DNA of 64,000 nucleotides, from the NCBI GenBank assembly GCA_025455065.1, contig JALONG010000023.1, forward strand, positions 1 through 64,000, read 5' to 3'. Within the stretch, counting starts at the first letter, position 1; each line of letters begins with the position of its first letter. Of the stretch, positions 1-64,000 are shown piece after piece. The DNA is from Candidatus Kapaibacterium sp. GTDB lineage: Bacteria; Bacteroidota; Ignavibacteria; Kapaibacteriales; UBA4661. Below the pieces are notes generated by a model. It made no database searches and was not told the origin of the DNA. It saw only the letters and a list, made by a program, of their open reading frames with translations. Made by a program: the position numbers and the translations under genes.

Positions 1-1
1 T

Positions 2-2488
2 TATACGCTTTCGGTTGCGGGTGTGAGTGCGGCGAATACGTTGGGCGCGAGGACGTTCTTTGTGAAGCCCGATACGGCACGACCGCTTATTTTGACGGCT
101 ATCACGCCGCAATCGCTGACGGTGGGCGATTCAGCGGTGCATCAGTGGACAATTACAGTAACGGGAGACAATTTTACTGCCGCTTCCCGCGTCTATGGAA
201 AAAACAACAATGTTCTTTTTCCGACGACATTTGTGGATGAAACCACGCTCACAGTGAGTATTCCTGCGGCTCTCCGGCAACTTGGCGCGATGATGCTGGA
301 AGTGCGCTCCACCTCTCCGCCGGACACCTCGAATATGATTCCGGTGTTTGTGTTTGACCCGAGTTTGGAGTATCACGCCACGTTGGGCGTGATAGCGCCT
401 GCCGTACCTCTGCTGACGGCGGAGGAGCAGCAAGCGCTTCAGACCTTGCAACAAAGCGGGCAGTACGTCTCGGTACGGGCAATCACGCTGAATATCCGCC
501 CTGTGGAGATACTAACGACGCGGGAACTGACGTTTGATGTTGGGCAGGGTTTGGTGGCGACGGCGGAGTTGGGCTTGCCGCAGATAGTCGGAGAGAACGA
601 TTTTTATCTTCCGGGTTATGTGCAAGGCGACACGACGGGCAAGAACTTCTCGGTAACGATGGTAGATAATCGCTACATCGGTACGAGTTTCAGTGTTGGC
701 GGGAAAGAGTACACGCTTCAGCCCTTGGGGAATAATGGGGTGCATTTCTTGGGGGAGGTGAATCCGATGGCGCTCCCTACAGCCTGTGATGTAAATCCCA
801 CCGTGTTGGCGGATTATATACCGCCTGTGCCAACTCCAGGTAATATGGGGTGTAGTGATCGTAATATTCGTGTGTTGTTTCTAGCGACACCTGAAATCAT
901 CAATGCCCCAGGATACTCAGATGTACTAACGTCATTAAATACACAAATACAATATGCAAAAAATGCTTTTCGTCGCTCTTTAGAATGGACAGGTCGTCAA
1001 AGCGCAACTATTGATGTGGTGAATAATGTGCCAATTCGTTGGGACTATAATAGCGGAGCAAGGCAGTTTGCCAATGAAGTAGCGTGGGTAAATTATATTT
1101 TGGCTGATGAAATCCCTGTACCACAAGTGTATAGTGAAAGGATGCTTCGTTCTCGTTCAAGCCTTGCTAATAACCCGACTATTACACAGCTAAAAATTCG
1201 CTATAATGCTGATGTGGTAGTTATTTACCATTTAAGCCCAGCAACAAGTTTTCCTAATCAGGCTAATGCAATACAATTTGCAGATTTAGCCATAAATGGA
1301 ATACAACCAACACCAGATAATGCATTTATCTTAATGAGACATCTAACCACCGGTTTTAGCTCTCGAGGCTTATTCGCCCATGAATTAGGTCATATTCTTG
1401 GAGGGCAACACCATAATTCCACAACAATATTTCCCAGTAATGAGCCGCGATACGGTTTTTATCAGGAATATCCAGCAATTCTAAATCCCAATGTTACTTT
1501 GCAAAGAACGACAATTATGGCGATTGGTAGCGATCCTTCTTCAGATATTTTCTCATCACCCCAGTTTGTAGAGCGGGGTGTAATATATGCAAATCTTAAA
1601 GAAGATGGCTTCTCCGCTATTATTCCTAGTGATTATCAAAGTGCTAATCCAAAAGATTTAGCAACTAATACTAATTTATCACCACCACTTACTAATCCCA
1701 TCCCTTTGGGAACAGCAGCTGTGAATAATGTTACAGCCATCATTGATAAAAATGTACCTGTTGTTGCTGGATATGCGCCTTCAGGCTCTGTGAACCTCTT
1801 GAATGTACCTCGCTCTCTCAAGCGTGCCACTCAGAATAGCGATTGCGCAACCATTACCGTCAGAGCGACAGCCTGCTCACCGGGAATGTATCAAACACGA
1901 TACTATGCGTGGACAAATACACAACGACTGACACCACTAAGCGGCGAAATCAATAACGCACCAAATCTGCCCGGTACACAAACTTCGACCATCCAAGTTT
2001 GTATGCCGAATGACGGCAGTTTGTTTGTGCAAGGTGTTGTTGTGCTTGAAATAATAGACGGCACAACAGGTCAATTTATCGAACTTGCTTCGCAGAATTT
2101 CTTTATTTCATGCCAAGATTGCTACCCGCAGCCGATGATGGCAATTTTTAGTAAAGCATCCTCCGTACAGTCACTGTCGGGTACATCAAAGAGACAAATA
2201 AAGCCTACTTTGAAAGAGGAATTACCCGCAGCACAACTCTATCAAAGCAGTCCCAATCCTGCAAGAGACAAAGCCGATGTTCGTTTTGCCATTCCTCGTA
2301 AATCTTTTGTTACATTGGAAGTGTATAATGCACTTGGTCAGCGAGTAAGCACATTGGCAGACGGTACGATGGACGCAGGAGAGTATGTGATACCTTTCGA
2401 GGTACAGCATCTGCCCAGTGGATTTTACACTTATAAGCTGGTAGCTGATAATCAAACATTTGTCCGTACGATGATGGTGGTCAAATAA
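2..2488 (+). CDS. Secreted reprolysin-like zinc metalloprotease with T9SS sorting domain (5' partial)
   Basis: The reading frame is open back to the window edge, so the first GTG (position 23) is internal and the true start lies outside. The visible part begins with an IPT/TIG-like beta domain (roughly the first 110 residues). A metalloprotease region follows, with the motif HELGHILGGQHH near position 1379, which fits HExxHxxGxxH of metzincins: three zinc-binding histidines and the catalytic glutamate. The end carries a type A T9SS C-terminal sorting domain (SPNPAR ... LEVYNALGQRV ... LPSGFYTYKL ... MMVVK). I infer an extracellular or surface-anchored peptidase exported by type IX secretion. 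The substrate is unknown. The next gene starts 49 nt downstream. Confidence 0.85.
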   Translation, partial: YTLSVAGVSAANTLGARTFFVKPDTARPLILTAITPQSLTVGDSAVHQWTITVTGDNFTAASRVYGKNNNVLFPTTFVDETTLTVSIPAALRQLGAMMLEVRSTSPPDTSNMIPVFVFDPSLEYHATLGVIAPAVPLLTAEEQQALQTLQQSGQYVSVRAITLNIRPVEILTTRELTFDVGQGLVATAELGLPQIVGENDFYLPGYVQGDTTGKNFSVTMVDNRYIGTSFSVGGKEYTLQPLGNNGVHFLGEVNPMALPTACDVNPTVLADYIPPVPTPGNMGCSDRNIRVLFLATPEIINAPGYSDVLTSLNTQIQYAKNAFRRSLEWTGRQSATIDVVNNVPIRWDYNSGARQFANEVAWVNYILADEIPVPQVYSERMLRSRSSLANNPTITQLKIRYNADVVVIYHLSPATSFPNQANAIQFADLAINGIQPTPDNAFILMRHLTTGFSSRGLFAHELGHILGGQHHNSTTIFPSNEPRYGFYQEYPAILNPNVTLQRTTIMAIGSDPSSDIFSSPQFVERGVIYANLKEDGFSAIIPSDYQSANPKDLATNTNLSPPLTNPIPLGTAAVNNVTAIIDKNVPVVAGYAPSGSVNLLNVPRSLKRATQNSDCATITVRATACSPGMYQTRYYAWTNTQRLTPLSGEINNAPNLPGTQTSTIQVCMPNDGSLFVQGVVVLEIIDGTTGQFIELASQNFFISCQDCYPQPMMAIFSKASSVQSLSGTSKRQIKPTLKEELPAAQLYQSSPNPARDKADVRFAIPRKSFVTLEVYNALGQRVSTLADGTMDAGEYVIPFEVQHLPSGFYTYKLVADNQTFVRTMMVVK

Positions 2489-2537
2489 GTTTAGCTTTTC
2501 AGAATTTCAGCAACAAAAACCTTTCATTCAAGATGCT

Positions 2538-3839
2538 ATGAATATGAATATCTTTTCAAAAGCAGTAATACAAGTCGCCTTCCTTCTCCTCATTCCTTCA
2601 GTCAAATGTTTGGGGCAGTGGGCTTTAGTGCAGAGGGCAGATTCTGCTATGCCCGTAACATTGATACGCAATACCCGCTTGGGGTTATTTGCTTATACAT
2701 CTCCTCAAAATCAGGTATTCCGTTCTACCGACGCAGGCAATACTTGGCAGGCAACATATTTGGCGAATATGTCCGGAGTGCCCTTTCCAACATATTCAAC
2801 AATTTCTCTCTCTACAATTATTTCAACACCGAAAAACGTTTTTGCGGTCGATTTTTTAACACGAATGGTTTTTAATTCATCAGACAGCGGAAAAACATGG
2901 GATATACTTGTAGATAAAACACGACCATCTTCGGCGATATTAGCAGAGGATATTGTTGCTATCGACGGTACAGTCATCAGATTATATCAAGGTTCACTAT
3001 TCTTTTCTTCCGATAATGGCAACTCATGGCGATATAATCAAGAATTAGGGCGGCTTGCCTCTGCAAAACAAATAAACGTAGTTGATAACACACTCATTAT
3101 TACTTCTATTTTCGGAGAAGTCTTTCAAAGCAAAGATTTGGGTGCTTCGTGGAAGATACTTCCTTTCGCTATTAATGAACGAGCTATCTTATATTTTGCC
3201 GGCAGCGCTTTTTTATGGAAACAACAGTATAATGGGACAATAGGTGGCTTTAATTCTTATACACTTACTTTTTCCGGTGATAGTGGAAAATCTTGGATTC
3301 CGTTCCAAATTTCTGACTCAACAAATATCATCTATCAAGTGACAACTATTGATCAAAAATTGTTGGTAGCATCATGGGCTGGCTTGTATTCATCTTCAGA
3401 TCTGGGAAAAAGCTGGCGTAGGGAGTCAGGGAAAAATGGGTTGGGGTCAGGTTTTACAACCTCTTTGGACACTGCTGGGGGACAAATTTTTGTTGCGGTA
3501 CAGAACAATATAGGAGGAAGAAGGAGTCTTTATCGTACGACACCTTCCACCGTCAGCACCCGCGAAGAGCCGCCATTACTCACGTTCCGCTCATCCCCCG
3601 CACCCAACCCCACCAGCGAAACGGCAAGCATAGCTTTCACGCTGCCTCGCCCCGCACAGGTGGCACTGACGCTTTACTCTGCGCTTGGTGTGGAGGTATG
3701 GCGTAGCGTGTCGGCTTCCTACGCCGCAGGAGAGCAGCATATCAGTGTGGACACACGCGGCTTGCCTTCGGGTGTGTATTCCTATCGCCTCACGGCTGGC
3801 GGGATGCACTCGGTGGGGCGTGTGGTGGTGGTGCGGTAG
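2538..3839 (+). CDS. BNR/Asp-box repeat protein with T9SS sorting domain
   Basis: The 433-residue protein has a signal peptide (residues 1 to about 27, ending CLGQ). It then has repeated Asp-box-like motifs (S-x-D-x-G-x-x-W, e.g. STDAGNTW, SSDSGKTW, SSDNGNSW, SSDLGKSW) typical of sialidase-fold beta-propellers. The last 80 residues are a T9SS sorting domain (PAPNPTSETASIAF ... LYSALGVEV ... LPSGVYSYRLTAGG ... VVVR). No sialidase active-site set (RIP arginine motif) is apparent, so an enzyme call is not justified; a surface-exposed beta-propeller is the safest reading. It follows the metalloprotease gene by 49 nt and is closed by a strong terminator. Confidence 0.85.
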   Translation: MNMNIFSKAVIQVAFLLLIPSVKCLGQWALVQRADSAMPVTLIRNTRLGLFAYTSPQNQVFRSTDAGNTWQATYLANMSGVPFPTYSTISLSTIISTPKNVFAVDFLTRMVFNSSDSGKTWDILVDKTRPSSAILAEDIVAIDGTVIRLYQGSLFFSSDNGNSWRYNQELGRLASAKQINVVDNTLIITSIFGEVFQSKDLGASWKILPFAINERAILYFAGSAFLWKQQYNGTIGGFNSYTLTFSGDSGKSWIPFQISDSTNIIYQVTTIDQKLLVASWAGLYSSSDLGKSWRRESGKNGLGSGFTTSLDTAGGQIFVAVQNNIGGRRSLYRTTPSTVSTREEPPLLTFRSSPAPNPTSETASIAFTLPRPAQVALTLYSALGVEVWRSVSASYAAGEQHISVDTRGLPSGVYSYRLTAGGMHSVGRVVVVR

Positions 3840-3902
3840 GATGCTTTTCACTTTCACCAGAGCAGTTCGGTTTGCCTCAATGGGGACAATCCTGTTCAAT
3901 AA

Positions 3903-3932
3903 GGCTCTTCTTTGGTAGGAAGAGCCTTTTTT
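3903..3932 (+). terminator. Rho-independent terminator after the BNR gene
   Basis: Perfect 8-bp stem GGCTCTTC (3903-3910) / GAAGAGCC (3919-3926) with an 8-nt loop, followed by six T residues. It lies 64 nt past the stop codon of the BNR protein. Confidence 0.85.
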
Positions 3933-3949
3933 CTTGCTTTACGTTCAAG

Positions 3950-3981
3950 TTTGATTATTCAGAAAAGAAAGGCTATATTTG
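3950..3981 (+). promoter_or_regulatory. Bacteroidota-type promoter for the WG-repeat operon
   Basis: TTTG at 3950-3953 and TATATTTG at 3974-3981, separated by 20 nt, match the known Bacteroidota -33/-7 pattern TTTG-N~20-TAnnTTTG. The site lies between the upstream terminator and the WG-repeat gene, implying a leader of about 165 nt if the ATG at 4153 is the start. Nothing else recognisable lies in 3982-4152. Confidence 0.55.
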
Positions 3982-4152
3982 CGGCGGAAAATGTGCAATG
4001 CTCATGCTCCTTTTTTTTGGTATCTCTGTCTGCAATGGCTTGTTCTCGTGCATTTTACGGGGAATGTTGCTACCTAGCTAATTCGCTGCTTATCCAATTC
4101 CTTGAAAACTCTTCTCAATTCTTATTTTACTCATTTCAATTTATTTTGTTGT

Positions 4153-5868
4153 ATGATGAACTCTCGTTCCTGCCGAACGCTCTGCGTTACGGCAATGCTC
4201 TGGTGTTGTAGTATTGGTGCGGCTTTTGAGGCGTTTGCGCAAGCCGAAACGTTTGAAAAAAATGGCAAAAAAGGTTTGCGTAATGTCGGTGATAAAACCG
4301 TTCTTGTAGAAGCAAAATACGATGAGCTGACGAATCTTGATAATGGTTGGCTCAAATTTCGTTTTGCCGGGAAACTAGGTTTAATGCACCCCGGAGGTAA
4401 AGAAGTGATTGAAGGTCGGTTTGGCGAAATGGATTTGAAAATTCTCAATAATGGAAATCTCTTGATTATCGGGGACGGAAAAAAGGGAGTTGTTTCCAAT
4501 GCCGAAATGCGCGAGATTATTACGGTTAAATATGAGGATGTTGAACTTTATGCTAACGGAAAATATTTAATCAAAACCAATGGGAAATCCGGCATAGCCG
4601 ATGTGTCTGGCAAAGAAATCCTTGCTCCCAAGTACGATGAAATCTTGATGGGACAAGACGGACGCGCTCAAGTGAAGTTGAATGGCAAAACAGGTTTTAT
4701 TGACGAAAAGGGCAAAGAACTCGTTGCGCCGAAATACGACGGTGTGCAGATGCTCAAAAACGGTCGTGTGCAAATCACCGAAGGCGGAAAAACGGGCTTC
4801 TTGGATGAAAAAGGTATGGAAATTATCCCGCCAAAATACGACGGTGCGAAGTTTTTCTCCGTTGGTGCAAATGGTTACGCGGAAGTGAAAAACGGTGCAA
4901 AAATGGGCTTGTACACTACCGCAGGCAAAATGCTTGTTCCGGCGGAGTTTGAGACCGTGAAACTCAGCGCCAATGAACGCATCGAAGTAAAAAATGCAGG
5001 AAAAATAGGCTATTACGATATGCAAGGCAATCTGCTTATTCCCTGCAAGTACGATGCCGTCTTGTTTGCCTTGGACGGACGCGCTCAGGTGAAGGCAGGT
5101 GGGAAGTTTGGTGCGATTGCTCCGCAAATTGCTCCCCAAGGCGCAGGCAAAGAATACAAAGAATTTTTGGAAACGAAGTATGACGATGTAAAAATGATGA
5201 AAGTCGTTGCTGCGGCAACCTTGGCGGGCAAAACATCCTTCTGGACGGCTCAAGGTGTTGAGTACAGCGCTGTGGAAGAGCCAGTGAACAACCTTCTCCG
5301 CGCTAAAAAAGGCGGAAAAACGGGCTTTTTAGATATGACGGGCAAAGAGATTATCCCTGTGCAGTATGATTCCTTGCAAGCATTTTCCGAAGGTCTTGCC
5401 CTTGCGCAGATGGGCGGAAAATGGGGCTTTCTTGGCGCAGACGGCAAAGAAAAAGCGGCGCTGAAATATGACGCGGCAGAGACGCTGAAAGGCGGTATTG
5501 CGCGTGTTGTGAGTGGCGGAAAATGGGGCTTGATTGGCAAAGACGGTGCAGAACTTATCGCTCCGAAATATGATTCCCTCCGCACCTTTGCAGAAGGCGT
5601 AGCGGGCGCGAAACTCGCCGATAAATGGGGCGTTGTTGCTCAAGACGGTAAAGAACTTGTTGCGCCCAAATACGACGTGCTGGATGCCTTGAGCGAGGGT
5701 TTTGCGTTGGTCGTGGCGGCAGGGAAATTCGGCTTCATTGATAAAGCAGGCGTGGAAGTGATTGCGCCGCAGTACGATGCCGCAGAAGCATTCAAAGGTG
5801 GCGTTGCCAAAGTTACGCTTGCCGGAAAAACCATGAACATTGATACCACCGGAAAGGAGAAAAAATAA
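4153..5868 (+). CDS. WG-repeat (KYD/GKxGF) secreted protein
   Basis: About 571 residues. I chose the ATG at 4153 over the upstream in-frame TTG at 4102 because it gives a compact signal peptide (MMNSRSCRT... ending AFAQ). The mature part is almost entirely WG/KWG-type repeats of about 45 residues with the pattern KYDxxxxLxxGxAxVxxxGKxGFIDxxGKExIxP; more than ten units are visible. WG-repeat proteins are common in Bacteroidota and their molecular role is not defined, so I assign none. The stop codon overlaps the next start (TAATG at 5866-5870), indicating translational coupling with the following gene. Confidence 0.85.
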   Translation: MMNSRSCRTLCVTAMLWCCSIGAAFEAFAQAETFEKNGKKGLRNVGDKTVLVEAKYDELTNLDNGWLKFRFAGKLGLMHPGGKEVIEGRFGEMDLKILNNGNLLIIGDGKKGVVSNAEMREIITVKYEDVELYANGKYLIKTNGKSGIADVSGKEILAPKYDEILMGQDGRAQVKLNGKTGFIDEKGKELVAPKYDGVQMLKNGRVQITEGGKTGFLDEKGMEIIPPKYDGAKFFSVGANGYAEVKNGAKMGLYTTAGKMLVPAEFETVKLSANERIEVKNAGKIGYYDMQGNLLIPCKYDAVLFALDGRAQVKAGGKFGAIAPQIAPQGAGKEYKEFLETKYDDVKMMKVVAAATLAGKTSFWTAQGVEYSAVEEPVNNLLRAKKGGKTGFLDMTGKEIIPVQYDSLQAFSEGLALAQMGGKWGFLGADGKEKAALKYDAAETLKGGIARVVSGGKWGLIGKDGAELIAPKYDSLRTFAEGVAGAKLADKWGVVAQDGKELVAPKYDVLDALSEGFALVVAAGKFGFIDKAGVEVIAPQYDAAEAFKGGVAKVTLAGKTMNIDTTGKEKK

Positions 5869-6767
5869 TGCAAAAACTTCTTAAAACCTCACTTTTTACG
5901 CTCGTAATTGCGACATTCTTTGCTAACGCCGTTATTGCTCAAGTGCCTCTAACGCCGGAGAAAATCGAAAAAGAGCGTCAGAAAATTCTTGCACAAAAAA
6001 TTGATAGCGTCATTGTGTGGGAATTTGCCCTCAAAAACAACAAACCTGAAAAAAAGGGCAGAATGGATATGCTCATTCGATATGACAAAAACGGGAATAA
6101 GGTTCTGGAAGGGCGCTACAACAAGGATGTGATTGACACACGGCAGGAATTTGTCTATAACGATAAAAACCAGCTTACCGAAACCACAAACTTCATGGAA
6201 TTTAACACGCCGGGTTTTACGTGGAAGTACGAGTATGACGAAAAAGGGCGCACCAAAGAGGCAGTGTATTCGAGCAATATGAGTAATTCCAGCCAGCGCC
6301 AAACCTTTCATTACCGCGAAGGCTTGTTTACGGCAAATGACGGAGTATTAACGGAAGTGAAATTTTACATCACCAAAGATAAAGTAGGCTACCGCGACGT
6401 AATCACGTACGATGACCAAACAAAGCGCCCGGTGAAGATGATTCGTTTCCGCATTGACGACAGCATTGAGAAAAAAGAGGAGTATAAGTACGATGCAAAC
6501 GGAAACATCAGTGAAATAGCGGTCTTTGGTGGCATGGAGTTCGACGAAAAAACGGCAAAACTTCAGTCGAAAAAGGTTTTTACCTACGACGCAAACGGGA
6601 ACGTTGCGAGTGAATCCGAAACAAATGCGAAAAATCAACTTACATCGAAACTTGTTCATACCTACGATGCAAGTGGAAAACTTGCCGAAACGACGGTTTC
6701 GTCAGGTAAAAAGCCGCCTGTGAAGCCGAGTTATGTGCGGAAGTATGTGTATGCGGTGTTGCCGTAG
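5868..6767 (+). CDS. Secreted YD-repeat-like protein of unknown function
   Basis: 299 residues with a signal peptide (residues 1-25, ending VIAQ). The body has repeated YD-type units (YEYDEKGR, YKYDANGN, FTYDANGN, HTYDASGK), like the short YD/RHS-type beta-strand repeats of many Bacteroidota periplasmic or surface proteins. It lacks the hyperconserved core and toxic tip of a true RHS toxin. The ATG overlaps the stop of the WG-repeat gene by one base, so the two are very likely coexpressed. A terminator follows within 20 nt. Confidence 0.75.
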   Translation: MQKLLKTSLFTLVIATFFANAVIAQVPLTPEKIEKERQKILAQKIDSVIVWEFALKNNKPEKKGRMDMLIRYDKNGNKVLEGRYNKDVIDTRQEFVYNDKNQLTETTNFMEFNTPGFTWKYEYDEKGRTKEAVYSSNMSNSSQRQTFHYREGLFTANDGVLTEVKFYITKDKVGYRDVITYDDQTKRPVKMIRFRIDDSIEKKEEYKYDANGNISEIAVFGGMEFDEKTAKLQSKKVFTYDANGNVASESETNAKNQLTSKLVHTYDASGKLAETTVSSGKKPPVKPSYVRKYVYAVLP

Positions 6768-6785
6768 CATATGGTAATTGTGACG

Positions 6786-6825
6786 AAAAGGCTGAGAAAC
6801 GTTGATTTTTTTTCAGCCTTTTTTT
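6786..6825 (+). terminator. Rho-independent terminator
   Basis: Stem AAAAGGCTGA (6786-6795) / TCAGCCTTTT (6813-6822), continuing into a T tract to 6825. It ends the WG-repeat/YD-repeat operon. Confidence 0.85.
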
Positions 6826-6840
6826 GTGTCGTAAATTTTG

Positions 6841-7040
6841 TATTTTCTGGACTGGGATTTGAAGATTTTCGGGATTGTTGGGATTGAGCGAGGTTCTGTA
6901 CTGAATGTGGTATTTTCTGGACTGGGATTTGAGGATTTTCGGGATTTTCGGGATTGTTGGGATTGAGCGAGGTTCTGTACTGAATGTGGTATTTTCTGGA
7001 CTGGGATTTGAGGATTTTCGGGATTTTGGGGATTGAATGT
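6841..7040. repeat. 2.7 tandem copies of a 70-79 nt unit built on a 9-nt period (left arm of the GxxExxY element)
   Basis: Units start at 6841 (70 nt), 6911 (79 nt; one extra 9-mer GATTTTCGG) and 6990 (partial, to about 7040). Each opens with TATTTTCTGGACTGGGATTT and contains runs of 9-mers of the form GATTNTNGG. The reverse complement of the core (AAATCCTCA-AAATCCCAG-TCCxGAC) recurs downstream of the next gene at 7585-7798, so that gene sits inside an inverted-repeat bracket. Confidence 0.85.
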
Positions 7041-7096
7041 GAAGGATTTTATTCGTGAATTCAATGATTTTGAGGCATTATTTTGAAGAGAAGAAA

Positions 7097-7498
7097 ATGG
7101 CAGATTTTCAAGAAGATTCTTTGTCGAATTTGACGCATCGCATTATCGGTGCGGCTTTTGAGGTTCATAATAACTTGCGAAGTGGGTTTCAAGAGGTAAT
7201 TTATCAACGTGCATTAGCGCATGAATTTACTCTACGCGGCATTGTTGCTGAACGTGAATGTGAACTACCTGTTTACTACAAAGGTGAGATGGTCGGAGCT
7301 AGAAGGGTTGATTTTTTGGTAGAAAATCAAGTTTGTGTTGAGTTAAAGGCTATTGCTGAGTTGAATGAATCGCATATTGCTCAAACATATAGCTACGTTG
7401 AGGCGTTTAACAAGGAGATCGCTTTGCTTATCAATTTTGGTGCTGCAAGTGTGCAACACCGCCGCATTCACAATAAAAAATTCCGTAAGACTGATTAA
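7097..7498 (+). CDS. GxxExxY family protein (PD-(D/E)XK fold)
   Basis: 133 residues from the ATG at 7097, preceded by the purine-rich GAAGAGAAGAA; in-frame GTG 7055 and ATG 7064 are less likely because they run into the repeat. The family signature G30-x-x-E33-x-x-Y36 is present (GFQEVIY). Asp72 and Glu82-x-Lys84 (RRVDFLV ... CVELKA) give the D...ExK core of the PD-(D/E)XK_3 nuclease-like fold. The biochemical role of the family is not established. The gene is bracketed by inverted copies of a 9-nt-period repeat and sits immediately before a truncated clpB, which suggests it is cargo of a small mobile or selfish element (inference). Confidence 0.85.
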   Translation: MADFQEDSLSNLTHRIIGAAFEVHNNLRSGFQEVIYQRALAHEFTLRGIVAERECELPVYYKGEMVGARRVDFLVENQVCVELKAIAELNESHIAQTYSYVEAFNKEIALLINFGAASVQHRRIHNKKFRKTD

Positions 7499-7584
7499 GG
7501 GCTAAACCTAAACTGCATTGTGCAGATTGTCAGACAGTTGATTTTTTGATTATACCTCCGTATTTTTGTTGTGCTTGAAATCAA

Positions 7585-7798
7585 TCACGGTAATCATATA
7601 AATCCCCCAAATCCCAGTCCAGACGGCATCTCAACACTCCGTCGCTTGAAGTATCTGAACATAGGATCAATCACGGTAATCACACAAATCCTCAAAATCC
7701 CAGTCCGGACGGTACTTCAATACACTGATAACCAAATTATCACCACATACAAAAAATCCCCATAATCAAAAAAATCCCCCAAATCCCAGTCTCGACAA
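7585..7798. repeat. Right arm of the GxxExxY element: three inverted copies of the 9-nt-period repeat
   Basis: Three blocks read AAATCCCCC-AAATCCCAG-TCCAGAC (about 7600-7624), AAATCCTCA-AAATCCCAG-TCCGGAC (about 7686-7710) and AAATCCCCA-TAATCAAAA-AAATCCCCC-AAATCCCAG-TCTCGAC (about 7754-7796). They are complementary to the tandem repeat at 6841-7040. ATCAATCACGGTAATCA recurs near 7580 and 7668. The last copy ends about 20 nt before the clpB fragment start. The gap 7499-7817 holds no other gene. Confidence 0.8.
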
Positions 7799-7817
7799 AT
7801 ACACAATAATTTCCTCT

Positions 7818-9155
7818 ATGCTCGACCAAACCACAGAACAAGCCACGCGCAAGCGCCTCGCCGAAATTGAACGCGAACTTTCCGACCTCCAAGAAAAGCG
7901 CACTGCTTTACGGGCGCGGTGGCAGGTGGAAAAAGACGCAATTCAGCGTATTCAAGGGCTGAAAGCGGCAATTGAACTCTCCAAAACGGATGCTGCGGAC
8001 TTTGAGCGGCGCGGCGATTTGGGTAAAGTCGCCGAAATCCGTTATGGGCGTATGGTACAGTTGGAAAAAGAACTTGTTGAGGCGAATGAGGCACTCCGCG
8101 CCGCACAAAAAGACGGAACAATGCTCAAAGAACAAGTTGGCGCAGACGACATCGCGGAAACCATTTCTCGTTGGACGGGAATACCTGTGAGCCGCATGAT
8201 GGAAACTGAGCGTACGAAATTACTCAAAATGGAAGACCGTTTGCATGAGCGTGTTATTGGGCAAGAAGAGGCTGTAAGGGCGGTGAGTAATGCTATACGC
8301 CGCGCCAGAGCAGGGCTGCAAGACGCAAATCGCCCAATCGGTTCGTTTATTTTTTTGGGAACAACAGGTGTTGGCAAAACCGAATTGGCGAGGGCGCTTG
8401 CGGAATTTCTCTTTGACGATGAGCAAGCAATGGTGCGCCTTGATATGACGGAGTACATGGAAAAACACGCCGTTTCGCGCATGATTGGTGCGCCGCCGGG
8501 GTATGTTGGTTATGATGAAGGTGGGCAGTTGACCGAAGCCGTGAGAGTACATCCTTATTCGGTGGTGCTGTTTGACGAAATCGAAAAAGCGCATCCCGAC
8601 GTGTTTAATGTGCTGTTGCAAGTCCTTGATGAAGGACGACTTACCGATAGCAAAGGGCGTGAGGTGAATTTCCGTAATACGATTATCATTATGACTTCCA
8701 ATATCGGCACGGAAATTATTCAGGAATCCTTACAACATTTAGATGACCGAAAAAGCGATTTCGAGTTGGAAGAGCGTTTGGAAAACGTCAAAGAAAAAGT
8801 GATAAACCTCCTCAAAACTCGCGTCCGTCCTGAGTTTTTTAACCGCATTGACGATGTGATTTTATTCCGACCGCTTTCACGCAAAAATGTTCGGCAAATA
8901 GCCAAAGTGCAGATAAAACGTTTGGAAGAAACGATGAAAAACACGGAACTTGCGCTCGACATCACCGATGAAGCGCTTGAATGGTTGGCGGTGCATGGGT
9001 ACGAAATCAACTACGGTGCGCGTCCACTTAAACGCCTGATACAAAAACGCATCGCAGACCCGCTTGCAATCAAGGTTCTTTCGGGTGAGATTAGTTCGGG
9101 CGATACAGTGCGTGTAGATATGGGTATGACAGGCGAATTAGAAATCGGGAAATAA
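7818..9155 (+). CDS. clpB: ClpB C-terminal half only: middle-domain coiled coil plus NBD2 (N-terminally truncated)
   Basis: 445 residues, against about 860 for full ClpB. The protein opens partway into the M-domain coiled coil (residues 5-105), then carries a complete second AAA+ module: the GIPVSRM linker, Walker A GTTGVGKT (181-188), Walker B VVLFDE (249-254), sensor 1 MTSNIG, and sensor 2 GARPLKR near the end. The N domain and the whole NBD1 are missing; no remnant lies upstream, where the inverted-repeat element begins. ClpB disaggregase activity needs both rings, so this product may be non-functional or a stand-alone NBD2 ATPase. The ATG at 7818 is the only plausible start. The gene for a VWA-OmpA protein follows 17 nt later. 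Confidence 0.85.
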   Translation: MLDQTTEQATRKRLAEIERELSDLQEKRTALRARWQVEKDAIQRIQGLKAAIELSKTDAADFERRGDLGKVAEIRYGRMVQLEKELVEANEALRAAQKDGTMLKEQVGADDIAETISRWTGIPVSRMMETERTKLLKMEDRLHERVIGQEEAVRAVSNAIRRARAGLQDANRPIGSFIFLGTTGVGKTELARALAEFLFDDEQAMVRLDMTEYMEKHAVSRMIGAPPGYVGYDEGGQLTEAVRVHPYSVVLFDEIEKAHPDVFNVLLQVLDEGRLTDSKGREVNFRNTIIIMTSNIGTEIIQESLQHLDDRKSDFELEERLENVKEKVINLLKTRVRPEFFNRIDDVILFRPLSRKNVRQIAKVQIKRLEETMKNTELALDITDEALEWLAVHGYEINYGARPLKRLIQKRIADPLAIKVLSGEISSGDTVRVDMGMTGELEIGK

Positions 9156-9172
9156 GAAGGACAGAACTACGA

Positions 9173-11173
9173 ATGAAACATTTTTTTCACGCCAATACTC
9201 TTCTAACAAGCGCTTGTTTGCTGCTTTGGTGTGGAATATTCTCCTTTGCCCAACAAACTAATTTACTAACAGGCTCGAAGGAAATCAAACAGGGCGATAA
9301 GGGCTTCATTGCATGGCGTTTTCAGGATTATGAAACGGTGCAGATTGTCGGTGACACGCTCCGTGTTATCCGTTCTGCGCGAGATATGCTGACTATTCAA
9401 CCCGGAAAAACAACAACCTTTACCATTACCGCCCTCGGCAAGGGAAAACCCCGTCTTGATACGCTCTGGCGCGTGCGTGTGCTTACGCTTGCGGAAGCCG
9501 ACAGTATAGCTTTGGCTGAAGCAAATGCTTATACGTCCGTTTCAACCAATACGGCAGCTTCTCGTGGTGGACAGCCTGAAACGGTCAGTTCAAGCCTACC
9601 GGAAAGTATCTATCTTGTCTCGCAAGCATCTACGCTGCCTTCGGAGTATTATGCGGGAATTGTTCGGAATGCAAATCAAAATTCTAACGAAATTTCAGCT
9701 AAAAAAATACAAATTGTTCGGATTCCTGATAATAGCCTTGAAAGTGCATCGTTACACGCAGTGGTGCTTGATGCCTACGGAAATTTTCTTCCCTCCTTTG
9801 CACAACAACCCAATAAATTTTCCCTTTCGCTTTTTGGCATTGCGGATTCGCTCGCATATCCGCAAGCAAGTCTAAGTTCCGATGTGGTATTTTCCATGCG
9901 GGAAGCCTCCCTATATGATTCGCCCAATCTTGCCCTTACGGTGTGCGTTGATGAATCTGCATCTATGAAACGGTTTTCGGGGGTAGAACAATCGGCATTA
10001 GATTTTATGCGCTCTTTGGGTGGTAGAGTGGAAAAGCAAATTCTCGCTTTTGACCACCGTGTTCGTGTTGTGAATCCTTTGGATTTGGAGAAGCAGATGG
10101 ATTTGGACAAGCAGAAACAAGCACTAGAGCCACGTTCAGAGCAGGGAGGCTTAACAGCGCTCTACAAAGCCGCGTACAAGGGTTTACTTACTCTCAAACA
10201 ATCGGGCAGGCGGCACAAGGCATTAGTGCTGATTTCCGGCGGTAAAGATGATGCTTCGATACTGTACACGATGCACGATGTGATGCGCTCTGCAAAGGAA
10301 TTTGGCGTGGTGATTTACACCATTGCAATCGGCTCAAACGCCGACACTTACACCCTTCGCCAAATGGCGGAATTTACCGGCGGCAGGTTTTATGCGGTGA
10401 ATGATGATGCAATGAAGGATTTGCCGCGTGTGCTGAAAGAAATTTCGCTGTCCTACAAAGCATTTTATGAATTGGTCTTTAGTTCGGGAACAAAGGTGCA
10501 GGCTCATTCGGCGGTGATTGACGCAACGCTTTCCTTCAAAACCTCCGATAACCGCACTCTGAGCGAAACGAAGCCCTTTGCGCTCAGTGAAAAAAATGTT
10601 TACTCGACGCACCAGATTGTAGCGACCTTTGCACCGAATTCCTTTCAACCCGATGCGCTGTATGACCAGCAAGTTTCCTCGCTTGCGCAGGTGCTGAAGG
10701 ATAATCCCGAAAAAGTTATCGAGCTTGTAGGACATACCGATATGCAAGGGAATGATGGCATTAACCGCAATTTTGCCCTTCGCCGAGCGCAGGCGGTGAA
10801 ATCTCGCTTGGTCTCACTTGGCGCGAACACCATGCAAATACGCCTTCGCAGCGTGGGTAGGGAAAAGCCGGTGTATTACTTCGAAAGCGAAGAATGGCAA
10901 TCCCGCGTCAATAGGCGCGTGGAACTCAGGTGGTTAGACCCTACGCTTGTGCCATATGAAATTCTCGCCGAAGCTGTCGCCTCTGAAGAAGAAGCGATGA
11001 GGCTTGAGGCACAATGGAGTGCCAGAGGCTACGATGCCTATTACGATGCTTTTCTTATTAACCGTATTCCTGCTTATAGGCTTAAACTCTGGGGGTTTGC
11101 CACGTTGGAGAGTGCAGAAAAAACGAAAAATCTTTTGCAGCAGCAGTATCGTTTGCCGTTGAAAGTGCAGTAA
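9173..11173 (+). CDS. VWA-OmpA envelope protein with SPOR-like C-terminus
   Basis: 666 residues. A signal peptide occupies residues 1-27 (ending SFAQ). Next comes a beta-rich region starting with a motif like 'GDKGFIAWRF'. A von Willebrand A domain spans about 255-435 with a MIDAS motif DESAS. An OmpA/MotB-type peptidoglycan-binding domain spans about 485-590 (VGHTDMQG ... NFALRRAQAV ... NRRVEL). The last 70 residues resemble a SPOR-type alpha-beta fold (ASEEEAMRLEAQW ... ATLESAEKTKNLL). I infer an outer-membrane or periplasmic protein tethered to peptidoglycan that binds a protein partner through its metal-dependent VWA face. It starts 17 nt after the clpB fragment, so the two are probably cotranscribed. 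Confidence 0.8.
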   Translation: MKHFFHANTLLTSACLLLWCGIFSFAQQTNLLTGSKEIKQGDKGFIAWRFQDYETVQIVGDTLRVIRSARDMLTIQPGKTTTFTITALGKGKPRLDTLWRVRVLTLAEADSIALAEANAYTSVSTNTAASRGGQPETVSSSLPESIYLVSQASTLPSEYYAGIVRNANQNSNEISAKKIQIVRIPDNSLESASLHAVVLDAYGNFLPSFAQQPNKFSLSLFGIADSLAYPQASLSSDVVFSMREASLYDSPNLALTVCVDESASMKRFSGVEQSALDFMRSLGGRVEKQILAFDHRVRVVNPLDLEKQMDLDKQKQALEPRSEQGGLTALYKAAYKGLLTLKQSGRRHKALVLISGGKDDASILYTMHDVMRSAKEFGVVIYTIAIGSNADTYTLRQMAEFTGGRFYAVNDDAMKDLPRVLKEISLSYKAFYELVFSSGTKVQAHSAVIDATLSFKTSDNRTLSETKPFALSEKNVYSTHQIVATFAPNSFQPDALYDQQVSSLAQVLKDNPEKVIELVGHTDMQGNDGINRNFALRRAQAVKSRLVSLGANTMQIRLRSVGREKPVYYFESEEWQSRVNRRVELRWLDPTLVPYEILAEAVASEEEAMRLEAQWSARGYDAYYDAFLINRIPAYRLKLWGFATLESAEKTKNLLQQQYRLPLKVQ

Positions 11174-11198
11174 ATCCTTGTCTGGCATTAGTTTTTTC

Positions 11199-11303
11199 TC
11201 CACAAATCCCACGAATTGACACGAATTGTGATTCATGCTGTATTCTTTCAACAACAGTCTCGTTACATTCTCTTCATTCGTGAAAATTCGTGTAATTCGT
11301 GGA
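11199..11303. repeat. Inverted-repeat element with 9-nt-period arm
   Basis: The left arm (CCACGAATTGACACGAATT, about 11209-11227) is complementary to the right arm, where the 9-mers ATTCGTGAA-AATTCGTGT-AATTCGTGG run from 11276 to 11302. The structure lies wholly in the gap between two OmpA-family genes and resembles the other 9-nt-period elements in this window. Confidence 0.65.
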
Positions 11304-11313
11304 CAAAAATTTA

Positions 11314-11344
11314 TTGGACAACGGGCGAAAAACCGCTATTTTTG
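11314..11344 (+). promoter_or_regulatory. Bacteroidota-type promoter of the OmpA gene
   Basis: TTG at 11314-11316 and TATTTTTG at 11337-11344, 20 nt apart, match the -33/-7 consensus (TTTG / TAnnTTTG). The site is 76 nt upstream of the GTG start at 11420. Confidence 0.5.
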
Positions 11345-11419
11345 CGACGTTCAGCAGTATCCATACCCTGATAATCCAGATTTTATCTTACTTTCAACAC
11401 TTTTTCAAAGGAAAAAACT

Positions 11420-12391
11420 GTGGCAAAACAGCAACACAATAAGCGTCGGCGCGGCGGTATCGGTATGCCCGTCGGAATAGCAATGCTCGTAGGAATTGTC
11501 GTCTTGAGTACGCTCGGAGGCGCACTGTGGCTTGTGTTCCGCGATACAACCCCTCATGTTCTTTACAAGGCTTATCCTATCGGCACTGAAGGCTGGTCGG
11601 CATCGTGGAATCAAGATAGCGACACGTGCGGTAATTATTCAACCGGTTCGCCGTTGTTGTCCTTCAAAATGGATTTGGAAAACCTCCCTTCAGCAGCAAG
11701 TATCAGCTATGCAGGGTATGTTGCCAATATGGGATGGAAAGAAGCGAAAGCTGGTGCGGAAATTCTACCCAACGACCTTGCCTTACAAACACAGGGCTTG
11801 GAAGCTATCAAAGCAACACTGGAAAACGCTCCGGGACTGAATTTGGAGTACCGTGCTCACTTCCCGAAATCGGGTTGGACGGAATGGCTTGGTGACGGGA
11901 TTTTGGTTGGTGCGCCGCAAAGCGGGGAGTATATGGACGCAATGCAAGCGCGGTTAGTCGTTGCGGATAGCGCCGTTGCGATGTTTGATGCCAAAGATGG
12001 CGTTCACGTTGATTTCTCTGAAATTTTCTTCAAAGTGGGTAGTGACCGCTTCAACTTCGATTTACCGGAAACCTCACGAAACCTTGCGCGGATGTATAAA
12101 TTCGCTCAAGGCTCATGCGATAGTCTGCAAATGGTTGTGGAAGGGCATTCCTCGTCGGAAGGCGATGCAATGGTGAATCAACGCCTTTCCGAACAACGCG
12201 CAATGAAAGTCCGCGATTGGCTTGTGAGCAAAGGGGTGAATCCCGTAAAACTCGTTGCAACGAAAGGTTTTGGCTCTTCGCAACCCAAAGTGGCTGAACC
12301 CGCAGAAGGAACAGTTTCTGCCGAAGAATTAGAGAAAATCCGCAAGCAAAACCGCCGTATCGGGGTGATGATTCAACGCGGGTGTAAGTAG
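11420..12391 (+). CDS. OmpA-family protein with N-terminal membrane anchor
   Basis: 323 residues, starting at GTG 11420 behind an A/G-rich ribosome site (AAAGGAAAAAA). A single membrane segment lies at about residues 14-37. The middle (about 60-185) contains a BON-like segment (AIKATLENAPGLNLEYRA). The C-terminal OmpA/MotB domain (about 195-320) has the features VEGHSSSEGD, NQRLSEQRAMKVRDWL and KQNRRIGV that bind peptidoglycan. The probable role is to link the envelope to the cell wall. It has its own promoter and is closed by a terminator at 12487. Confidence 0.8.
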   Translation: MAKQQHNKRRRGGIGMPVGIAMLVGIVVLSTLGGALWLVFRDTTPHVLYKAYPIGTEGWSASWNQDSDTCGNYSTGSPLLSFKMDLENLPSAASISYAGYVANMGWKEAKAGAEILPNDLALQTQGLEAIKATLENAPGLNLEYRAHFPKSGWTEWLGDGILVGAPQSGEYMDAMQARLVVADSAVAMFDAKDGVHVDFSEIFFKVGSDRFNFDLPETSRNLARMYKFAQGSCDSLQMVVEGHSSSEGDAMVNQRLSEQRAMKVRDWLVSKGVNPVKLVATKGFGSSQPKVAEPAEGTVSAEELEKIRKQNRRIGVMIQRGCK

Positions 12392-12408
12392 CTTTGGAGG
12401 TTTTGGAT

Positions 12409-12448
12409 ATATGTTCTAGGTCATATGTTCTAGGTCATATGTTCTAGG
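12409..12448. repeat. Three tandem copies of a 14-nt unit
   Basis: ATATGTTCTAGGTC is repeated three times between the OmpA stop and the terminator. The copies are identical except at the last two bases. Function is unknown; such short arrays often vary in copy number. Confidence 0.8.
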
Positions 12449-12486
12449 GCATTGAATGACAAGAGTTGTTTTGGAAAGAAAAAGTG

Positions 12487-12527
12487 AGGCATAATGCGCT
12501 TTCTGCGTGTTATGCCTTTGTTTTTTT
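12487..12527 (+). terminator. Rho-independent terminator
   Basis: AGGCATAA...TTATGCCT stem (12487-12494 / 12510-12517), extended inward by G-T and G-C pairs around a TTTCT loop, then TTTGTTTTTTT. It separates the OmpA gene from ispH. A longer in-frame ispH start (12507) would begin inside this hairpin and is rejected. Confidence 0.85.
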
Positions 12528-12638
12528 GGGAGAAATGCCGCAATTTTGCTTATTCTGAGACGACAGAGACACAATTTTTCCGGACAATTTTCGTCAATAT
12601 CTCTAAACACCGCATCAATACTATCATTTCAAACCATT

Positions 12639-13565
12639 ATGACCGTAACGATTGATTCCAACTCCGGCTTTTGCTGGGGAGTTGTGCGCACTGTTCAAAT
12701 TGCCGAACAGTACCTTGCCGAATATGATAACGTCTCGGTTTTGGGGCATATCATCCACAACCCGAAAGAAATTGAGCGCCTTCAGCAAAAAGGCTTGCGA
12801 ACAATTCACGTCAAAGATTTTGAACGTATTTCCGAAGAAGCAAAACAAAATGGCTCTACGCCTCGTGTTTTGATTCGTGCGCACGGTGAACCGCCCGAAA
12901 CCTACCGCAAAGCATTTGAACTTGGTATCGAACTTATTGATGCAACCTGTCCTGTCGTTACCAAACTCCAAGAGCGGGTGCGGAAATTCTACGACCAAGG
13001 CTATCAAGTCGTAGTATTCGGCAAAAAAGACCATGCCGAAGTTATTGGTGTACGGGGTGTTTGCAACGATGAATGTATCGTCGTGAAATCTGTCGAAGAA
13101 GGGCTTGAAATGGTCAATATGGAGCGAAAAACAGTCCTGTTTTCACAAACAACAATGGACAGACCAACGTTTTACGCACTCCGCGACGCTCTCCAAACCC
13201 GCGTGAAAGAACTCATTGTAGATACGATGCAAAATATCGCGGTAGAATTTCACGCTAAAGACACGATTTGCGGGCAGGTTTCGGGGCGCGAGGACAAACT
13301 CGCTGCTTTTGCGGCTTCGCAAGACATCATGCTGTTTATCGCAGGGCATGAGTCCTCCAACGGTAAAGTGTTGTACAACGTTGCGAAGGCTGCAAACCCA
13401 CGCACATACTTCCTCGAAGATGTCAGTGAATTGCAGGATGCGTGGTTTGATGGCGTACATACTGTTGGTATTAGCGGTGCCACAAGCACTCCGCAATGGC
13501 TGATGGAACAGCTTAAAAAGGCAGTAGAGGAGCGGTATGCGGAGGCGAATTTTGTCGCTGCTTGA
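12639..13565 (+). CDS. ispH: 4-hydroxy-3-methylbut-2-enyl diphosphate reductase
   Basis: 308 residues from the ATG at 12639. IspH catalyses the last step of the MEP isoprenoid pathway, reductive dehydroxylation of HMBPP to IPP and DMAPP, in the cytosol with an [4Fe-4S] cluster. The three cluster cysteines are visible at residues 12 (GFCWGV), 104 (DATCPVV) and 211 (DTICGQV). The substrate-binding histidine motifs LGHIIHN and RAHGEPP, the catalytic-region motif TTMDRP, and the C-terminal SGATSTPQWL are also present. An upstream in-frame start would add 44 unrelated residues across the terminator. It is a single gene. Confidence 0.95.
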   Translation: MTVTIDSNSGFCWGVVRTVQIAEQYLAEYDNVSVLGHIIHNPKEIERLQQKGLRTIHVKDFERISEEAKQNGSTPRVLIRAHGEPPETYRKAFELGIELIDATCPVVTKLQERVRKFYDQGYQVVVFGKKDHAEVIGVRGVCNDECIVVKSVEEGLEMVNMERKTVLFSQTTMDRPTFYALRDALQTRVKELIVDTMQNIAVEFHAKDTICGQVSGREDKLAAFAASQDIMLFIAGHESSNGKVLYNVAKAANPRTYFLEDVSELQDAWFDGVHTVGISGATSTPQWLMEQLKKAVEERYAEANFVAA

Positions 13566-13612
13566 GAAATGTTTTCTTCCATGCTAACCTTGCTGAAACT
13601 TTAGACTAGACA

Positions 13613-14227
13613 ATGACGGAAATAGCAGAAATAAAACGTTCTTCGATAGAAGCAACAACACTCGGAACAATCCCCGATGCCCTCATCTACGAGATGTGGA
13701 GCGGCAAACCTGTGTATTATCGTGGTTACAAAGAAGTTTTCGATAACCCCCAACTGATAGAGAAGTCTATGGGAAGTAGTGTTTATCAGAGTTTGGTGAT
13801 TTCTTCCTTGCTGAAATATCTCTTTAAGCACTTACCCGACAAATACGAAGCCTTGACCAATGAAGTAGGCGTGCTGTTGGCAAAAAATGATTGGCGCAGT
13901 GCCGACATTGCGATTTGCGACAAGGCACAAATTCTTGCGTTGTCGAGAGAAGAGCAGAATAAATATCTTCACTTCGTACCGAATGTTGTGATAGAGATTG
14001 ACACCAAAGCCGATATGGGGGAGTTTAGTTCAATTATGGACTACTACGCCGATAAAACCGATGATTTGCTGGATTTTGGCGTTGAGCGGGTTATTGGGAT
14101 TTTTACCGGAACAAAAAAGATAATGACTGCAACAAAAGGTAATCCTTGGCAAATCGTGGATTGGAGCGCTTCGGTAGAGATAATTGGTGGTTTGTTTGTT
14201 TCATTGGAGAGTGATTTAGCTTTGTAA
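13613..14227 (+). CDS. Uma2 family (DUF820) PD-(D/E)XK endonuclease-like protein
   Basis: 204 residues. The Uma2 signature is present: an N-terminal region with VYYRGYKEV, then the nuclease-like core SADIAICD ... PNVVIEIDTKAD, giving D...ExD/K-type acidic positions. Uma2 proteins are abundant in Bacteroidota and cyanobacteria; the fold is nuclease-like but the biological role is largely unknown. A second family member lies at 33804-34433. No partner gene is evident. Confidence 0.8.
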   Translation: MTEIAEIKRSSIEATTLGTIPDALIYEMWSGKPVYYRGYKEVFDNPQLIEKSMGSSVYQSLVISSLLKYLFKHLPDKYEALTNEVGVLLAKNDWRSADIAICDKAQILALSREEQNKYLHFVPNVVIEIDTKADMGEFSSIMDYYADKTDDLLDFGVERVIGIFTGTKKIMTATKGNPWQIVDWSASVEIIGGLFVSLESDLAL

Positions 14228-14278
14228 TGACAGTATTGCAAACAGTATTGCAATTTTTTTTTCTTTTCAAATAATACT

Positions 14279-14563
14279 ATGGCAAAAGCAACATGGAACG
14301 GCGCAATTATCGCCGAATCCGACAAATATGAACTTGTCGAAGGGAACGTCTATTTTCCGCCTTCGGCACTCAAAAAAGAATTTTTCAAAGAAAGCCCAAC
14401 CCACACGAAATGCCCTTGGAAAGGCACTGCCAGCTATTTCACGGTTGAAGTAGCAGGACAGCAAAACCCCGATGCTGCATGGTATTATCCCCAAACAATG
14501 CCTTCAGCGAAGCATATTGAGGGATACGTGGCGTTTTGGAAGGGTGTGAAGGTGGAGAAATGA
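14279..14563 (+). CDS. DUF427 domain protein
   Basis: 94 residues with the DUF427 features WNGAIIAESD near the start, VYFPPS, the conserved THTKCPWKGTASY and DAAWYYP, and a C-terminal HIEGYVAFW. This small cytosolic beta-fold family has no firmly established activity. A TATTGCAATTTTTTTT tract lies about 30 nt upstream of the ATG. Confidence 0.85.
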   Translation: MAKATWNGAIIAESDKYELVEGNVYFPPSALKKEFFKESPTHTKCPWKGTASYFTVEVAGQQNPDAAWYYPQTMPSAKHIEGYVAFWKGVKVEK

Positions 14564-14667
14564 AGCATTCTTTATGCGGAGCGAATGAAAATGTGTTGCT
14601 CCGTTGAATCATAGAGAACGAGGAATAATGATGCCTTCAATCTTTTTACAATTATTTCCAAAAGATT

Positions 14668-15486
14668 ATGAGTAATCTGTGCCTGTTTCTACAAAAAACC
14701 GTGATTTATACCCTGTTTTTATGCTGCTTTACAAGTTGTATGCCGACAGTTTCCTCAATGTTGTCAATGCCTGATGCGCGATGGACAATTCAAACAACCA
14801 AGCATTTTGAACTTTATTTTGACCGTGATGCTTTTACTGCACTCGAACAAGACTCAATTGCAGAAGCAATGGAGCGGCATTATGAGACTGTTTTGAGTAA
14901 ACTACAAGAACAGCCGAATGAAAGGGAGATATTCAGTCATTTCATTGTCCGTACTCCTGAGCGATATGCACTATTAACCCGAAACCAAAATTTAACATCC
15001 TGGCACCATCTGAATTTTTTTTCAACATCATCTGTGCTGAATAGTTATATGGTGACAATGGCAAATCACCCCAATCATGACGAGATGATAAAGACCGAGT
15101 TGGCTTACCTGCTGAACAATAAACGTTGGTGGTGGCAAAGAGATTGGGATTGCGACGATGCCCTTGGTGTGTATGTGAATGATAACTGGCGTGGATATGA
15201 TCTTCATCTCCTTGCTGCTTTTTTCTTAAAAAATAATATAAGTTTCTGGCATAATGAAGTTTTTCGCTTTGGCAACAGAAATTTCAAAACACCAATTCAA
15301 GCCAGTTTGTTAAAATATGGTATGGAAAACAACAACAAGGAAATTTTTAACTTAGTGTGTTCTTATCAATATTCACCCCAAGTTAGAACGAATAACTTTA
15401 TTTATGAATGGGAGCAAATGCTGAAAGTACGATATTTTTCTAACCCTGCACTTGATACAATTAGCTACTTCAAACAAATTCGCTGA
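14668..15486 (+). CDS. Putative lipoprotein of unknown function
   Basis: 272 residues. The N-terminus is a lipoprotein-type signal peptide with a lipobox-like FTSC at about residues 21-24. The body starts with WTIQTTKHFELYFDRDAF, reminiscent of the opening strand of peptidase MA-like lipoproteins ('H/F-x-V/L-Y'). However, no HExxH zinc motif is visible where one would be expected (the region reads IKTELAYLL), so catalysis is unlikely. Rich in Trp and aromatic residues. I do not recognise a defined family. Confidence 0.65.
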   Translation: MSNLCLFLQKTVIYTLFLCCFTSCMPTVSSMLSMPDARWTIQTTKHFELYFDRDAFTALEQDSIAEAMERHYETVLSKLQEQPNEREIFSHFIVRTPERYALLTRNQNLTSWHHLNFFSTSSVLNSYMVTMANHPNHDEMIKTELAYLLNNKRWWWQRDWDCDDALGVYVNDNWRGYDLHLLAAFFLKNNISFWHNEVFRFGNRNFKTPIQASLLKYGMENNNKEIFNLVCSYQYSPQVRTNNFIYEWEQMLKVRYFSNPALDTISYFKQIR

Positions 15487-15558
15487 AAAAATATTGCAAT
15501 TTTTTTGTAGGAATTTCATCACCACTGCTCTTTTTTTTGCCACTTTCACCACCAAACT

Positions 15559-16023
15559 ATGGCACTACCAGTAGGCGCAAAAGCGCCTAATTTCACGCTT
15601 CCTTCCACTGCAGGAGGCAATTTTACGCTTCATTCTGAGTTTCGGAATAAAATCGGAATTGTATATTTTTATCCGAAAGATTTCTCCGCCGGATGCACCG
15701 CCGAAGCGTGTGCTTTCCGTGATGCCTTCGACATGTTTCGCGGCATTGATGTACCTGTTATCGGCATTAGTGCTGATGATATAGAAACGCATCACAAATT
15801 TCGCACGGCTCATAATCTTCCGTTTCACCTTTTGACCGATGTACGCAAAACCGTTGCAAAGGACTACGATGTGCTTGCCCCGATTGTCGGTTTTATTCAG
15901 CGAGTAACATACCTGATTGATGAGAACATGACGATTGCTGCGGTATATCAAAATCTTTTCGATGCTCGTGGGCATATTGACGAAATGATTAAGCAATTAC
16001 GAACAAAAAGTGTTCGCGCCTAA
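15559..16023 (+). CDS. bcp: Peroxiredoxin, BCP/PrxQ type
   Basis: 154 residues of AhpC/TSA fold that reduce peroxides at the expense of thioredoxin. The peroxidatic cysteine Cys46 and a resolving cysteine Cys51 lie five residues apart (GCTAEAC), the arrangement of the BCP/PrxQ subgroup. FYPKDFSAGCT and the ISADD element fit the family. It is cytosolic because there is no signal peptide. The next gene starts about 60 nt downstream. Confidence 0.9.
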   Translation: MALPVGAKAPNFTLPSTAGGNFTLHSEFRNKIGIVYFYPKDFSAGCTAEACAFRDAFDMFRGIDVPVIGISADDIETHHKFRTAHNLPFHLLTDVRKTVAKDYDVLAPIVGFIQRVTYLIDENMTIAAVYQNLFDARGHIDEMIKQLRTKSVRA

Positions 16024-16081
16024 ATCACGCGAGTGTAAGAATTTACCAACAACATCAAAGGGAAAGGCAGTGGCTTTACCA

Positions 16082-17086
16082 ATGCAACGCCGAGATTTTC
16101 TACAACACTCACTCAACCATTCTTTTGCGGCATCGCTTTTGAGCGTGATTCCGTTTGGGAGTTCTGTCGCGGAGCGAGTAGTAGAGCCACTTGCTGACCC
16201 CCATTTTGTTCCCGCAAAAACGATTCCCGTTTATCGTCCTAACCCCGAAAATTGGAGTGCAGACGAGGTAACAATGGCGTGGATAGGTCATTCAACGGTG
16301 CTTTGCAATTTTTTTGGTTGCATCATTCTTACTGACCCAATTTTGTTTGAGCGCGTTGGGTTGTACCTTTTCGGTGCGACATTTGGTCCGACGCGGCTTT
16401 CACCTCCTGCTTTGAATATCCAAACCCTTCCTAAGCCTGATGTGGTGCTGCTTTCCCATGCGCATATGGATCATTGCGATATACAATCACTCTCAGCCTT
16501 GACCGAGAAATATCCGCGTGAAATTGATGTCGTTATTGCCAAAAATACGAAGGATGTTGTGCAAGATTTGCAGTGGAAATCTGTCCGCGAAATGGATTGG
16601 AATGAGCATTTGCGCCTTGAAACCAAACACGGCGAACTGAACATCAAGGCACTTGAAGTGCGACATTTCGGGTGGCGTTTGCCCGGCGACCTCGACAGAG
16701 CAGCAGGAAAGCGCTTGGGACGCAGTTTTAATGCGTATTTGTTGGAGCGAAACGGCAAACGCATTGTTTTTGGCGGCGATACCGCGATGACGGGCAGTTT
16801 TCGCAAAGCGTTTTTTGATGACCCACAGCCTGTGGATATAGTAATCATGCCGATTGGCGCATATCAGCCTTGGAAAAGTGTTCATTGTAACCCCGAAGAA
16901 GCGCTTGAAATGGCGCGAGACATGAAGGCTCAATATTTTGTGCCAATTCACTGTCAAACCTTTCCTTTGGGTCGGGAATCCACCTTTGAGCCGATGGAAC
17001 GCTTACAAGCAGCAATCAGGCTGCAAGCCTCACCAAAACTTGCGTTAGACGCAATAGGGAAAACATTTGTTTTACCAACGTCATAA
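16082..17086 (+). CDS. Tat-exported metallo-beta-lactamase-fold hydrolase (NAPE-PLD/UlaG-like)
   Basis: 334 residues from the ATG at 16082; the in-frame GTG at 16070 is an alternative. The start MQRRDFLQHSL is a twin-arginine signal (RRDFL) followed by a hydrophobic stretch, so export in folded form is likely. The core has the zinc motif HAHMDH and downstream ligands (VRHFGWR, GGDTAM, PIHCQTF). The IGHSTVLCNF ... ILTDPIL opening and PIGAYQPWKSVHCNPEEAL are typical of the N-acyl-phosphatidylethanolamine phospholipase D-like branch. Substrate unknown. It is followed directly by a decayed hypF start. Confidence 0.85.
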   Translation: MQRRDFLQHSLNHSFAASLLSVIPFGSSVAERVVEPLADPHFVPAKTIPVYRPNPENWSADEVTMAWIGHSTVLCNFFGCIILTDPILFERVGLYLFGATFGPTRLSPPALNIQTLPKPDVVLLSHAHMDHCDIQSLSALTEKYPREIDVVIAKNTKDVVQDLQWKSVREMDWNEHLRLETKHGELNIKALEVRHFGWRLPGDLDRAAGKRLGRSFNAYLLERNGKRIVFGGDTAMTGSFRKAFFDDPQPVDIVIMPIGAYQPWKSVHCNPEEALEMARDMKAQYFVPIHCQTFPLGRESTFEPMERLQAAIRLQASPKLALDAIGKTFVLPTS

Positions 17087-17249
17087 TTGAATAAGACAGC
17101 CAGACACATTCATATTTCCGGCATTGTGCAAGGCGTGGGATTTCGCCCCTTCGTTTTCCGTCTGGCGCATGAATACGCGCTTTGCGGATGAGTGCAAAAT
17201 ATAACAGGTGGTGAGGAAATTCATATTGAAGCGGAGGTAAGGTTAATGG
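17087..17249 (+). pseudogene. hypF: Remnant of hypF N-terminus (acylphosphatase-like domain)
   Basis: Translating from 17087 gives RHIHISGIVQGVGFRPFVFR and then LAHEYALCG, a stop (TGA at 17189), then VQNITGG and EEIHIEAEV. This matches the HypF acylphosphatase domain (GxVQGVGFRPFVxRLA ... GWVxNxxxGVxIxxE); RPFV distinguishes HypF from stand-alone acylphosphatases. The stop replaces the conserved Trp of GWV (TGG to TGA), and nothing resembling the zinc-finger, YrdC-like or carbamoyltransferase domains follows. HypF makes the CN ligands of NiFe hydrogenase, so the fragment suggests loss or relocation of hydrogenase maturation. Confidence 0.75.
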
Positions 17250-17284
17250 CTCCCTTTACGCAAAATGCAAAATGAAGTAAAAGG

Positions 17285-17462
17285 TTGCCTACGAATCAGG
17301 GCGAATGAGGACGAATCAAGATAATACTGGTATTCCAAACGATTCTTGGGTGATGTGCTTGGGGTGCAGTTCAAAGAATATCATTTTCTCACATATCCCG
17401 ACGCATGAAGAATCTATCCGCCTTCTGAGGGATTCATCCATATTTGTACAATTCGTAGGCAA
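17285..17462. repeat. Inverted-repeat element with 9-nt period
   Basis: Left end TTGCCTACGAAT (17285-17296) is perfectly complementary to right end ATTCGTAGGCAA (17451-17462). Inside, 9-mers recur: GAATCAGGG-CGAATGAGG-ACGAATCAA on the left and GATTCATCC-ATATTTGTA-CAATTCGTA on the right. It is about 178 bp and lies just past the hypF remnant. The gap 17463-17680 shows nothing recognisable. Confidence 0.7.
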
Positions 17463-17680
17463 TCTTCTCCTTTTGAGGTATGTTCGTAAGGTGATTTATA
17501 CCAATTTACGTTGAGGATTGTGCATTATTTTTTCAATGCTTTTCTCTGGAAGCAGCATAAATACTTGCACAGCAAAGAATGTCTGTGCCACTGAAGCCGG
17601 ATTTTTTTTGCACAGTTATCAACTCAAATTGGTATTATACCTTGGACTTGCATCCCTTACTAATTTCCTTTTGGAAAATT

Positions 17681-19528
17681 ATGAAAACAGCCATCCACCT
17701 TGCTACCATCTTGTTTCTGCTCTATGGAACTATGGTTGCACAAACCGTACAAACGCGCTTTGGAACAATCCAAAGCACAACCGGCGACAGCGTTGCGGCG
17801 TTCCTCGGTATTCCCTTTGCAAAACCGCCACTTGGTGCGCTGCGGTGGCAAGTGCCGGAGCAGCCGGACGCATGGCTCACCACACTCCAAACAACAGCAT
17901 TTAAGCCGTCCTGTCCGCAAAAGGAATTTGAACAAGGTAGCACCATTGGAACGATTGTCGGTAATGAAGATTGTTTATACTTGAATGTTTGGACTCCGCA
18001 AACTGCGCTGCAAAGCGGAGCAACGCGCTTGCCTGTGCTGGTCTTTATTCATGGCGGCGGCAATCAGCAAGGCAGCGCAAGCAGTATCACGGGGGGAACA
18101 CGTATTTACGACGGGAGAAATATGGCGCGGCGCGGCAATGCGGTGATTGTTACGATTCAGTACCGTTTGGGTGCGTTGGGTTTTTTAGTGCATCCCGGGT
18201 TGGAACAAGAGCAATCAAGCGGCAGGGCAGGAAATTACGCCGTGCTTGACCAAATTCTCGCCTTACGTTGGGTGCGGGAGAACATTACCCGTTTTGGTGG
18301 TGACACGAGCCGCACGATGATATTTGGCGAAAGTGCAGGAGGCTTGAATGTAGGGAATTTGCTGACTTCGCCACTTGCCGCAGGGCTGTTCCAACGGGCG
18401 TGTATTCAAAGTGCCGCACCAATTATCAACGATTACGCTGATTCCCGGATGAAATCTACCGCTTTTGTGAATGGTTTTGTGCCAAGCGGAACGGACGTGG
18501 CAAAAATTGCCCAAATGCGAACACTCAGCATTGAACGCTTGCTTGCGGACGTTAGCAGCCCCATAAGCGGTGGTGTGGTTCAGCAGACGTGGCAGCCCGT
18601 TGTGGATGGTGTTGTTTTTCCCCGCTCGCCGCAACAGGCATTTGAAAGCCGCGATTTCAATCGAGTGCCGTTGTTGATTGGTTCTAATGCCGATGAAATG
18701 AGTTTGTCCGTGCCGCCAACCGTTACGCCCGCTCTCTTTCGTGCGTTTGTGGCTCAAAGTTTGCCACAAGCATTTCAAGCACGGGCTATGCAACTGTATC
18801 CTCCCGGCACGACCAATGCCGAAGCGCGAAATTCCTATATTCAACTTGTCAGTGATGGTCAATTTACGGCATCGGTGCGGCGTACAGCGCGGTGGGTTGC
18901 ACAAAATCAATCACAACCTGTGTGGCGATATTTCTTTTCGTATCGCCACACCGTTCCACAACTTGCTGCGTTTGGTTCATATCACGGCATGGAACTCTTT
19001 TACGTTTTCAACACGTGGGAAAATGCAACCTTGGGGCGCGGTGCGCTCTTCAGTAACCAAGACGCAGCCGTGCAAAATGCCATGTTGCGGTATTGGGTCA
19101 ATTTCGCAGCAACGGGTAATCCCAACGGCACAGGTCTTGCAGAATGGCGGCAATTTGACGCTGTGCGCGATTGTTACATGGAAATAAAAGCACAGCCCAA
19201 CGGAACGCAATGCGGCTTGCTGACGGCAAAATCGGATTTTTGGGACGACGTACAAATGGCGAGAATGACGACGAGTGTTTCCGGCAAGAATAATGATAAA
19301 TCCTCACTCCCTCTTGCATTCCCAAATCCTGCAAACGAAACTCTTGCGCTGACGATTATGGAAAACACAACGGTACACCTCTACAATGTGCTTGGGCAGC
19401 GTGTGATGGAGCAGTTTTGTTCGGTAGGGCAGCATTATATTGATATTGGGCATTTAGCTCCGGGAGGGTATTTGCTGGTGTACAAGGGAAAAAACCTTCA
19501 AACGGCACGTATTTCCATTGTGCGGTAA
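17681..19528 (+). CDS. Secreted type-B carboxylesterase with T9SS sorting domain
   Basis: 615 residues from the ATG at 17681, which begins a clear signal peptide (ending MVAQ); upstream in-frame codons lack signal character. The alpha/beta-hydrolase core shows the type-B features EDCLYLNVW, the oxyanion HGGG, the nucleophile Ser in GESAG (about residue 217), an acidic member in GSNADEMS and the catalytic His in SYHGMEL (about 432). The last 75 residues are a T9SS sorting domain (AFPNPANE ... VHLYNVLGQRV ... LAPGGYLLVY ... ISIVR). It should hydrolyse carboxylic esters outside the cell; the natural substrate is unknown. Confidence 0.9.
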   Translation: MKTAIHLATILFLLYGTMVAQTVQTRFGTIQSTTGDSVAAFLGIPFAKPPLGALRWQVPEQPDAWLTTLQTTAFKPSCPQKEFEQGSTIGTIVGNEDCLYLNVWTPQTALQSGATRLPVLVFIHGGGNQQGSASSITGGTRIYDGRNMARRGNAVIVTIQYRLGALGFLVHPGLEQEQSSGRAGNYAVLDQILALRWVRENITRFGGDTSRTMIFGESAGGLNVGNLLTSPLAAGLFQRACIQSAAPIINDYADSRMKSTAFVNGFVPSGTDVAKIAQMRTLSIERLLADVSSPISGGVVQQTWQPVVDGVVFPRSPQQAFESRDFNRVPLLIGSNADEMSLSVPPTVTPALFRAFVAQSLPQAFQARAMQLYPPGTTNAEARNSYIQLVSDGQFTASVRRTARWVAQNQSQPVWRYFFSYRHTVPQLAAFGSYHGMELFYVFNTWENATLGRGALFSNQDAAVQNAMLRYWVNFAATGNPNGTGLAEWRQFDAVRDCYMEIKAQPNGTQCGLLTAKSDFWDDVQMARMTTSVSGKNNDKSSLPLAFPNPANETLALTIMENTTVHLYNVLGQRVMEQFCSVGQHYIDIGHLAPGGYLLVYKGKNLQTARISIVR

Positions 19529-19554
19529 TGTACGACCTATTCTCTATATCCGCG

Positions 19555-22128
19555 TTAATCCTCAACACGCGGTAACTCCACAAAAAACGTTGCGCCGTTG
19601 CCAAGTTCCGATTCGCACCACGCTCGCCCTTGCATGGCTTCTGCGAGGCGTTTGACGATGCTCAATCCAAGTCCGGTGCTATCTTCTCCGCCGGTCGGTT
19701 TAGCAGAAAGACGGGCAAATTTTCCGAACATTTTTTGTAAATCCTCGGGAGAAAGTCCCGGACCTTCGTCTTGTACGGCAATTCGCACACAATTTTTTGC
19801 AGCGATTTGGCGAACAATGACGCGGGATTGTTTCGGTGAGTATTTGATAGCATTGGAAATGAGGTTGTCAATGATTTGTACTGTGGCTCCCGCGTCAGCA
19901 CGAACCAAAAGTGGTGTTTCGGCATCGTAAAAGAGTAGGGAAATGTTCTTAACAGATGCGCTTTCTCGTTGTTCCTCAAGTGTTTCTCTGATAAGTTCAG
20001 TGATGTTTATCTCTTTCTGCCCCAAATTCATGTTGCCTGATTCAATCGCGTTGATGTCAAGGAGATTTGTAATAATCTCGCTCATGCGTTTGGCAATGTG
20101 TTCTATGCCCAAAAGTATTTTTTGTGATTCCTCAGCATTCATGCGATTACTAAAGCGCTTTAGTATTCCAGCACTTGCCATAATCCCTGCAAGCGGACTT
20201 TTCATGTCGTGGGCTGCTATTCCTAAAAATTCATTTTTTTCACGGTCAAGGTCTTGCAAACGCTGATTTTGTGCGGCTAATCGTTTTGCGAGGTCGTGTT
20301 CGATTTTGACAATTTTTGCTTTGGCGAAGGCTGTAACTACGTGCTTCCGAAAACGCTGCACACGAGCAATATCAAGGCTTGTAAAGGCGCTACGTGAGGT
20401 GTAATTGTCGAAAAACATAATGCTGTCCGGTAGTTCGATGTCGCTTGTCGTGTCAAGTGTAATCGTCATCACGAGTGAACACTCCGGGGGAGCATTGGTA
20501 AATTTTGCGCCATTTTCTATTTCAACCGCATATTCCGTTAAAACATACACTCCTTCTTCGACGGGTTTTGTTTGGATATACCGAATGCGCGTTTCTTCGG
20601 GAGAGAAGCGCAAATGGGAGAATAAATCAGGATTGTAGCCGCGAAAAGCGATAAATTTATATGTTCCCGCTTCTTCATCAAACATCAAAATAGAACTTTT
20701 TTCCGCATTGGGGATGAGAACGTGTCCTTGTTCCAGAAGTTTCGGAAGCAGTTTTTCCAAATCTACTTCGCTGTTGATACTCTGTACGATGCTGTCTATT
20801 GCCTCCAACTCTACGACTTTTTGTTTAACCGAGGAGTTGAGTTCTTGAAGTTGGAGATTGTTTTCATGCAGTTTCGTATTGGCAAGTTCAATTTCTCTTG
20901 CCTGTTCTTCAAGAATGGCTTTTTGGCGAGTGATTTCGACATTTGCGGCACTCTTTTGGCGATTCAGAAAAAGCAGTATTCCCAGAAAAACTATCAACAA
21001 CACGAATCCCAAAGCATAATACACACGTTCAGAAGCTGCGCGTTCTTGTTGTTCTTGCAATAGACGTATTTCCTTGTCTTTGCGCTCATTTTCGTAGGCA
21101 GCTCTCATTGCACTTGCTTGTTTCACGTTATCGCTCAGAAACAGGGAATCTTTGAACGATGTATATTTTTTGAGCGTGATGATTGCCTCCTTCGAGTACC
21201 CAAGCGCGTTGTAGGTGTCCGAAAGAATCAAATATGCCTCCGGCATAGCAGGGTGCATATTGATGCTGTCCGCGAGATTCAGTGCTTGTAAGAGCCAAGG
21301 TAGTGCTTCTTGATTGCGATTCATATCATGCAATGTCCAACCGATGTAGTACCGAGTGAGCATGACATTGCGCAAGTTTCCGAGCCTTTCGTGAATTTCA
21401 AGTGCTTGCTCAAAATATTGAAGCGCCTTCGTAAATTCTTTTTTGCCTTGATAACAAACTCCGAAATTTATCAATGAAATACCGATAGAAAGCGTATCAC
21501 CAAGACTTTGGGCAATACGATAGGATTCCTCATGCCAAACAAGGGCGCTGTCAAACTTTTGTAAACGCCAAAGAATAAATCCAAGATTGTTATGCGCAAT
21601 ACGTCGAAAGTTCTGATTTTTTGAGTGTTTTGTAAGAGCTAAAATGTCGTAGAAATATTGCTGTGCTGCGGGGTAATTTTTTTGTTCCAAGTTGCAAAGC
21701 CCAAGCCCGTTGATATTGCGCATGATGTAGGTTGTATCGCGCCCTGCTTCGGAAGCCTTCAAACCAAGAGAATGAGCATCAAGCGCGAGAATAAACTGCC
21801 CGATATTTTTGTACGCATACCCAATCACAAATTGGGCTCGCCCAATTCGTGCGCTGTCCTGAAGGTTTTGGGCGATGCTTAATGCCTGCCGCGCCATGAT
21901 TAATGCGGTGTCGGGCTTAATGTCGGTAAGTTCAAAACTTATGTGAAACAAGAGGGAAAATGCGGTCGTATCGTTGGGTGATTTTGTGCCATACCGTTGC
22001 GAAAACTCATTGCGGAGACTGTCAATGCGGCGTTGTGCGGTTTGTGCGTTGCCGTAGGTTGGGGAAAGCATCATCAAAAGCAACAAACTTCCTAGTCTGA
22101 GCCAATATTGTAGTGAGGAAATAGTCAT
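19555..22128 (-). CDS. TPR-GAF sensor histidine kinase
   Basis: 857 residues from the ATG at 22128; a longer frame to 22275 would run through an inverted-repeat element and is rejected. A signal peptide (ending GNAQ) is followed by periplasmic tetratricopeptide repeats (about residues 35-340). A transmembrane helix (about 355-375), coiled coil, GAF domain (about 440-600) and kinase core follow. HisKA has the phosphoacceptor in AAHDMKSPL. The ATPase domain has an N box (DNLISNAIKYSP), G1 (DEGPGLS), F box (MFGKF) and G2 (STGLGLSI). No receiver domain is fused and no response regulator is adjacent. The TPR-TM-GAF front end resembles the cyclase at 27734-30115. Confidence 0.9.
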   Translation of the reverse strand: MTISSLQYWLRLGSLLLLMMLSPTYGNAQTAQRRIDSLRNEFSQRYGTKSPNDTTAFSLLFHISFELTDIKPDTALIMARQALSIAQNLQDSARIGRAQFVIGYAYKNIGQFILALDAHSLGLKASEAGRDTTYIMRNINGLGLCNLEQKNYPAAQQYFYDILALTKHSKNQNFRRIAHNNLGFILWRLQKFDSALVWHEESYRIAQSLGDTLSIGISLINFGVCYQGKKEFTKALQYFEQALEIHERLGNLRNVMLTRYYIGWTLHDMNRNQEALPWLLQALNLADSINMHPAMPEAYLILSDTYNALGYSKEAIITLKKYTSFKDSLFLSDNVKQASAMRAAYENERKDKEIRLLQEQQERAASERVYYALGFVLLIVFLGILLFLNRQKSAANVEITRQKAILEEQAREIELANTKLHENNLQLQELNSSVKQKVVELEAIDSIVQSINSEVDLEKLLPKLLEQGHVLIPNAEKSSILMFDEEAGTYKFIAFRGYNPDLFSHLRFSPEETRIRYIQTKPVEEGVYVLTEYAVEIENGAKFTNAPPECSLVMTITLDTTSDIELPDSIMFFDNYTSRSAFTSLDIARVQRFRKHVVTAFAKAKIVKIEHDLAKRLAAQNQRLQDLDREKNEFLGIAAHDMKSPLAGIMASAGILKRFSNRMNAEESQKILLGIEHIAKRMSEIITNLLDINAIESGNMNLGQKEINITELIRETLEEQRESASVKNISLLFYDAETPLLVRADAGATVQIIDNLISNAIKYSPKQSRVIVRQIAAKNCVRIAVQDEGPGLSPEDLQKMFGKFARLSAKPTGGEDSTGLGLSIVKRLAEAMQGRAWCESELGNGATFFVELPRVED

Positions 22129-22183
22129 TGCGGCTGTCCCTGAAGTGTGGAAATGAGTGCGTGATGAATCGGAATTTGATACG

Positions 22184-22301
22184 GTTAGGACTTTCGCAAA
22201 AACAAGTCGCAAGGGGCTAAAGCCCCTTGTTAAACAACGACTTACGCAACAAGGGGTTTCAACCCCTTGCCTCAAAAGTATGGTTTTAAGAAAGTCCTAA
22301 C
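22184..22301. mobile_element. MITE-like inverted-repeat element, 118 bp
   Basis: The outer ends GTTAGGACTTTC (22184 onward) and GAAAGTCCTAAC (to 22301) are perfectly complementary over 12 bp, with further imperfect pairing. Inside are two hairpins, CAAGGGGCTAAAGCCCCTTG (22210-22229) and CAAGGGGTTTCAACCCCTTG (22250-22269), plus AAGTCG/CGACTT. It has no coding capacity, which fits a non-autonomous transposable or REP-like element. It lies just upstream of the histidine kinase start and could carry or disrupt its promoter. Confidence 0.65.
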
Positions 22302-22361
22302 GGTAATTTACGGAAAACAATGCCGTAATTCCACAAAGAATATACCTTCACTCGTGCATTT

Positions 22362-23774
22362 TTACCTGCGAGACAAAAAATAGGTCGTCATTGTGCCTTT
22401 ACCTTTAACGGCAATCTCTTGAGGCGGACTAAAGTAGAACTCAGGATGCAAGAGGGCGGCACTGGTCGGCTGTAATATCCGATACACGTCTTCGGAAATA
22501 TGAATCTTCCCCGGTTCACCGTGAAATTCCATTCGGCTTGCCGTGTTCACGGTGTCGCCCCAAAGGTCGTAGCTGAATTTGTGTTTGCCAATAACCCCCG
22601 CAACCACTTCGCCTGTGTGAATACCGATACGAATGTTGAGGATATTTTGTGTTTCACTATTGAAAACTTCGAGTGTCGTCAGCATATCAAAGGCAAAATT
22701 GGCAATCTTTTCTACATGACGGTCGGCGGAAAGGGGAACACCGCACACAGCCATATACGCATCGCCGATGGTTTTAATTTTTTCAATGCCATGCTTTTCT
22801 GCAAGCGCATCGAAAGCAGAAAACATTCTGTCCAAGAGCGATACAAGCTCTTCGGGGTTCATAGATGCGGAAAGTTTCGTAAAACCAACAATATCGGCAA
22901 AAAGAACGGTTACTTTCTCGAAATGCTCTGCAATGCTTGTTTCACCAGCTTTCATGCGGTTTGCAATCGGTTCGGGGAGTACATTGAGCAGAAGCCTTTC
23001 GGAGGTTCGTTGTTCGTTTTCCAACGCGCGTAAGGTCGTTGTGAGGTTGTTGTTTAAGGCTTCTGCTTCTTCGTAAGCGGCAGCAATTTCCTCGTTTAAC
23101 ATGGCAATACGATTGCGGTCAAATTCAATTTGCTTGCGTTGGACAAATTCCTGTGCATTTTTCCGAAAATTGAGCGACATTCCGATCAGCAAAGCAATCG
23201 TGAGTAATTCCGCCGAAAGAAAGCCCTCCAACCCAAAATTGATGCTGGTTTGTGTTGAGGCATACCACATCGTAGCAAGAAAAAGAAGGTTATTGCTGAG
23301 GACGACACGAACTGCGTATTGGAAATTAAGCATCAACCCCGCGCCCCACAAGGTAAGCACTGCACAATAAGGTCCGACAGGGTTTCCGCCATTGAGTGCT
23401 ATGACATACAACAAAATAGTCGGAAAAACCAAAAACGCCGTCGGCATGAACGTACTGAGGTAATAATGAAACGGCTCCATTGCTTGAACGGAAAGCGATT
23501 TATAGCGGCGGTTCAAGTAAACGGGAATAAGCCCTGCGATACACAACGTCAAGTGTAGGAAAAAGGCAATGAGCCTTGGCGTTGGTTCTAAATTCAAAAG
23601 GTTCAAACTGTCAATCGCAATGATAAAAACTGCATTTGCAGCAAAGACCACAAGCCCAACCAATTTCATGCGGGAGATGTTTGTAAAACTTATTTCCCGT
23701 CGAAATTCCGAGCGGAGTTCCGGCGGGATGATTTCACTATCAGCATTGATAACTGTTCGGATGCGCTGTATCAT
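22362..23774 (-). CDS. Membrane adenylate cyclase, class III
   Basis: 470 residues. About six transmembrane helices (residues 35-190), a coiled coil (about 200-255) and a class III cyclase domain (about 285-455). Both metal aspartates are present (FADIVGFT and KTIGDAYM), as are the adenine-selecting Lys and Asp (EKIKTIGD, LWGDTVN) and the transition-state Asn and Arg (VNTASRM), so ATP is the predicted substrate and cAMP the product. It ends with the IAVKGKGTMTTYFL segment shared by the neighbouring cyclases. First of five tandem minus-strand cyclases. Confidence 0.9.
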   Translation of the reverse strand: MIQRIRTVINADSEIIPPELRSEFRREISFTNISRMKLVGLVVFAANAVFIIAIDSLNLLNLEPTPRLIAFFLHLTLCIAGLIPVYLNRRYKSLSVQAMEPFHYYLSTFMPTAFLVFPTILLYVIALNGGNPVGPYCAVLTLWGAGLMLNFQYAVRVVLSNNLLFLATMWYASTQTSINFGLEGFLSAELLTIALLIGMSLNFRKNAQEFVQRKQIEFDRNRIAMLNEEIAAAYEEAEALNNNLTTTLRALENEQRTSERLLLNVLPEPIANRMKAGETSIAEHFEKVTVLFADIVGFTKLSASMNPEELVSLLDRMFSAFDALAEKHGIEKIKTIGDAYMAVCGVPLSADRHVEKIANFAFDMLTTLEVFNSETQNILNIRIGIHTGEVVAGVIGKHKFSYDLWGDTVNTASRMEFHGEPGKIHISEDVYRILQPTSAALLHPEFYFSPPQEIAVKGKGTMTTYFLSRR

Positions 23775-23800
23775 AGGCTTGGTTCAGGCGGGAAGATTGT

Positions 23801-25330
23801 TCAAAGAGTTCGAGATAAAAAATAGGTCGTCATGGTGCCTTTACCTTTAACGTCAATCTCTTGTGGCGGACTAAACGAGAACTCATGCGTTGATTGACCT
23901 GCATTTGCCCGTTGTAAAATACGAAAAACATCTTCGGTAATATGTATTTTTCCCGGACTTCCGTGAGATTCCATGCGGCTTGCGGTGTTCACGGTGTCGC
24001 CCCACAGGTCGTAGGCAAATTTCTTTTTCCCGATAACGCCGGCAACAACCGTTCCGGTATGAATACCAATACGCAGAGCAATCGGAATATTGAGGTTTGT
24101 CGAAAGAAGTTTAACGGTTTCTTGCATTTCGATAGCCATTTGGACAACAGCCGTGCAGTGGTCTTGGCGTGGTTCGGGCAGCCCGCCGACAATCATATAA
24201 GAATCGCCAATGGTTTTTATTTTTTCCAAGTTGTACTGTTCGGAAAAGATGTCGAAGGCAGAAAATATGCGGTTCAGAAGACTCACGATGTCCCATGCCG
24301 ACCGAGATGATGAAAGTTCAGTAAAGCCAACAATATCAGCAAACATCACTGTTACATTGTCATATGTATTGGCAATCGTTTCTTCTCCAGCTTGCAAGCG
24401 CTCTGCAATGGAGCGGGGGAGAATATTGTGTAACAAACGCTCGGCTCTATCGCGTTCTTGTTCTAATTCCAGACTTCGTTCTTGGAGCATCGTATTCGCA
24501 ATCTCAATTTCGCGGGATTGTTCGCTCAGGAGTTCCATCTGGCGGCTTATTTCTTCGTTTGCCTGGCTTAATTGTTGGTTTAGTTCGGTGGCTTTGCGCT
24601 GCTCTTCCTCCATCATTTTTCTATTGGCAAACTCTTGGCAAAAACTTTTATAAAGAATTGTTGCGGAAAAACCGGAAATGGCAACAACCGAAAACCCTGT
24701 AAATAAAGCATCGAAGATGACAATAGGATTACTATTTGTAGCGAGGATTATTCCTGCAAAGATAAGTGCATTGGAAATGGTGATGACCAGCATATACGCC
24801 AAATTTGCATACAACCCCATACTGAAAAGCCCGACAAAAATACAAAACGCCCCTGCAATATCTTCACCGGCTGCTGATAAACCATAAAAAATTGCATAAA
24901 CAATCAGAGCAAAACTCCCACGAAAAAAATTTGCCCAAACAAAAAATCCCATCATGGAAGCATTGGGGTCAGTAATGCGGAGGCGCTGACCAAAGACATA
25001 TCCCAACACCAAGACACCAATCAATAGATACCGCAAAACGATGTGGTCTTCTAAAACATGAACTTGCGTCATTGGGATATGGAAAACATCCAGCAGAACA
25101 ATCATCACGCCAATAACAATCATTCCAAACCTTGTTCCCTGTACCATACGTTGGAAATTCTGTTTGAGCATTGCGCTAAGAAATTCAAAGCGAAACTGCT
25201 CCGGTACAGGCGAAATGCCTACTTTTTTTGTCCAACCCATTTTCTCTAAATCTTCCATTTGCTTGATGGAAGTTGCATAGATACCATCTTTGGTTGGTTT
25301 ATTGAATGCCCCAAGCGAAATAATTGCCAT
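23801..25330 (-). CDS. Membrane adenylate cyclase, class III
   Basis: 509 residues with a multi-helix membrane region (about 45-215), a long coiled coil (about 225-305) and a class III cyclase domain (about 320-505). Metal aspartates (FADIVGFT, KTIGDSYM), purine-selecting Lys/Asp (EKIKTIGD, LWGDTVN) and Asn/Arg (VNTASRM) are all intact, so adenylate cyclase activity is predicted. It ends 27 nt upstream of the previous cyclase's start, and the two C-termini are nearly identical, consistent with tandem duplication and cotranscription. Confidence 0.9.
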   Translation of the reverse strand: MAIISLGAFNKPTKDGIYATSIKQMEDLEKMGWTKKVGISPVPEQFRFEFLSAMLKQNFQRMVQGTRFGMIVIGVMIVLLDVFHIPMTQVHVLEDHIVLRYLLIGVLVLGYVFGQRLRITDPNASMMGFFVWANFFRGSFALIVYAIFYGLSAAGEDIAGAFCIFVGLFSMGLYANLAYMLVITISNALIFAGIILATNSNPIVIFDALFTGFSVVAISGFSATILYKSFCQEFANRKMMEEEQRKATELNQQLSQANEEISRQMELLSEQSREIEIANTMLQERSLELEQERDRAERLLHNILPRSIAERLQAGEETIANTYDNVTVMFADIVGFTELSSSRSAWDIVSLLNRIFSAFDIFSEQYNLEKIKTIGDSYMIVGGLPEPRQDHCTAVVQMAIEMQETVKLLSTNLNIPIALRIGIHTGTVVAGVIGKKKFAYDLWGDTVNTASRMESHGSPGKIHITEDVFRILQRANAGQSTHEFSFSPPQEIDVKGKGTMTTYFLSRTL

Positions 25331-25488
25331 ATGCGGAAGAGATTATTTTGTCGGAAGTTCCGATGAGAAAAAAGTTCTCGCAAACCTCAATATAGCGAAA
25401 ATTGTCACTTGTCGCCAAATGGAGAATCATGGAAACAACAGAAGCAAACTTGATTGTCGAAACATGAGTAAGAAAGACCATGTACAGG

Positions 25489-26976
25489 CTATAATGACGT
25501 TATTGTTCCCATTAAATAGTACGTTCGCAATACGCCTTTGCCCTTGACCTCAATCTCCCCGCGCTCTTCAAACACAAACTTGTCCTTGAGCGTCTGATAT
25601 ATTTCTTCCGAAACGTGAATTTTTCCCGCCTCTCCGTGCGATTCCATGCGTGAAGCCGTATTAACGGTGTCTCCCCAAAGGTCGTAGGCAAATTTACTTG
25701 TACCGATAACGCCCGCCACTGCCTCGCCTGTGTGGATGCCGACCCGCATTTGGATTTTGTGCGCACCCAATTCTTTCCCTTCCAATACCCACTGCATTCG
25801 CACCGCATCCAACGCAGATTGCATTTCCAGCGCAAACCGTGCAACCCGCTCTGTGTGGTCATCCACAGGCACGGGAACTCCGGCGACAACCATGTAGGCA
25901 TCACCAATGGTCTTAATTTTCTCCAAACCGTGTTTGGCGGCGAGTGCATCCAAGGCAGAAAAAAGCGCATCCAAAAGTTCGACGAGTTCTTGCGGATTGA
26001 CGTTTGCTGAAAGTTTGGTAAAACCGACAACATCGGCAAACAGTACGGTTACGGCGGGAAAATGCTCGGCGATGTGTGTTTCGCCCGATTTCATGCGCTC
26101 AGCAATCACGGCAGGCAAAACGCTGAGAAGAAGCCGCTCGGAACGCTCACGCTCACGGGCAAGCGAGACTCGGTCTTGCTCAATGATGAGGTTTTTTTCT
26201 TGGAGGGCGGCGTTGGTGATTTCGATTTCGGCAGATTGTTGTTCTAGTGTCTCTTGATGCTGACGAAGAGTCGTGTTCATAATGTCTGCTTGGTCTTTGA
26301 GCAACTGAATCAAGTTACGCTCTTTTTCAATGATTTTTTTCTGGGAAAAGACTGCTACGCTGCGTTTGAACGAAGCTCCAGCAGTAATCATCAGAAACAA
26401 CGTCATGAGAGATGAACCAAGTAACGCTTGAACATTCAGAATTACATCAAGAGGGATGGAAGCGAAGAATAGAATAGCCCACCATAAACATAAAAGCAAT
26501 GAACCTAGGAATACTGTCATTAAGCGTGGTGGTAACGTCAACGCCGAACAAAAAATAACAACACTCAAATAAAAAAATATCGGATGACCTTTTGTATTGA
26601 CAACAACGGTAAAAAATACCAACAGACTAAGCCAGATTGCGAAAGGGAAATACTGCAAAAGGCGAATATGATAGTATGAAACATCACGCGATGTTTGGGG
26701 GAATTTACGAGTGGTTGCAATATAGACTGCCGCATTCAAGAGAAACTCGCTGAGGTGCATATACAATACACGTAGATTTTCTGCTTCGGAAAAATCTAGT
26801 GCATTGCGAACATTGATGACATATATGAGCACAAGGTAAAATGAGGATGACGCGGCAAGAAAAATTCGAGCATGGCGGATATTTACAAATACAATTTCTC
26901 GCCAAAATTCCTCCCGATGTTCTTCGGGAATACCGTCAATGCTTGCTCCAACGAGTATATTCCACAGTTTATTCAT
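25489..26976 (-). CDS. Membrane adenylate cyclase, class III
   Basis: 495 residues from the ATG at 26976 (an in-frame GTG at 26985 is possible). Membrane helices (about 30-195), coiled coil (about 205-280) and cyclase domain (about 295-490). Catalytic set intact: FADVVGFT, EKIKTIGDAYM, LWGDTVNTASRM. The membrane sensor part differs from those of its two neighbours while the cyclase parts are very similar, suggesting domain shuffling or divergence of input. A PD-(D/E)XK-like gene is transcribed divergently from 27104. Confidence 0.9.
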   Translation of the reverse strand: MNKLWNILVGASIDGIPEEHREEFWREIVFVNIRHARIFLAASSSFYLVLIYVINVRNALDFSEAENLRVLYMHLSEFLLNAAVYIATTRKFPQTSRDVSYYHIRLLQYFPFAIWLSLLVFFTVVVNTKGHPIFFYLSVVIFCSALTLPPRLMTVFLGSLLLCLWWAILFFASIPLDVILNVQALLGSSLMTLFLMITAGASFKRSVAVFSQKKIIEKERNLIQLLKDQADIMNTTLRQHQETLEQQSAEIEITNAALQEKNLIIEQDRVSLARERERSERLLLSVLPAVIAERMKSGETHIAEHFPAVTVLFADVVGFTKLSANVNPQELVELLDALFSALDALAAKHGLEKIKTIGDAYMVVAGVPVPVDDHTERVARFALEMQSALDAVRMQWVLEGKELGAHKIQMRVGIHTGEAVAGVIGTSKFAYDLWGDTVNTASRMESHGEAGKIHVSEEIYQTLKDKFVFEERGEIEVKGKGVLRTYYLMGTITSL

Positions 26977-27103
26977 AAAGAACACTTCATCGTGTCATCG
27001 TTCCAAATACAAGCGATAATGAAGTTTTGCCCGCACTTCACCACGTCTTGCTTTTTTCGTAATTTAGTGAAAAAGTCTGCAACAACACCAAACTTCAAAC
27101 ATT

Positions 27104-27754
27104 ATGAAATCCTTTGAACGCTGGACGATTGATGAAGTCGAAAAGTTTTTCTCGTTACAACAAACTTTTACACATCCTGCGTTGTCTGCATGGATAGAAG
27201 CCGATGTTGCTTTGACCCAGCAAGAACAACAAACGCTGGAATCATTGCGGCAAAGAGCATTAGAAAATATCGAATTTTGGAATGAAGAAGATCTGAAGAT
27301 GAAATTTATTGCGTTTTTACTTGCATTAGTGCCATTCGACGAGCGTCGGTATAAAGGCTTTTTGGAGCGAACAATCAAAGCAAGGGTGCGGGGTGAGACC
27401 TTGAGCGGTATTGTCGATTACGTTGTGGCAACAGGGAAAGCCGAGCCTCAAGTGCCGTTCTTTTTTCTACAGGAGTATAAACCACAGCGTCGTTCGGGAC
27501 GCGACCCGCTTGCTCAGGTGCTTTCGGCGATGATTGCCGCGCGGGAACAAAATCCAGACCGTCGCAGGATGTACGGCGGATACGTGATTGGTCGGCAATG
27601 GTTCTTTCTTGTTTTGGACGAACAAACCTATACTATCAGCAAAGCCTTTGATGCGACTGATGAAGATATTTTTCGTATTCTTGCTATTTTGAAGCAAATG
27701 AAACAGTACATTGAAGCATGGCTGAATGACCCTTCATATCTTACTTCCAAGTAA
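27104..27754 (+). CDS. PD-(D/E)XK nuclease-like protein, copy 1
   Basis: 216 residues with no signal peptide. The core SGIVDYVVATGK ... FFFLQEYKPQR gives D...ExK, preceded by a conserved FWNEEDLK acidic helix and followed by DPLAQVLSAM (Q-x-x-x-x-M), the order seen in PD-(D/E)XK restriction-like folds. I do not recognise a named family. A close paralogue (same MKSFERWTIDEVE start) lies at 30202. The last 21 nt overlap, tail to tail, the 3' end of the TPR-cyclase on the other strand. TAATTTAGTGAAAA at 27060, similar to that upstream of the paralogue, may be its promoter. Confidence 0.75.
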   Translation: MKSFERWTIDEVEKFFSLQQTFTHPALSAWIEADVALTQQEQQTLESLRQRALENIEFWNEEDLKMKFIAFLLALVPFDERRYKGFLERTIKARVRGETLSGIVDYVVATGKAEPQVPFFFLQEYKPQRRSGRDPLAQVLSAMIAAREQNPDRRRMYGGYVIGRQWFFLVLDEQTYTISKAFDATDEDIFRILAILKQMKQYIEAWLNDPSYLTSK

Positions 27755-30115
27755 AAACCACGTCCGCATCATGCCTTTGCCTTTCACCTCCATCTCTCCG
27801 CGCTCCTCGAAGATAAATGTATCCTTGAGAGCTAAAAATACCTCTTCCGAGACGTGTATTTTTCCCGCTTCTCCTTGTGATTCCATGCGGCTTGCTGTGT
27901 TCACCGTGTCGCCCCAAAGGTCGTAGCTGAATTTGCTCGTGCCGATAACGCCTGCAATGACCGAACCAGTATGAATGCCAATGCGCACACGATTTCCCAT
28001 CAATTCCTGTATATCCAATGCTGCTCGCGCAATAGCTTCGGTATGGTCTGAGCGTTTAGTAGGTACACCGCTTGCCGCCAAGTAAGCATCACCAATGGTC
28101 TTGATTTTTTCTAAGTTGTATTTGACCATAATAGCATCGAATTTTGAAAACATTCCGTCCAGCATCGTTACAACATCGTGAGCATTGACACTTTGGGAAA
28201 ACGTTGTGAAACCGACCACATCCACAAACATCACGCTCACGCTCTGGTAGTAATCGGCAATCAGCGATTGGTCGTGCTTCATGCGCTCGGCAATAATTGG
28301 CGGAAGGATATTAAGCAGAAGCCGTTCTGACTTTTCGCGCTCCAATGCCAATGCTTCGCGCTGCTGCTGGATTTCCTCAAACGCTTGTACATTCTGCATT
28401 GCCGTTGCGATATGAGAACTGATAGCCCGTAAAAACTCAACCTTACTGGGCGAATAGCTGTTTTTGTGAAGGCTTTGTACACTAAAAACGCCAAGCACAA
28501 TGTCATTGGAAATGAGTGGCATATAGACCAGTGATTGCGGCTTTGTACCAACCAAAATAGGGATGTCGTGGTCATTGATAACGATTTCCTTGCGCTGTCG
28601 GACGCACTGCACCGCCGGACGCGCTTCATCGCTCATCTGGACGGAGGGTGGCGGCAAAAAATCACCATTTTCAATCAGATAGCGAAACTCAATACGCTCT
28701 TCCTGTGGCAAATAGATACCAATATTAAAAATCGGTGCATCCATCAGTTGATTCACTTCGTGGTGAATTTTCAGAACGACCTCCTGAAAAACCAGACTTC
28801 CCGCAAGGTCAGCTCCGATACGGCTCATGGCTTGAAGGCGCATATTATCACGCTTTTGAGAACGATTCGACCGCACCAACACCACACCAAAAGCAAGCGT
28901 AAATACAAACGCCAGTGAAATAGCGATAATTGCGCTCGTTTGCTGCTTCTCAATAAGCGCCTGCTTTTCTCGCTCTTTTTGGAGAAGGAGTATTGCTTTA
29001 TCTTTTTTATCGGTGAGGTACTTTGTTTCGCGGTACGCGGCTTTTTTAGCGTTATCGTCGCTAACAAGCGAGTCCCGAAGAGCAATGAAGCGTTTATAGG
29101 TATTGAAAGCACGAGCGTTATCACCTTGTGCAGAATACGCTGCGCTAAGAGCCTCCAAAGCATCACGTCTATAGGGAAGAGACCCTATGCTGTCGGCGCT
29201 CGTGAGGGCTATTGTTCCATACCGGATAGCCTTTTCGAGTGAACCTTGGGCTGTGTAGAGGAGGCAATAAATTCTGTACGTGTAAGCAGTCAGGTCTTTG
29301 CTCCCAAGCTCGGAAGCCATTTGCAAGGCTTTTGTCAAAGCGGTGTCTGCATCGGAGAATTTTCGCATATAGGTATAACATTCACCGATATTGGTGAGTG
29401 TCATTGCCAAGCCAATAGTATTGTGAAAATGCTCGTGAACAAACGCGGAGCGGTGGAAATAAGCGATGGCTGAATCGTACTGCCGCAATCGCATATACGC
29501 ATCGCCGATGTTATTCAAGGGAGCAGCAGTGCGCAAGGTATCCCGAAGTGCTTCCGCAATAGCGATTCCTTTGCGTAAATACTCGCGTCCACGGGCATAG
29601 TTGCCTACTTCGTTGTAAATGATGCCGATGAGATTCAATGTCCCGACCATGCTAATATCGCCTTCTTCTTGCAAGGGTAAAATTTTGAAACAACGCTCTA
29701 AAGCCATATCATAATCCCCTTGCCGCCACTCCGCCAGTCCAATAGTCAGCAAAGCGCGACTTTGTCCTTTTTTGTCATTAATGCTTTGCGCCAGCGCAAG
29801 TGCTTGCTCTGCATGATCGGTAGCTTGGGAATATGCCCCTTGATCAAGGTGCGAAAAAGCAATCGCATTCATCGCTTGCACTAATCCGGGCTTGTCGCCA
29901 AGCTGTTCAGCAAGTGTTTTTGCCCGTTCACCAGTAGCACGTGTTTGAGCGGGATTGCCACGCTGCTCTTGTGCGAGGCGATTGAGAAGGCGAACTTTGC
30001 TTGTGTCGTCCTTGGCTGTTGGGAGTATTGTTTGGAGAGAATCTATCGTGCGGGTCTGCGCAGAAAGCGGCACAATACCGAAGAGTACCAGCAATATCAA
30101 CAAACAAAGGGGCAT
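27734..30115 (-). CDS. TPR-GAF adenylate cyclase, class III
   Basis: 793 residues. A signal peptide (ending LSAQ) is followed by periplasmic TPR repeats (about 30-365), a transmembrane helix (about 395-420), a GAF domain (about 440-590) and a cyclase domain (about 615-790). The catalytic set is FVDVVGFT, EKIKTIGDAYL, LWGDTVNTASRM: both metal Asp, purine Lys/Asp and Asn/Arg. This is the same front end as the histidine kinase at 19555, with cyclase output instead of kinase. The gene overlaps the convergent nuclease-like gene by 21 nt. Confidence 0.9.
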   Translation of the reverse strand: MPLCLLILLVLFGIVPLSAQTRTIDSLQTILPTAKDDTSKVRLLNRLAQEQRGNPAQTRATGERAKTLAEQLGDKPGLVQAMNAIAFSHLDQGAYSQATDHAEQALALAQSINDKKGQSRALLTIGLAEWRQGDYDMALERCFKILPLQEEGDISMVGTLNLIGIIYNEVGNYARGREYLRKGIAIAEALRDTLRTAAPLNNIGDAYMRLRQYDSAIAYFHRSAFVHEHFHNTIGLAMTLTNIGECYTYMRKFSDADTALTKALQMASELGSKDLTAYTYRIYCLLYTAQGSLEKAIRYGTIALTSADSIGSLPYRRDALEALSAAYSAQGDNARAFNTYKRFIALRDSLVSDDNAKKAAYRETKYLTDKKDKAILLLQKEREKQALIEKQQTSAIIAISLAFVFTLAFGVVLVRSNRSQKRDNMRLQAMSRIGADLAGSLVFQEVVLKIHHEVNQLMDAPIFNIGIYLPQEERIEFRYLIENGDFLPPPSVQMSDEARPAVQCVRQRKEIVINDHDIPILVGTKPQSLVYMPLISNDIVLGVFSVQSLHKNSYSPSKVEFLRAISSHIATAMQNVQAFEEIQQQREALALEREKSERLLLNILPPIIAERMKHDQSLIADYYQSVSVMFVDVVGFTTFSQSVNAHDVVTMLDGMFSKFDAIMVKYNLEKIKTIGDAYLAASGVPTKRSDHTEAIARAALDIQELMGNRVRIGIHTGSVIAGVIGTSKFSYDLWGDTVNTASRMESQGEAGKIHVSEEVFLALKDTFIFEERGEMEVKGKGMMRTWFLLGSKI

Positions 30116-30151
30116 TGGAATTGGAGAATATTGATGAGACTATTTTTTTTG

Positions 30152-30159
30152 TAATTTAG
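30152..30159 (+). promoter_or_regulatory. Possible -7 promoter element shared by the two nuclease-like genes
   Basis: TTTTTTGTAATTTAGCGAAAAG (element at 30152-30159) closely matches TTTTTTCGTAATTTAGTGAAAAAG at 27053-27076. Each lies about 40-50 nt before its paralogous nuclease-like gene. TAATTTAG approximates the Bacteroidota -7 box TAnnTTTG; here a TTG lies 18 nt upstream. Confidence 0.4.
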
Positions 30160-30201
30160 CGAAAAGTACACTACTGAACTACAACGACGGACATTATCAT
30201 C

Positions 30202-30840
30202 ATGAAATCCTTTGAACGCTGGACGATAGACGAGGTGGAGCGTGAGTTTCATCTCACGGAACAGAGGCAGCACCCGAAACTTCTTGCATGGCTGGAGAGC
30301 GCACCAAAACTCACACCAGAGGAGATTGTCGCAATAGAGCCATACCGTGCGCTGTTGGAGGAAAATGCCTATTTTTGGAATGAGGAGGAACTTAAAATAC
30401 GCTGTATCGGACCACTCTTGGAGCAGGTAAAATTCGATAATCACCGCTATAAATCATTTTTTGAACGCTCCTTGAAAGCAATGGTGAATGGTGAAACCTT
30501 GAGCGGAATCGTTGATTTTATGGTTGCTTCCGGGAAGGGTGTCCCACAAGAACCATACTTTTTTTTGCAGGAATACAAGCCACAACGCGGGCGAGTAGGC
30601 GACCCGTTAGCACAGGTACTTGTGGCAATGGTTGCCGCTACGTCGCTCAATTCCTCATTACCTCACACACTCTATGGCGGCTATGTTATCGGGCGGCAGT
30701 GGTTTTTTCTGATTCTCTCTGGCGATTCATATTCCATCAGCAAGGGCTTTGATGCTTCGCAGAATGATGTTTTCCAGATTGTTGCTATTCTCAAACGAGC
30801 AAAAGAGTATATTGAGGAAATACTTGCGGCACGGCATTAA
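30202..30840 (+). CDS. PD-(D/E)XK nuclease-like protein, copy 2
   Basis: 212 residues, clearly paralogous to the protein at 27104 across its full length. The same core is retained: FWNEEELK, SGIVDFMVASGK, YFFLQEYKPQR, DPLAQVLVAM, YGGYVIGRQWFF. The stop codon overlaps by 4 nt the stop of the next TPR-cyclase on the opposite strand, repeating the tail-to-tail arrangement of copy 1. Function unknown; a DNA-cleaving or structural nuclease fold is inferred. Confidence 0.75.
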   Translation: MKSFERWTIDEVEREFHLTEQRQHPKLLAWLESAPKLTPEEIVAIEPYRALLEENAYFWNEEELKIRCIGPLLEQVKFDNHRYKSFFERSLKAMVNGETLSGIVDFMVASGKGVPQEPYFFLQEYKPQRGRVGDPLAQVLVAMVAATSLNSSLPHTLYGGYVIGRQWFFLILSGDSYSISKGFDASQNDVFQIVAILKRAKEYIEEILAARH

Positions 30841-32699
30841 ACCTCTGCTTTGAGGAGAAACCACGTCCGCATCGTGCCTTTGCCCTTGATCTCCAATTCT
30901 CCACGCTCCTCAAACACAAACTTCTCTTTCAAGGCATCAAACACTTCTTCGGAAACGTGTATCTTTCCCGCCTCGCCGTGTGATTCCATGCGGCTTGCCG
31001 TATTCACGGTGTCGCCCCAAAGGTCGTAGGAGAATTTCTTTTTACCGATGACCCCAGCGACGACTGCTCCTGTATGCAAGCCGATTCTCACGCGGATATT
31101 CGTTCCCATAATGCTTCCAAAGCGGTCAATGGCATCGCGCATTTCGATTGCCATGCTTGCAACTGCAATAGCATGGTCTTCGCGGGGCATAGGAATGCCG
31201 CCTACGACCATGTAACAATCGCCAATCGTCTTGATTTTTTCCAAGCCATACTTTTCTGCGAGAGCATCAAAATCGGAAAAAATTGCATCCAGCATCTGCA
31301 CAAGTTCTTCGGGAGACGTGCTGGCGGAAAGCTGCGTAAACCCAACAATATCGGCAAACAGCACCGTAACATTCTCGAAACTGTCGGCAATCGTTTGTGC
31401 GCCTTGTTTTAAGCGCTCCGCAATCGGTACGGGCAGTACATTCAGCAGCAATCGTTCTGAATCTTCGTGCATTTTGGCAATAACCAGATTTTTTTCTTCC
31501 AAAACTGCATTGGCAATTTCAATTTCCGTTGCTTGTTCGTCTAAAATCGCCATTTGGCGCTGAATTTCGGCATTTGCTTCGGCGAGTTCTTTGTTCTTTT
31601 TTCGTTCCAACACATTTTCGCGCTCGGCTTTTTCGGTGGCAAGCGTGGTTTGAAGCTGCCTGAGCCGAGTTGCCGATTCATTATTCAGCACTTCTTCTTT
31701 AACGGCGTGATAGTGTTTGTAATGCTCAAAAGCCCGCAAAACCTCGCCTGCGCCTTCAAACGCCTGCGATAAGGCAAGATGAATTTCGTAGATTTTGGGT
31801 TTCGCATTGATGCTTGTTGCCATATCCAACGCCTCGTAAAGCATTGCCGTTGCTTGTTCAAAACTACCTTCGGCAGAATAGACCAAACCAAGATTGAGCA
31901 AACTCGTGATGACGCTGGAGGGATTGTTACTGTTTTGTCGTAATTGCAATGCCTCTTGGTGATGCGACTTTGCCGCAGCAAGATTACCGAGATGAAAATA
32001 CACCAATCCCATATCATTCAGCGAGCGCGAGATTCCTAGCGTATTGCCGGATTCTTTATGCAGCAACAGGGCATTGGTGCTGTATTCTAACGATTCTTCG
32101 TAAGAGCCGATAGAATCAAGCGCCAGAGCTAATCCATTCATCACTCGTGCAACGCCGATAGTGTTACCTGATTTTTGAAATATCGTCATAGCCTTGTCAA
32201 AGTACGCAACGGCTTGGTCAATATCGCCAATGCTTTGGTGAATACCGCCCATGATATTCCATCCCCAACCCGCAAACTCAGCGTCATCACTTGTTTCCAG
32301 CGTTTTCATTCCAGCCATTGCGTAAGAAAGCGCTTGGTCATAATTGCCCATAGACCAATGTACCGAACCCATGAGCAATCGCGCTCTGCCTTTGCCGAGG
32401 TCGTCGTCAAGTTCTTCGTAGTTGTAGAGCGCTTTTAGTGCGTAAGAAATCGCTTCATCATGCTGGGCGAGCAAAAAATGACAATAGCCAAGCGTGAGGG
32501 AGGATTTTGCTATCCCGGCTTGATAAGATGCGGCTTCCGAGCGTTCAAGAGCATCCTTGGCAAATATATAGCCTTGCTTTGTATCACGAAATCGCAGCAA
32601 AAATCCCATTTCGTTCAAAATATCAATTTGCTCTATGCTGTCGGAAGCCTCATCAAATCGTGCTTTGAGCGGTGCAAGAAGTTCTTCGGTTGGTATCAT
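30837..32699 (-). CDS. Cytosolic TPR adenylate cyclase, class III
   Basis: 620 residues from the ATG at 32699 (MIPTEELL); a longer frame to 32846 would overlap the upstream dehydratase gene and adds a low-complexity Cys/Arg segment, so it is rejected. There is no signal peptide or membrane helix: TPR repeats occupy about residues 15-345, a coiled coil about 350-430, and the cyclase domain about 440-615. Catalytic residues are intact (FADIVGFT, EKIKTIGDCYM, LWGDTVNTASRM). Unlike its four neighbours it should be soluble, sensing an intracellular partner through the TPRs. Confidence 0.9.
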   Translation of the reverse strand: MIPTEELLAPLKARFDEASDSIEQIDILNEMGFLLRFRDTKQGYIFAKDALERSEAASYQAGIAKSSLTLGYCHFLLAQHDEAISYALKALYNYEELDDDLGKGRARLLMGSVHWSMGNYDQALSYAMAGMKTLETSDDAEFAGWGWNIMGGIHQSIGDIDQAVAYFDKAMTIFQKSGNTIGVARVMNGLALALDSIGSYEESLEYSTNALLLHKESGNTLGISRSLNDMGLVYFHLGNLAAAKSHHQEALQLRQNSNNPSSVITSLLNLGLVYSAEGSFEQATAMLYEALDMATSINAKPKIYEIHLALSQAFEGAGEVLRAFEHYKHYHAVKEEVLNNESATRLRQLQTTLATEKAERENVLERKKNKELAEANAEIQRQMAILDEQATEIEIANAVLEEKNLVIAKMHEDSERLLLNVLPVPIAERLKQGAQTIADSFENVTVLFADIVGFTQLSASTSPEELVQMLDAIFSDFDALAEKYGLEKIKTIGDCYMVVGGIPMPREDHAIAVASMAIEMRDAIDRFGSIMGTNIRVRIGLHTGAVVAGVIGKKKFSYDLWGDTVNTASRMESHGEAGKIHVSEEVFDALKEKFVFEERGELEIKGKGTMRTWFLLKAEV

Positions 32700-32731
32700 A
32701 ACGTGAAATGGTGAAAAATTTACCGAAACAT

Positions 32732-33700
32732 TTACTGCCACGGAAGCCTGTCTAAATCTACGTTCCCGCCTGTTAGAATCACACCGACACGTTTCCCGTG
32801 AACATTCAGTTTTTTCTCCAACAGCACAGCAACAGGCACGGCACAAGACGGTTCAATGATTATTTTTAGCACTTCCCACACTTTGCGCATCGCTTTCACA
32901 ATTGATTCTTCGCTGACGGTATGAATTGCCGAAACCCGCTCACGAATAATCGGAAAGGTAAGCGTTCCAAGCGAGGTGCGAAGACCATCGCAGATAGTTG
33001 TGGGCGGAGTAACGGCAGGATACATCGTGCCGTCGCGGTGTGACCGAAAAGCATCATCGGCTTCTTCGGGTTCGCAGCCAATGACCTGAATGTGAGGATT
33101 GATGCTGGTTGCAGAGAGAGCCGTTCCCGCAAGCAAGCCGCCTCCGCTCACGGGTGCAAGTATGAAATCCAGATTTGGTGCGTCTTCCAAGACTTCTTTT
33201 GCGCAGGTTGCTTGCCCGGCAATAACGCGAAGGTCGTTGTAGGGATGCACAAAGGTTGCGTGTGTGCGCTGCATAACTTCCGCCGCAGCATTTTCGCGGT
33301 CTGCTTGGGTGTTACCGCAGTAAATAATTTCTCCGCCATATGCCATGACGGCATTCTTCTTGATTTGGGGCGAGTTTTCGGGCATGACGATAAATGCCGG
33401 AACGCCTCGCGTTTTTGCTGCCAGAGCAACTGCCGCAGCATGATTGCCGGAAGAGTGCGTAACTATGCCGCGTGCAGCCTCTTCATCGGTCAGCGAAAAA
33501 ACGGTATTAAAAGCGCCACGTGCTTTGAACGCCGCTACTTTCTGAAAGTTCTCGCATTTGAAGTAGAGTTCTCCGCCTGTCCATTCGTTAAAGAGGCGAC
33601 TTGTCAAAAGTGGTGTGCGGTGGATATAGGGTTTGATGCGCTCGTGAGCAGCTTGGATGTCTTGGAATGTAGGTTGCATCAGTGTTACAGAGTCATTCAT
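32732..33700 (-). CDS. PLP-dependent threonine/serine dehydratase or serine racemase-like enzyme
   Basis: 322 residues of the fold-type II PLP family. The lysine that binds PLP lies in AAFKARGA, the phosphate-binding Ser/Asn region in THSSGNHAAAVA, and the glycine loop in PVSGGGLLAG. At this length, without a C-terminal ACT regulatory domain, it resembles serine racemase, threo-3-hydroxyaspartate ammonia-lyase or catabolic threonine dehydratase rather than feedback-regulated IlvA. Reaction: deamination or racemisation of a beta-hydroxy amino acid. Exact substrate cannot be read from sequence. It lies 32 nt upstream of the TPR-cyclase start on the same strand. Confidence 0.85.
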   Translation of the reverse strand: MNDSVTLMQPTFQDIQAAHERIKPYIHRTPLLTSRLFNEWTGGELYFKCENFQKVAAFKARGAFNTVFSLTDEEAARGIVTHSSGNHAAAVALAAKTRGVPAFIVMPENSPQIKKNAVMAYGGEIIYCGNTQADRENAAAEVMQRTHATFVHPYNDLRVIAGQATCAKEVLEDAPNLDFILAPVSGGGLLAGTALSATSINPHIQVIGCEPEEADDAFRSHRDGTMYPAVTPPTTICDGLRTSLGTLTFPIIRERVSAIHTVSEESIVKAMRKVWEVLKIIIEPSCAVPVAVLLEKKLNVHGKRVGVILTGGNVDLDRLPWQ

Positions 33701-33803
33701 GGAAAATTGTTGTTACGGAAGTGAGTAAAATACAACTTTGCGCGGTCTTGAGAAAATTTCGTAAGTTATTCCTCGAAAACAACCACATTTCAAAAGGATT
33801 ACC

Positions 33804-34433
33804 ATGTCAATACTGCAAGCAAAAAAGCCTCAACGCCGCATTCCATCGGACTTCGTAACCCGCAATGGTACGATGCGCTTGGTGCGGTCTCGGTATGAGG
33901 GGAAGAAGATTTCGCTGGAAGATTTTCTTGCATGGGAGCCGCCGACCGATGGGCGTAAATACGAGTGGAATCAAGGTGTTATCGAAACAAATGAGGCTTC
34001 TATAACATTCAAAGAAACAATCATTGCAGAAAATATCATCTTTGCCTTTGACCAAACCATCTATCGGCAGCAAAGAGATGTGCTTTTATCGGAGGTGAAT
34101 ATTGAACTTTTCGGCGGCGCAAAAATTCGTCGCTCCGACATTGCCTACATTTCTTCTGTGCAGCGCAATGAGGCAAAAATTGGCGGCAAGCCTATTCCGA
34201 GTTTTGTAATTGAAATTGTTTCGACGCATGATAAGGTCAATGGCATCAAAGAGAAACTCCGCGATTATTTTGCTGCCGGAGTGCAGGTGGTTTGGTATGT
34301 TTACCCGAATTATGAAGAGGTTGAGGTCTATACCGCCCCGGGAAATATCGCTGTTTGCAAAGGGGAAATGCGGTGTTCTGCTGCTCCTGCGTTGCCGGAA
34401 TTTTCGATGAAAGCAAGCGACGTGTTTGCGTAG
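33804..34433 (+). CDS. Uma2 family (DUF820) PD-(D/E)XK endonuclease-like protein
   Basis: 209 residues. N-terminal LEDFLAWEPPTDGRKYEWNQGVIE is the typical Uma2 opening, followed by EVNIELFGGAKIRRSDIAYI and PSFVIEIVST and a C-terminal GVQVVWYVYPNYEEVEVY, with acidic nuclease-fold positions (D...E). Role unknown, as for the family member at 13613. It converges on the redoxin gene. Confidence 0.85.
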   Translation: MSILQAKKPQRRIPSDFVTRNGTMRLVRSRYEGKKISLEDFLAWEPPTDGRKYEWNQGVIETNEASITFKETIIAENIIFAFDQTIYRQQRDVLLSEVNIELFGGAKIRRSDIAYISSVQRNEAKIGGKPIPSFVIEIVSTHDKVNGIKEKLRDYFAAGVQVVWYVYPNYEEVEVYTAPGNIAVCKGEMRCSAAPALPEFSMKASDVFA

Positions 34434-34486
34434 CCCTATCGGAAACTGGTGTTTTCATGGAGAATAGAAAACAAGGATTGATGAGC

Positions 34487-35053
34487 TTAGGAATGTTTTT
34501 TCCATTTGATATTGCAACCAACGCTTGGTTTTTGTCCGTCTTCAGCAACACTTTCGCCCTTCAAAACCGCATCTAGCGCGGCTCTCAAGTCTTTTCCTGT
34601 AACTTCAACGCCATTTCCGGGACGCGCATCGTCCAACTGCCCGCGATAGACACACTTCAAATCCCAATCAAAAACAAAAAAATCCGGCGTACACGCTGCA
34701 CCGTAAGCCCGCGCTACATCTTGCGTTTCGTCGTAGCAGTAGGGGAAAGGATAGCCTTCTTCTAAGGCGTGATATTTCATTTTGTCGGGCGCATCATCGG
34801 GGTAAGCACTGACATCGTTAGAACTGATGCCCACAAACAAGCATCCATGCGGGGTATAGTCCTTTGCAATCCGCACGAGTTCTTGATTAACAAGCTGCAC
34901 GTAGGGGCAATGATTGCAGATGAACATCACAATAGTCGCCTTTACGCCGCGCGCATCCTGAAGCGAAACGGGTTTGCCATAGACTACTTCGGGAAGCGTG
35001 AAATCGGGTGCTGGTGTGCCGAGAGGAATCATGGTGGAGGGAGTTGCTGCCAT
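34487..35053 (-). CDS. Thioredoxin-like redoxin (AhpC/TSA-type, CxxC)
   Basis: 188 residues from the ATG at 35053; a longer frame to 35125 adds 24 residues of low plausibility. The thioredoxin-fold redoxin contains the motif CNHC (Cys46, Cys49) in FICNHCPYV, and the family hallmark C-terminus VGCNIKWK. APDFTLPEV opens the fold. It has no obvious signal peptide, so a cytosolic thiol-disulfide reductase or peroxide-related role is inferred. The region 35054-35160, between it and the next gene, holds no gene I can support. Confidence 0.85.
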   Translation of the reverse strand: MAATPSTMIPLGTPAPDFTLPEVVYGKPVSLQDARGVKATIVMFICNHCPYVQLVNQELVRIAKDYTPHGCLFVGISSNDVSAYPDDAPDKMKYHALEEGYPFPYCYDETQDVARAYGAACTPDFFVFDWDLKCVYRGQLDDARPGNGVEVTGKDLRAALDAVLKGESVAEDGQKPSVGCNIKWKKHS

Positions 35054-35164
35054 AATATTTCTTGAGAGTAATGTTACGATAATGAGTTCGGGAAAGCCCA
35101 CGTGCTTTAGCCGTAGGATTGTCAATTGGGATGGATGAGCCGGACAAGCGGGCTGGCGGCTGTA

Positions 35165-38100
35165 TTACTTCAGAATATCCACACGCCCTGTAATGGTCTC
35201 GTGTGGGGCAAGCAGCATTAGACGGTACGTTCCTGCCACGAGACTTGACAAAAAGACCGTTTCTTGATGTATTTCTCCCGTTGTGCGCCATCCAAGTTCT
35301 ACACGTTTGACGGTGCGCCCTGCCATATCGGACAGGAGCAGTATGACTGGCACCGCTTTTTCTGAAGAGCGCGAAAGTGTATAGTTCAATTCCATGAAGT
35401 CGGTCGTTGGATTTGGTATAACTCGTGCCGTTAGTGCGGTCTGCGTTGTGCGTGGTGGTGCAAAAACCGTCAAAAACTCTACTCGTGCGGTGTCTTGTGT
35501 CCAACGTATTCCTGCCGCGCTTTCCAGCCAAAGCGTGGGCTGTGCAATGCGGAAGGTGTTTGTCGTTGCCACGCCGAGCGTTGCCAAAAGCTGTACTTCA
35601 GCAAGAAGCAATTCCCGTGTGGTGTTGGTGTCCACGCGCTCTATGACAAGGCTTGTGAACGGTGTGGTACGCGGCGTTTGTGGCATTGTCTCAAGACGTG
35701 CTTTCGTAGCGGGTGTAGTGCGTAGCCCTAACACGGTGAGGTTGTTGGTATCAAGTTTGAAGGTGGTGCGAAGGTTTTTCAGAAAACGACCAATAATGCG
35801 GGGATGTAGGCGCGACGGCGCATTCAGGCGCGTGTCTTTCAGCCAAATCTGCACCCGTGCCGTATCGCGGACGAGCAAGGGCTGGCGCGGTGTGAGAAGG
35901 CGGAGTTCGAGTGTGGTTTCAGCATCGGCGGGCAGCGTCAAAGGAACAACACTGCCACTCACCAGCACCGTTGCTTGTGTGGAGAATGCTGCCGTACCGC
36001 TCAGATGCGTTATTGCGGCATTGCTGAACGTCCGAACAAGCGACGAATCCATACGCACTGCTATACGCTGCATCACGCTTCCGGTGCCGCTTGTGGCGAG
36101 GGTAAAGCTGCGAACCCACGTATTGGTTGCGGGATTGAGAAGCAAGAAACCGTCTGGGGCAGTAACGACGACATTTGCAGGAAGATTGCTTCCCGTGAGA
36201 ACATATTCCCGTGTACCGACCGAATCTCCCTGCACGATGCTTGCAAAGGCGAGACTTTCCGGCGCGGCTTGGAGCAGGGGCATAGGCAGCACTTCTCCTC
36301 TTATGCGCACCAATGCTTGTGCCAAACCGCTTTCGTGCTGCACGAGTGAGGAAATCGCCCCAAGCCTTGTAGAATCTATGCGCACGGTGAGTGTGGTGCG
36401 AAGATTGGCGGAAAATGGAGCAGGCGTGATGGGAAAGCGAATCGTGCTTTGCCAAGAATTGCTGACGGAATCAAAGATTTGTGTGCCAAGGGGAGCAGTG
36501 ATGATGAGCGTGTCGGTGAGGTTTGTGCCGACAAGCGTGTATTTGCGCTCGGTTGGGAGGGTAAAGGGCGGGGGATTGCCAAGCCGAAGCGTTCCAAAAA
36601 AGAGCGAATCCGGCAGGGCGACGAGCTGCGGAGCCTCGCGGACAAGACCGCTTACCTGCACTCGTGCCGAGAGGGTATCGCTCACAACGCTGATAAATGC
36701 TGGTGTTCCTGTATTTCCAATTCTTCCCAATAGCCCCAAGCGTGAAGAATCCAAGCGTACCGAGATTTGCTGTTCTATATTGCCCGTGCTGCTGCGTGTG
36801 AGAGTGAGCGTTTGCGTCCATGTCCCGGTAGTAGGATTGAGCAATAATGCGCCATTCGGGGCGGTAATACTCACCGAAGCAGGGAGGTTCACGCCCGTTA
36901 CGGTGAAGGTTGTGAGCGTTGTTCTTGCATTCAGAATGATATTTCCAAGCGAGATTTGTTGCGGGTTCGCTGTCAAGCTGGTGGGCGGGGGCAGCACCTC
37001 GCCGTTTACTCCTACTTGTGCAGAAGTTGTGCCGCTCATAAGGTTGATAAATGCAGGTGATCCTGTTGCTCCGATTCTTCCGACTAACCCAGCACGAGAA
37101 GAATCCAACCGCACCGCCACGTTTTGCTCTACGCTGCCATCAGCGTTTATCGGAAGAGAAAAAGATTGCCCCCATGTTTCGGTTGCCGGGTTAAACAAGA
37201 GAACGCCTGAAGGAGCGGTAATGCTAACGGGCGAGGACAGATTCTCACCTATCACCGTGAAGGTCGCGCCTGTGGTAGAGCCGTTGAACGGAGTGCTTCC
37301 AAGGGAGATTTCTTCGGGGTTGGCGATAAGTTCAGGTGTTACAGGGGGAATTGTTGCACGAAAAACACCGCCTGCAAAAGTTCCCGCAAAAAGTGTCGTG
37401 TCAATCACCGCTAAAGAGCGAACATCTGGATGCGTCAAGCCTCTATTGACTGCTGTCCATGTCCTTCCCTTGTTCACGGAGCGAAAAACACCACCTCTAC
37501 GAGTTCCCACAAAAAGTATGTTGTTGGTCATAAGAAGGGAATGTACATCCTCATTTGTCAAGCCGATATTAACAGCAGTCCATGATGCGCCATTGTCTGT
37601 AGAGCGAAAAACCCCGCCGTTGTTGGTTCCGGCAAACAGCGTGCTGCTGCCACTTACACAAAGGGAAAAAATTCTGGCGTTTGGTAACCCCGCAGCAGTC
37701 CATGATGCGCCATTGTCCAAAGAACGAAAAACACCACCTCCATCGTATCCGTCAAAACCGGCAAATAATGTATTTCCGATACGGGCAAAAGAAGAGAGTG
37801 TTCTCGTAAGTATAGCTCCCCCCCCAGATACAGCAATAGTGTTCGCTCCGGGCAAACCGGTAGCATTCAAGTCATTCCATATCATGCCGCTATCGGTGGA
37901 GCGAAAGATTCTGCCTCGTTCTGTTGCCGCAAGGACTGTGGAACCTATGACGAGGAAAGAACGGATACCACCAGTATATGTCCAATTCCCTGATAGAGCA
38001 GTGGAAGACCACGATGCGCCACTATCCACAGAACGTAGCACGGTATTTTTAAAACCAGCAAGAACTGTATTAGAGTCTATCGCAATTATAGCGAGAGATG

Positions 38101-39235
38101 ATGAAATATTTACTGCCTTCGTGTTCATATTTGTCCACTTACCATTATTATCTCTCGAACGAAAGATCCCCTCATCTGCCCCAGCAAAGAGTGTGTGACC
38201 ATTAGCGGACAGGGCGTTTACAGTAGTGATTCTCAATCCATTATTCGCAACAGTCCACGATTTGCCGTTATCGGTAGAGCGTAATATCCCATCTAGTCCC
38301 CCTGCAAAGATTGTGCTGCCGCTTACGATGATATTACCAACTCTATCCGCCAAGCCCGTATGGATAGGAGTCCATGATGCGCCATTATTCGTAGAAAAAA
38401 ATAATGTACCGTTTCTTGTGGTTGCAAGCAGAGTGTTACCGATTATTGCGAAAGAAGTGGCAAGAAAATTCACATTGAATAATGTCCACGATGTACCATT
38501 GTCGGTAGAACGAAGTATCCCGCCGGGGACAGCAGCAAAAAGTATGTTGTCTTTTACTGCAAGAGACTGAATAAAAAATGATGCCCCAAAGGGTCTATTT
38601 GGTGGAACTCGAACAGCGATCCACGTTGCGCCATCATCGGTAGAGCGAAATATACTGCCGCTATTTGTCCCTGCAAAAACAGCGCTGTCGCTCGCAATGA
38701 GAGCCGACACGCTCAGATCGGTTAATCCCGTGTTTACAACAGTCCACGATGCACCCTTATTCGTAGAGCGATGGATTCCTCTATTGGTTACTGCAAACAG
38801 AGTGTTGCCTTTTGCGGTTAAAGAATAAACTATCGGGCTTGTTAATCCTGTGCTTGCATCTACCCACGATTCACCATTATTATCGGAACGAGAAATACCT
38901 CTTCCCGTTGCCGCAAAAAGACTGCCACCACTTGCTAAAAGTGCGGCAATGGCTCCACCCATCGGCAGCCCCGTATTTACCGCAACCCATGATGCGCCGT
39001 TGTCCGTAGAACGAAAGATCCCTCTTCCCCACCATGTCCCCGCGAAAATGCTTGTACCTGATACCGCAAAGGAGCTAATATACCCGCCCTCCGGTCCATT
39101 CGTCTGCTCCCAGACCATATCCGGCTGTGTTTGCGCATGGCTGTTTATCGGAAAACAACACCACAGCCATAACATGGAAAGTGCAGAGCATACAACAGGC
39201 AGGATAAGGCGCGAGAAGGGAAATAATGAACGCAT
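35165..39235 (-). CDS. Giant BNR-repeat surface protein with T9SS sorting domain (copy A)
   Basis: 1356 residues from the ATG at 39235, which starts a signal peptide (MRSLFPFSRLI ... NSHAQ); an upstream frame to 39349 would overlap the preceding gene. The N-terminal half (to about residue 700) is a run of roughly 35-45 residue BNR/Asp-box units (STDNGASW and variants), implying beta-propellers. Then four homologous domains of about 110 residues (each with a 'TGxNLxxxVxITAPxGxLLxxP' core) and a T9SS sorting domain (VIPNPTTD ... LLSDMAGRTV ... LVAGTYRLML ... VDILK). Likely a cell-surface adhesin-like protein. It follows an OmpA-type gene in an operon duplicated at 53194-59611. Confidence 0.85.
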   Translation of the reverse strand: MRSLFPFSRLILPVVCSALSMLWLWCCFPINSHAQTQPDMVWEQTNGPEGGYISSFAVSGTSIFAGTWWGRGIFRSTDNGASWVAVNTGLPMGGAIAALLASGGSLFAATGRGISRSDNNGESWVDASTGLTSPIVYSLTAKGNTLFAVTNRGIHRSTNKGASWTVVNTGLTDLSVSALIASDSAVFAGTNSGSIFRSTDDGATWIAVRVPPNRPFGASFFIQSLAVKDNILFAAVPGGILRSTDNGTSWTLFNVNFLATSFAIIGNTLLATTRNGTLFFSTNNGASWTPIHTGLADRVGNIIVSGSTIFAGGLDGILRSTDNGKSWTVANNGLRITTVNALSANGHTLFAGADEGIFRSRDNNGKWTNMNTKAVNISSSLAIIAIDSNTVLAGFKNTVLRSVDSGASWSSTALSGNWTYTGGIRSFLVIGSTVLAATERGRIFRSTDSGMIWNDLNATGLPGANTIAVSGGGAILTRTLSSFARIGNTLFAGFDGYDGGGVFRSLDNGASWTAAGLPNARIFSLCVSGSSTLFAGTNNGGVFRSTDNGASWTAVNIGLTNEDVHSLLMTNNILFVGTRRGGVFRSVNKGRTWTAVNRGLTHPDVRSLAVIDTTLFAGTFAGGVFRATIPPVTPELIANPEEISLGSTPFNGSTTGATFTVIGENLSSPVSITAPSGVLLFNPATETWGQSFSLPINADGSVEQNVAVRLDSSRAGLVGRIGATGSPAFINLMSGTTSAQVGVNGEVLPPPTSLTANPQQISLGNIILNARTTLTTFTVTGVNLPASVSITAPNGALLLNPTTGTWTQTLTLTRSSTGNIEQQISVRLDSSRLGLLGRIGNTGTPAFISVVSDTLSARVQVSGLVREAPQLVALPDSLFFGTLRLGNPPPFTLPTERKYTLVGTNLTDTLIITAPLGTQIFDSVSNSWQSTIRFPITPAPFSANLRTTLTVRIDSTRLGAISSLVQHESGLAQALVRIRGEVLPMPLLQAAPESLAFASIVQGDSVGTREYVLTGSNLPANVVVTAPDGFLLLNPATNTWVRSFTLATSGTGSVMQRIAVRMDSSLVRTFSNAAITHLSGTAAFSTQATVLVSGSVVPLTLPADAETTLELRLLTPRQPLLVRDTARVQIWLKDTRLNAPSRLHPRIIGRFLKNLRTTFKLDTNNLTVLGLRTTPATKARLETMPQTPRTTPFTSLVIERVDTNTTRELLLAEVQLLATLGVATTNTFRIAQPTLWLESAAGIRWTQDTARVEFLTVFAPPRTTQTALTARVIPNPTTDFMELNYTLSRSSEKAVPVILLLSDMAGRTVKRVELGWRTTGEIHQETVFLSSLVAGTYRLMLLAPHETITGRVDILK

Positions 39236-39342
39236 AGTATTGAAGGAAAAAGATGATAATTTTTGTGCTATGAGCATTTTCTTTGTGAGGCTGATAGATG
39301 CTTGTGTTTTTGTTATCCTTGACAAAAATATGTTGAATATCA

Positions 39343-41619
39343 TTACCATTTTCCTTCCAACGGCAAGCGCATATCCACGCGCACAAACCGATTGTAAAAG
39401 CGCCCTTCGGGAAGTGTGTTGTCGTGCAGTTCGGAGATGCCCTTTCCAGCTACGTCCATAGATTCTGCGCCGATAAGTTGTGCAATGGTCGCCGCACGCT
39501 CGGTCGAAAGTTTTTGGTTGAGTTCCGCATTGCCGCGTGTGTCGGTGTAGCCCGTTATGCTCAGGAAAGAATGCGGCACTATCTGACGGCGAATATCGCC
39601 CACAATGCGCCGAACACGAGTATCTAAGGCAATCAGCGTCGAAGATAAATTAAAGCAAAACACCCAATAGGAGCCAATCCGCACATCGGGTAAATTCAAC
39701 GCCCGTTTTTTCTCAACCGTCAGCACTTCCACATTCACGCGCCCGCTTGCGGTGCTGCTTTGGAGTGCATCGCTGGCGGTAAGCGTTATGTCGAGTGGTG
39801 TTTCGGTGAGGCTTAATTTCGTTGGTGTGCCACGTGCAAGCGCTGTCAGGCTGCTATTTTCTGTTTCCGCATTTCCATTACGATCGCCTTTTGCCAAGTC
39901 CCAATCCAACGTCGTTGTTGAGGAAGGCGTACCTGTTCCCTTGAATATCGTATAAATACTTGTGTCTTGGCGAATACTCGCATTCCACGACAGCACTGGG
40001 CGCGGTGATTGCACTTCGGGTTGAATGGCGAGAACAGGCGGCTGCACGGTGCGCAAAATGTATTCGTAGCGGAGTTCGGCAAAAATTTCGGGTTCATTTG
40101 ACTGGATTTCCACCATCCGATTTTCTTCCGCATCAATAGTCTCGGTAAGCCCTTTCGCGCCGCCCGACTTTGTTGTCATGCGGCTTGCAGCAATGTTCCA
40201 CACAGTTTGCAAATACTCTTTCACGGTTTCGGCGCGTTGCAATGGCAAGGATTTATCAGCGCGTTCACGGGCAACGTCGGTGTACCCTATGAGTGTCAGC
40301 CGTGCCGTAGGATTTTTCTGCATCCGATAACCCACGATATTCAGCAAATGGTAATACGCATCCAATTCATGGTCTTTGGCAAAGGTAGAAGCAATCAAGC
40401 CTTGGGGCGTGAAGGTCATCTGTTCTTCTGGTGTCAGGCGTTTGTAGCGTCCCAACAGCGTGGAGGAATGTTCATCAAAAAAGATGTACGGCAGCAAAAA
40501 CCGCGACGACGATGCGAGAAATTCTTCGATTTTCAGCGTTGGCGTGAGTACGCGCTTGCCACTTGATTCTACGCCTTCAATGGAAGCAATCTTGACGCGA
40601 AGCGGCTCATTTTCTGAGGCTTTAGGCTTACTATCAGACTGCGCTATGACAGGTCGGTCAGTATTTTGAGGAAGAGGCGCTGGCGGCACAAGCTCTGGAG
40701 TGATTGGCGTGAGTACGGGTTTTTCAGGGGCAAACTTGAGCGCAACGCCAGCACGGACGGCGCTTACACGCCAAAAGGCAGATTGGTTGGCGGCAGCACG
40801 AAGATTATCGTTAATATCGTTCAAAGCAAATGAATAAAAAACCTCCGGAGCAAGGATAAATGCGCCATCGGGGGTAATCGGTATTTCCCACGACGTGCCG
40901 AGCGTGAGTGCGGAAACAATGCGACTGCCAAAAGCCGAGCCACCCAAAGTTCTCTCTGCTACATTCTCCGATGCAGCCTTCAAAGCCGCATCAATCGGCG
41001 TTCCGTCAAGTGAGCGGAGACTACGACGTTGCGTAAGATTTCCACTCAGATAGGTGGAAAACGAAATACCACCCATGAGTGTTAGATTTAACCCTTCGTG
41101 GTGCCACGCCAACAGTGGCTCTGCGCCAAGAAAAACGGAGTTTGTTTGGAGGGAAAAATCAATCACACCATTCGGAACGGACACTCCCGGCAGGGGATAC
41201 CGCAATGAAGAAGCGTAAGCAGCCGCAAACGACCGTGCATTCAGCCGTACCGCCAGCCCAAGCCACGTTCCTACGCTTTCATAAAACGGGATTTCACCCA
41301 AAAGCCCAATATTCCACGTGAGCGGATTTTCGGTGAGATTCATCGTTGTGAGTTCGTCCAGATAAGGGACTTGCACATAATCGGCATTTGCCAATCCCAG
41401 AAATTGCGCGGCTTGTAGCGACCAACCAACCTGTCCGTACACACCCAAGCGCGTATTGGTACGCTGTGCAGGGGTTGTCTGATAGAACGTCGTAGAGGGT
41501 GAAGGTTGAGAAGGTATTTCTTGAGCAAACGAAGAAACGCAGAAATACAATGCCATACACAAAATGGAGAGGAGATTGCGGCGATTCCCAATGGAATGCA
41601 CTTTCAGTAAAGTACACAT
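39343..41619 (-). CDS. Outer-membrane beta-barrel protein with two OmpA domains (copy A)
   Basis: 758 residues from the ATG at 41619 (signal peptide ending SSFAQ); an upstream in-frame start at 41706 gives no signal. A predicted beta-barrel N-terminal region (about 40-300, GQVGWSLQAAQFLG ... GVALKFAPEKP) is followed by a Pro-rich linker and two OmpA/MotB-type modules: one at about 365-525 (LIGYTDVARERADKSL ... RAETVKEYL ... ENRMVEI) and one at about 650-755 (ITGYTDTRGNAELNQKLSTERAATI ... FVRVDMRL). Tandem OmpA modules are unusual. It lies 107 nt upstream of the BNR gene on the same strand. Confidence 0.8.
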   Translation of the reverse strand: MCTLLKVHSIGNRRNLLSILCMALYFCVSSFAQEIPSQPSPSTTFYQTTPAQRTNTRLGVYGQVGWSLQAAQFLGLANADYVQVPYLDELTTMNLTENPLTWNIGLLGEIPFYESVGTWLGLAVRLNARSFAAAYASSLRYPLPGVSVPNGVIDFSLQTNSVFLGAEPLLAWHHEGLNLTLMGGISFSTYLSGNLTQRRSLRSLDGTPIDAALKAASENVAERTLGGSAFGSRIVSALTLGTSWEIPITPDGAFILAPEVFYSFALNDINDNLRAAANQSAFWRVSAVRAGVALKFAPEKPVLTPITPELVPPAPLPQNTDRPVIAQSDSKPKASENEPLRVKIASIEGVESSGKRVLTPTLKIEEFLASSSRFLLPYIFFDEHSSTLLGRYKRLTPEEQMTFTPQGLIASTFAKDHELDAYYHLLNIVGYRMQKNPTARLTLIGYTDVARERADKSLPLQRAETVKEYLQTVWNIAASRMTTKSGGAKGLTETIDAEENRMVEIQSNEPEIFAELRYEYILRTVQPPVLAIQPEVQSPRPVLSWNASIRQDTSIYTIFKGTGTPSSTTTLDWDLAKGDRNGNAETENSSLTALARGTPTKLSLTETPLDITLTASDALQSSTASGRVNVEVLTVEKKRALNLPDVRIGSYWVFCFNLSSTLIALDTRVRRIVGDIRRQIVPHSFLSITGYTDTRGNAELNQKLSTERAATIAQLIGAESMDVAGKGISELHDNTLPEGRFYNRFVRVDMRLPLEGKW

Positions 41620-41724
41620 TGCATTCAATGACTTAAAAATGAGAGATATTGATCTATTTCTGCAAATATACACAAAGCGTTGATTTCTAAAGCCTTTTGA
41701 ATTCACGAGTTGCTGCCATAGTTA

Positions 41725-42496
41725 TTATGAATTTGAGGTGTAATCACGGATGAACGCTCGCGTCATAGATGCGTACATTCCCTTGGTTTGATATTCGTGG
41801 AATAAACGGTTAATTCTCTCAATCCTAGAGAGATTCTCTGGTGTTGGATTATCCAAGTATGTGTCTCGCGCCTCAAGAAGCGTTTGTATGGTTTGCAAAT
41901 GTAATATCTGGGCTTTGCGAATCTTAGCCTCTCTTTTACGCAAACCTAAAATCGAAATTGTGGCTTCACCTTTGGCGTTTCCATTGATTGCGTAGGGAGT
42001 TCTACCCCGAAAACCCAAGAAATCTTCAGGGTTATCGAAGGTAGGGTGAATCAAGAGCGGCTCTTCATCATGAACGCTGTCATGGTGAGAAAGCGCCCTT
42101 TTTGTCGGGTCAGCAAGGGGAAAAAGGTTTTTCTTGAAAGAGCGATTGCAATATTCGCACGAAAGAAAGAGATTATCCCAATCATAGGCAAGCCAGTAAT
42201 AGCCCGGATAGTGCGGAGCATCTCCTTCTTGCTGTTGCCAAAAGGCTTTGGGGCGAAAATGCTCAACGTCGCCGTTACAGCCGAGCAGGGGTGTCTCGCA
42301 AAAAGCACATTTGCCATGCTGAACAATGCTGAGAATTGCTCGAACGGTTAGACTGCCGTATATTTTTCCATCGAAAGGAAAGAATTGCTTCGCTCTTCGT
42401 TGCTGAGGTGTGGAAGAATCATATTGCTTGCAGTGTTCAAGGGCTTTTGCTGTGCCATCGGTAAGAAGAATAGCTGGTGCAGGGGGCTTAGTACAT
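41725..42496 (-). pseudogene. ptuB: HNH endonuclease of Septu/PtuB type, with frameshifted start
   Basis: A single uninterrupted frame runs from 42492 down to 41725 (minus strand) but has no ATG or GTG, and its only TTG lies too far in. At 42496 there is an ATG one base out of frame; omitting the T at 42493 yields MTKPPAPAILLTDG and a 256-residue protein. It then has the full HNH zinc-finger set: CAFCE (about residues 63-67), the catalytic VEHFRPK (about 76-82), and YWLAYDWDNLFLSC-CNR with KKNLFPL. This is the family of HNH nucleases partnered with ATPases in Septu and some retrons. Whether the shift is genuine, a sequencing error, or bypassed by a non-AUG start cannot be told here. Confidence 0.75.
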
Positions 42497-42607
42497 TGTT
42501 CTTAAAATAAACCATTATTAAAAAACAAGTATTTAAGCCACTTTGATTTTGTCATGCCGCATAAATGCTTGATTAAAAATAACTACTTTAAATTAAGAAT
42601 GACACAC

Positions 42608-44047
42608 TTAGGAATGTGTACCATTGGCAGTGCGTTTTTTCTTGGATTTTGCTGTTTGTTCAATTTTTGAGCCTGCACCATTTGCCTTGCCTTTCAGTAA
42701 CTCTGCTGCCTCCCGAATAAGAGCCATAGCTTCGCTGTCGCTTGGGTTTGACGTGATTGGGATTACTCCAATTTCTTGCTCAATCTTTTTCAGTCGCTTT
42801 TGCTCTTCTGCGCTCAGATGAGGTTTTACTTGAAGCGACTCCTGTTCACGCATAAGCTCTTCTGTTCTTGGCGAATAAAGAGCTTCTAAGCCAAAAGCAT
42901 CGCTGGCGAGAAGTAAATCCACAGTGAGATTGCGGTCAATACGCACGTTCTGGTCAATCACAACATGGTCGCCCTCGCGCCGAAGCAGGACGATATTGGC
43001 ATTCACATCCTGCGCAGCCTGCACCACAAGCGGGCTGTGGGCGGTTACGATGAACTGCGTCTTGGGAAATTGCTTCGTCAGAAAGCCGATTATTTCTCGC
43101 TGCCAGCGCGGGTGCAGGTGCAGATCCAGTTCGTCCACCAGCACAATAGCAGGTTCCTTGAGAGGCTGCGGGCTGTCGGGGTAACGTTCCACCATGCGGG
43201 CGGCGAAATCCACAATCCACGCAATCATGGTTTGATAGCCCAAGCCCAAGGATTCAAGCGGTACCCAGCCGTCGGGGGTATGGAAAGTTACTTCTACGCC
43301 GGATATTCCGCTTTCGACAATGGCAAGGCGCATGGCATTAACTTCAGGCAGTAAGCCACTTGTAAGCAAGGATTCTATTTTTTTGAAGCGCTTGGAATGA
43401 ATATTGGGTTGTGGGGACATTGAAGCCGCAAGTTTCAAGTTGCGAAGCCATTCAGCAACGTTGATTAATTCTGATTTTGAGTCAAAAAGAGATTTTGCTG
43501 AATCGTTAATTCTGTATTCTTCCCAGGGATTTGTGCCTATGTGCCGTTTGGCACCATAACCGTAAATAGCAAAACTATTCATCCATGAGGAGAATAATTC
43601 TACTTTAGGAGTTAGCGTTATTCCTAGCAGAGTGAGTCCGGGTAAAACGCTACGATGATAATTGACTTGATTTTTTACTAATTCTTTCAGGGCAGTAAAT
43701 TTTGTTTCCAAAATGCCCATTGTCCGATTTCTGTTCAGCGTTCTTCTAAATGTAAGAATATTTCTTCTAAATGTTGGCTCAAAGAAAATTTGATTATTGT
43801 CATCTCTTATGAGAAATTCCGGCTCCAACATCGCCAAAAGCTGCAACAACGTCGTTTTCCCCGTCCCATTCTCACCCAAAATCACCGTCCACCGCGCTGC
43901 ATTGCCCTTGCCGTCCGACAAATCCAGCGTTTGTTTATCGGCAAAGCAGCGAATATTTTCCAGCGTGAGCGAGTAGAAATAGGGCGCGTCGGCGGGAAGA
44001 GGGGCAGTGGGTTGAAATGCTTTGGGAGGTGTGGTTTTCTTTGCCAT
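42608..44047 (-). CDS. ptuA: AAA-family ATPase, Septu PtuA-like
   Basis: 479 residues. Residues 24-70 contain LTLENIRCFADKQTLDL and a Walker A GENGTGKTT (58-66), typical of the overcoming-lysogenisation/RecF-like AAA_21/23 class. Walker B with a helix (IVLVDELDLHLHP) lies near 302, then an H-loop (TAHSPLVV) near 335. The C-terminus is lysine-rich. It is followed on the same strand, 111 nt later, by an HNH nuclease gene. ATPase plus HNH nuclease is the Septu arrangement, an anti-phage defence in which the ATPase controls the nuclease. Retron-associated PtuA is an alternative, but no reverse transcriptase or msr/msd is visible. Confidence 0.8.
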   Translation of the reverse strand: MAKKTTPPKAFQPTAPLPADAPYFYSLTLENIRCFADKQTLDLSDGKGNAARWTVILGENGTGKTTLLQLLAMLEPEFLIRDDNNQIFFEPTFRRNILTFRRTLNRNRTMGILETKFTALKELVKNQVNYHRSVLPGLTLLGITLTPKVELFSSWMNSFAIYGYGAKRHIGTNPWEEYRINDSAKSLFDSKSELINVAEWLRNLKLAASMSPQPNIHSKRFKKIESLLTSGLLPEVNAMRLAIVESGISGVEVTFHTPDGWVPLESLGLGYQTMIAWIVDFAARMVERYPDSPQPLKEPAIVLVDELDLHLHPRWQREIIGFLTKQFPKTQFIVTAHSPLVVQAAQDVNANIVLLRREGDHVVIDQNVRIDRNLTVDLLLASDAFGLEALYSPRTEELMREQESLQVKPHLSAEEQKRLKKIEQEIGVIPITSNPSDSEAMALIREAAELLKGKANGAGSKIEQTAKSKKKRTANGTHS

Positions 44048-44135
44048 TGGAGTTGTGTCAAAAGTTGGAGGAAGAAGAGCAATTTGCGAAAAAAAAACCG
44101 TTTGTTGAAATCAAAAGAATTTTCAGGTAACGCTA

Positions 44136-44169
44136 TCCGCCTTCGGACGCACCTGTCCGATTTCGGACA
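44136..44169. promoter_or_regulatory. Palindromic sites in the divergent Septu/efflux intergenic region
   Basis: TGTCCGATTTCGGACA (44154-44169) is a perfect 7-bp inverted repeat around TT. A related TCCGCCTTCGGA lies at 44136-44147. They sit 240 nt into the divergent gap between the ATPase and the HlyD-type adaptor and look like operator sites or a hairpin; which gene they affect is unclear. Confidence 0.35.
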
Positions 44170-44285
44170 ATTCTGATAAACACCAAAACCACAGAGGTCG
44201 CATAAAATCTTGATAGTAGGTTTTGGCACGGCATTTGGCTGTATCTGTTCAAAAGCGAAACATCCCATTATTTTTTCAAAGCAGA

Positions 44286-45548
44286 ATGGACAGAGAACTT
44301 TCCACCCAAGCACAGCTGCAATACCGCATGAAATCTCTTGCGAAGGTTGTTGTGCCGCTCATCATTATTGGTGCAGTTGCCGTGTATGCAGGTGGGTTAC
44401 TGGCTCCGAGCCTTGAATCCAATCGCCTTCGCACAGCAACCGTTCAAGAAGGCGGCATCGAAGGCACGATTGAGGCTTCGGGCGTGGTTGTGCCGGAATT
44501 TGATGCCGTTATGACTTGTCCCGTTGAAGCAAGGGTGCTGCGCATCGTTAAACGAGTGGGAGACAGCGTTGAGCGCGGGGAAGCGCTTCTGGACTTGGAT
44601 GTACGCGGCGCGGAACTTGCACTCGAAAAACTCACGGACAATATCGCCCTCAAACGCAATGCCGCCGCGCAACTGAAAGCCACGCTCACCGCGAAATTAC
44701 AACAACTCGAAAATTCCATACGGATAAAACGGCGTGAAATCGAATCTGACAGCAATGCGGTGGAGCAGAATCGCAAACTGTTCGATAAGGGATATTTGTC
44801 CGCAGGAGAATTGCAAAAGTTCATCATTCAAGCCAAAAAGTCGCAAGACGAACTGGACGCTCTTTTGAAGGATTTCCGCAATGCCGAGATTTCCTCAGGT
44901 TTGCAGCAAGAAGGTGTTGCATTGGAAATGGCAATTTTGCAAAAAGATAAATCGCAATCCGAGCGTGAACTGCTTCAAGCAAGTACCAAAGCAGAGCAGA
45001 AAGGCGTTGTAACGTGGATAATTCAAACTGTCGGCGCTGGGGTTCGCAAAGGCGAAATGATAGCGCGTGTGGCAGACTTGTCGTCGTACCGCATAGATGC
45101 TACTGTTTCGGAGGTTCACCGCAATCGAATTGCTGTTGGTATGCCCGTATATGCAAGCGTTGGTGCGGGTGCGGAAAAACTTCGCGGTTTTATCACAGGA
45201 GTACAGCCTTCGGTAGAAAACGGCACGGTAAAATTTACCGTTGCCTTGCAAGCAAGTTCCCATGCGAATTTGAAGCCGAATATGCGGGTGGATATTGGTG
45301 TTATTATTGCGCAGTATGCAAAGGCTCTGATTCTCAAACGCGGAGCATATTTTCACGGTGAAGGTGCGACCGATGTGTTTGTTGTTCGCACCGAAGGAAC
45401 ATCCCGGTATGCCGTCAAGACTCGCGTTGTTCTTGGTACGACGAACAGCGAGATGTGTGAGATACGAAGCGGCTTGCAGAAGGGCGATGTGGTTGTGTTG
45501 AATGATATGAAAGACTTTCAGCATAACAATGACATTCTCATCAAATAA
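44286..45548 (+). CDS. Efflux periplasmic adaptor (HlyD/MacA family)
   Basis: 420 residues. The ATG at 44286 is preferred to an upstream in-frame GTG (44223) because it gives a short cytoplasmic tail before the membrane helix (about residues 14-36). The body has a lipoyl/barrel-sandwich half (VEARVLRIVKRVGDSVERGEALLDLD), a long alpha-helical hairpin coiled coil (about 110-230), a second lipoyl half, and a beta-barrel domain (IDATVSEVHRNRIAVGMPVY). It should link inner-membrane ABC permeases to an outer-membrane channel. The ATPase gene follows 69 nt later, giving a MacAB-like tripartite system. Confidence 0.85.
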   Translation: MDRELSTQAQLQYRMKSLAKVVVPLIIIGAVAVYAGGLLAPSLESNRLRTATVQEGGIEGTIEASGVVVPEFDAVMTCPVEARVLRIVKRVGDSVERGEALLDLDVRGAELALEKLTDNIALKRNAAAQLKATLTAKLQQLENSIRIKRREIESDSNAVEQNRKLFDKGYLSAGELQKFIIQAKKSQDELDALLKDFRNAEISSGLQQEGVALEMAILQKDKSQSERELLQASTKAEQKGVVTWIIQTVGAGVRKGEMIARVADLSSYRIDATVSEVHRNRIAVGMPVYASVGAGAEKLRGFITGVQPSVENGTVKFTVALQASSHANLKPNMRVDIGVIIAQYAKALILKRGAYFHGEGATDVFVVRTEGTSRYAVKTRVVLGTTNSEMCEIRSGLQKGDVVVLNDMKDFQHNNDILIK

Positions 45549-45617
45549 CAAGATAAACCTTCGCTCAATGAGAAACAATGAACAAGCAACATTTTTGATT
45601 ACTTTTTCACAAACAAT

Positions 45618-46334
45618 ATGACAACCATCCACCAACCTAGTGTTTTAGCGCTGACCGGCGTTGAAAAAGTCTATCGGACAGACAAATTAGAAACGCTTGC
45701 TTTGTCGAACATTAACCTCACGATTGCCGCAGGAGAATTTGTTTCCATCATGGGACCAAGCGGTTCGGGAAAAAGTACACTCTTGAATATCCTTGGTTTG
45801 CTGGATGTTCCTTCGCAGGGTGGAGTGGCATTGCATGGAAAAAACGTAGAAAACTTCAGCGATAAGGAACTTGCTGTAATTCGGAATCAAGAAATCGGCT
45901 TTGTATTTCAGTCGTTTCATTTGGTGAATGATTTACGCGTGGTGGATAATGTCGAAATTCCGCTCCTGTATCGAAAAGGTTTGTCGGGTGCAGAACGGCG
46001 CAAAATGGCGCTTGAGGCGTTGGAAATGGTCGGACTGAGTTCACGCACGAAGCATTTCCCTTCCCAACTTTCGGGTGGGCAGCAGCAGCGCGTGGCGATT
46101 GCACGAGCAATCGTCGGAAAGCCGCGCCTACTCTTGGCTGACGAGCCAACGGGGAACTTGGATAGCAAAATGGGCGATGAAATTATGAACATTCTGCACA
46201 CCCTGAACACAAGCCACCATGCGACGATTGCAATGGTTACGCACGATGACCGCCTTGCCGCAGCGACTGACCGTATCATTCGTATTTTTGACGGGCATAT
46301 TGTCAGCACCTCAGTTTTAAGCCATGCGGCGTAA
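45618..46334 (+). CDS. ABC transporter ATP-binding protein (MacB/LolD type)
   Basis: 238 residues. Walker A GPSGSGKST, Q loop (FVFQSFHLVNDLRVVDNV), ABC signature LSGGQQQR, Walker B LLLADEP followed by TGNLDS, and H-loop THDD are all present. This is the MacB/LolD-type (type VII ABC) ATPase. It powers the permeases encoded downstream at 46924 and 48176, although a reversed toxin-antitoxin pair now separates it from them. Confidence 0.9.
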   Translation: MTTIHQPSVLALTGVEKVYRTDKLETLALSNINLTIAAGEFVSIMGPSGSGKSTLLNILGLLDVPSQGGVALHGKNVENFSDKELAVIRNQEIGFVFQSFHLVNDLRVVDNVEIPLLYRKGLSGAERRKMALEALEMVGLSSRTKHFPSQLSGGQQQRVAIARAIVGKPRLLLADEPTGNLDSKMGDEIMNILHTLNTSHHATIAMVTHDDRLAAATDRIIRIFDGHIVSTSVLSHAA

Positions 46335-46335
46335 G

Positions 46336-46597
46336 CTACCGTTTCTTGCGATAGACTTTGCTGCGATGCTCAATGTCAAGCACAATCACGGTTTTTGTAC
46401 GGTCATCAACATCGTACAGAATGCGATATTCTCCAACGCGCAATCGAAAAAGCTCACCATCAGTGAGTTTCTTCGTTCCGTGTGGTTGGGGGGATTCCTT
46501 TCAACGCTTCAATCTGGTTGAGAACGCGCTCCACAACTGAATCTGGTAAGGAATCAAGTTGTTTTTCCGCCGAGTTTTTGAGTATGACGGTGTACAA
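46336..46597 (-). pseudogene. RelE/ParE-superfamily toxin, frameshifted in a G/C homopolymer
   Basis: Minus-strand frame from a TTG at 46597 gives YTVILKNSAEKQLDSLP ... ALKGIP, then breaks at a C6 run (46488-46493 on the plus strand). Removing one base restores PHGTKKLTDGELFRLRVGEY, then RILYDVDDRTKTV and IEHRSKVYRKKR, the typical RelE core ending in LYDVDD...H(R)xxVY. Repaired length is about 86 residues. An ATG at 46648 would overlap the antitoxin instead. RelE toxins cleave mRNA at the ribosome. As read, the product is truncated before the catalytic half. Confidence 0.75.
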
Positions 46598-46601
46598 TAC
46601 A

Positions 46602-46823
46602 TTATCCGTTTTGTGTGCCAAGATTGCGCTTTTTGCGATACTCATCAAGGCTTACATCGCTTTCGTTACGCCGTTCACGTGCAATCGAAATGTCTCGCAA
46701 ATCCTCAGCAAACTCTGTATCGGACAATAATGCTTGCACAAAAGCTGTCCGTTCTTTTGAGGGTAATTGCTTGAAGGCGCTCATAAATACTTGCGCCGTT
46801 GGTGTATGCTGGTCGGCATTCAT
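46602..46823 (-). CDS. Antitoxin of the RelE-type pair
   Basis: 73 residues from the ATG at 46823; an upstream frame to 46901 adds an unrelated Cys-rich leader. The mature part AFKQLPSKERTAFVQALL ... DLRDISIARERRNESDVSLDEYRKKR is charged and helical, as in RelB/ParD-like antitoxins, with a C-terminal tail that would bind the toxin. The toxin begins 4 nt later on the same strand. The pair is inserted in reverse between two genes of the efflux operon. Confidence 0.7.
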   Translation of the reverse strand: MNADQHTPTAQVFMSAFKQLPSKERTAFVQALLSDTEFAEDLRDISIARERRNESDVSLDEYRKKRNLGTQNG

Positions 46824-46923
46824 CTGAATTGAAACGATTGGTGTGCAAAAGGTCAGTTGTACCGAAACTACATTTTTTTTAAGACACACAAGTTTGTCCA
46901 AACTTCACAACCGAACATTCTCT

Positions 46924-48183
46924 ATGCTCCGAAACTATCTTCTTCTCGCGTGGAAAGTTCTGCTGCGGCGGAAATTTTTCACCTTCATTTCACTTGTCGG
47001 TATTAGCCTCTCGCTGGCGACAATACTTGTTGTTGCTGCAATTATTGATTATCATGGCTACCCACCAAAGCCATACAATAAGCAATCTCGTATGCTTTTT
47101 GTGAAAACCATGATGGCGGAGGGCGAGGATTTTACAACTATCAACGAACCGCATTATGGCTTCCACGATAAGTATGTCCGCAGTTTGCCGAATATTGAAC
47201 AGTTCAGCATCCAGACCGAATCTACGTTTATCGCTTACCCAAATGGGCAGAAAGCAATTCTGACCGCTCGCAAAGTGGATGGTGCATTTTGGGAAATTTT
47301 CGATTTTAATTTTTTGGAAGGCAATGCTTTTACCGAAGACGATAACCGTGAACAACGCTTCGTTGCTGTGGTAAGCGAGCAGACGCGGCAACGCTTTTTC
47401 GGTAATGAACCCGCACTGGGAAAATCTATACCTTTAGGGGAACGAATGTATCGTGTTGTCGGCGTGGTGCCGAATGTGGCGGAAACTATGGGTGCAAGTG
47501 CCGATGTATGGTTGCCCGTTTCGATTGACCTTACGTCAGAATCACGGGCGGCAATTATGGGTGGAAATTTTGGCGGCTATACATCGGCAATTCTGGTAAA
47601 AAATGAAGCGGATGTCAAACCTCTACAAAACGCATTCCAAGAGATGTTACCGCGTGTTCAATTTCAAACAAGTCAGTTGAAAACTATGTACGGAGTGTGC
47701 GGTACACAATTCGAGTTGATAGGGCAACAGTTTTTTGGATTTGATACGGAAAGAACAGAATATGGCAATGAAGCGCGAAGGCTTCTGGCTCTAATTATTG
47801 GTCTGGGGCTTGCTTTTATGCTGCTTCCGGCGATAAATCTTGTGAATGTTAATGTTAGCCGCATCATTGAACGTGCTTCGGAAATTGGTGTTCGGAAGGC
47901 ATTTGGCGCAAGCAGTGGTGCGCTTGTTGTGCAGTTTGTTCTTGAAAACCTTGTCCTGACGGTGCTTGGCGGTGCTATTGGTATGCTGATAGCAGAAGGG
48001 GTGTTGCAATGGATTACCGAAACCGGATTTATCGCTCATGCGGTTTTTCACATCAACTTGCGGGTTGCGGGGTATGCACTTGCTTCGTCGGTGGTGTTTG
48101 GATTGTTGTCGGGCGTTTTGCCTGCGTGGAAAATGTCGCGTTTACCCATCGTCGAATCACTTAAAGGAGGCATCAATGCGTAA
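46924..48183 (+). CDS. FtsX/MacB-family ABC permease 1
   Basis: 419 residues from the ATG at 46924; the longer frame to 46843 adds 27 residues without merit. A transmembrane helix at about 15-40 is followed by a MacB-type periplasmic domain (about 45-270) and three C-terminal helices (about 295-410) with ERASEIGVRKAFGASSG, the conserved FtsX cytoplasmic loop. It is one half of a heterodimeric transporter. The stop overlaps the next start by 8 nt. Confidence 0.9.
   Translation: MLRNYLLLAWKVLLRRKFFTFISLVGISLSLATILVVAAIIDYHGYPPKPYNKQSRMLFVKTMMAEGEDFTTINEPHYGFHDKYVRSLPNIEQFSIQTESTFIAYPNGQKAILTARKVDGAFWEIFDFNFLEGNAFTEDDNREQRFVAVVSEQTRQRFFGNEPALGKSIPLGERMYRVVGVVPNVAETMGASADVWLPVSIDLTSESRAAIMGGNFGGYTSAILVKNEADVKPLQNAFQEMLPRVQFQTSQLKTMYGVCGTQFELIGQQFFGFDTERTEYGNEARRLLALIIGLGLAFMLLPAINLVNVNVSRIIERASEIGVRKAFGASSGALVVQFVLENLVLTVLGGAIGMLIAEGVLQWITETGFIAHAVFHINLRVAGYALASSVVFGLLSGVLPAWKMSRLPIVESLKGGINA
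48163..48170 (+). promoter_or_regulatory. Strong Shine-Dalgarno site that fixes the start of permease 2
   Basis: AAAGGAGG ends 5 nt before the ATG at 48176, inside the 3' end of permease 1 and well placed for translational coupling. It supports 48176 over an upstream in-frame start. Confidence 0.75.
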
Positions 48184-49489
48184 TTCTTTGCGTAATTTCT
48201 CGCAAATCAACATTTCCGTGATTCAGCATTTATTCAAACTTGTGTGGAATCGCAAACGTGCAAATGCACTCATTGTCATTGAACTTCTTGCCGCGTTTCT
48301 TGTGCTGACGGGCGTTTGCACGACGATTGTTCACTTTACGAAGGTGTATCTTCAGCCGCTTGGGTATGACTATCAGGGAAGATGGAATATCTTGGCATAT
48401 CGCAAAGATCTTGCCGGTGAATTTTCAAATCGCACTACCAATGGCAACGGGGGAAATTACGACAGAACAAGCAAAGCCGCGCAATTTCAGTCGGCGGAGA
48501 ACATTCTCGCCACACTCAAAGGACTGCCGGAGGTGGAATCCTGCGGCTTGCTGAGTTCAACACCCTTTAGTTTTTCGCAGAGCAATACGAACTTTGGGCG
48601 TGGAAAACAGTACCGCACCGAACAGATAAGCGCCACTGACGGCATTGCGAAGACGCTTAACCTCACAATGACGCAAGGACGCTGGTTTAATGCGACCGAC
48701 GACCAATACAATGGCACAACTTCTACGGTCAAACCGATTGTAGTGAATACCGTAGCGGCGGAACTGTTTTTTGGTAATGAAAACCCGATTGGCAAAGATA
48801 TAAGCCATTTGGAAGCGAACGGCGTTGATAAAGAACAATTACGAATGCGCTACCGCGTTGTGGGCGTGGTTAGTGATTTTCGCAGAGGTAGTGAATTTGA
48901 CCAATCAAGCAGCCTAATGTTTCATCGTGTGAGCCTGTTCGACACTACTGCATGGCTGCCTTCACAACTGCTTGTAACAATGAAATCCAGTGTTGGTGCA
49001 GGGTATGAGGAAAATCTTCTCACGACATTACAACAAACCGCCCCGGATTGGGAGTTTCAAATTTCAACCTTAGAAGCAGACCGAGCCAAGAAACATCGCA
49101 TATTCAAAACCACAACAGGTGTTGGAATGACGATAGCCGCGTTTCTGCTGCTCATGGTGGCACTAGGTTTGGTGGGCGTTGTGTGGCAATCGGTGATGCG
49201 GCGGATGCGTGAATTAGGTGTGCGCAGGGCGTTTGGAGCAACAAGAACAGATGTGCGATTGTTTATCGTAGGCGAACTTGCTGCACTGACAACGTTTGCT
49301 GTTGTGCTTGGGGTATTCATGCTGGCACAATTTCCGCTTATTCCATTTTTTGATATTCCGGCGGCGACATACATTACCAGCATTCTTGTTTCTGTTATTG
49401 CACTCTATTCGCTTACTGCGCTGTGCGCTTGGTATCCGAGCCGCTTGGCTGGAACAGTGCAGCCTTCGGAGGCGTTGAGGTATGAGTAA
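48176..49489 (+). CDS. FtsX/MacB-family ABC permease 2
   Basis: 437 residues. Starting at ATG 48176, the gene has an AAAGGAGG ribosome site and overlaps permease 1 by 8 nt. The N-terminal helix (about 25-50), MacB-type periplasmic domain (about 55-300) and C-terminal helices (about 310-430) with MRRMRELGVRRAFGATR match the FtsX fold. It probably forms a heterodimer with permease 1 under the ATPase at 45618, using the adaptor at 44286. Substrate unknown: macrolides, lipids or toxins are all possible for this family. Confidence 0.9.
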   Translation: MRNSLRNFSQINISVIQHLFKLVWNRKRANALIVIELLAAFLVLTGVCTTIVHFTKVYLQPLGYDYQGRWNILAYRKDLAGEFSNRTTNGNGGNYDRTSKAAQFQSAENILATLKGLPEVESCGLLSSTPFSFSQSNTNFGRGKQYRTEQISATDGIAKTLNLTMTQGRWFNATDDQYNGTTSTVKPIVVNTVAAELFFGNENPIGKDISHLEANGVDKEQLRMRYRVVGVVSDFRRGSEFDQSSSLMFHRVSLFDTTAWLPSQLLVTMKSSVGAGYEENLLTTLQQTAPDWEFQISTLEADRAKKHRIFKTTTGVGMTIAAFLLLMVALGLVGVVWQSVMRRMRELGVRRAFGATRTDVRLFIVGELAALTTFAVVLGVFMLAQFPLIPFFDIPAATYITSILVSVIALYSLTALCAWYPSRLAGTVQPSEALRYE

Positions 49490-49600
49490 TAGACTTTAGC
49501 AATCTCTACATTCAACTCTACTTAGCCCATAGTATTGCGCCTTGCGAAGAGTTTTTGTAGATTGGAATAATTTCGCATTCATACACCATTTTCAACCGCT

Positions 49601-49846
49601 ATGACCGCCTTCGACCACGCCCTTGAAAGCGTCCTCACGCTCTCGCACGACGAACAAGACGCACTACTCGAAACCGTCCGCAAAAGACGTATTGAGGAGC
49701 GTCGCAGGGAAATTGCCGAGAATGGGCGCGAGGCAATTCGTGCGTTTCATGCCGGAGAACTCCGCGAAGAACCATTTGAAGAACTCCTTGAACGGCTTCA
49801 CTCCTCTTTGGATAGCGCCGAAACACCTGTTAAGGAAATGATATGA
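49601..49846 (+). CDS. Antitoxin of type II toxin-antitoxin pair
   Basis: 81 residues, almost wholly helical and charged (SHDEQDALLETVRKRRIEERRREIAENGREAIRAF ...), with a ParD/RelB-like appearance and no recognisable named domain. Its stop overlaps the toxin start (ATGA at 49843-49846), the normal antitoxin-toxin arrangement. Confidence 0.7.
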   Translation: MTAFDHALESVLTLSHDEQDALLETVRKRRIEERRREIAENGREAIRAFHAGELREEPFEELLERLHSSLDSAETPVKEMI

Positions 49847-50127
49847 GGATTATCCGCTCTACAAAACATTTTGAAAAATCATATCAAGCGTTTTTGCGGC
49901 GGAATAATAACCTTAAAGTCAGTGTTGATAGGGCGTTGGAGTTGCTGCGCGAAGATACTTTTTCTCCAAAACTCCACGTTCATCATCTCAAAGGTACGCT
50001 ACACGGTTTCCAAGCCTGCTCGTGCGGGTACGATTGTCGTATCGTCTTTCGGATTGAACGCGACGAAGCCACCAACCAAGAATATATACTACTTGTCGAT
50101 ATTGGCACCCACGATGAAGTGTATTAA
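49843..50127 (+). CDS. RelE/YafQ-type toxin (mRNA interferase)
   Basis: 94 residues of the RelE/YafQ superfamily: LRRNNNLKVSVDRALELL, then HHLKGTLHGF, CRIVFRIERDE and VDIGTHDEVY, with the GTHDEVY ending typical of YafQ (IGTHDEVY). The histidines and Arg required for ribosome-dependent mRNA cleavage are plausibly His in HHLKG and THDEVY, and Arg in CRIVFRIE. It overlaps its antitoxin by 4 nt, and ends 2 nt before the response regulator start, so the toxin pair is likely cotranscribed with the two-component genes. Confidence 0.85.
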   Translation: MRIIRSTKHFEKSYQAFLRRNNNLKVSVDRALELLREDTFSPKLHVHHLKGTLHGFQACSCGYDCRIVFRIERDEATNQEYILLVDIGTHDEVY

Positions 50128-50129
50128 CC

Positions 50130-51554
50130 ATGCCCCAAACCATCCTCATCATTGACGACGACAGAGCCGTCCAACGCTCCATAGCGCTTGCGCTGAAACA
50201 AGCCGGATACCGCTCGGAATCGGCTTCTTCGGCGGATGAAGCCTTGGCAATCGTCCAAAAAAGTAGTATTGATGCCGTTATTCAGGATATGAATTTTTCC
50301 CGCAGCACAAGCGGTGCAGAAGGCTTGCAACTTCTGGAGCGCTTGAAATCTGATTTTCCGCCACTTCCTGTTCTGCTCATTACCGCATGGGGTTCGGTTG
50401 AACTCGCGGTGGAAGGAATGAAGCGGGGTGCAGCCGATTTTTTGCTCAAACCTTGGTCGAATGAAGAACTCCTGCGTCGTCTGGAAACCGCATTGCAACT
50501 TGCTTCTGCGAATGTTGTTGGGATGGCACACCACGAAAAAAGACAACACGAAAAGCAAACGGCGCTCTCCGGCAATGTGTCGCGCAAACAACTTGACGCA
50601 AGCTACGATTTCACCGGCATCATCGGCGAAGACCCGAAATTGCTTGCAGTGCTGTCCGTCATTGGGAGAATTGCTGCCACCGAAGCACCCGTGCTGATAA
50701 CAGGCGAAAGCGGTTCGGGCAAAGAACTCATTGCCGAGGCGATTGTGCGAAACAGTCGCAGACGTGATTCCACCTTTGTTCGCGTCAATATGGGTGGTAT
50801 TCCTCCAACGCTTTTTGAAAGCGAACTTTTTGGACACGTGAAAGGCGCGTTTACCGGCGCTGTGAGCGACCGCAAAGGCAGATTTGACCTTGCACACGGC
50901 GGTACGATTTTTCTTGATGAAATTGGTGATTTGGATGCTTCCTCGCAAGTGAAGCTCCTACGTGTGCTACAAGAGCGCACCTTTGAGCCTGTCGGAAGCG
51001 GTACGACCAAAACCGCCGATGTGCGCGTGATTTCCGCTACCAACCGCAATCTTTCCACAATGATTGAACGCGGCACATTCCGCGAAGATTTGCTCTATCG
51101 GTTGAATCTCATTTCTGTGCATTTGCCGCCACTCCGCGAGCGCACGGGCGACATCCGGCTTTTGGCGGAACATTTCTTGGAAACCGCTTCGCGTCAGTAC
51201 TCGCGGCAGGGGGTATCGTTTCAACCCGAAGCACTGCGTTGGTTACAATCACGCCCATTTACAGGCAATATCCGCGAACTCAAACATTGCATTGAGCGAA
51301 CAATCTTGCTTTCGGCTGAATCACGATTGACGGTGCAAGATTTTCAAACAGCATTGGCAATAGAATCCCCTGAACACCGCTCCAATGCTTTGCCCACCGT
51401 TGGTACGATGACCTTGGATGAAATTGAACGGGGAATGATTTTGAAAGCACTCGAAACCTTTCCGGGCAATGTCAGTAGAATCGCCGAAGCGCTGGGATTA
51501 ACACGTCAAGCGCTCTACAGGCGTTTGGAAAAATACGGGCTTCACGCAGATTGA
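50130..51554 (+). CDS. NtrC-family sigma-54 response regulator
   Basis: 474 residues. Receiver domain (1-125) has DDD near the start, phospho-acceptor Asp53 and a conserved Lys in LLKPW. The AAA+ domain (about 165-395) has Walker A GESGSGKE, the sigma-54 loop GAFTGA (about 240), and Walker B-like FLDEIGD. The C-terminal FIS-type helix-turn-helix (about 430-470, VSRIAEALGLTRQALYRRL) binds DNA. It pairs with the kinase that follows 143 nt later and, by position, is a good candidate regulator of the upstream efflux operon (inference). Confidence 0.9.
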   Translation: MPQTILIIDDDRAVQRSIALALKQAGYRSESASSADEALAIVQKSSIDAVIQDMNFSRSTSGAEGLQLLERLKSDFPPLPVLLITAWGSVELAVEGMKRGAADFLLKPWSNEELLRRLETALQLASANVVGMAHHEKRQHEKQTALSGNVSRKQLDASYDFTGIIGEDPKLLAVLSVIGRIAATEAPVLITGESGSGKELIAEAIVRNSRRRDSTFVRVNMGGIPPTLFESELFGHVKGAFTGAVSDRKGRFDLAHGGTIFLDEIGDLDASSQVKLLRVLQERTFEPVGSGTTKTADVRVISATNRNLSTMIERGTFREDLLYRLNLISVHLPPLRERTGDIRLLAEHFLETASRQYSRQGVSFQPEALRWLQSRPFTGNIRELKHCIERTILLSAESRLTVQDFQTALAIESPEHRSNALPTVGTMTLDEIERGMILKALETFPGNVSRIAEALGLTRQALYRRLEKYGLHAD

Positions 51555-51633
51555 GGAAAAAATGATGGGGTAGGAGGACAAAGAAGGATTGCCCATGATT
51601 CAATTTTTCGTAATCCCCCAATTCTGCCTCAAA

Positions 51634-51669
51634 AATCCGTGAAATCCGTGCAATCTGCGTAATCCGTGT
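51634..51669. repeat. Four consecutive 9-mers (AATCCGTGN family)
   Basis: AATCCGTGA, AATCCGTGC, AATCTGCGT and AATCCGTGT follow each other with no gap in the gap between the response regulator and the kinase. It is the same type of 9-nt-period sequence as the other inverted-repeat elements, here as a single arm. Confidence 0.7.
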
Positions 51670-51697
51670 CAATATTCTCTACCCTTCATTCGCTTCC

Positions 51698-53029
51698 ATG
51701 AACATTCGGACGCAATTTATCCTCTACCTCGCAGTGCTGCACCTCGCGTGTGGAGCGGCGGTTGGCTATTTTTTGTGGCAAATTCAGCCTTATTTCATTC
51801 TTGCGGTAGAAGCATTCGTGCTGTGTTCGTTTGTCATGCTGACAATTTTACTCGGTCGTTTACACGAGCCTTTGGCATTATTGCAATCTTCGGCAGCCAT
51901 GCTTTTGGAAGCAGATTTTTCAACGACACTTGTTCCGCCCGGACATCCCGAAGCAGATGCTGTGACAAACGTTTACAACACCATGCTGATGTCTCTTCGG
52001 GATGAGCGGGTGCGGACGGAAGAGAAAGGGTTTTTACTGCAAGCGCTTATCAATTCTTCACCGACGGGGATTTTGCTGTGTTCGGAGCAGCTCACCGTTT
52101 TAGCGCTGAACCCCGCATTGGGGCTGATGTTTGCGGGATTTACTTCCGAAGCTGTGCAGAAGCCTTTGGCTACAATCAATAGCGCATTTGCCGAATGCCT
52201 GCGAACGATGCCATTTGGCGGTTCCGTGGTTTTGACGCACCGTTTCCGCCGCTTCAAAATCCGCAAAGTGGCGTTTGTGGAGCGCGGAATGCCGCATATT
52301 TTGGTCATGGTCGAAGAACTGACTGCCGAACTGCAATCGTCTGAAAAAGCAGTCTATGAGCGGATAATTCGTGTTTTGTCGCACGAGGTGAATAATTCGA
52401 TTGGCGCAGCACGTTCTTTACTCGAATCGGCGCTTTTTTACGACCGCTATTTCGTGCAGGACGCGCCGGAAGGCACAAAAGAAGACTTTCGTGATGCACT
52501 GACGGTTGCTAGTGAGCGTTTGGGCGATTTAGGGGCGTTTATGCGGGAGTACGCGCTTTTAGTGCGCTTACCTGCTCCAAAGCGTGTTCGGGTGGATGTG
52601 GGAGAACTTCTCGCCGGAACGGAGAAACTCTTTCGAGAACTGTGCAGAAACAAAGCAATTACGCTGCTTCTGCACATTCCTTCTGAGCTGATGATGATAT
52701 ATGCGGACACTGTTCAAATGCAGCACGTTTTGACGAACCTTACCAAAAATGCGATAGAAGCTATGCAATCAAGCGCAGAAAAAGTTCTGTCGCTTTCGGC
52801 GTTTCGGCGTGAAAGAAATGTCGTTATTGCTGTTGAAGACACGGGCGAAGGGCTTGATGAACAGGCATTGACGCAAATACAAACGCCGTTTTTCACCACC
52901 AAGGAAACAGGGCAAGGAATAGGATTGATGCTGGTTCGGGAGCTAGTTAAGGCGCATGGGTTTGAATTTCACTTGGAAAACCGCTCCAATGGTGGTGCAA
53001 AAGCAGAGATAATCATTCCGATTTTGTAA
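51698..53029 (+). CDS. Sensor histidine kinase (NtrY/NtrB-like)
   Basis: 443 residues. Two membrane helices in residues 1-50, HAMP-like linker (about 50-105), PAS-like domain (about 108-200) and kinase core. The phosphoacceptor is His229 in LSHEVNN. N box NLTKNAIEAM, G1 DTGEGLD and G2 TGQGIGLML complete the ATPase domain. It should phosphorylate the sigma-54 regulator encoded just upstream. The signal is unknown; few extracytoplasmic residues suggest membrane or cytosolic sensing. Confidence 0.9.
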   Translation: MNIRTQFILYLAVLHLACGAAVGYFLWQIQPYFILAVEAFVLCSFVMLTILLGRLHEPLALLQSSAAMLLEADFSTTLVPPGHPEADAVTNVYNTMLMSLRDERVRTEEKGFLLQALINSSPTGILLCSEQLTVLALNPALGLMFAGFTSEAVQKPLATINSAFAECLRTMPFGGSVVLTHRFRRFKIRKVAFVERGMPHILVMVEELTAELQSSEKAVYERIIRVLSHEVNNSIGAARSLLESALFYDRYFVQDAPEGTKEDFRDALTVASERLGDLGAFMREYALLVRLPAPKRVRVDVGELLAGTEKLFRELCRNKAITLLLHIPSELMMIYADTVQMQHVLTNLTKNAIEAMQSSAEKVLSLSAFRRERNVVIAVEDTGEGLDEQALTQIQTPFFTTKETGQGIGLMLVRELVKAHGFEFHLENRSNGGAKAEIIIPIL

Positions 53030-53035
53030 ACGAAA

Positions 53036-53168
53036 GAATGTTGAACGCGGATGAAGCCCGGATAGTGAGGATTAGCGCGGATTTCAGAGATGTACAGACG
53101 TTTCGATTAGTACCGATAAATCTCCGAATCCGTCTTCATCTGCCAAATCCGCGTCATCCGCGTTCAAA
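53036..53168. repeat. Inverted-repeat element with 9-nt period
   Basis: Left arm TTGAACGCGGATGA (53041-53054 onward, with CGCGGATTT at about 53076) pairs with the right arm AATCCGTCT-TCATCTGCC-AAATCCGCG-TCATCCGCG (about 53127-53162) ending TTCAAAG. The element fills the gap between the histidine kinase and the convergent BNR gene. No gene is present. Confidence 0.7.
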
Positions 53169-53193
53169 GTTGTTGAAGGTTCTGACCGACTGC

Positions 53194-56100
53194 CTATTTT
53201 CTAATCTCCACACGCCCGTTAATTGTCTCATTCGGGGCGTGAATCCAAATCTGATAAACACCAACAGGCAAGCGATGAAGATTGATGCGCTCTTGCTGCA
53301 TTTCGCCCGTTTTCCGCAGCCCAAGTTCAGTGCTGAGTACAACGCGCCCCGCCATGTCGCTTACAACCAGCGTTAGAGGAACGTATTTCTCCAAACCGGA
53401 ATCTTCTACCTTGTACCGTAGCTCTATTGCGCCCTCTGACGGGTTTGGTGCTATAACCGCCGCAAGCGTTGTTGTTCTGCGTGGCGCAAAAAGCGGGCGT
53501 ATGGACACGTTCAGAAAATCCGGTTGCCATGAAACTTGTGCTGGTGCGACGTTCAGCCGAGATTCTAACCATGCCGTCGGCTCTGCTGCGCGAATGGTGT
53601 TGGTTGTTGTAGCACTCACGGTCGCTTGCAGAAGCAACTCCGCTAAGAGCATATTGCTCGTTGAGGTAGTATCGGTGCGCTCTATCAAAATGGTCGTGAG
53701 CGCTGAAGTGCGTGGCACTTGGGGGGCCGTTTCCAAGCGGGCGCGAGTGCCTGTGCCGGATACCACACCAAGAATTGCCATATTGTTGGTGTCCAAGCGC
53801 AGTGTCGCTCGGAGGTTTCTCAAGAACTGCCCGATAATGCGGGGGCTGAGCGATGGCGTGCTTGTGAGGCGTATGTCCTTCAGCCAAAGCTGCACACGTG
53901 CGGTGTCGCGGATAAGCATGGGCTGACGCGGAGAAAGTAAGCGCATTTCCAAGTGCGTTTCGGTATTGGCGGGCAGAAAAAGCGGTACTACAGCCCCTCG
54001 CACTTGTACGAAAGCCTCCGCCACGATTTGCATGGAAGGAGAATGGCGACAGCTATGGGAAATTGCCTCTGCCGAAAACGTCCGTACCCTTGATGAATCC
54101 AAGCGGACAGCGATAGTTTGCGCAACGCTGCCCGAAGCATTTGTGGTAATTGTGAGCGTCTGCACCCACGAAGCAGTAGCCGTATTCCAAAGGAGAACAC
54201 CTTCGGGAGCATTCACTATCACCGGTGCAGGCAAATTTGTTCCTGCGATGGTGTATTGCTGTTGCTGTACCGGAGTGTTGATAACGACATCAGCAAAAGT
54301 AAGGCTCTGAGGCGAAACCTGAACAAGAGGGAGCGGGATAACTGCACCCGACACGCTCAACGTTGCTTGAGTAGAGGCTTGAGTAGATGCTTGTGCCGTG
54401 CCGCTTCGGTGAAGAATAGTCGCAGCGATATTCCTCACCTGTGAAGAATCCATGCGGGCTTGGAGGGTGGTGTGGAAATTTGCCGTGAAGGGCGTGAGTG
54501 AAAGCGGAAAACGGAGAGTTTGCTGCCAAGAGTTCGATACCGTGTCGAAAAGCAGCACACCGTCCGGCGCAGTGATGATGAGCGTTTCCGAGAGGTTTGT
54601 TCCCGTAACGGTGTAAGAGCGTTGCAAGGGAAGGGTGAAAGGCTCCGCGTTACCGACACGAGCCGTGCCGAAGGTAAGTGCAGTGGGCTGTACACTGAGC
54701 ATTGGCGGCTCTTGGACGTTGCCGCTTATCTCCACGTTTGCGGAAAGGTTCCCACTGGAAACACTGATAAATGCTTGCTGCCCAAAAGCACCAACCCGCC
54801 CGCGTAAGCCCACACGCGAGGAATCAAGCCGAACAGAAACTTGTTGAGCGACAATATCAGTGCTGTTTGTAGAAATCGTCAGCGTTTGCCCCCATGTTCC
54901 GGTTGTTGGGTTAAACAAAAGAACTCCCAAAGGAGCAGTAATGCTCACGGGAACAGATAAGTTAGCGCCTGTTACGGTGAAGGTTGCGCCTGTTGTTATG
55001 GCGTTGCGAAAAACATTTCCAAAAAGTAGCTGTTGTGGATTGACTCTGAATGTCGGAATAACAGGGGCTATAACCATACCTTGAACAGCGACCGAAGCGC
55101 TTATAGTGCCGGAAATATTCTGAATTGTCGTGTTCAATGATAGCGGTGTACCGGAGCGAAGTCGTGCAAAGACTGTCTGAGAAATACCTCCTCTAACAAC
55201 AGGAATAGTCAGCGCGGAAGAAAAAGGACCGCCCTGCGAAATAGCAATCTCCACGCCCTGTGGTGCGGTAACGCTAACAGTAGCGGTTGTCAGGTTTTGC
55301 CCGGTGAGTGTGTAGCTTTGTGTTGCTCCCGGAGTATTGAGAAGGGCAGTGCCAAGCGCAAAGGTTTGAGGAGCTGCAACCAGAAGGGGTGCGGGTATTA
55401 ACGAAGGTATAGCTGCTCGAAATACTGAGGAACCTGAAGCTACGAAAAGAGTACTATCCTGAATGGTAAGTGAATTAACTAATATTCCCTCTATCCCTCT
55501 ATTCATTTCTTTCCATGTTCGCCCATTATCTGTCGAACTGTAAATCCCTCTGTTTGTATTGACAAAAATAATATCCTTGTAGAATAAAAAAGTTGTTGCG
55601 TCGGCGGGAATACTTGAACCTAATCTTGTCCAAGAAGCACCGTTATTTGCCGAGCTAAACAAAAATCTATCCGTGAGGGCAAATACCATATTATCTTTGA
55701 CAAGAATTTTGTTTACAACCCCAGAACTGACAGGGAGAATAGGATTAGATTCCATCCATGAATTACCATTGTCAGCAGAGCGGAAAAGCCCTTGAGCGGT
55801 GCCAACAAATAACACGCCGTCTTTGAGAGCCAAAGAGAATGGAAATATATCTTTACGAGCTATACGCCACGACCTGCCGCCATCTGTGGAACGATACAAA
55901 CTCCTACGACCAGCAAAAATGTTGCTCTTATCTGCTGTAATATCCCTAGCTCCGACCCAATCCTCAAGATTGAGGTAATCTTGAGGAGTTTTTAGCCATG
56001 TTACGCCACTATCCGAAGAACGATACACCTTAAATGGAATTGATACGAGAGTGTCGTTACTTTCTACCATAACCCCACCAAGATGATTCGAGGCTATCGT

Positions 56101-57255
56101 GTTCACCTGATGCCAACTTGCCCCTTTATTTGCTGAACTATACATACCGCAGTTCGTAATAGCAAAAAGTTTGGAAAAATGTACACCCAGTCCGCCAATG
56201 CTGCCTGTAAAATGTTCAAGTCCTCTATTTACCTGAACCCACGTTGCGCCACTGTCTGTGGAACGGAATACTCCGCCGGAAGTTCCGGCAAATATAGTTG
56301 TACCAGCCCCTGTTATGCTATAAACCACAAGTGGGCTTTCCTCAGATGCTCTCCATGTTACCCCGTTATCTGTTGAACGAACAATATCAAATGTAGAAAA
56401 TCTGGTAAATCCCAAAATTGTGTTGCCGAATATGGGAATTGTGCTATTCTCGAATCTAAATGATACTGGTAAATCTATAATTGTTTCTGACCATGTAGTG
56501 CCATTATCGCTAGAGCGCAAAATCTTATTTCTCATTCCCACAAGAAGTTCAGAGCCTTTCACACCCAAAGCATCAATAGGCTCATTTATTGTGTTACAAA
56601 TAGTCCATGTATTCCCGTTATCGGTAGAGCGCATTACAGTAGAGATTTGACTGCCATTAGTGCTTATCCAGCCTGTAAACAAGGCATTTCCTATTTCTAC
56701 CCCGGAAAGAAATGACAAGGATGAGGTTGATGATGGCACAGGTAATAATGCCCATCTGTTGCCGTTATCTCGTGAGAAATAGATATTACGGTTGTACGGA
56801 AAAAATATTGAATTACCACTTCGTGATATTGAGCTACTAAAATTCCCCTCCAAAAGCTGCAAAACCTCTGTCCATGTAGTACCCATATCAACTGAGCGTA
56901 ATAAAACACCCTTGGACATACTACCGCTTATATTAGCACGGATAAGCAAAGCATTACCACTTGAGAAAACACGATCAATAAATACATTTTGTGGTAAATT
57001 AGAGCTAACAACCTTATTCCACATATTTCCGTTATTTGTTGAGCTATACAACGACCCACCAGATACGGTAAAAATCGTATTTCCTATTGCTGCTATACTA
57101 AAAATATTTTCTGTGAGGTTTTCTAAGGAAGCGGTTCTCTCCCAGACTAAATCAGGCAACGTTTGGGCATTTGAGTGAACAGTGAAGCATAGCCACAAAG
57201 CAACAGCCAAACTACAAAATTGAGGAAGAATCTTGCGTACAGGCATTGTTAGCAT
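53194..57255 (-). CDS. Giant BNR-repeat surface protein with T9SS sorting domain (copy B)
   Basis: 1353 residues. ATG at 57255 is used; the in-frame ATG at 57246 is an alternative, and both give a signal peptide ending HSNAQ. It has many BNR/Asp-box units (SSTNNGNMW, STDNGNTW, STDSGATW) in the first 620 residues. Then come four homologous beta domains (SVSITAPxGVLLFNP type) and a T9SS sorting domain (VIAPNPSEGA ... VVSDMAGRVV ... LPVGVYQIWI ... VEIRK). It is similar in layout to the protein at 35165, and is paired with an OmpA gene in the same order. The distal part, about 600-1250, aligns well with copy A by eye. Confidence 0.85.
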   Translation of the reverse strand: MLTMPVRKILPQFCSLAVALWLCFTVHSNAQTLPDLVWERTASLENLTENIFSIAAIGNTIFTVSGGSLYSSTNNGNMWNKVVSSNLPQNVFIDRVFSSGNALLIRANISGSMSKGVLLRSVDMGTTWTEVLQLLEGNFSSSISRSGNSIFFPYNRNIYFSRDNGNRWALLPVPSSTSSLSFLSGVEIGNALFTGWISTNGSQISTVMRSTDNGNTWTICNTINEPIDALGVKGSELLVGMRNKILRSSDNGTTWSETIIDLPVSFRFENSTIPIFGNTILGFTRFSTFDIVRSTDNGVTWRASEESPLVVYSITGAGTTIFAGTSGGVFRSTDSGATWVQVNRGLEHFTGSIGGLGVHFSKLFAITNCGMYSSANKGASWHQVNTIASNHLGGVMVESNDTLVSIPFKVYRSSDSGVTWLKTPQDYLNLEDWVGARDITADKSNIFAGRRSLYRSTDGGRSWRIARKDIFPFSLALKDGVLFVGTAQGLFRSADNGNSWMESNPILPVSSGVVNKILVKDNMVFALTDRFLFSSANNGASWTRLGSSIPADATTFLFYKDIIFVNTNRGIYSSTDNGRTWKEMNRGIEGILVNSLTIQDSTLFVASGSSVFRAAIPSLIPAPLLVAAPQTFALGTALLNTPGATQSYTLTGQNLTTATVSVTAPQGVEIAISQGGPFSSALTIPVVRGGISQTVFARLRSGTPLSLNTTIQNISGTISASVAVQGMVIAPVIPTFRVNPQQLLFGNVFRNAITTGATFTVTGANLSVPVSITAPLGVLLFNPTTGTWGQTLTISTNSTDIVAQQVSVRLDSSRVGLRGRVGAFGQQAFISVSSGNLSANVEISGNVQEPPMLSVQPTALTFGTARVGNAEPFTLPLQRSYTVTGTNLSETLIITAPDGVLLFDTVSNSWQQTLRFPLSLTPFTANFHTTLQARMDSSQVRNIAATILHRSGTAQASTQASTQATLSVSGAVIPLPLVQVSPQSLTFADVVINTPVQQQQYTIAGTNLPAPVIVNAPEGVLLWNTATASWVQTLTITTNASGSVAQTIAVRLDSSRVRTFSAEAISHSCRHSPSMQIVAEAFVQVRGAVVPLFLPANTETHLEMRLLSPRQPMLIRDTARVQLWLKDIRLTSTPSLSPRIIGQFLRNLRATLRLDTNNMAILGVVSGTGTRARLETAPQVPRTSALTTILIERTDTTSTSNMLLAELLLQATVSATTTNTIRAAEPTAWLESRLNVAPAQVSWQPDFLNVSIRPLFAPRRTTTLAAVIAPNPSEGAIELRYKVEDSGLEKYVPLTLVVSDMAGRVVLSTELGLRKTGEMQQERINLHRLPVGVYQIWIHAPNETINGRVEIRK

Positions 57256-57325
57256 AAAAATTATGAAGAAAAGTATCGGTCAATAGTTTTTACTTGGAAA
57301 AATATCAACACATTCATTTTTGAAA

Positions 57326-59611
57326 CTACTTCGGTCGAACAGGTGTCCGCACATCCACACGCACAAAGCGATTATAGAAGCGCCCTTCGGGCAGGTCGTT
57401 GTCGTAGAAGACCGATTCTCCTTTGCCTTCCACGCTGCCCGCTTTTGAGAGCGGAAGCCCGATAAGTTGCGAGACCGCTTCAGCGCGTTCATCGGAGAGT
57501 TTGCGGTTTTTCTCAATGTTTCCGCGTGTGTCGGAATACCCGGAAATGTTCACGCTTGCTCCGGGCAAAATTAACGATTTAATGCTTCTCACCGCGCTTT
57601 GAACGCGCTCATCCACCAGAATTTGCTTCGAGTTCAAATTAAAACAAAATACCCAATACGTCCCAACGCGCACATCCGGCGCATTACGGCGCTTTTTTTC
57701 GGCAAGACTGGTATATTCCAGTGGGAGAGCCTTGACATCACGACCGACAGAAGAAGCATTGTCGCGCCCCGTGAGCGTTATTCGCAAAGAATCAGATTTG
57801 GGTAGAGTGTCGGCATAGAAGCGCTGCATACTTGAACGAATCACACTTGGTACGATGCGCCCTTCGTAGCTTGTGAGCGTTCTCGGAGATTCTATATCAG
57901 CTCCTGCCGGAGGCGCAGAGTCTTCGTCAATGTTCAGAGACCAAGCAGCAAGCCCTTTCGGAGCGGCTATTTCAGGAGTGATTTCCAGCGTAGCAGGCTT
58001 GACAGTGCGCAGGGTGTACTCATAACGAAGTTCGTTAAAAATTTCCGGCTGCGAGGCTTGCATTTCCACAACACGATTTTCTTCTGCGTCAATGACATCG
58101 CTTAGACCGCGAGCGCCACCGGATTTTGTTGTGATTCTCTCTTCCGCAATTCCCCATGTATCGCGCAAATACGCCTTGATTACTTCGGCACGACGCAAGG
58201 GAAGGGTTTTATTCACGCTCTCTTTCACAACATCGGAAAAGCCCGTCAGAACGAGCTGTGCGGCAGCATACTTTCTCATGCGAAAGCCCACGATATTCAG
58301 CAAATGGTAATACGCATCTAATTCATGGTCTTTGGTAAGCGTAGATTTGATGATTTCTTCCGGTGCAAAATCCTTGCGTTCTTGGGCAGAAAGCCGTTTA
58401 TAGCGCATCGGTAATGCAAACGAGCCTTCCTCAAAAAAGACGTAAGGAATCAAAAACCGCGACGACGATGCGAGAAATTCTTCCACCTTGAGCGTCGGAT
58501 TTTCTGTGATGCGCCCGTCTGCTTCCACCCCCAAAAGTGATGCAATGCGTACACGAACATCCGTTTGTGCAGTTGTCGGTTTTGTTGTTGTCGGTTTTGT
58601 TGTCGTATCGTTTGTCGGCTTATTATTCGCATTTTCGGTTGTAGAAACAAGTACCGGAGCGAGTTTCGGGGGGTCCGGTGTATCCGCTTTACGTTCAATG
58701 TTCTGCTCAAGCGGCGGGGCAGGTTTTTCGGGAGCAAATTTCAGGGAAATCCCTGCTCGCAGCGTGGACATACGCCATAAAGCAGCCGTATTTGCGCCAT
58801 TGGAAGAAGTATTTGGCGGAAGAATGTTGGGGGTGATATTGTTTAATCCGTAGGAATACAATATCTCCGGCGCAAGTAATAGAGCGCCTGACGATGTAAG
58901 CGGAATTTCCCACGCAATTCCGGCTATAAGAGCAGTCGTGATGACTCTACCAAACGATATTCCGGCTATTGGAGCAGGTTCTGTGCCTTCCACCATTTGA
59001 CGCAGAGCCTCAGTGATAGGCTGCGATGAAGTAAGGGTGCGGCTTTGCGAACTGGTTTCACGGTACACGGTGCGGAATCCCACACCAGCCATGAGAACAG
59101 CGCGTTTGTCTACAAAACGCCATTGAATGAGCGGCTCGGCGTTCAGAAATAGCGCATCTGTTTGAAAGGTGAAATTGAGATTGCCGTTTGGCACAGGCGA
59201 AGCATCTATCGGATACGCAAGCGAGGATGAAAACGTTGCCGCGAGGGAATGAATGCCAACACGAGTGGCAATACCAAGTGCGTAAGATTCACCTTCCAAA
59301 AGAGGCGCTTCGGCGAGAACGCCGATATTCCACGAAAAGGGATTGCTCACAAGGCGCATCGGAACAAGGTCGTTGAAATAAGGGTCTTGCTGATAGATTG
59401 CATTCGCTGAACCGAGAAATTGCGCCGTGTGCTGTGACCAGGCTGCCTGACCGAAAAGACCAAAGCGCCACAATGTAGGCGACGATGACGAAGGCAGCGA
59501 GGGAGTCGGTTTCTGCGCAAAGACCAGTGGGGAATAATGCACTATTCCTAAAACCATGAACGCAAAAAAGGAAGGAACGCGCAATGCACGAAAAATGGGC
59601 GAAAGCGCCAT
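57326..59611 (-). CDS. Outer-membrane beta-barrel protein with two OmpA domains (copy B)
   Basis: 761 residues from the ATG at 59611 (signal peptide ending LVFAQ). Like copy A it has a beta-barrel N-region (GQAAWSQHTAQFLGSANA ... ISLKFAPEKP), here with a Thr-rich linker (TKPTTTKPTT, about 330-350). Two OmpA modules follow: about 365-525 (LTGFSDVVKESVNKTL ... LRRAEVIKAYL ... ENRVVEM) and about 655-758 (ISGYSDTRGNIEKNRKLSDERAEAV ... FVRVDVRT). It is followed 70 nt later by the BNR gene, the same two-gene order as copy A. A secretion or surface-anchoring partnership is inferred from the repeated pairing. Confidence 0.8.
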   Translation of the reverse strand: MALSPIFRALRVPSFFAFMVLGIVHYSPLVFAQKPTPSLPSSSSPTLWRFGLFGQAAWSQHTAQFLGSANAIYQQDPYFNDLVPMRLVSNPFSWNIGVLAEAPLLEGESYALGIATRVGIHSLAATFSSSLAYPIDASPVPNGNLNFTFQTDALFLNAEPLIQWRFVDKRAVLMAGVGFRTVYRETSSQSRTLTSSQPITEALRQMVEGTEPAPIAGISFGRVITTALIAGIAWEIPLTSSGALLLAPEILYSYGLNNITPNILPPNTSSNGANTAALWRMSTLRAGISLKFAPEKPAPPLEQNIERKADTPDPPKLAPVLVSTTENANNKPTNDTTTKPTTTKPTTAQTDVRVRIASLLGVEADGRITENPTLKVEEFLASSSRFLIPYVFFEEGSFALPMRYKRLSAQERKDFAPEEIIKSTLTKDHELDAYYHLLNIVGFRMRKYAAAQLVLTGFSDVVKESVNKTLPLRRAEVIKAYLRDTWGIAEERITTKSGGARGLSDVIDAEENRVVEMQASQPEIFNELRYEYTLRTVKPATLEITPEIAAPKGLAAWSLNIDEDSAPPAGADIESPRTLTSYEGRIVPSVIRSSMQRFYADTLPKSDSLRITLTGRDNASSVGRDVKALPLEYTSLAEKKRRNAPDVRVGTYWVFCFNLNSKQILVDERVQSAVRSIKSLILPGASVNISGYSDTRGNIEKNRKLSDERAEAVSQLIGLPLSKAGSVEGKGESVFYDNDLPEGRFYNRFVRVDVRTPVRPK

Positions 59612-59683
59612 AACATTCACGAAAAAATGAGAAAGACAGGAGAAATTCAAGCATTTATACTTTCGCCTTTCCTAAACCTATTC

Positions 59684-60496
59684 TTAGTTCTTTACCAAGG
59701 TATCAAAGGCAGAAATGATGTCCAACAACTGCGTTGGCAAAGTCAATTTCACGTAGTGAACAACCTTTCGCGGCATTTCCTTGTAATATGCCGCCGCTAC
59801 TGCACCCGCCATTGAAGCAATCGTATCACTATCACCGCCAATCGAAATGGCAAGTCTAACAGCAGATTCATAATCGGTGCTTTCTAAAAATGCCACGATA
59901 GCTTGCGGCACAGACCCTTTGCAACTCACATCGAAGGTATATGAATCACGTATCCCGTCCAACGTGAAATTCAGGTCGTATTCAATACTCTCATGAATAA
60001 ATGATTTGATTTCTTCTTTTGATTTTCCGTTATATGCCAGAAATACTGCCGATGCTATTGCCTGCGCACCTTTAATGCCGTCGGGATGATTATGCGTTGG
60101 CTCTGCCGATGCTTTGGCAACATCCAAGACCTCTTCAATAGTACGGTATGCAAAACCGATGGGGCTTGCTCGCATAGCAGAGCCGTTGCCGTAGCTATTT
60201 GGTGGGTCGGCTTCGTCGCTTGCAAGCCACGCTTTGAACCCTCTTCCATAACCACGTCCCGGGAAAGCGCGTCCGTACTTTCGTAGTGTCGTGCTAAAAT
60301 CTCGTTTATGGAGAAGACAGTCGGCTATTGCTACCGTTAAAACAGTATCGTCTGTATAAAAAAGATTTCTCGGAAGAAGTTCAAAATCGGTGGTTTTGAT
60401 ATTCCTTGAGCGCGATTCGTAGATCGAGCCAATAATATCGCCTGCGATTGCCCCAAAGAGCAATGGAAATGAAGACATTGAAGCCATTGTTTGCAT
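59684..60496 (-). CDS. ADP-ribosylglycohydrolase family protein 1
   Basis: 270 residues. The DraG/ARH fold motifs are present: GAIAGDIIGSIYE near the start, YTDDTVLTVAIAD (metal-binding Asp-Asp/Thr cluster) and the C-terminal ISIGGDSDTIASMAGAVA (Asp cluster). The family hydrolyses ADP-ribose from proteins or nucleic acids using two Mg ions. It begins 9 nt after the stop of the upstream paralogue, so both genes form one operon. Target unknown. Confidence 0.9.
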   Translation of the reverse strand: MQTMASMSSFPLLFGAIAGDIIGSIYESRSRNIKTTDFELLPRNLFYTDDTVLTVAIADCLLHKRDFSTTLRKYGRAFPGRGYGRGFKAWLASDEADPPNSYGNGSAMRASPIGFAYRTIEEVLDVAKASAEPTHNHPDGIKGAQAIASAVFLAYNGKSKEEIKSFIHESIEYDLNFTLDGIRDSYTFDVSCKGSVPQAIVAFLESTDYESAVRLAISIGGDSDTIASMAGAVAAAYYKEMPRKVVHYVKLTLPTQLLDIISAFDTLVKN

Positions 60497-60505
60497 TGAT
60501 ACCTT

Positions 60506-61639
60506 CTACTGTTGTGGGGTTGGTGCTGCGTGGATCGACGGTAATTCCTCGTTGTATTTTGTTTGCCAAGACTCTTTGTCGGAATATCCGGTAAAGAGGT
60601 CTTCCGCGATACTTCCAATCAGCGCAGAAAGTTCCAATCGTTCTAAGAATTTTTCCGGAATAGCTCTTTCACCGAGCAACAAACCAAGAATCTGACCTGC
60701 AATAGACCCAGTGCTATCGCTATCCCCACTATGATTTACGGCAAGCGTAATACCGCGCTCAAAATCATCGCCGGCTGCCAATGCACAATAAATCCCAATG
60801 GCAAGTGCTTCTTCGGCTATCCAGCCGCCACCACCGCCAACTGCGGCTACAGTTTCTTCGTTGTGTTCCATTCCTTGTGCGTAGTGCAAAGCAAGATTGA
60901 CGGCATTTAACGTTTCTTCGTATCCTCGAACGGAATTGAGCATAAACGTCGAAGTACGATATACAGCCTTGCGCAAGGTAGAGCCTTCCACAAGCAAGGA
61001 AATAAGCATCGCCAAAAAGCCTGAAGAATAGATACCGGTTTTGTGTCCGTGCGTAATCGCTGCCGACTCGCAACCAATGTGGAATGCTTCTTCCGGTGGG
61101 AAGAGTAATCCTACCGGAGCGACCCGCATCACTCCTCCACAGCCTTTACTGTCATTTGCAGCTTTGTGTCCGAAAGGAGTATCTTCGAGTGCCGACATAC
61201 AGGTTCGTCCGGGCGCTCTTCTGGCATACATTTCCGGCACATTCAGCAATCCTGGGTCGGTGTTTCGTTTTTGGAAACTTTGAGCAAGAGGGGATTGTGT
61301 AAGAAACCAGTGTTTATAGGCAGAATGGACATAGCGCCGAATAAAATCACGTTTTTCTGGTTCTGACAGTCCTTCTTTGCGGTGAAGAAATGTAGTAGCT
61401 CTCAGCAGTCCTTCAGCCGTGAAGAGTGTCATTTGCGTATCATCGGTGATAAGTCCGCCTGTTTCCTTGAGATAAGCATCAATGCCATTTTTACCAAAGA
61501 CGGTGTGTATTTTTTCGATGCGCATAAATTCCACCGGATGCCCAAGAGCATCTCCGGCTGCACCGCCAAGCAAACAGCCGCGAAAATGGTCGGTTGTGCG
61601 CCGAGAAAGCGTTGTTGTTGCAAAAGTGGGGAGCATCAT
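60506..61639 (-). CDS. ADP-ribosylglycohydrolase family protein 2
   Basis: 377 residues. GCLLGGAAGDALGHPVEF near the start, TDDTQMTLFTAEG, and NHSGDSDSTGSIAGQILGLL carry the conserved binuclear metal aspartates of ARH enzymes. It is about 100 residues longer than its downstream neighbour, with a mid-region insert. The ATG at 61639 is immediately followed by a second ATG. It is divergent from the DUF5522 gene at 61772. Confidence 0.9.
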   Translation of the reverse strand: MMLPTFATTTLSRRTTDHFRGCLLGGAAGDALGHPVEFMRIEKIHTVFGKNGIDAYLKETGGLITDDTQMTLFTAEGLLRATTFLHRKEGLSEPEKRDFIRRYVHSAYKHWFLTQSPLAQSFQKRNTDPGLLNVPEMYARRAPGRTCMSALEDTPFGHKAANDSKGCGGVMRVAPVGLLFPPEEAFHIGCESAAITHGHKTGIYSSGFLAMLISLLVEGSTLRKAVYRTSTFMLNSVRGYEETLNAVNLALHYAQGMEHNEETVAAVGGGGGWIAEEALAIGIYCALAAGDDFERGITLAVNHSGDSDSTGSIAGQILGLLLGERAIPEKFLERLELSALIGSIAEDLFTGYSDKESWQTKYNEELPSIHAAPTPQQ

Positions 61640-61699
61640 CGTCGTAAGGCAAGTTCTGGTGGAAGTAGCGCTGAAGTACGGGTGGCAAAATAAGAAATT

Positions 61700-61733
61700 T
61701 TTGAAGGAATACGTCGTATTCTCCGTAATTTTG
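61700..61733 (+). promoter_or_regulatory. Bacteroidota-type promoter upstream of the DUF5522 gene
   Basis: TTTG at 61700-61703 and TAATTTTG at 61726-61733 (22 nt apart) match the TTTG / TAnnTTTG pattern, 39 nt before the ATG at 61772. Confidence 0.45.
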
Positions 61734-61771
61734 CTAAAGAATGTATTCCTTTTTCAAGAACTACCTCAATA

Positions 61772-61981
61772 ATGAACAACACCTTTGAAAACTTGTCAGA
61801 ATTGGCATACAAAGACCTTTGCAATCAACTCCACACCGAAGCATATTCCAAAGGAGAAGATTATTACACCGACCCCGCAACGGGCTACATCGTCTTTACA
61901 CGGCTTAAACACGAGCGGCGCGGGTATTGCTGTAAATCAGGCTGTCGGCACTGCGCCTACGGCTATGTGAAAGGCAAGTAA
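61772..61981 (+). CDS. DUF5522 family protein
   Basis: 69 residues. The distinctive end GYCCKSGCRHCAYGYVKGK contains a cluster of four cysteines and a His (possible metal site), preceded by GEDYYTDPATGYIVFTRLKH. This small family is widely conserved in Bacteroidota with no established function. The start is the only ATG. It lies between the ADP-ribosylglycohydrolase operon and a tRNA gene. Confidence 0.85.
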   Translation: MNNTFENLSELAYKDLCNQLHTEAYSKGEDYYTDPATGYIVFTRLKHERRGYCCKSGCRHCAYGYVKGK

Positions 61982-62103
61982 GGAAAAAGCCGAGAACCCA
62001 AGCCTTATTCACAACAGGACAAAAAAAAACCGATATAGCCGAAGCCATATCAGTTCTGAGCATCTAGTCGCAACGGTTAGGGGAGAAACTGTTGCTCAAC
62101 TCG

Positions 62104-62177
62104 TACCGAAGGAGGGACTTGAACCCCCGACACATGGATTATGATTCCATTGCTCTAACCAGCTGAGCTACTTCGGC
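62104..62177 (-). tRNA. tRNA-Met (CAT)
   Basis: 74 nt cloverleaf: acceptor GCCGAAG / CTTCGGT with discriminator A, D arm AGCTCAGCTGGTTAGAGC, anticodon stem ATGGA/TCCAT around loop ATCATAA (anticodon CAT), and T arm GGGGGTTCAAGTCCCTC. No CCA is encoded. A CAT anticodon could also be the lysidine-modified Ile2 tRNA; the paired acceptor end argues against initiator tRNA. Confidence 0.9.
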
Positions 62178-62335
62178 GACTGCTTGCCCTACGCAAGCGT
62201 AAGAAAAGCGTCGCGTGATGCAAGACTTCAAATATACGACATTCTTTTTCGCTGTGCAAATTTTTTTGAAACAAAAATGAATATTTTTTACGACTCTCAC
62301 ACAAAAACTACCAACCAAAAACCACCAACCAAAGA

Positions 62336-62971
62336 CTACTCTTGTGTAAGTTCAGCAATTTCATCGCGTAACGTTGCTGCCCGTTCGTAATCTTCCTGTG
62401 CGATTGCTTTATCTAATTCTAATTTTAACGCTTCCAAACGGGTTTTGGGCTTAGGTGCTTGTTTGGGTTCGCTGCGAGAGGGGAGGGTATCTTCGTCGTC
62501 ATCGCGTGAACCGCGTAAAAGCGTATCTGTTTCATCGTCATCATCGTCGCCCTCTTCGCCTGAAGTGGCATCGGGGATAAATCCCGCTTCGTTGATAACT
62601 TCTTCGCTGACGTAAATAGGTGCTTGAAAGCGCACAGCGAGCGCAATAGCATCGCTGGGGCGAGCATCAATTTCTACGGATGTTGTGTCCAAGATGAGTT
62701 GCGCATAAAACGTTCCGTCGTTCAAATCATTGATAATGACCTCCACAAGTGATGCTCCCAGTGTTTCAATGGCATTTTTCATCAAATCATGCGTCATCGG
62801 GCGCGGTGGTCGGATGCCTTCCATTTCAAGGGCAATCGCTTGTGCTTCAAATGCACCGATAACAATCGGTAAACGGCGTTGTCCGTCGGATTCTTGTAAA
62901 ATAAGTGCGTATGCACCATTGCTGGAAGGGCTGGTGGAAATACCTAAAATTTCGATTTGAATTTTGCTCAC
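62336..62971 (-). CDS. Bifunctional nuclease (BFN/DUF151) family protein with UVR motif
   Basis: 211 residues. DUF151/BFN domain (about 1-130) shows VIGAFEAQAIALEMEG, RPMTHDLM and the signature DARPSDAIALAVR. An acidic linker (GEEGDDDDDETD) joins it to a C-terminal UVR-type helix (ALKLELDKAIAQEDYERAATLRDEI). The combination of DUF151 and a UvrB/C motif is typical of Bacteroidota proteins. DNase and RNase activities are known for the plant homologue; the bacterial role is unclear. Its promoter may include a TAATTTTC box at about 63092-63099. Confidence 0.9.
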   Translation of the reverse strand: MSKIQIEILGISTSPSSNGAYALILQESDGQRRLPIVIGAFEAQAIALEMEGIRPPRPMTHDLMKNAIETLGASLVEVIINDLNDGTFYAQLILDTTSVEIDARPSDAIALAVRFQAPIYVSEEVINEAGFIPDATSGEEGDDDDDETDTLLRGSRDDDEDTLPSRSEPKQAPKPKTRLEALKLELDKAIAQEDYERAATLRDEIAELTQE

Positions 62972-63251
62972 GGTAAAACCTCGTGTTGGGGCAAGTTGCG
63001 CAGAACTTGAGAATCAAGGAATGAAGCGGTGTTTGAACGTACTTTGCACACCGCACTTGTCGTCTGATTGTCTTTCGACATTTGACAGCACGAAAATTAC
63101 GCAAGATTCTACGATAAACCAAATGCTACGCTAAAGTTTTCTGAAGTTTTCTTTTCTTCAATCCCATCAAAGAGCCGCACAAAATCTACAACAAAAAGTG
63201 TGATATGGACTTGCGCCAAAAGCTATTGAAGGAGAAATTTCTGCGGAAAAC

Positions 63252-63286
63252 AGGCGCAGATAACTTTGTGGAAATGGGCTGCGCCT
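63252..63286 (-). terminator. Probable terminator after the delta-60-repeat gene
   Basis: Minus-strand stem AGGCGCAG / CTGCGCCT (63279-63286 pairs with 63252-63259) followed by GTTTTCC. It lies 18 nt past the stop at 63304. The T run is weak. No other feature is seen in the gap 62972-63303. Confidence 0.45.
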
Positions 63287-63303
63287 ATTTTCAACAGAGG
63301 GGA

Positions 63304-64000
63304 TTATCGAGCTACGACGATGCGCTGCACCGTCATTCCGAGCGAACTTGTCATCACCAGCGAGTACGCTCCTGTAGGAACATCGCTAAGGTCAAGCGAG
63401 AATGATTGAGCGCCGAATTGAATTTCGTTTTGTATGAACGACTTCATTGTTCTACCCAAAACATCGTGTAAAACCAGATTTATAGCGGTAGGTGTAGGAA
63501 TGTCATATTGAAAGACAGTGACATTTTGAACAGGGTTTGGACACAGACTCGTTTTGTAAACCTCTACCAATCTCGTAGATACGGATGTTCTTGTACTCAA
63601 ACGTAAAAAGTTCGGAAAATTCTGGTTGTTAAAATTAGAGAATAGTCCGCCAAGCAGCAGCAAACCGTTAGTTTGAACAGCTAATGTAGAAACATCATCA
63701 TCTGCGCCTTGACCAACTGCGTCTTGGAAGCGCGTATCAACAGTGCCGTCGGGATTAAGGCGCATCAATCGCCCCGTTTCTTGTCCGTTAAATCGGGAAA
63801 AATTCCCCGCAAGCAAGATTTTATCATCGTTGAGAACAATAATTGCCCGAACCGCCGAACTTGCCCCGGTGCCGATTGCCCGTGCAAAAGCCGTATCAAT
63901 ATCACCTTCGGGCAGAACTCGTACAATATTGCCAATGTTTGTGCCACTTGCCATGCCGCTTAAAAAGCCACCAACAAGGATGCTTCCGTTTCGTTGAACG
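63304..64000 (-). CDS. Delta-60-repeat protein with T9SS sorting domain (5' partial)
   Basis: The frame is open to the window edge, so the N-terminus is missing; an internal ATG at 63954 is not the true start. Visible residues hold delta-60-type repeats (GSILVGGFLSG ... VLPEGDIDTAF; KILLAGNFSRFNG ... RLNPDGTVDTRF; GLLLLGGLFSNFN), which form beta-propeller-like blades. A T9SS sorting domain ends the protein (CPNPVQNV ... LVLHDVLGRTM ... VPTGAYSLVMTSS ... VAR). It is likely a large secreted surface protein. Confidence 0.85.
   Translation of the reverse strand, partial: VQRNGSILVGGFLSGMASGTNIGNIVRVLPEGDIDTAFARAIGTGASSAVRAIIVLNDDKILLAGNFSRFNGQETGRLMRLNPDGTVDTRFQDAVGQGADDDVSTLAVQTNGLLLLGGLFSNFNNQNFPNFLRLSTRTSVSTRLVEVYKTSLCPNPVQNVTVFQYDIPTPTAINLVLHDVLGRTMKSFIQNEIQFGAQSFSLDLSDVPTGAYSLVMTSSLGMTVQRIVVAR

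What the first reader, a model, noticed from the sequence alone, without database searches (positions are those of the whole stretch)
41725..44047. Septu-like ATPase/HNH defence pair with a hidden HNH gene lacking an in-frame start
An AAA ATPase with OLD/RecF-type motifs is followed on the same strand by a complete HNH nuclease frame (41725-42492) that contains CAFCE, VEHFRPK, LSCEYCNR and KKNLFPL but no usable ATG. One base at 42493, or alternatively an extra C in the C5 run at 42482-42486, separates it from an ATG (42496 or 42515). Standard gene callers would report only a 109-residue fragment from a TTG, and the defence locus would be missed. It may be an inactivated, phase-variable or miscalled PtuB.
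Basis: partly seen in the sequence, partly recalled or inferred. Interest (0 to 1): 0.75.

Follow-up and report, generated by a model that had tools for sequence, protein, structure and literature searches.

The report
Septu nuclease gene split by MITE
A bacterial anti-phage gene pair (Septu) has lost the start of its DNA-cutting partner because a 115-base mobile repeat landed on the junction of the two genes; a sister species keeps the same pair uninterrupted, so this is an ordinary natural knock-out rather than a hidden or one-base-shifted gene.

Summary
In detail: a PtuA ATPase gene (44047-42608, minus strand) is followed by a complete PtuB/HNH reading frame (42491-41725) with no in-frame start. 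The one-base explanations do not hold. The stretch 42606-42492 is a 115-bp miniature inverted-repeat element with about 30 copies in this genome. It has terminal inverted repeats and a 5-bp target duplication, here CTAAG on both sides. It landed on the overlap of ptuA's stop codon and codons 5-6 of ptuB. A same-genus genome (G002) carries the pair uninterrupted with a single CTAAG; its PtuB begins MVHIPKPPAPAILL, and its ATG lies 17 nt before the end of ptuA. In the window that ATG survives at 42624, but translation stops after 13 codons, inside the element, while ptuA's own stop is regenerated. The C5 run and the element's terminal ATGTAC are conserved, not errors. So: a Septu system whose nuclease gene is naturally interrupted and probably inactive. 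The same genome carries five more PtuA-PtuB pairs; one is also split in ptuB, by a different element, and four look intact. It is a known kind of event; the unusual point is two separate ptuB disruptions in a Septu-rich genome.

The parts
42608..44047 (-). ptuA: 479-aa ABC/AAA ATPase (Walker A GENGTGKTT, signature LGLGYQ, Walker B IVLVDELDLHLHP), intact
   Evidence: ORF; PADLOC PDLC00304 PtuA E 9.8e-136; NCBIfam PtuA model E 5.9e-35, below its curated cut-off; PDB matches to PtuA chains such as 9vkz and 8ee4
42610..42624 (-). surviving original ptuB start, ATG GTA CAC ATT CCT (M V H I P), overlapping the 3' end of ptuA
   Evidence: identical DNA at the ptuA/ptuB overlap of the intact allele L051/G002; translation from here stops after 13 codons
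42607..42611 (-). left target-site duplication CTAAG; it contains the ptuA stop TAA (42610-42608), so that stop is regenerated
   Evidence: single CTAAG at the empty site in G002
42492..42606 (-). MITE copy, 115 bp, no ORF, terminal inverted repeats; carries stops in the ptuB frame: TAG (42585-42583) and TAA (42504-42502)
   Evidence: about 30 copies in the genome; coordinates and stops checked; hairpin fold z -3.15
42487..42491 (-). right target-site duplication CTAAG
41725..42491 (-). rest of ptuB from codon 5/6 to its stop; HNH nuclease, no internal frameshift or stop, no usable start
   Evidence: PADLOC PDLC00339 E 1.9e-77; 85% aa identity to intact PtuB of G002
41725..42054 (-). 109-residue TTG fragment; lacks the HNH motifs

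Best explanation
This is a Septu (PtuA-PtuB) anti-phage operon whose nuclease gene was split by a non-autonomous transposable element (MITE). Shown: the element's ends, its copies, the 5-bp duplication and the uninterrupted allele in a sister species. The ancestral genes overlapped by 17 nt. The element entered the sequence CTAAG, which is both the ptuA stop and codons 5-6 of ptuB. PtuA keeps its full length because the duplicated target recreates its stop. PtuB translation from its own ATG ends after 13 residues. Inferred: no functional PtuB is made, PtuA alone gives no defence, and the insertion is recent because the rest of ptuB is still open. The element was probably moved by the transposase of a resident insertion sequence with the same ends.
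For: Dispersed repeat of >30 copies exactly between the genes. 28 aligned copies share a 114-116 bp element with inverted ends; the five flanking positions agree between the two sides in 25, 26, 26, 28 and 25 of 28 copies, against 0-14 of 28 at other offsets. Empty site with a single CTAAG and an open PtuB starting MVHIPKPPAPAILL in G002. The surviving ATG and the stops inside the element are in the predicted frame. Collinearity of both flanks with G002 argues against a chimeric contig. Likely parent IS ends at contig edges in G000, with 31/35 or more identical bases to one MITE end; in G001 the IS carries a DDE_3 transposase C-terminus.
Against: No reads, RNA or protein data. ptuB shows no decay beyond the insertion and pairwise dN/dS is low (0.083/0.348), so relic status rests on the insertion alone. 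Rescue by an unusual start or by frameshifting from the element-borne ATG at 42515 cannot be excluded by sequence. The DDE_3 transposase suggests IS630 relatives, for which a 2-bp TA duplication is usual (own knowledge); a clear 5-bp duplication is atypical.
Confidence: 0.93

Rival explanations
1. A single-base sequencing or assembly error, or a homopolymer slip at 42482-42486 or 42493, hides an intact PtuB start.
For: A nearby ATG in another frame would join after a one-base change.
Against: Both ATGs belong to the MITE, whose end ATGTAC-CTAAG is conserved in other copies. The C5 run is identical in the intact G002 allele. The real start is upstream of the element.
Confidence: 0.02
2. The MITE is a reversible switch: excision by the resident transposase restores ptuB in part of the population, giving on/off control of a costly nuclease.
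For: ptuB downstream is open and constrained. Parent IS ends are present in the genome. Two of six ptuB genes are hit by mobile elements. PtuAB together, not singly, arrests E. coli growth in retron-Eco7 (PMC11555353).
Against: No excised junction was seen; no strain variants were available; cut-and-paste elements often leave footprints.
Confidence: 0.07
3. PtuB is still produced with a new N-terminus, from the MITE-borne ATG at 42515 with -1 slippage on the C5 run, or from a non-standard start.
For: The C5 run lies at the right place for a -1 shift into the PtuB frame.
Against: The C5 run is ancestral and codes for PP in the intact allele; the ATG and the run are a chance juxtaposition of element and target.
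Confidence: 0.03

Closest known systems
Septu defence system (PtuA ABC ATPase + PtuB HNH nuclease), PADLOC PtuA1/PtuB1
   Same: both proteins match PADLOC PtuA/PtuB models nearly end to end, same gene order, overlapping genes in the intact sister allele
   Different: ptuB is cut off from its start by a MITE; matches to the narrower NCBIfam retron Ec78 PtuA/PtuB models are below their cut-offs
Retron Ec78/I-A effector PtuAB
   Same: related PtuA and HNH PtuB
   Different: no reverse transcriptase recognised among the neighbouring ORFs listed (read by eye)
Bacterial MITEs (non-autonomous IS derivatives; reviewed in PMC2229807)
   Same: short, no ORF, terminal inverted repeats, target duplication, many copies, ends shared with a full IS
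   Different: this family seems confined to one genus (3 of 61 genomes); 5-bp CTWAR-type duplication although the likely parent transposase is DDE_3/IS630-like

Membership tests
Septu | PtuA-type ABC ATPase | tested here: met
   PDLC00304 E 9.8e-136 over residues 16-453
Septu | adjacent PtuB-type HNH nuclease sequence | tested here: met
   PDLC00339 E 1.9e-77; HNH motifs retained
Septu | ptuB is a translatable gene with its own start | tested here: not met
   start separated from the body by the MITE with two in-frame stops; so this is a broken copy of a Septu system, not a working member
Septu | phage defence activity | not testable with these tools
   needs experiment
MITE | many dispersed copies without ORF | tested here: met
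   about 30 copies, nearly all 114 bp
MITE | terminal inverted repeats | tested here: met
   pattern TWAGTACRTNRTTCTTRADWTAA found 34 forward/32 reverse with 0 in the reversed-pattern control
MITE | target-site duplication | tested here: met
   5 bp, 21 of 28 copies identical on both sides; CTAAG in the window
MITE | ends shared with an autonomous element | tested here: inconclusive
   IS ends at contig edges share the TIR and one 35-bp end; no complete IS copy assembled; the similarity of the other end is limited to the TIR region
Retron I-A | reverse transcriptase and msr-msd RNA beside PtuAB | tested here: inconclusive
   no RT recognised by eye among ORFs at 39-47 kb; no dedicated search run

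The most novel reading that the evidence does not exclude
Loss of PtuB is selected in this lineage. In a genome with six Septu pairs, two ptuB genes, both next to PtuA of the same PADLOC subfamily (PDLC00304), are separately split by two different mobile elements while their PtuA genes stay intact. The ATPase may be kept for another role, or partner the PtuB of other pairs, or the insertion may act as a reversible off-switch.
Probability: 0.12. Interest if true: 0.55.

Novelty: new member of a known kind. Interest (0 to 1): 0.3.

Why it matters
It turns a puzzling 'hidden gene without a start' into a clean, explained event and gives a natural ptuB knock-out beside an intact sister allele. It also warns that defence annotation by gene callers can miss systems broken by small MITEs. 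Two independent ptuB disruptions in one Septu-rich genome raise a testable question about the cost of the nuclease.

Tried and rejected
One-base frameshift and C-run slippage: rejected by the MITE copies and the empty site. Chimeric contig at a repeat: rejected because both flanks are collinear with G002. MITE that specifically targets stop codons: 7 of 29 copies have the ORF stop in the duplication, against 5 of 88 random CTWAR sites in the window; but among CTWAR sites outside coding sequence it is 5 of 18, so removal of harmful insertions is enough. Search for a complete parent IS in 119 genomes of the order found only edge fragments in the genus. phmmer of PtuB against the PDB gave no match. 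Literature searches for Septu or other defence genes broken by insertion elements returned nothing relevant.

Full report
What is in the sequence. Profile scans place them as PtuA (PDLC00304, E 9.8e-136) and PtuB (PDLC00339, E 1.9e-77, protein residues 5-254 on profile positions 6-256 of 261). NCBIfam's narrower retron Ec78 models match both, below their cut-offs, and the PDB holds PtuA relatives. The profile match shows that only about five residues are missing at the N-terminus.

What separates the frame from its start. A search of the window's own genome (G000, 131 contigs, 5.6 Mb) with the locus showed that the stretch between the two genes, about 42611-42487, is repeated, with more than 30 copies at 78-98% identity. 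Aligned copies define an element of 114 bp (115 in the window) with inverted ends, between 5-bp direct repeats of the type CTWAR. In 28 copies the five duplicated positions agree between left and right in 25, 26, 26, 28 and 25 cases; positions further out fall to 0-14. A TIR pattern gives 34 forward and 32 reverse matches in the genome and none for the reversed pattern. In the window the duplication is CTAAG at 42607-42611 and 42487-42491, and the element is 42492-42606.

The empty site. Among eight genomes of the genus, one (G002, whose matching contig is the 4,246-base 'Ignavibacteria bacterium' record) has an 85% identical PtuB. There the DNA reads ...GCCAATGGTACACATTCCTAAGCCCCCTGCACC... 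with one CTAAG and no element, and PtuB runs from MVHIPKPPAPAILLTDG, its ATG 17 nt before the end of ptuA. The window has the same letters up to CTAAG, then the element, then CTAAG and the same letters onward. Its surviving ATG (42624) reads MVHIPKCVILNLK and stops. Because the target contains ptuA's TAA, PtuA is unchanged. The two one-base hypotheses fall: the ATGs at 42496 and 42515 belong to the element, and the C5 run is the same in the intact allele.

Where the element comes from. TIR-bearing contig edges in G000 (C70, C68, C55) and in other genomes of the genus carry the ends of a full insertion sequence. One IS end aligns without gaps to the first 35 bases of the MITE consensus, with 3 or so mismatches. 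The corresponding protein end in G001 matches DDE_3 (PF13358, E 1.7e-14), which suggests an IS630-like parent. The link is likely but not complete: no whole copy is assembled and the second end is similar only in and near the TIR. In 61 related genomes the MITE itself was found in three, all of the same genus.

State of the gene. PtuB shows no other damage. Pairwise dN/dS against G002 is 0.083/0.348, against about 0.08/0.51-0.55 for the conserved parts of PtuA. The insertion therefore looks young, or the gene is still sometimes needed; sequence alone does not decide.

How it most likely works. Septu needs both the ATPase and the HNH activity: mutation of either motif abolishes defence in the E. 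coli system of PMC13096335, and PtuA or PtuB alone does not arrest growth in retron-Eco7 (PMC11555353). By inference, the window's pair is silent while the element is in place.

Context. The same genome holds five more PtuA-PtuB pairs. Four look intact: C54, C44, C70 and C111. The fifth, on C32, has an intact PtuA but its PtuB ends after 149 aa at a different element's end (ACCAATTTGAGTTGA); the rest lies at the start of C29, with matching 5-bp flanks ATAAT on both contigs. That C32 and C29 are neighbours is inferred from these flanks and from profile positions 1-145 and 130-245. Both broken pairs have PtuA of the PDLC00304 subfamily. Two of six is suggestive of a cost of PtuB, but n is two and the remark is post hoc.

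Verdict. A real Septu pair, naturally knocked out in ptuB by a MITE. It is ordinary in kind and well resolved here; the double disruption deserves a follow-up.

Noticed in passing
G000:C32:88-528 and C29:49-402 (L128, L129): A second ptuB in the same genome is split by another insertion element (inverted end ACCAATTTGAGTTGA, flanks ATAAT on both sides), with its ptuA intact.
   Followed up: yes
L131, L132, L133, L134 (C54, C44, C70, C111): Four further, apparently intact PtuA-PtuB pairs: six Septu-type pairs in one genome.
   Followed up: partly
window 17498-17638: Copy of a second dispersed repeat (about 140 bp, roughly 40 copies at 87-94%) with inverted ends ATACCAATTT.../...AAATTGGTAT, which it shares with the insertion element that splits the C32 ptuB; another MITE family.
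   Followed up: partly
window about 43820-43240 (PtuA residues about 76-270): The PtuA middle region is only about 40% identical to the G002 PtuA, with dN 0.60 and saturated dS, while the flanking parts are about 96% identical with dS about 0.5: a sharply bounded mosaic, as if a sensing domain had been exchanged.
   Followed up: partly
MITE copies L077, L078, L080, L089, L090, L092 and the window copy: 7 of 29 MITE copies sit exactly on an ORF's stop codon, which the duplicated target regenerates; explained by a TAA-containing target plus selection against coding hits.
   Followed up: yes
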